Shown: positions 1 through 11,802 of the stretch, one piece after another
Position numbering within the stretch: the stretch's first letter is position 1
Layout of the letters: every line of letters begins with the position of its first letter
NCBI GenBank assembly: GCA_037439705.1
Contig: JBBIVP010000048.1
Coordinates: forward strand, 492 to 12,293
Direction: 5' to 3'
DNA length: 11,802 bases
DNA from: JBBIVP01 sp037439705 [NCBI: bacterium]
Lineage (GTDB): Bacteria; JBBIVP01
The notes under the pieces: generated by a model
The model's input: the letters and a program-made list of their open reading frames with translations, nothing else
Database searches by the model: none
Told to the model about the DNA's origin: nothing
Position numbers and translations under genes: made by a program

Positions 1-897
1 GAAAACTGTGCTACCTGTCACGATGTGGACGAAAGTGGTGAACCTGTAATAGGAGAAGCCGGCAAGGAAAAAGATATTAACACCTGCTTTGGATGTCACG
101 GGAGGCATAAAACTCTGACGAAAATCATGAGCAATATGGGAATAGCGGATGTTCATGCTCAAAAAGGCATAAAGTGTGGTGATTGTCATACCGGAAGGGA
201 AATTCATGGAGCCGGGAAAGAATGGAACACTCTCCTTGAAGCCGGATTCTTTGATACCAAATGTGAAAATTGTCATACTCTCAAATCAATTCCACAAAAT
301 ACCGAACATTCCATGCACGCCGGGAAAACGCTTGACTGTCAGGCATGCCATGTCAGAACTGTCATTACCTGCTACAACTGCCATTTCAATGCTGAGGTTG
401 ATCATGATAAAAAGGTTCCATATGGACCGATGGCAAACTTCGTCCTTCTTGTCAAAAATAAAGAGGGCAAAATCACAACCGGAACGATCATGAGCTTGGA
501 TTATGTGACTGACCCACAGAATCCACAAAATTCTACCAAGACATTCCTTGCTGTCGCACCCTATTATGCCCACTCGGTAACAAGTGCAGGAAGGACCTGC
601 AGTGATTGCCATAATAATGATGCAGTGAAAGAGTACAATGAGAAAGGGAAGATCACTCTTACTTACTGGGATTCTGAAAGCGGAAAGGTCAAGAACAAAA
701 CCGGAGTGATTCCTTATGCGAAAAAGGGCGCTTTGGAAGTGTTGTTTGTAAGACCGGTTGAGCCTTCTGCAGAGCCTCAATGTTCAGAACAAGGATGCAT
801 GTATCCTGAATGGGTGACAGTGGGCACAAAGATAGATTTTGAGCATTCCATTGGCGAGCCACTTGGTGACGAGATCATGCAGAAGCTTTCAAAATGA
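1..897 (+). CDS. Multihaem c-type cytochrome, 3' portion (5' end outside window)
   Basis: The reading frame is open from base 1 and ends with TGA, so this is the last 298 residues of a longer protein; its start and any signal peptide lie upstream. Seven CxxCH haem c attachment motifs are visible, starting at nucleotides 7, 85, 175, 262, 337, 370 and 598 (CATCH, CFGCH, CGDCH, CENCH, CQACH, CYNCH, CSDCH). His residues between them (for example the EHSMHAGK stretch before CQACH) could be distal haem ligands. A CSEQGC pair near the C-terminus is not a haem site. Such proteins are normally exported and carry electrons or reduce small substrates in the periplasm. A GTG at 25 could be mistaken for a start, but it follows a haem motif in the same frame. 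The exact family and substrate are not recognised. The gap to the next gene is 59 bases. Confidence 0.9.
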   Translation, partial: ENCATCHDVDESGEPVIGEAGKEKDINTCFGCHGRHKTLTKIMSNMGIADVHAQKGIKCGDCHTGREIHGAGKEWNTLLEAGFFDTKCENCHTLKSIPQNTEHSMHAGKTLDCQACHVRTVITCYNCHFNAEVDHDKKVPYGPMANFVLLVKNKEGKITTGTIMSLDYVTDPQNPQNSTKTFLAVAPYYAHSVTSAGRTCSDCHNNDAVKEYNEKGKITLTYWDSESGKVKNKTGVIPYAKKGALEVLFVRPVEPSAEPQCSEQGCMYPEWVTVGTKIDFEHSIGEPLGDEIMQKLSK

Positions 898-922
898 ATT
901 TTTGATTGAGGAGGGAAGGATT

Positions 923-956
923 TATTTTTTATTAAAAATGTAGTAAAAAATAAAAA
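923..956. promoter_or_regulatory. Perfect 11-bp inverted repeat, possible ArsR operator
   Basis: The arms TTTATTTTTTA (923-933) and TAAAAAATAAA (946-956) are exact reverse complements separated by 12 bases, and the right arm ends directly before the arsR start codon. ArsR-type repressors commonly bind such dyads over their own promoter, so autoregulation is a reasonable inference. The arms are pure A/T in an AT-rich gap, so a chance match or a weak hairpin is possible. No clear -35/-10 pair was found in this gap. Confidence 0.4.
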
Positions 957-1283
957 ATGAATGAGGAATTAATATATCAAAAACAGGCAGAGTTCTGCAA
1001 AGCAATTTCTCATCCTAAAAGGCTCTTGATTATTGAGTTTCTTGAAAAAGGTGAAAAGCCCGTGGGAGAAATTGCAAAATTTATAAAAACTTCATGTTCA
1101 TCCGCTTCACAGCACATAAAAATTCTTGAAGGTAAAGGACTTGTAGGTAAGAGGAAAAAGGGAAATAAGGTTTTTTATTATCTCAAATATCCACAGATGT
1201 TGGAAGCCTTTAAAATAGTGAGGGAGGTTCTTAAAAAGGTTTTACAGGAAGAAATCAGATATATCAATAAGTTGAAAAAATAG
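957..1283 (+). CDS. ArsR-family winged-helix transcriptional regulator
   Basis: A 108-residue protein of typical ArsR/SmtB length. It has the family pattern: an N-terminal helix with SHPKRLLIIEFL (residues 18-29), the GEIAKF helix (38-43), a recognition helix with SSASQHIKILEGKGLV (48-63), and a wing with KKGNKVFYYL (67-76). These dimeric repressors release DNA on binding metal or on Cys oxidation. The classical ELCVCDL arsenic motif is absent. Two Cys are present, Cys14 near the N-terminus and Cys47 just before the recognition helix, so a thiol-based redox or metal signal is possible but unproven. The ATG at 957 is the only early start; an ATG at 940 is followed at once by TAG. The gene ends with TAG. 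It lies 73 bases upstream of the flavoenzyme gene and may regulate it, itself, or both. Confidence 0.85.
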   Translation: MNEELIYQKQAEFCKAISHPKRLLIIEFLEKGEKPVGEIAKFIKTSCSSASQHIKILEGKGLVGKRKKGNKVFYYLKYPQMLEAFKIVREVLKKVLQEEIRYINKLKK

Positions 1284-1308
1284 TTCTTTCATTCCTTACA
1301 TTTCCCAG

Positions 1309-1337
1309 TTGAAATTGAATTTTTTGAGAGATATAAA
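1309..1337 (+). promoter_or_regulatory. Predicted sigma70-type promoter for the downstream operon
   Basis: TTGAAA (1309-1314) and TATAAA (1332-1337) are separated by 17 bases, near the ideal -35/-10 arrangement. Transcription would begin around 1344, just before the AAGGAG ribosome binding site at 1345-1350 and the ATG at 1357, giving a very short leader. The TTG at 1309 opens the same frame as the flavoenzyme, but it is better read as part of this -35 box than as a start codon. Prediction from the motif only. Confidence 0.45.
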
Positions 1338-1356
1338 AAAGAAAAAGGAGAAAGAA

Positions 1357-3291
1357 ATGGCATACACAATAAAACTTCTTGAGGAAATAGAAATAAAAGG
1401 CGTAAGGTTCAGAAACAGAATCTCAATGCCAGCCATGCATGTGCATTTTTCAAAAGATGGATTTGTGAATGAGAAGTATGTTGAATACTACAGAAAAAGG
1501 GCCGAGGGTGAGGTGGGACTGATTTTTGTCGGGGTGTGCAATGTGGACCCATTTTTTGATGGAATGGGCGGAATGCTTCAGCTCTGCGATGATAAGTACA
1601 TTGACGGAATGAAAAGGCTTACAGATACGGTTCACGAATACGGTTCAAGGATAATTCTTCAGATTACAGCAAGATACCTTGGATTTAAGGGGGATGCTTC
1701 TCTGTTTCCATGCGAACATATTGATGATATGATAAAATCCATAGAGGCAGGAGCAAGAAGGGCATATAAGGCAGGCTTTGATGGAGTTGAACTCATAGGT
1801 TCCGGAGGCAGTTCTTTGAGTGCTTTTATGTCAAAGACAAATCCGAGAACCGATGAGTACGGAGGGAGTTTTGAGAACAGGATGAAATTTGCAGAAAGAA
1901 GCGTTAAGGCAGCGAGGGAGGGAATTTTAGATAAACTCCTTTCCTTCAGGATGCACGGTCATGAATTTCTTGAGGGAGGTTATGAATTAAAAGAGGCAAG
2001 AGATATAGCAGTTTTACTGGAAAAATGGGGGGTTGATATAATAAACATCACAGGAGGCGGTCATACAACAAAGGTTCCTCAGATTACCCATTTTGTTCCC
2101 CCAGCGGGTTACGCATTTCTTGCAAAAAACATAAAGGATGTAGTTAACCTGCCAGTTATAGCGAGCAACCGTTTTCAGGACCCCCTGCTTGCGGACATAT
2201 ATCTCGTGAAAGGGTGGGCTGATATGATTAACTTTGCAAGGGCTCTTCATGCTGACCCATATCTTCCAAAGAAACTGAGAGAAGGAAGGTATGAAGAAAT
2301 CATTCCCTGTATAGCCTGTTCACAGGGTTGTTTTGACAGGATAGTGGAGATGAATCCGGTTATATGCCTTGTCAATCCGTTCAGCGGAAGGGAGGACGAA
2401 ATAAAAATTGAAAGGGCAAAAATTCCGAAGAAGGTGGTTGTAATAGGAGGAGGTCCTTCAGGACTTGAATGCGCAAGGATAGCCTCTTCAAAAGGACATC
2501 GTGTAGTTCTTTATGAGAGTGAGAACTTCCTTGGCGGAAACTTTTTGCTTGCATCAAGAATTCCTGAAAAGGAAGAGTTTTTGAAATTCATTCAATGGGA
2601 AAAGAGAGAGTTAGAGAAAAATGGTGTGGAAATAAAGTTAAATACACCTGCGACAGTTGAAAAAATAAAAACCGAGAATCCGGATGTAGTCGTATGTGCT
2701 ACAGGAAGTGAACCATCCCTTCCTAAAATAAAAGGTATTGATAATAAAAATGTGGCTCTGGCGATCGACCTTTTGAAAGGAAAGGTATCTGTTGGAGAGA
2801 ATGTGGTGATAATTGGTGGAGGGGCGACTGGATGCGAGGTTGCGCATTACATAGCAAAGATAGACAGTCTTCCTCCAGATGTTATGTATTTTCTTGAAAA
2901 ACACGGATACTTAAAAAGGGATGAAGTTCTTCCTTTCTGGAAAAAGAGAGAAATCACAATTCTTGAAATGCTACCAAAAATAGGAGAGGGGATTGGACGT
3001 TCAACCAGATGGAACATACTTATGGAATTAAGAAGGCTCGGCGTAAAGGTAATCACTGAAGCAAAGGTTGAAGAAATAAAAGAAAATGAGGTTATCTATG
3101 AGGTAAACGGAGAGGAAAGAAGGATAAAAACTGATACAGTGGTTATAGCTACGGGTGTTAAACCCAACTTAGAACTTTACGAAACCCTGAAGGATAATTT
3201 TAAAGAGGTTTATTTAATAGGAGATGCCAAAAAGCTTGGGGATGCGCTTCAGGCAGTTCATGATGGAGCAGAAATAGCTCTTAAAATATGA
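1357..3291 (+). CDS. OYE-family Fe-S flavoprotein oxidoreductase (2,4-dienoyl-CoA reductase type)
   Basis: 644 residues with the three-part layout of bacterial 2,4-dienoyl-CoA reductase, BaiCD/BaiH and trimethylamine dehydrogenase: an FMN TIM barrel (about 1-310), a [4Fe-4S] site (Cys318, 321, 325, 337), then FAD and NAD(P)H domains with glycine motifs VVIGGGPSGLE (361-371) and VVIIGGGATGCE (483-494). Such enzymes pass electrons from NAD(P)H through FAD and Fe-S to FMN and reduce activated C=C bonds in the cytoplasm. Against E. coli FadH, the proton-donor Tyr of GSEGYLINEF falls at Ser152 (GSGGSSLSAF), and the HTGR-type motif is replaced by LQITARY (101-107), while the active-site His is kept (His236). 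The substrate may therefore differ. The ATG at 1357 is chosen for its AAGGAG site six bases upstream. The stop overlaps kdsB (ATGA). Confidence 0.85.
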   Translation: MAYTIKLLEEIEIKGVRFRNRISMPAMHVHFSKDGFVNEKYVEYYRKRAEGEVGLIFVGVCNVDPFFDGMGGMLQLCDDKYIDGMKRLTDTVHEYGSRIILQITARYLGFKGDASLFPCEHIDDMIKSIEAGARRAYKAGFDGVELIGSGGSSLSAFMSKTNPRTDEYGGSFENRMKFAERSVKAAREGILDKLLSFRMHGHEFLEGGYELKEARDIAVLLEKWGVDIINITGGGHTTKVPQITHFVPPAGYAFLAKNIKDVVNLPVIASNRFQDPLLADIYLVKGWADMINFARALHADPYLPKKLREGRYEEIIPCIACSQGCFDRIVEMNPVICLVNPFSGREDEIKIERAKIPKKVVVIGGGPSGLECARIASSKGHRVVLYESENFLGGNFLLASRIPEKEEFLKFIQWEKRELEKNGVEIKLNTPATVEKIKTENPDVVVCATGSEPSLPKIKGIDNKNVALAIDLLKGKVSVGENVVIIGGGATGCEVAHYIAKIDSLPPDVMYFLEKHGYLKRDEVLPFWKKREITILEMLPKIGEGIGRSTRWNILMELRRLGVKVITEAKVEEIKENEVIYEVNGEERRIKTDTVVIATGVKPNLELYETLKDNFKEVYLIGDAKKLGDALQAVHDGAEIALKI

Positions 3292-4022
3292 GTGATAGGA
3301 ATAAAAAGGCGATAGTTTTTATTCCAGCAAGATATGAGTCAAAAAGGTTTGAAGGTAAACTTCTCGCAAACCTGTGCGGGAAGTCTGTGATAGAATGGGT
3401 TTATAAGGGTGCTATGGAGTCAAAAATCACTGATGAAATTTATGTGGTTACCGATTCAGAAAAAATAAAGGAGGTTGTTGAAAAATTTGGTGGTTCTGTG
3501 CTTTTCAGAAAAAAGCATTATGAGTGTGGAACCGATAGAATAGCAGATGTTGTAAAGGAAATGGATGTGGACATAGTGATAAACCTTCAGGGGGATGAGC
3601 CACTCGTTAAAGGGGAGGTTCTGGATGAACTCATAAGGACAATGAAAAACGAAGGTCCCCAAATGGCAACACTGGCAAAAAAGATAGAAAGTGAGGATGA
3701 ACTTCAGAATCCCAATGTGGTAAAGGTTGTGTGCACCAAAGATGGCTATGCCCTTTATTTTTCAAGGTCCATCATTCCATTCAATGCAACAGATTCCACA
3801 GCCCTCAAGCATATAGGAATCTATGCTTTTACTAAAGAATCCATCCTTGACTTCTCTTCCCTTCCAAAGGGAAAACTTGAAATGATTGAAAAACTTGAAC
3901 AATTGAGGGCACTTGAGGCAGGATGGAGGGTTAAGGTTCTTCTGACAGAAAATACCTTCATAGGAATTGATACTCCTGAGGATTTGAGAAGGGCTGAAGA
4001 GTATATAATGAAAAACTCATGA
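3288..4022 (+). CDS. kdsB: 3-deoxy-manno-octulosonate cytidylyltransferase (CMP-Kdo synthetase)
   Basis: 244 residues, the usual length for KdsB (about 248 in E. coli). It transfers CMP from CTP to Kdo, giving the CMP-Kdo used to build the inner core on lipid A. Visible hallmarks are the nucleotide-binding start [13 protein letters not shown] (12-24), [10 protein letters not shown] (79-88), [10 protein letters not shown] (98-107) with the metal-binding Asp, YFSRSIIPF (157-165), KHIGIYAF (174-181), [10 protein letters not shown] (203-212) and the end motif [12 protein letters not shown] (226-237). Family enzymes usually have RxPGK where this one has RFEGK, probably a tolerated variant. The start overlaps the previous stop by ATGA and its own stop overlaps the pyrG start the same way, so translation is likely coupled with the gene that supplies its CTP. 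Confidence 0.93.
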
Positions 4023-5644
4023 AGACAAAGTTCATATTTGTGACAGGTGGTGTGGTTTCTTCCATAGGAAAGGGAATAGTTTCTGCCTCCATAGGAGCGC
4101 TTCTGGAAGCAAGGGGATTGAAGGTCTCAATTATGAAGCAGGACCCGTATATAAATGTGGACGCAGGAACGATGAATCCATTTCAACACGGTGAAGTATT
4201 TGTAACAGAAGACGGAGCTGAGACCGACCTTGACCTCGGACATTACGAAAGGTTTACGAGTATGACAGCAACGAGATGGCACAATCTCACCGCAGGAAGG
4301 GTCTATTACAATGTGATAGAAAAGGAAAGGAAGGGAGAATACAAAGGGAAGACTGTTCAGGTGATTCCACATATTACAGATGAGATAAAAAATCAGGTTA
4401 TTTCCCTTGCCAGAAATGAAAAGGCAGATATTTTGATAACAGAAGTAGGTGGAAATGTTGGAGATATTGAAGGAATTGCTTTTCTTTAGGCAATAAGACA
4501 GTTGAAAAAGGACCTTAAGCCAGAAAATGTGGTTTACATTCACATAACCATTGTTCCTTATCTTGAGAAGGTTGAAGAATATAAAACGAAGCCAACCCAG
4601 CACAGCGTAATGAAACTGAGGGAGATAGGAATTCATCCGGATATAATTGTTTGCAGGTCAAAAGAAGTTTTAAAAAAGGAAATAAAAGAAAAAATTGCAC
4701 TTTTCTGCGATGTTCCTCCGGATTGTGTAATATCAGGAGTGGATGCTGAGAACGTTTATGAGGTTCCCCTTATCCTTCACGGGGAAGGACTTGATGAAAG
4801 AATAAAAGAGAAACTCAATATATGGACAAAAGAACCTGACCTTTCAAAATGGGAAGAACTTGTGTATCAGATAAAAACTGCCAATACATGTGTTACGATT
4901 GGACTGGTGGGGAAGTATGTGGATGTTGTGGATTCTTATAAAAGTCTTCATGAGGCATTGATCCACGGAGGGATAGCAAATAAATGTAAGGTTAAAATAA
5001 AATATATAGATTCTGAAGAGATTGAAAGGAATGGTCCAGACCCTATAAGCGAAGTAGATGGAATTATAATACCGGGAGGATTCGGTGAAAGGGGAATAGA
5101 AGGGAAAATTTTGACTGCAAAATATGTGCGGGAAAACGGAGTTCCATTTCTCGGAATATGTCTTGGAATGCAGGTCGCAGTAATTGAGTTTGCAAGAAAT
5201 GTTTGTCATCTGAAAAATGCCAATTCAACGGAATTCAATCCAAATACTCCTTATCCCGTTATAACCCTTCTTCCAGAACAGAGGGGAGTTGACAGAATAG
5301 GTGGGACCATGAGATTGGGAGCCTATCCCTGCATAATAAAAAACGAAAACACAAAGGCTTTCAAGGCATACAGAAAAAAGGAAATAATGGAGAGACACAG
5401 GCACAGGTATGAGGTGAATCCAGATTTTAAAAGAGTTCTTGAGAAAAAGGGAATGATTTTGAGCGGGCTTTCTCCTGATAAAAGGCTTACTGAAATCATA
5501 GAATTAAAGAGCCATTCGTGGTTTGTGGGATGCCAGTTTCATCCAGAATTCAAATCACGCCCTTTCTTCCCTCACCCTCTTTTCAGGGATTTCATAAAAA
5601 GTGCTATTGAGCACAGAAGAAAAAATGAGAAAAAGAAGAAATAG
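4019..5644 (+). CDS. pyrG: CTP synthase, interrupted by an in-frame TAG at codon 157
   Basis: 542 codons including the stop, the normal size (545 residues in E. coli). The enzyme aminates UTP to CTP with ATP and glutamine. The synthetase half shows the P-loop region [11 protein letters not shown] (10-20), [14 protein letters not shown] (39-52), [20 protein letters not shown] (57-76) and [12 protein letters not shown] (141-152), with Asp72 and Glu142 as expected metal ligands. The glutaminase half has GICLGMQ with nucleophile Cys381, [16 protein letters not shown] and CQFHPEF. Codon 157 is TAG, in the place of the conserved Glu of FLEAIRQ, and the frame continues unchanged, so a GAG-to-TAG change would explain it. 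Read strictly, this gives a 156-residue fragment (4019-4489) and a possible TTG-started fragment (4502-5644). Neither holds a full synthetase domain. The family's GGTVGDIE is GGNVGDIE here. The gene ends in TAG, and kdsA starts within its last 20 bases. Confidence 0.9.
4487..4489 (+). other. In-frame amber codon inside pyrG
   Basis: The codons run GCT TTT CTT TAG GCA ATA AGA CAG, translating as AFL-stop-AIRQ, where CTP synthases read PFLEAIRQ. One base change from GAG restores the family residue, and no frameshift is involved. No strong ribosome binding site precedes the TTG at 4502 that could restart translation. Confidence 0.92.
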
Positions 5645-6476
5645 GTTTTCCATCGGAAATATAAATGTAGGCAGTGAATTTTTTTTTATTGCGGGTCCAT
5701 GCGTTATTGAGGGGGAAAAAGAAACGATAGATTTGGCGGAAAAACTTAAAAAAATTTTTGAATCCTTTAACATCAAATTCATTTTTAAAGCATCCTTTGA
5801 CAAGGCAAACAGGACATCCATTTCTTCTTTCAGAGGTCCGGGTTTGAAAAGAGGACTTGAAATTTTAAAAATGGTAAAAGATGAATGCAAACTTCTTATT
5901 ACCACTGACATCCACACCCCCGAACAGGCTGAACCGGTGGCTGAAGTTGCCGATCTCATACAGATTCCTGCATTTTTATCAAGGCAGACAGATCTTATGA
6001 TTTCTGCTGGAATGACAGGAAGGGCTGTAAACATAAAAAAGGGGCAGTTTATGTCTCCAGGAGAGATAATAAAGGCTGTTGAAAAGGTTTACTCCACAGG
6101 AAATACCAGAGTAATGGTAACCGAAAGGGGCACATTTTTTGGATACAATGACCTTGTAGTGGATTTCAGAAATATAATAAGAATTTCTAAGGAAGAGATA
6201 CCTGTGGTTCTTGATACAACCCACATTCTTCAAAAGCCCGGGATAGGCGAGATATCCGGTGGTGAAAGGGAATTCTTTCATCCACTCTCGCTCGCAGGAA
6301 TTGTGTGCGGAGTGAACGGCTTGTTTGCTGAGGTTCATCCAGAGCCTGAAATGGCTCTGAGCGACCCAAGGACTTCCGTTGATTTAAAAACCTTGAAAAG
6401 GCTTTTAAAGGATGTAAAATCATTGCTTAATGCATTCAGGGGGAAAAATGAGAAGTTATATAAAAGCAACAGGTAG
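5625..6476 (+). CDS. kdsA: 3-deoxy-8-phosphooctulonate synthase (Kdo-8-phosphate synthase), metal-dependent type
   Basis: 283 residues from the ATG at 5625. A GTG at 5601 would add eight residues, but the ATG leaves a shorter overlap with pyrG (20 bases) and fits the family length better. It condenses phosphoenolpyruvate with arabinose-5-phosphate to make Kdo-8-phosphate. Motifs visible are IAGPCVIEGE (22-31), FKASFDKANRTS (54-65), FRGPGLKRGLEIL (69-81), TTDIHTPEQA (93-102), IQIPAFLSRQTDLM (112-125), VTERGTFFGYNDLVVDFR (165-182) and FAEVHPEPEMALSD (234-247). Cys26, His200, Glu236 and Asp247 match the four metal ligands known from the Aquifex enzyme; metal-free forms such as E. coli KdsA have Asn in place of the Cys. 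A metal-dependent class is therefore inferred. The gene ends in TAG and overlaps fabH by 29 bases. Confidence 0.92.
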   Translation: MRKRRNRFSIGNINVGSEFFFIAGPCVIEGEKETIDLAEKLKKIFESFNIKFIFKASFDKANRTSISSFRGPGLKRGLEILKMVKDECKLLITTDIHTPEQAEPVAEVADLIQIPAFLSRQTDLMISAGMTGRAVNIKKGQFMSPGEIIKAVEKVYSTGNTRVMVTERGTFFGYNDLVVDFRNIIRISKEEIPVVLDTTHILQKPGIGEISGGEREFFHPLSLAGIVCGVNGLFAEVHPEPEMALSDPRTSVDLKTLKRLLKDVKSLLNAFRGKNEKLYKSNR

Positions 6477-7437
6477 ATATCTTCCACCGAGGGTAATAAA
6501 GAATTCAGACCTTGAAAAATTGATGGACACGAGTGATGAGTGGATAAGGACAAGAACGGGAATAGAGGAAAGGAGATTTGTTGACGAAGGAATGGGAAAC
6601 TATGAAATGGCTTATTATGCATCTGTGGAGGCTTTAAAGAAAGCGAATATGAAACCTGATGAAATTGACCTCATTATTTTTGCCACATTAAGCCCAGATT
6701 ACACCTTTCCAGGTTCAGGAGTTCTCCTTCAGGATAAATTGGGTCTTGAAACCACTCCAGCGCTTGATATAAGAAATCAGTGCAGTGGATTTATATATGG
6801 ATTGTCCATTGCAGACCAGTACATAAGGACAGGAACCTACAAAAATATCCTTCTTGTTGGCTCAGAAATCCATTCAACCGGACTTGACCTTTCAACAAGG
6901 GGCAGGGATGTGGCTGTTCTTTTTGGTGATGGTGCCGGTACTGCAATAATAAGTGCTACGGATGATGATAGAGGGATTCTATCCACCCATCTTCATGCTC
7001 AGGGGAAATATGCAAAAGAACTCTGGATCGAAGCGCCAGGCAGTATATACCATCCAAGAATAACCCACCAAATGATTGATGAAGGGAGGCACTATCCGAA
7101 GATGAACGGAAAAACAGTCTTTAAACACGCCATTCAGAGAATGGTTGAAGCAATTTATGAAGCACTAAATGCCAACAATCTTACCATTTCAGACCTTGAC
7201 CTATTAATAACCCATCAGGCAAATCTGAGAATATCAAAGGCTGTTCAGGAATACCTGAATTTACCTGATGAAAAGGTTTATAACAACATAATGAAATACG
7301 GAAACACAACAGCTGCCTCCATTCCAATTGCCCTTGATGAGGCAATAGAAAAGGGAATTCTAAAGGAGGGGATGCTCCTCTGTCTTACTGCCTTTGGCTC
7401 AGGTTTTACATGGGGTTCTGCTCTTATAAGGTGGTAA
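6448..7437 (+). CDS. fabH: Beta-ketoacyl-ACP synthase III (FabH-type)
   Basis: 329 residues, near the family's usual 317-330. FabH condenses acetyl-CoA or another short acyl-CoA with malonyl-ACP to begin fatty acid synthesis. The Cys-His-Asn triad is visible: Cys112 in DIRNQCSGF (107-115), His256 in LLITHQANLRI (252-262) and Asn286 in KYGNTTAASIP (283-293). The N-terminal signature DTSDEWIRTRTGI (27-39) and the GDGAGTAII segment (160-168) are also typical. The region between the Gly-rich motif and the His (LHAQGKYAKELWIEAPGS and on) is longer and more polar than in E. coli FabH, so the primer acyl group may differ. The ATG at 6448 is preferred over the ATG at 6430 because AGGGGG lies just upstream and homology begins there. 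One base separates it from rimI. Confidence 0.9.
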   Translation: MRSYIKATGRYLPPRVIKNSDLEKLMDTSDEWIRTRTGIEERRFVDEGMGNYEMAYYASVEALKKANMKPDEIDLIIFATLSPDYTFPGSGVLLQDKLGLETTPALDIRNQCSGFIYGLSIADQYIRTGTYKNILLVGSEIHSTGLDLSTRGRDVAVLFGDGAGTAIISATDDDRGILSTHLHAQGKYAKELWIEAPGSIYHPRITHQMIDEGRHYPKMNGKTVFKHAIQRMVEAIYEALNANNLTISDLDLLITHQANLRISKAVQEYLNLPDEKVYNNIMKYGNTTAASIPIALDEAIEKGILKEGMLLCLTAFGSGFTWGSALIRW

Positions 7438-7438
7438 A

Positions 7439-7921
7439 ATGAAAGAGATAAAAGGGATTCCAGTAAAATTTATTTTGAGGAGGATGAGAAAAGAAGATAT
7501 TCCAATGGTTATTGAAATTGAAAAGATGTCTTTTACTAGTCCCTGGCCTGAATTTCATTTTTATGATGAGTTGCAAAATCCCCATTCATTCCCCTATGTG
7601 GTGGAAGGAAGGTTTATGGATGGAAGAACCAAAATAGTAGGTTATATATTTCTATGGGTTTTTGGAGAAGAAATAGAAATTGCCAACATAGCAGTTCATC
7701 CCGATTTCAGAAGAATGAAAATAGCAACCTCAATGCTTATGACAGTGGAAAACATTTACAGGGAAAAGGCAAAGAGAATTTTTCTTGAAGTAAGGGTTTC
7801 AAACAAGCCAGCCAGAAACCTTTACAAAAAGATGGGTTTTCAGGAAGCGGGGGTCAGAAAGGGGTATTATACAGACAATTTTGAAGACGCTATAATTATG
7901 ATGAAAGAAATTGAAAGTTAA
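7439..7921 (+). CDS. rimI: GNAT N-acetyltransferase, RimI-like (ribosomal protein S18 alanine N-acetyltransferase)
   Basis: 160 residues. RimI acetylates the N-terminal Ala of ribosomal protein S18; relatives acetylate other N-termini, so the target is not certain. RimI features are RRMRKEDIPMVIEIEKMSF (14-32), SPWPEFHFYDEL (34-45), VGYIFLWVFGEEIEIANIAV (67-86), VHPDFRRMKIATSML (86-100) and FLEVRVSNKPARNLYKKMGF (115-134), with Glu117 and Tyr129 where the catalytic pair is expected. The acetyl-CoA loop is normally R/QxxGxG/A; here it reads RRMKIA (91-96), with Lys replacing the usual Gly. The ATG starts one base after the fabH stop, and the ribosome binding region lies in the fabH end (AAGGTGG). 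Its 3' end overlaps pyrK by 11 bases. Confidence 0.8.
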   Translation: MKEIKGIPVKFILRRMRKEDIPMVIEIEKMSFTSPWPEFHFYDELQNPHSFPYVVEGRFMDGRTKIVGYIFLWVFGEEIEIANIAVHPDFRRMKIATSMLMTVENIYREKAKRIFLEVRVSNKPARNLYKKMGFQEAGVRKGYYTDNFEDAIIMMKEIES

Positions 7922-8663
7922 AAAGGAAAGGACAGGGAAGGTTCTTGAAAACATAAAACTAAAAGAAAAGATTTTTCTTTTAAAACTTGAAACAGAGGAA
8001 GAAATTTCTGCTAAACCCGGAGAGTTTGTGATGATAAAAACCTCTCCATCAGCAAGCGCCGATCCATTGCTGAAAAGACCATTTGCAGTTTTTGATTTAG
8101 AAAAAAGGGTTTTGTCGGTTTTATATAAAATCACGGGTAGAGGAACAGCCCTTATGTCAACTTTAAAAAAAGGAGATGCGGTCCAATTTTCAGGCCCTTT
8201 TGGGAACTCCTTTCCATTACCACGGGACAGGGCTATTTTTGTGGCAGGTGGTAGTGGAATTGCATCATTAAATTTTCTTGGAAAAAAACTTTACAGGAAG
8301 AAAGAAATAAATCTTTATTACGGTGTGAAAAGCGGTGATGAAGCGGTTCCACTTTCCTTTCTTTCTTTTAAACCATCTCAGTTTCTTTTAACCACCGAGG
8401 ACGGTTCAGAAGGGAAAAAAGGAGTCATTACTGATTTTATAAAATTTGAAAAGGGGACATATTACCTGGCAGGTCCAACCAATATGATAAGGGAATTCTC
8501 AAAAAAGTTCAAAGTAGATGCCTTCGCCTCAATGGAAGAAAGAATGGCATGTGGAATTGGAGTATGTATGGGATGCGGAATTCTGATAAAGGAGAAGGGT
8601 TACAGACGGGTGTGTGTGGATGGTCCTGTTTTTAAAATTTCGGAAATCCAGTGGGAAGACTGA
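7911..8663 (+). CDS. pyrK: Dihydroorotate dehydrogenase electron transfer subunit (FAD, [2Fe-2S])
   Basis: 250 residues, close to the usual 250-260 for PyrK. It takes electrons from the PyrD FMN and passes them through [2Fe-2S] and FAD to NAD+. The domains in order are an FAD-binding barrel with KPGEFVMI (35-42) and LLKRPFAVFD (53-62), an NAD-binding domain with IFVAGGSGIASLNFLGKKL (109-127), and a C-terminal cluster with Cys214, 219, 222 and 235 (CGIGVCMGC then RRVCVDGPVF). The start is TTG at 7911: a stop codon in the same frame at 7902-7904 and the lack of a nearby ATG or GTG leave no better choice. The gene overlaps rimI by 11 bases and pyrD by 13, fitting obligate co-production with PyrD. 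Confidence 0.92.
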   Translation: MKVKKERTGKVLENIKLKEKIFLLKLETEEEISAKPGEFVMIKTSPSASADPLLKRPFAVFDLEKRVLSVLYKITGRGTALMSTLKKGDAVQFSGPFGNSFPLPRDRAIFVAGGSGIASLNFLGKKLYRKKEINLYYGVKSGDEAVPLSFLSFKPSQFLLTTEDGSEGKKGVITDFIKFEKGTYYLAGPTNMIREFSKKFKVDAFASMEERMACGIGVCMGCGILIKEKGYRRVCVDGPVFKISEIQWED

Positions 8664-9559
8664 AAATTAAAATAGGTTCTATCACCTTTTCTCCACCTGT
8701 AATGCCTGCCTCCGGAACCTTCGGCTATGGAGATGAGGTCAAAGAATTTTTTGATTATAAAGACATAGGAGCGATTGTTACCAAAGGACTTTCATTAAAA
8801 CCGAGAAAGGGAAACAGGATGCCAAGGATAATAGAAACTTCTTCAGGGATGATAAACGCAATAGGACTTGAGAACATAGGACTTGATCGGTTTATAAAGG
8901 AGAAAATTCCCTTTTATAGAAAACTCAAAAAGCCTGTGATAGTGAACATATTTGGGGAATCAATTGATGAATTTCTTGAACTCTCGGAAAATTTTAATAG
9001 ATTTAAAGAAATTTCCGGATTTGAAATCAATATATCCTGCCCGAATGTTGATAAAGGTGGAGTGGAATTTTCAAAAACCCCTGATGTCATAAGAGAACTT
9101 TTAAGAAGAATAAGAAAAATTACAAAAAAGTTTATAAGTGTAAAGCTCTCTCCAGATTCGGACTACATGCTCATCTCAAAAATTTGTGAGGAAGAAGGAG
9201 CGGATGCAATAACAGCTATAAATACCATAAGGGCAATGGAAATTGACATCTATAATAGAAGGTCAAAGATAAGTAGAATTTTTGGAGGACTTTCAGGTCC
9301 GGCAATAAAACCAATAGTTCTAAGAATTGTTTATGAGATATCAAAGAACATTTCCATTCCGGTTATTGGAGTTGGTGGAATTTCATCATGGGAAGATGCC
9401 ATCCAGTTTTTTATTGCTGGAGCATCCGCAGTTCAGATTGGCACATGCTTTTTTGTGAATACTAACATTTTCAGAGATGTAAAAAATGGAATTGAAGGCT
9501 TTTTAGAAAAAAACAGAATTTCTCTTAAAAACCTTATTGGAAGTTTTAGGGAAAATTAA
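8651..9559 (+). CDS. pyrD: Dihydroorotate dehydrogenase class 1B catalytic subunit
   Basis: 302 residues, the normal size for a class 1B catalytic subunit. It oxidises dihydroorotate to orotate on FMN in the fourth step of UMP synthesis, in complex with PyrK. Seen are MPASGTFGYG (18-27), IVTKGLSLKPR with Lys45 (42-52), MINAIGLEN (67-75), INISCPNV with active-site base Cys130 (126-133), SVKLSPD (163-169), AINTIRAMEIDI (189-200), GGLSGPAIKPI (212-222), IGVGGI (239-244) and the FMN-phosphate loop GASAVQIGT (257-265). The Cys base (rather than Ser) and the adjacent pyrK both mark class 1B. The start is GTG at 8651; an in-frame stop at 8633-8635 precedes it and no ATG is available. This is the last recognisable gene of the + strand run, and no strong terminator hairpin follows. 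Confidence 0.93.
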   Translation: MGRLKIKIGSITFSPPVMPASGTFGYGDEVKEFFDYKDIGAIVTKGLSLKPRKGNRMPRIIETSSGMINAIGLENIGLDRFIKEKIPFYRKLKKPVIVNIFGESIDEFLELSENFNRFKEISGFEINISCPNVDKGGVEFSKTPDVIRELLRRIRKITKKFISVKLSPDSDYMLISKICEEEGADAITAINTIRAMEIDIYNRRSKISRIFGGLSGPAIKPIVLRIVYEISKNISIPVIGVGGISSWEDAIQFFIAGASAVQIGTCFFVNTNIFRDVKNGIEGFLEKNRISLKNLIGSFREN

Positions 9560-9560
9560 G

Positions 9561-9722
9561 ATGATTAAAGGTGTGTTTGTGAGAAACTTATCCCTTGCTT
9601 CTTCATCTGCGAAGGAGGGGATAATAATAAAGGTTATGCCCGAACTTCCGTGGATATTGCCCGAATTATCACCGAATGAACTCAAATTCTTAACGAATTA
9701 TTTCAATTTCGGACATATTTAG
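9561..9722 (+). CDS. Unrecognised 53-residue ORF after pyrD
   Basis: It begins with ATG directly after the pyrD stop, with AGGG about nine bases upstream, and ends in a TAG that overlaps the stop codon of the opposing nuclease gene. The product begins MIKGVFVRNLSLAS and contains a Pro-rich stretch PELPWILPELSPNE (34-47). I recognise no family. It could be a small protein, or the first part of a gene cut off when the restriction-modification pair arrived, because base composition falls sharply just beyond it. An AT-rich hairpin (AATTC/GAATT with a 5-base loop, 9685-9699) lies inside it but is too weak to call a terminator. Confidence 0.35.
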   Translation: MIKGVFVRNLSLASSSAKEGIIIKVMPELPWILPELSPNELKFLTNYFNFGHI

Positions 9723-10336
9723 ATTTTAGGTAAATAATTTTTTAAATATTGACTCCCAATTTCTTCTAATATAAATTTGGCTACATCATAGCTGGCAGTT
9801 TTGATTACTTTTGAATTTTTCAATTTTCTGGGAATGAGAATTGTGATTTTCCACTCACTTGATATTTTCTCTATTTCTTTTGTTCCGATTGTTAAAGCAT
9901 CCCTAATTTGTTTTGTAACTAATTTCATTTCAGGATCAGCATAATAAATTCCTTTTTCACTTATAAAAAATAAAGTTGGTTCTTCCCAGCTAACTTTACC
10001 ATTGCCAAGAACATTAATTAATCGAATATCTCCGCTGCCAACAAAATTACTTTTAAGAGAGAATTTAACCCCATCGATTTGAATATCATATCTTTGTTCT
10101 TTTAACAGCTTGCATTCAAAATTCAAGGAATTTAACAAAGCAGTAAAAAGAATTTCTAACACGCCACCGACAATAAATCTATTCTCCCAGTCTGCTGTAT
10201 TGTATTCAACAATAAGTTTTTGAATTGCTTTTTTGAATTCTGAAACAATCGGCCTAAATTTTTCATTTTCAATTTTCTTTTTAATTTCTTTAAAAACAAT
10301 TCTTGCTTTCTCAAATTTTTTTATTTCTTCCACCAT
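9719..10336 (-). CDS. Probable type II restriction endonuclease
   Basis: 205 residues, typical of small type II nucleases. No specific family is recognised; the call rests on the neighbouring methyltransferase gene (16-base overlap, same strand) and on a PD-(D/E)xK-like core. That core has an acidic helix with WENRFIVGGVLEILF (50-64), then YDIQIDG with Asp84 and Asp88, then KFSLKSNF with Ser93-x-Lys95, followed by DIRLINVLG (103-111) and GIYYADPEM (129-137). The usual Glu of the ExK motif is Ser here, so a Glu elsewhere (Glu51 or Glu61) may complete the metal site, as in some swapped-site nucleases. The N-terminus (1-45) is Lys/Glu-rich and helical. Its stop overlaps that of the small ORF on the other strand. 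The product would cut unmodified DNA; the recognition site cannot be read from sequence. Confidence 0.6.
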   Translation of the reverse strand: MVEEIKKFEKARIVFKEIKKKIENEKFRPIVSEFKKAIQKLIVEYNTADWENRFIVGGVLEILFTALLNSLNFECKLLKEQRYDIQIDGVKFSLKSNFVGSGDIRLINVLGNGKVSWEEPTLFFISEKGIYYADPEMKLVTKQIRDALTIGTKEIEKISSEWKITILIPRKLKNSKVIKTASYDVAKFILEEIGSQYLKNYLPKI

Positions 10337-11166
10337 GTTAATAATTTTTTATCTTGGACAAGTCCATTTTTATTTAAATAATAATCTAAAAGATGTTGAA
10401 AGACGACTTTCCCATTAGGGTTTAAATCGCCCATTATGAAGTTTCTGTCTAACATATAAGAAACTACTCCGACCACTCCACTTCCGCATAAAGGGTCAAA
10501 AATTAAATCATTTTTGTTCGAAAAATGCTCTAAAAGACATTGAAGAAGTTTGAAGGGAAGTCTGGTTGGATATTTTGGCATATTTACTTTATAATCGCGG
10601 ATGAATTGTAGGGTAGTTAAATTAGATTCTCCATTTTGGCAGTGATGTGTAGAGCAACGATTATGAAATGTCCATTTTTCTCCTTTAGTTACCCAAAAAA
10701 TTTCATACACGTTATGAGAAGGTTTTTTCCGACAAACCGGGGCAAAATTATAAACCCAATATAGTTTCCCCCTTAGTTTTAATTCCTTAAATCGGTTAAT
10801 TCTATCATGAATAATAATGCTATTATTCCATCCCGAAAAAATTAAGGCTTGGCCATTTTCCTTTAAATTTCTATTTATGCATTCTAATAATTGTTGAATT
10901 TTCTGATCATATTCAGGTACTTTCCATTCAACATAACCATCTACAACGTTTTCAACATTTCTATGATAATTCGTAGGTTTTCCATTAAATTCTATTCCGA
11001 AGGGAGGATCAGCAATAATTAAATCTGCATTAACATTTTCCCAATCATTCATATCTTTTATGAGATATTTCTCTAGCAGTTTATTGATTATTGAGGACTC
11101 TTCCCTTAGCTTTGAGAAAGTAAATAAAGGAAGATTTTGATTTTTTATATTCTTAGGCTCAATCAT
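10321..11166 (-). CDS. DNA methyltransferase (amino-methyltransferase, beta-type motif order)
   Basis: 281 residues. The catalytic motif IV, DPPFGI (53-58), comes before the SAM-binding motif I, FDPLCGSGVVG (223-233), which is the beta-class order. DPPF suggests N6-adenine methylation, though N4-cytosine is not excluded. Other parts are IFSGWNN (109-115), SHNVYEIFWVTKGEKW (150-165) and YPTRLPFKLLQCLLEHF (199-215), the latter matching the helix before motif I. The middle part (60-80 and 120-180) probably holds target recognition, and includes a C-x2-HHC cluster (Cys171, His174, His175, Cys176) that might bind metal. It protects host DNA from the nuclease encoded just downstream. The ATG at 11166 lies three bases after the stop of an upstream OB-fold ORF, with GAGAG nearby as ribosome site. 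Base composition is lower in GC than the operon (a hand count of 10981-11040 gives 19 of 60). Confidence 0.85.
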   Translation of the reverse strand: MIEPKNIKNQNLPLFTFSKLREESSIINKLLEKYLIKDMNDWENVNADLIIADPPFGIEFNGKPTNYHRNVENVVDGYVEWKVPEYDQKIQQLLECINRNLKENGQALIFSGWNNSIIIHDRINRFKELKLRGKLYWVYNFAPVCRKKPSHNVYEIFWVTKGEKWTFHNRCSTHHCQNGESNLTTLQFIRDYKVNMPKYPTRLPFKLLQCLLEHFSNKNDLIFDPLCGSGVVGVVSYMLDRNFIMGDLNPNGKVVFQHLLDYYLNKNGLVQDKKLLTWWKK

Positions 11167-11169
11167 ATT

Positions 11170-11322
11170 TTAACTCTCATTTATTTCTTCGGTTTTCTTG
11201 CAAATGACTTTTGGGATGCTATCTTTGTTGTTAACTCGACCTTTGACCATGACGATTTTATTTTCTTGAAAAATTTGAGGTTTTTTTTCAATTACTCCCG
11301 GAAAAACAACTACTTCAATCAT
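11170..11322 (-). pseudogene. OB-fold fragment resembling the C-terminal domain of DNA polymerase III alpha
   Basis: A 50-residue product from an ATG at 11322. It opens with MIEVVVFPGVIEKK and continues with NKIVMVKGRV and PKVICKKTEEI. This pattern (IEVVVFP, then about 20 residues later IVxVKGRV, then a K-I strand) closely resembles the OB-fold near the end of bacterial DnaE. The preceding strands of the fold (usually a MAFVTLED-type segment) are missing in this frame, although the frame is open back to 11394. It is therefore likely a remnant, or a stand-alone mini OB protein now co-transcribed with the methyltransferase, whose start lies three bases downstream of its TAA. Confidence 0.45.
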
Positions 11323-11398
11323 CTCTTGAACCCTTCTGTTCCCCCTCATGAGTATCCTTGTGCATTTCCTCAAGTCTTTTATCTCCTTCATCACTCAT
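11315..11398 (-). CDS. Tiny ORF (27 codons) just upstream of the OB-fold fragment
   Basis: It starts MSDEGDKRLEEM, is very rich in charged residues, and ends in a TGA that overlaps the OB-fold ATG (ATGATTGA). A GGAGG sequence about seven bases before the ATG is a good ribosome binding site. This supports translation, but the product is too short to assign; it may be a leader peptide that couples translation into the fragment below, or the end of a broken gene. Confidence 0.25.
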   Translation of the reverse strand: MSDEGDKRLEEMHKDTHEGEQKGSRDD

Positions 11399-11703
11399 CT
11401 TCTTGGCCTCCGCCCTCCACTATTTTATCAATTTTTCTGCCCTCCATTCTAAATAAAGGCTGATACCTCCAGGGATAAGCCCGAGAATTGTAAAGAGAGT
11501 TGCGGAGCTAGAAGATAAAAACCACAGCTTAAGGTAATCGCACAACCTATGACAATTGCCAGCCACATAATTAAACTATGGCAGAAAAATCTTCAGAAGT
11601 CAAGAATTTTTTTGTAGAAGATACACATTGTGACCAGGGGGAAGGGGGATAATAATTAGTGAAGGGTGAAGAGTGGAGAGTAAGAGAGTGATGTTGGAGA
11701 AAA
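11399..11703. other. About 300 bases with no intact gene
   Basis: Apart from the possible broken membrane-protein frame on the - strand, only very short ORFs occur. One on the + strand (11578-11652, 24 codons, starting MAEKSSEVKNFF) has no clear ribosome site. From about 11630 onward the + strand becomes strongly purine-rich, including two runs of five G. I see no tRNA, repeat array or clear terminator. Confidence 0.5.
11418..11568 (-). pseudogene. Possible broken small two-helix membrane protein
   Basis: From an ATG at 11568 the - strand encodes a hydrophobic segment (MWLAIVIGCAITLSCGFYLL), then drifts to a TAG near 11449. Adding one T to the T5 run (A5 on the + strand, 11517-11521) moves into a second frame that encodes another hydrophobic segment (ATLFTILGLIPGGISLYLEW) ending RAEKLIK and a TAG near 11418. 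The rebuilt protein of about 49 residues has two membrane helices and a basic end, loosely like AtpI/AtpZ accessory proteins. This is a tentative reading: either a real one-base deletion, a sequencing error in a homopolymer, or coincidence. Confidence 0.25.
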
Positions 11704-11802
11704 TTGGATGAAAAGGGTTCTATTCTGGTGATAGAGAGTGCCTTGAAAGGAATAGGGCTTAAAGGTTTTAGTGATTTAAAGAAGATGTTAAGGAGGGAAG
11801 GT
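11704..11802 (+). CDS. Possible 5' end of a gene running off the right edge
   Basis: The frame from TTG at 11704 stays open for 33 codons to the end of the window, with GGAG four bases upstream; an in-frame GTG at 11728 is an alternative start. The product begins MDEKGSILVIESALKG and is basic toward the edge. I do not recognise it. An excellent Shine-Dalgarno sequence (AAGGAGG, 11790-11796) lies within it, so the true start could instead be just past the edge and this stretch be leader. Confidence 0.25.
   Translation, partial: MDEKGSILVIESALKGIGLKGFSDLKKMLRREG

Follow-up and report, generated by a model that had tools for sequence, protein, structure and literature searches.

The locus analyzed here raises the question of why a reading frame for CTP synthase (PyrG), described as essential in PMC4126345, carries a TAG codon in its interior. 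The original prediction was that a single amber codon interrupts an otherwise intact pyrG, and it left the cause open among a sequence error, a recent nonsense mutation, suppression and a second pyrG. The window, that is, the whole stretch of 11,802 nucleotides that was analyzed, holds the following features around this codon.

3288..4022, + strand: kdsB, whose product uses CTP; 4-base overlap with the start of pyrG
4019..5644, + strand: pyrG, CTP synthase reading frame with one internal TAG; 541 codons, identified by profile matches
4019..4486, + strand: N-terminal 156 residues, part of the synthetase domain, including P-loop Lys18 and Glu142
4487..4489, + strand: in-frame TAG, codon 157 of 541, equivalent to Glu155 of E. 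coli CTP synthase
4490..5644, + strand: C-terminal 384 residues; remaining synthetase domain and glutaminase domain (Cys381, His508, Glu510)
4502..4504, + strand: first in-frame TTG downstream of the stop, where a restart is possible but unlikely; only AGG upstream, at a spacing of 11
5625..6476, + strand: kdsA, terminated by TAG; its probable start codon, ATG at 5625, lies within the last part of pyrG

The TAG codon and its genetic context

Twelve gene frames were drawn from the list of open reading frames in the window, and for most of them a family profile covers nearly the full length. The TAG at 4487-4489 is the sole in-frame stop across these frames, which together comprise 3632 sense codons. 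The part of pyrG before the TAG matched positions 2-155 of TIGR00337 (PyrG) with an E-value of 5.8e-78, and the part after it matched positions 157-526 with an E-value of 4.4e-160, indicating that exactly one residue is missing and that the frame is unchanged. In a profile search, the two halves matched Pfam CTP_synth_N and GATase. When aligned with the PDB sequence of the E. coli enzyme (1s1m), the N-terminal part stops at 154 and the C-terminal part begins at 156, so that the TAG stands for Glu155; in human CTP synthase 1 (5u03), the TAG corresponds to E161, the position between residues 160 and 162. The window PyrG has Lys18, Glu142 (Glu140 in E. coli), Cys381, His508 and Glu510, which we take to be the P-loop lysine, a metal ligand and the glutaminase triad, respectively. 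With regard to membership of the PyrG family, the full-length profile match, P-loop, metal ligand and glutaminase triad are thus present, and an uninterrupted reading frame is absent owing to the TAG at codon 157. These results bear out the claims that there is a single amber codon in pyrG and that both halves are conserved in the same frame. The gene is intact apart from this one codon, and TAG otherwise serves as a terminator in the window.

The 12 frames end in TAA (five), TGA (four) or TAG (three), the last being arsR, pyrG and kdsA, as had been stated. In this one window, TAG ends 3 of 12 frames and occurs once in frame, which is not what marks a TAG-recoded genome; the earlier view that genome-wide recoding is unsupported therefore stands, and we see no sign of a new genetic code. 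No tRNA was detected in the window, and no Rfam family reached its gathering score there. A stretch of 126 bases around the TAG folded like its shuffles (z of 0.02), and a 7-pair hairpin including the TAG was dropped as a candidate since folding was no better than in the shuffles.

The gene belongs to a one-strand run, kdsB-pyrG-kdsA-fabH-rimI-pyrK-pyrD, in which gene ends overlap except for a one-base gap between fabH and rimI. In the flanks of the first 80 loci compared (see below), kdsB was present in 24, kdsA in 27, and fabH and pyrK in one each; the run fabH-rimI-pyrK-pyrD was not found in these flanks. Elsewhere in the window, a long FMN/FAD oxidoreductase resembling BaiCD and bilirubin reductase (1354-3291, + strand) comes immediately after an ArsR-type regulator, with a multihaem cytochrome nearby; its match to NF041087 (E-value of 1e-134, 450 bits) is below the cut-off of 825. 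On the opposite strand are a Type II-like DNA methyltransferase (10321-11166, − strand; PADLOC MTase_II, E-value of 3.2e-27) and, overlapping it, an open reading frame of 205 residues (9719-10336, − strand) that matched nothing in Pfam or PADLOC at the cut-offs applied and is perhaps the restriction partner of the methyltransferase. A remnant like the C-terminal OB-fold end of DNA polymerase III alpha (11173-11394, − strand; NF005298, E-value of 5.5e-8), with no evident coding continuation upstream within the window, looks like a truncated gene end beside the methyltransferase.

Conservation of the site and divergence of the gene

We compared 90 loci, 89 of which cover the site (L008 does not); the genes of L081 and L082 are the same as those of L001 and L002, and L081-L087 are only 3-4 kb long. 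All 89 covering loci encode Glu at the position of the TAG (GAG in 52, GAA in 37), as do all 77 full-length aligned rows, in agreement with the family residue named previously. TAG at codon 157 was found in 0 of the 89, the nearest relatives among them being only about 60-63% identical. No stop was seen in the pyrG gene body of any of the 90 loci, as examined in the best aligned stretch of each; the three stops observed (L006, L075 and L086) lie at residues 535-537, the ordinary gene end. Likewise, some genome matches (G005, G026, G195, G201 and G644) carry one or two stops, with open frames of 537 to 825 residues; those of G005 and G026, which are the same as L006 and L086, were located at the gene end, and those of G195, G201 and G644 were taken as gene-end stops from the length of the open frame.

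The relatives reached share at most about 63% identity with the window PyrG over the whole protein. In a genome scan covering the best 80 of 588 related stretches, the best identity among the matches listed was about 60-61% in the C-terminal part, and it was at most 62% for the same part in samples of 198, 46, 8, 40, 148, 193, 247, 247 and 63 genomes taken around nine centres. Note that the two samples of 247 have identical printed genomes apart from the centre. At a strict cut-off of 1e-156, no match was obtained in the samples of 8, 40, 148, 193, 247 and 247 genomes, which does not imply the absence of pyrG. A search of viral contigs found no relative of the window pyrG. Judged by sequence identity, the relatives appear too distant to tell whether the stop is common to the species. 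A family search of one phylum, which may not be that of the window, found pyrG in 373 of 395 genomes; no internal stop appeared in the rows printed with stop counts, which cover the best-scoring part only. In that phylum, again perhaps not the window's, 363 of the 373 genomes had one pyrG match and 10 had two. The best E-value was weaker than 1e-170 in 8 of these 10, which suggests broken genes in draft assemblies rather than two copies.

We next consider the state of the gene itself. Among 137 near-invariant columns (at least 97% conserved, the site itself excluded), the window PyrG kept 135, including all 78 after the stop; the two departures, P49A and P154A, are both before it. A decaying pseudogene was accordingly rejected, as there is one stop, no frameshift and such retention of the other near-invariant columns. 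From its sequence, the window pyrG appears divergent and not decayed. In a tree built by a quick method, its end branch was 0.72 against a median of 0.25, and the tree gave no supported placement.

Within the synthetase domain (4019-4822, + strand), the window has 22 rare residues, the next highest count being 16 among the window and 77 comparison rows. The window also ranks 2 of 78 for the excess of synthetase over glutaminase divergence, an asymmetry that is partly built in because similarity to the C-terminal part decided which rows were compared. For this reason, a relaxed constraint on the synthetase domain, at which these values could hint, is kept only as a caveat. Near the stop, N146, I153 and A154 were unseen in the 89 covering loci, and across columns 143-161, stop excluded, the window was the most unusual of 78 rows (21.2 bits, next 12.6). 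Within its own gene, the same stretch ranks 13th of 526 windows of columns. A cluster of errors, or of real changes, at N146, I153, A154 and the stop was therefore set aside, since the stretch is not exceptional within a divergent gene.

Explanations for the TAG

We lean towards a one-base consensus error in a Glu codon of a draft contig as the probable origin of the TAG, the cell itself making a normal CTP synthase. Specifically, GAG at codon 157 would have been misread as TAG by one base in the assembled consensus, and the real cell would carry Glu at this codon and produce normal CTP synthase. TAG and GAG are one base apart, and GAG is the commoner Glu codon at the site. The contig is probably draft and metagenomic, and a wrong base is more likely than a new mutation. 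Of all single-base changes in the 12 frames, about 4.9% create a stop. If the consensus carries 1e-5 to 1e-4 errors per base, as assumed here, these frames should contain 0.005 to 0.05 false stops, so that a false stop is rare in one window and expected in a scan of many windows. Because the gene is not decayed, none of the covering loci shares the stop and recoding is not indicated, an error offers the most economical explanation, followed by a very recent nonsense mutation. The causes left open originally can thus be ranked, with error or very recent change favoured, a ranking that falls short of separating them by proof. On the other hand, the residues unseen elsewhere beside the stop (N146, I153 and A154) and the local unusualness could reflect real local change, and the many rare residues of the synthetase domain could hint at relaxed constraint. 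With the TAG read as an error, this pyrG is an ordinary one, its kdsB-pyrG-kdsA setting is common, and the bacterium is remote from sequenced relatives; the case then only cautions against inferring a pseudogene or recoding from an isolated codon of a draft contig. A literature search for premature stops in connection with metagenome-assembled genomes found nothing joining the two.

As a possible but tentative alternative, the TAG may be real and stem from a very recent nonsense mutation, which part of the population carries or which a second CTP synthase gene or cytidine salvage makes tolerable. The assembled sequence does read TAG, the absence of decay fits a very young change, and rare residues are unusually frequent both in the synthetase domain and in the columns around the stop. 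However, the gene stands between kdsB and kdsA, and a second pyrG is uncommon, with only one match in the 363 of 373 genomes counted above for one phylum, perhaps not the window's. Furthermore, since the frames overlap, the output of kdsA and fabH would probably be lowered too.

Readthrough of the TAG, whether by a suppressor tRNA or by leaky termination, is unlikely; it would give less CTP synthase and possibly another residue at the CTP-feedback site. Strong constraint on both sides of the TAG is consistent with readthrough, and PMC7918605 reports that purifying selection maintains in-frame stops widely across bacteria. In addition, the human CTPS E161K substitution is said in PMC8325340 to impair CTP binding and to promote CTP synthesis at high CTP, suggesting that another residue at the Glu155/E161 site could be tolerated; the equivalent E. 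coli enzyme, E155K, was purified and imaged in PMC4126345. However, the window has neither a tRNA nor an Rfam match, the RNA around the stop folds as its shuffles do, the TAG is the only one in frame in the window, and none of the 89 covering loci shares it. Moreover, PMC7918605 accepted only stops common to two or more genomes. We regard as very doubtful the more specific proposal that a leaky or suppressed amber at the CTP-feedback residue would set both the amount of enzyme and, through a non-Glu residue, its CTP sensitivity, in an uncultivated lineage where the neighbours N146, I153 and A154 have changed too. If the codon were real and suppressed, a single codon would control an essential enzyme at the very residue where its product feeds back. 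A literature search on an amber codon in pyrG found nothing, the matches being unrelated by title and abstract.

A split enzyme, in which translation ends at the TAG and restarts at the TTG at 4502 and the pieces assemble, is highly improbable: the TTG lies 12 bases past the stop, and a poor motif is no bar because Shine-Dalgarno motifs are weak at most starts checked in the window, but the restart would lose residues 157-161, of which Glu157, Arg160 and Gln161 are invariant among the 77 aligned rows and Ala158 is kept in 75 of them, and a stop in the gene body was found in none of the loci compared over their best aligned stretches. That TAG is a sense codon in the source organism is scarcely credible: past the TAG of pyrG and of kdsA the next stop comes after 10 and 12 codons, two cases that are not decisive by themselves, whereas three of the 12 frames end in TAG, the extension of arsR would be 32 residues, only one TAG is in frame among all the sense codons, and the PyrG and KdsA profiles end shortly before the TAG terminators.

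Comparison with known systems

Amber codons are decoded as pyrrolysine in mttB and its relatives, and the window pyrG resembles these genes in having an in-frame TAG. It differs from them in that the window is without a tRNA and the family residue at the site is Glu; to our knowledge, CTP synthase is not among the pyrrolysine protein families. The single stop in a constrained frame is also like the in-frame bacterial stops under purifying selection of PMC7918605; those cases were required in two or more genomes, whereas the window TAG occurs in one sequence and in 0 of the 89 covering loci. Compared with CTP synthase PyrG (TIGR00337 / NF003792; PF06418 and PF00117), the window differs by the in-frame TAG at the Glu155 equivalent and by several rare residues in the synthetase domain, and it is alike in domain order, P-loop, metal ligand, Cys-His-Glu residues and the kdsB-pyrG-kdsA setting.
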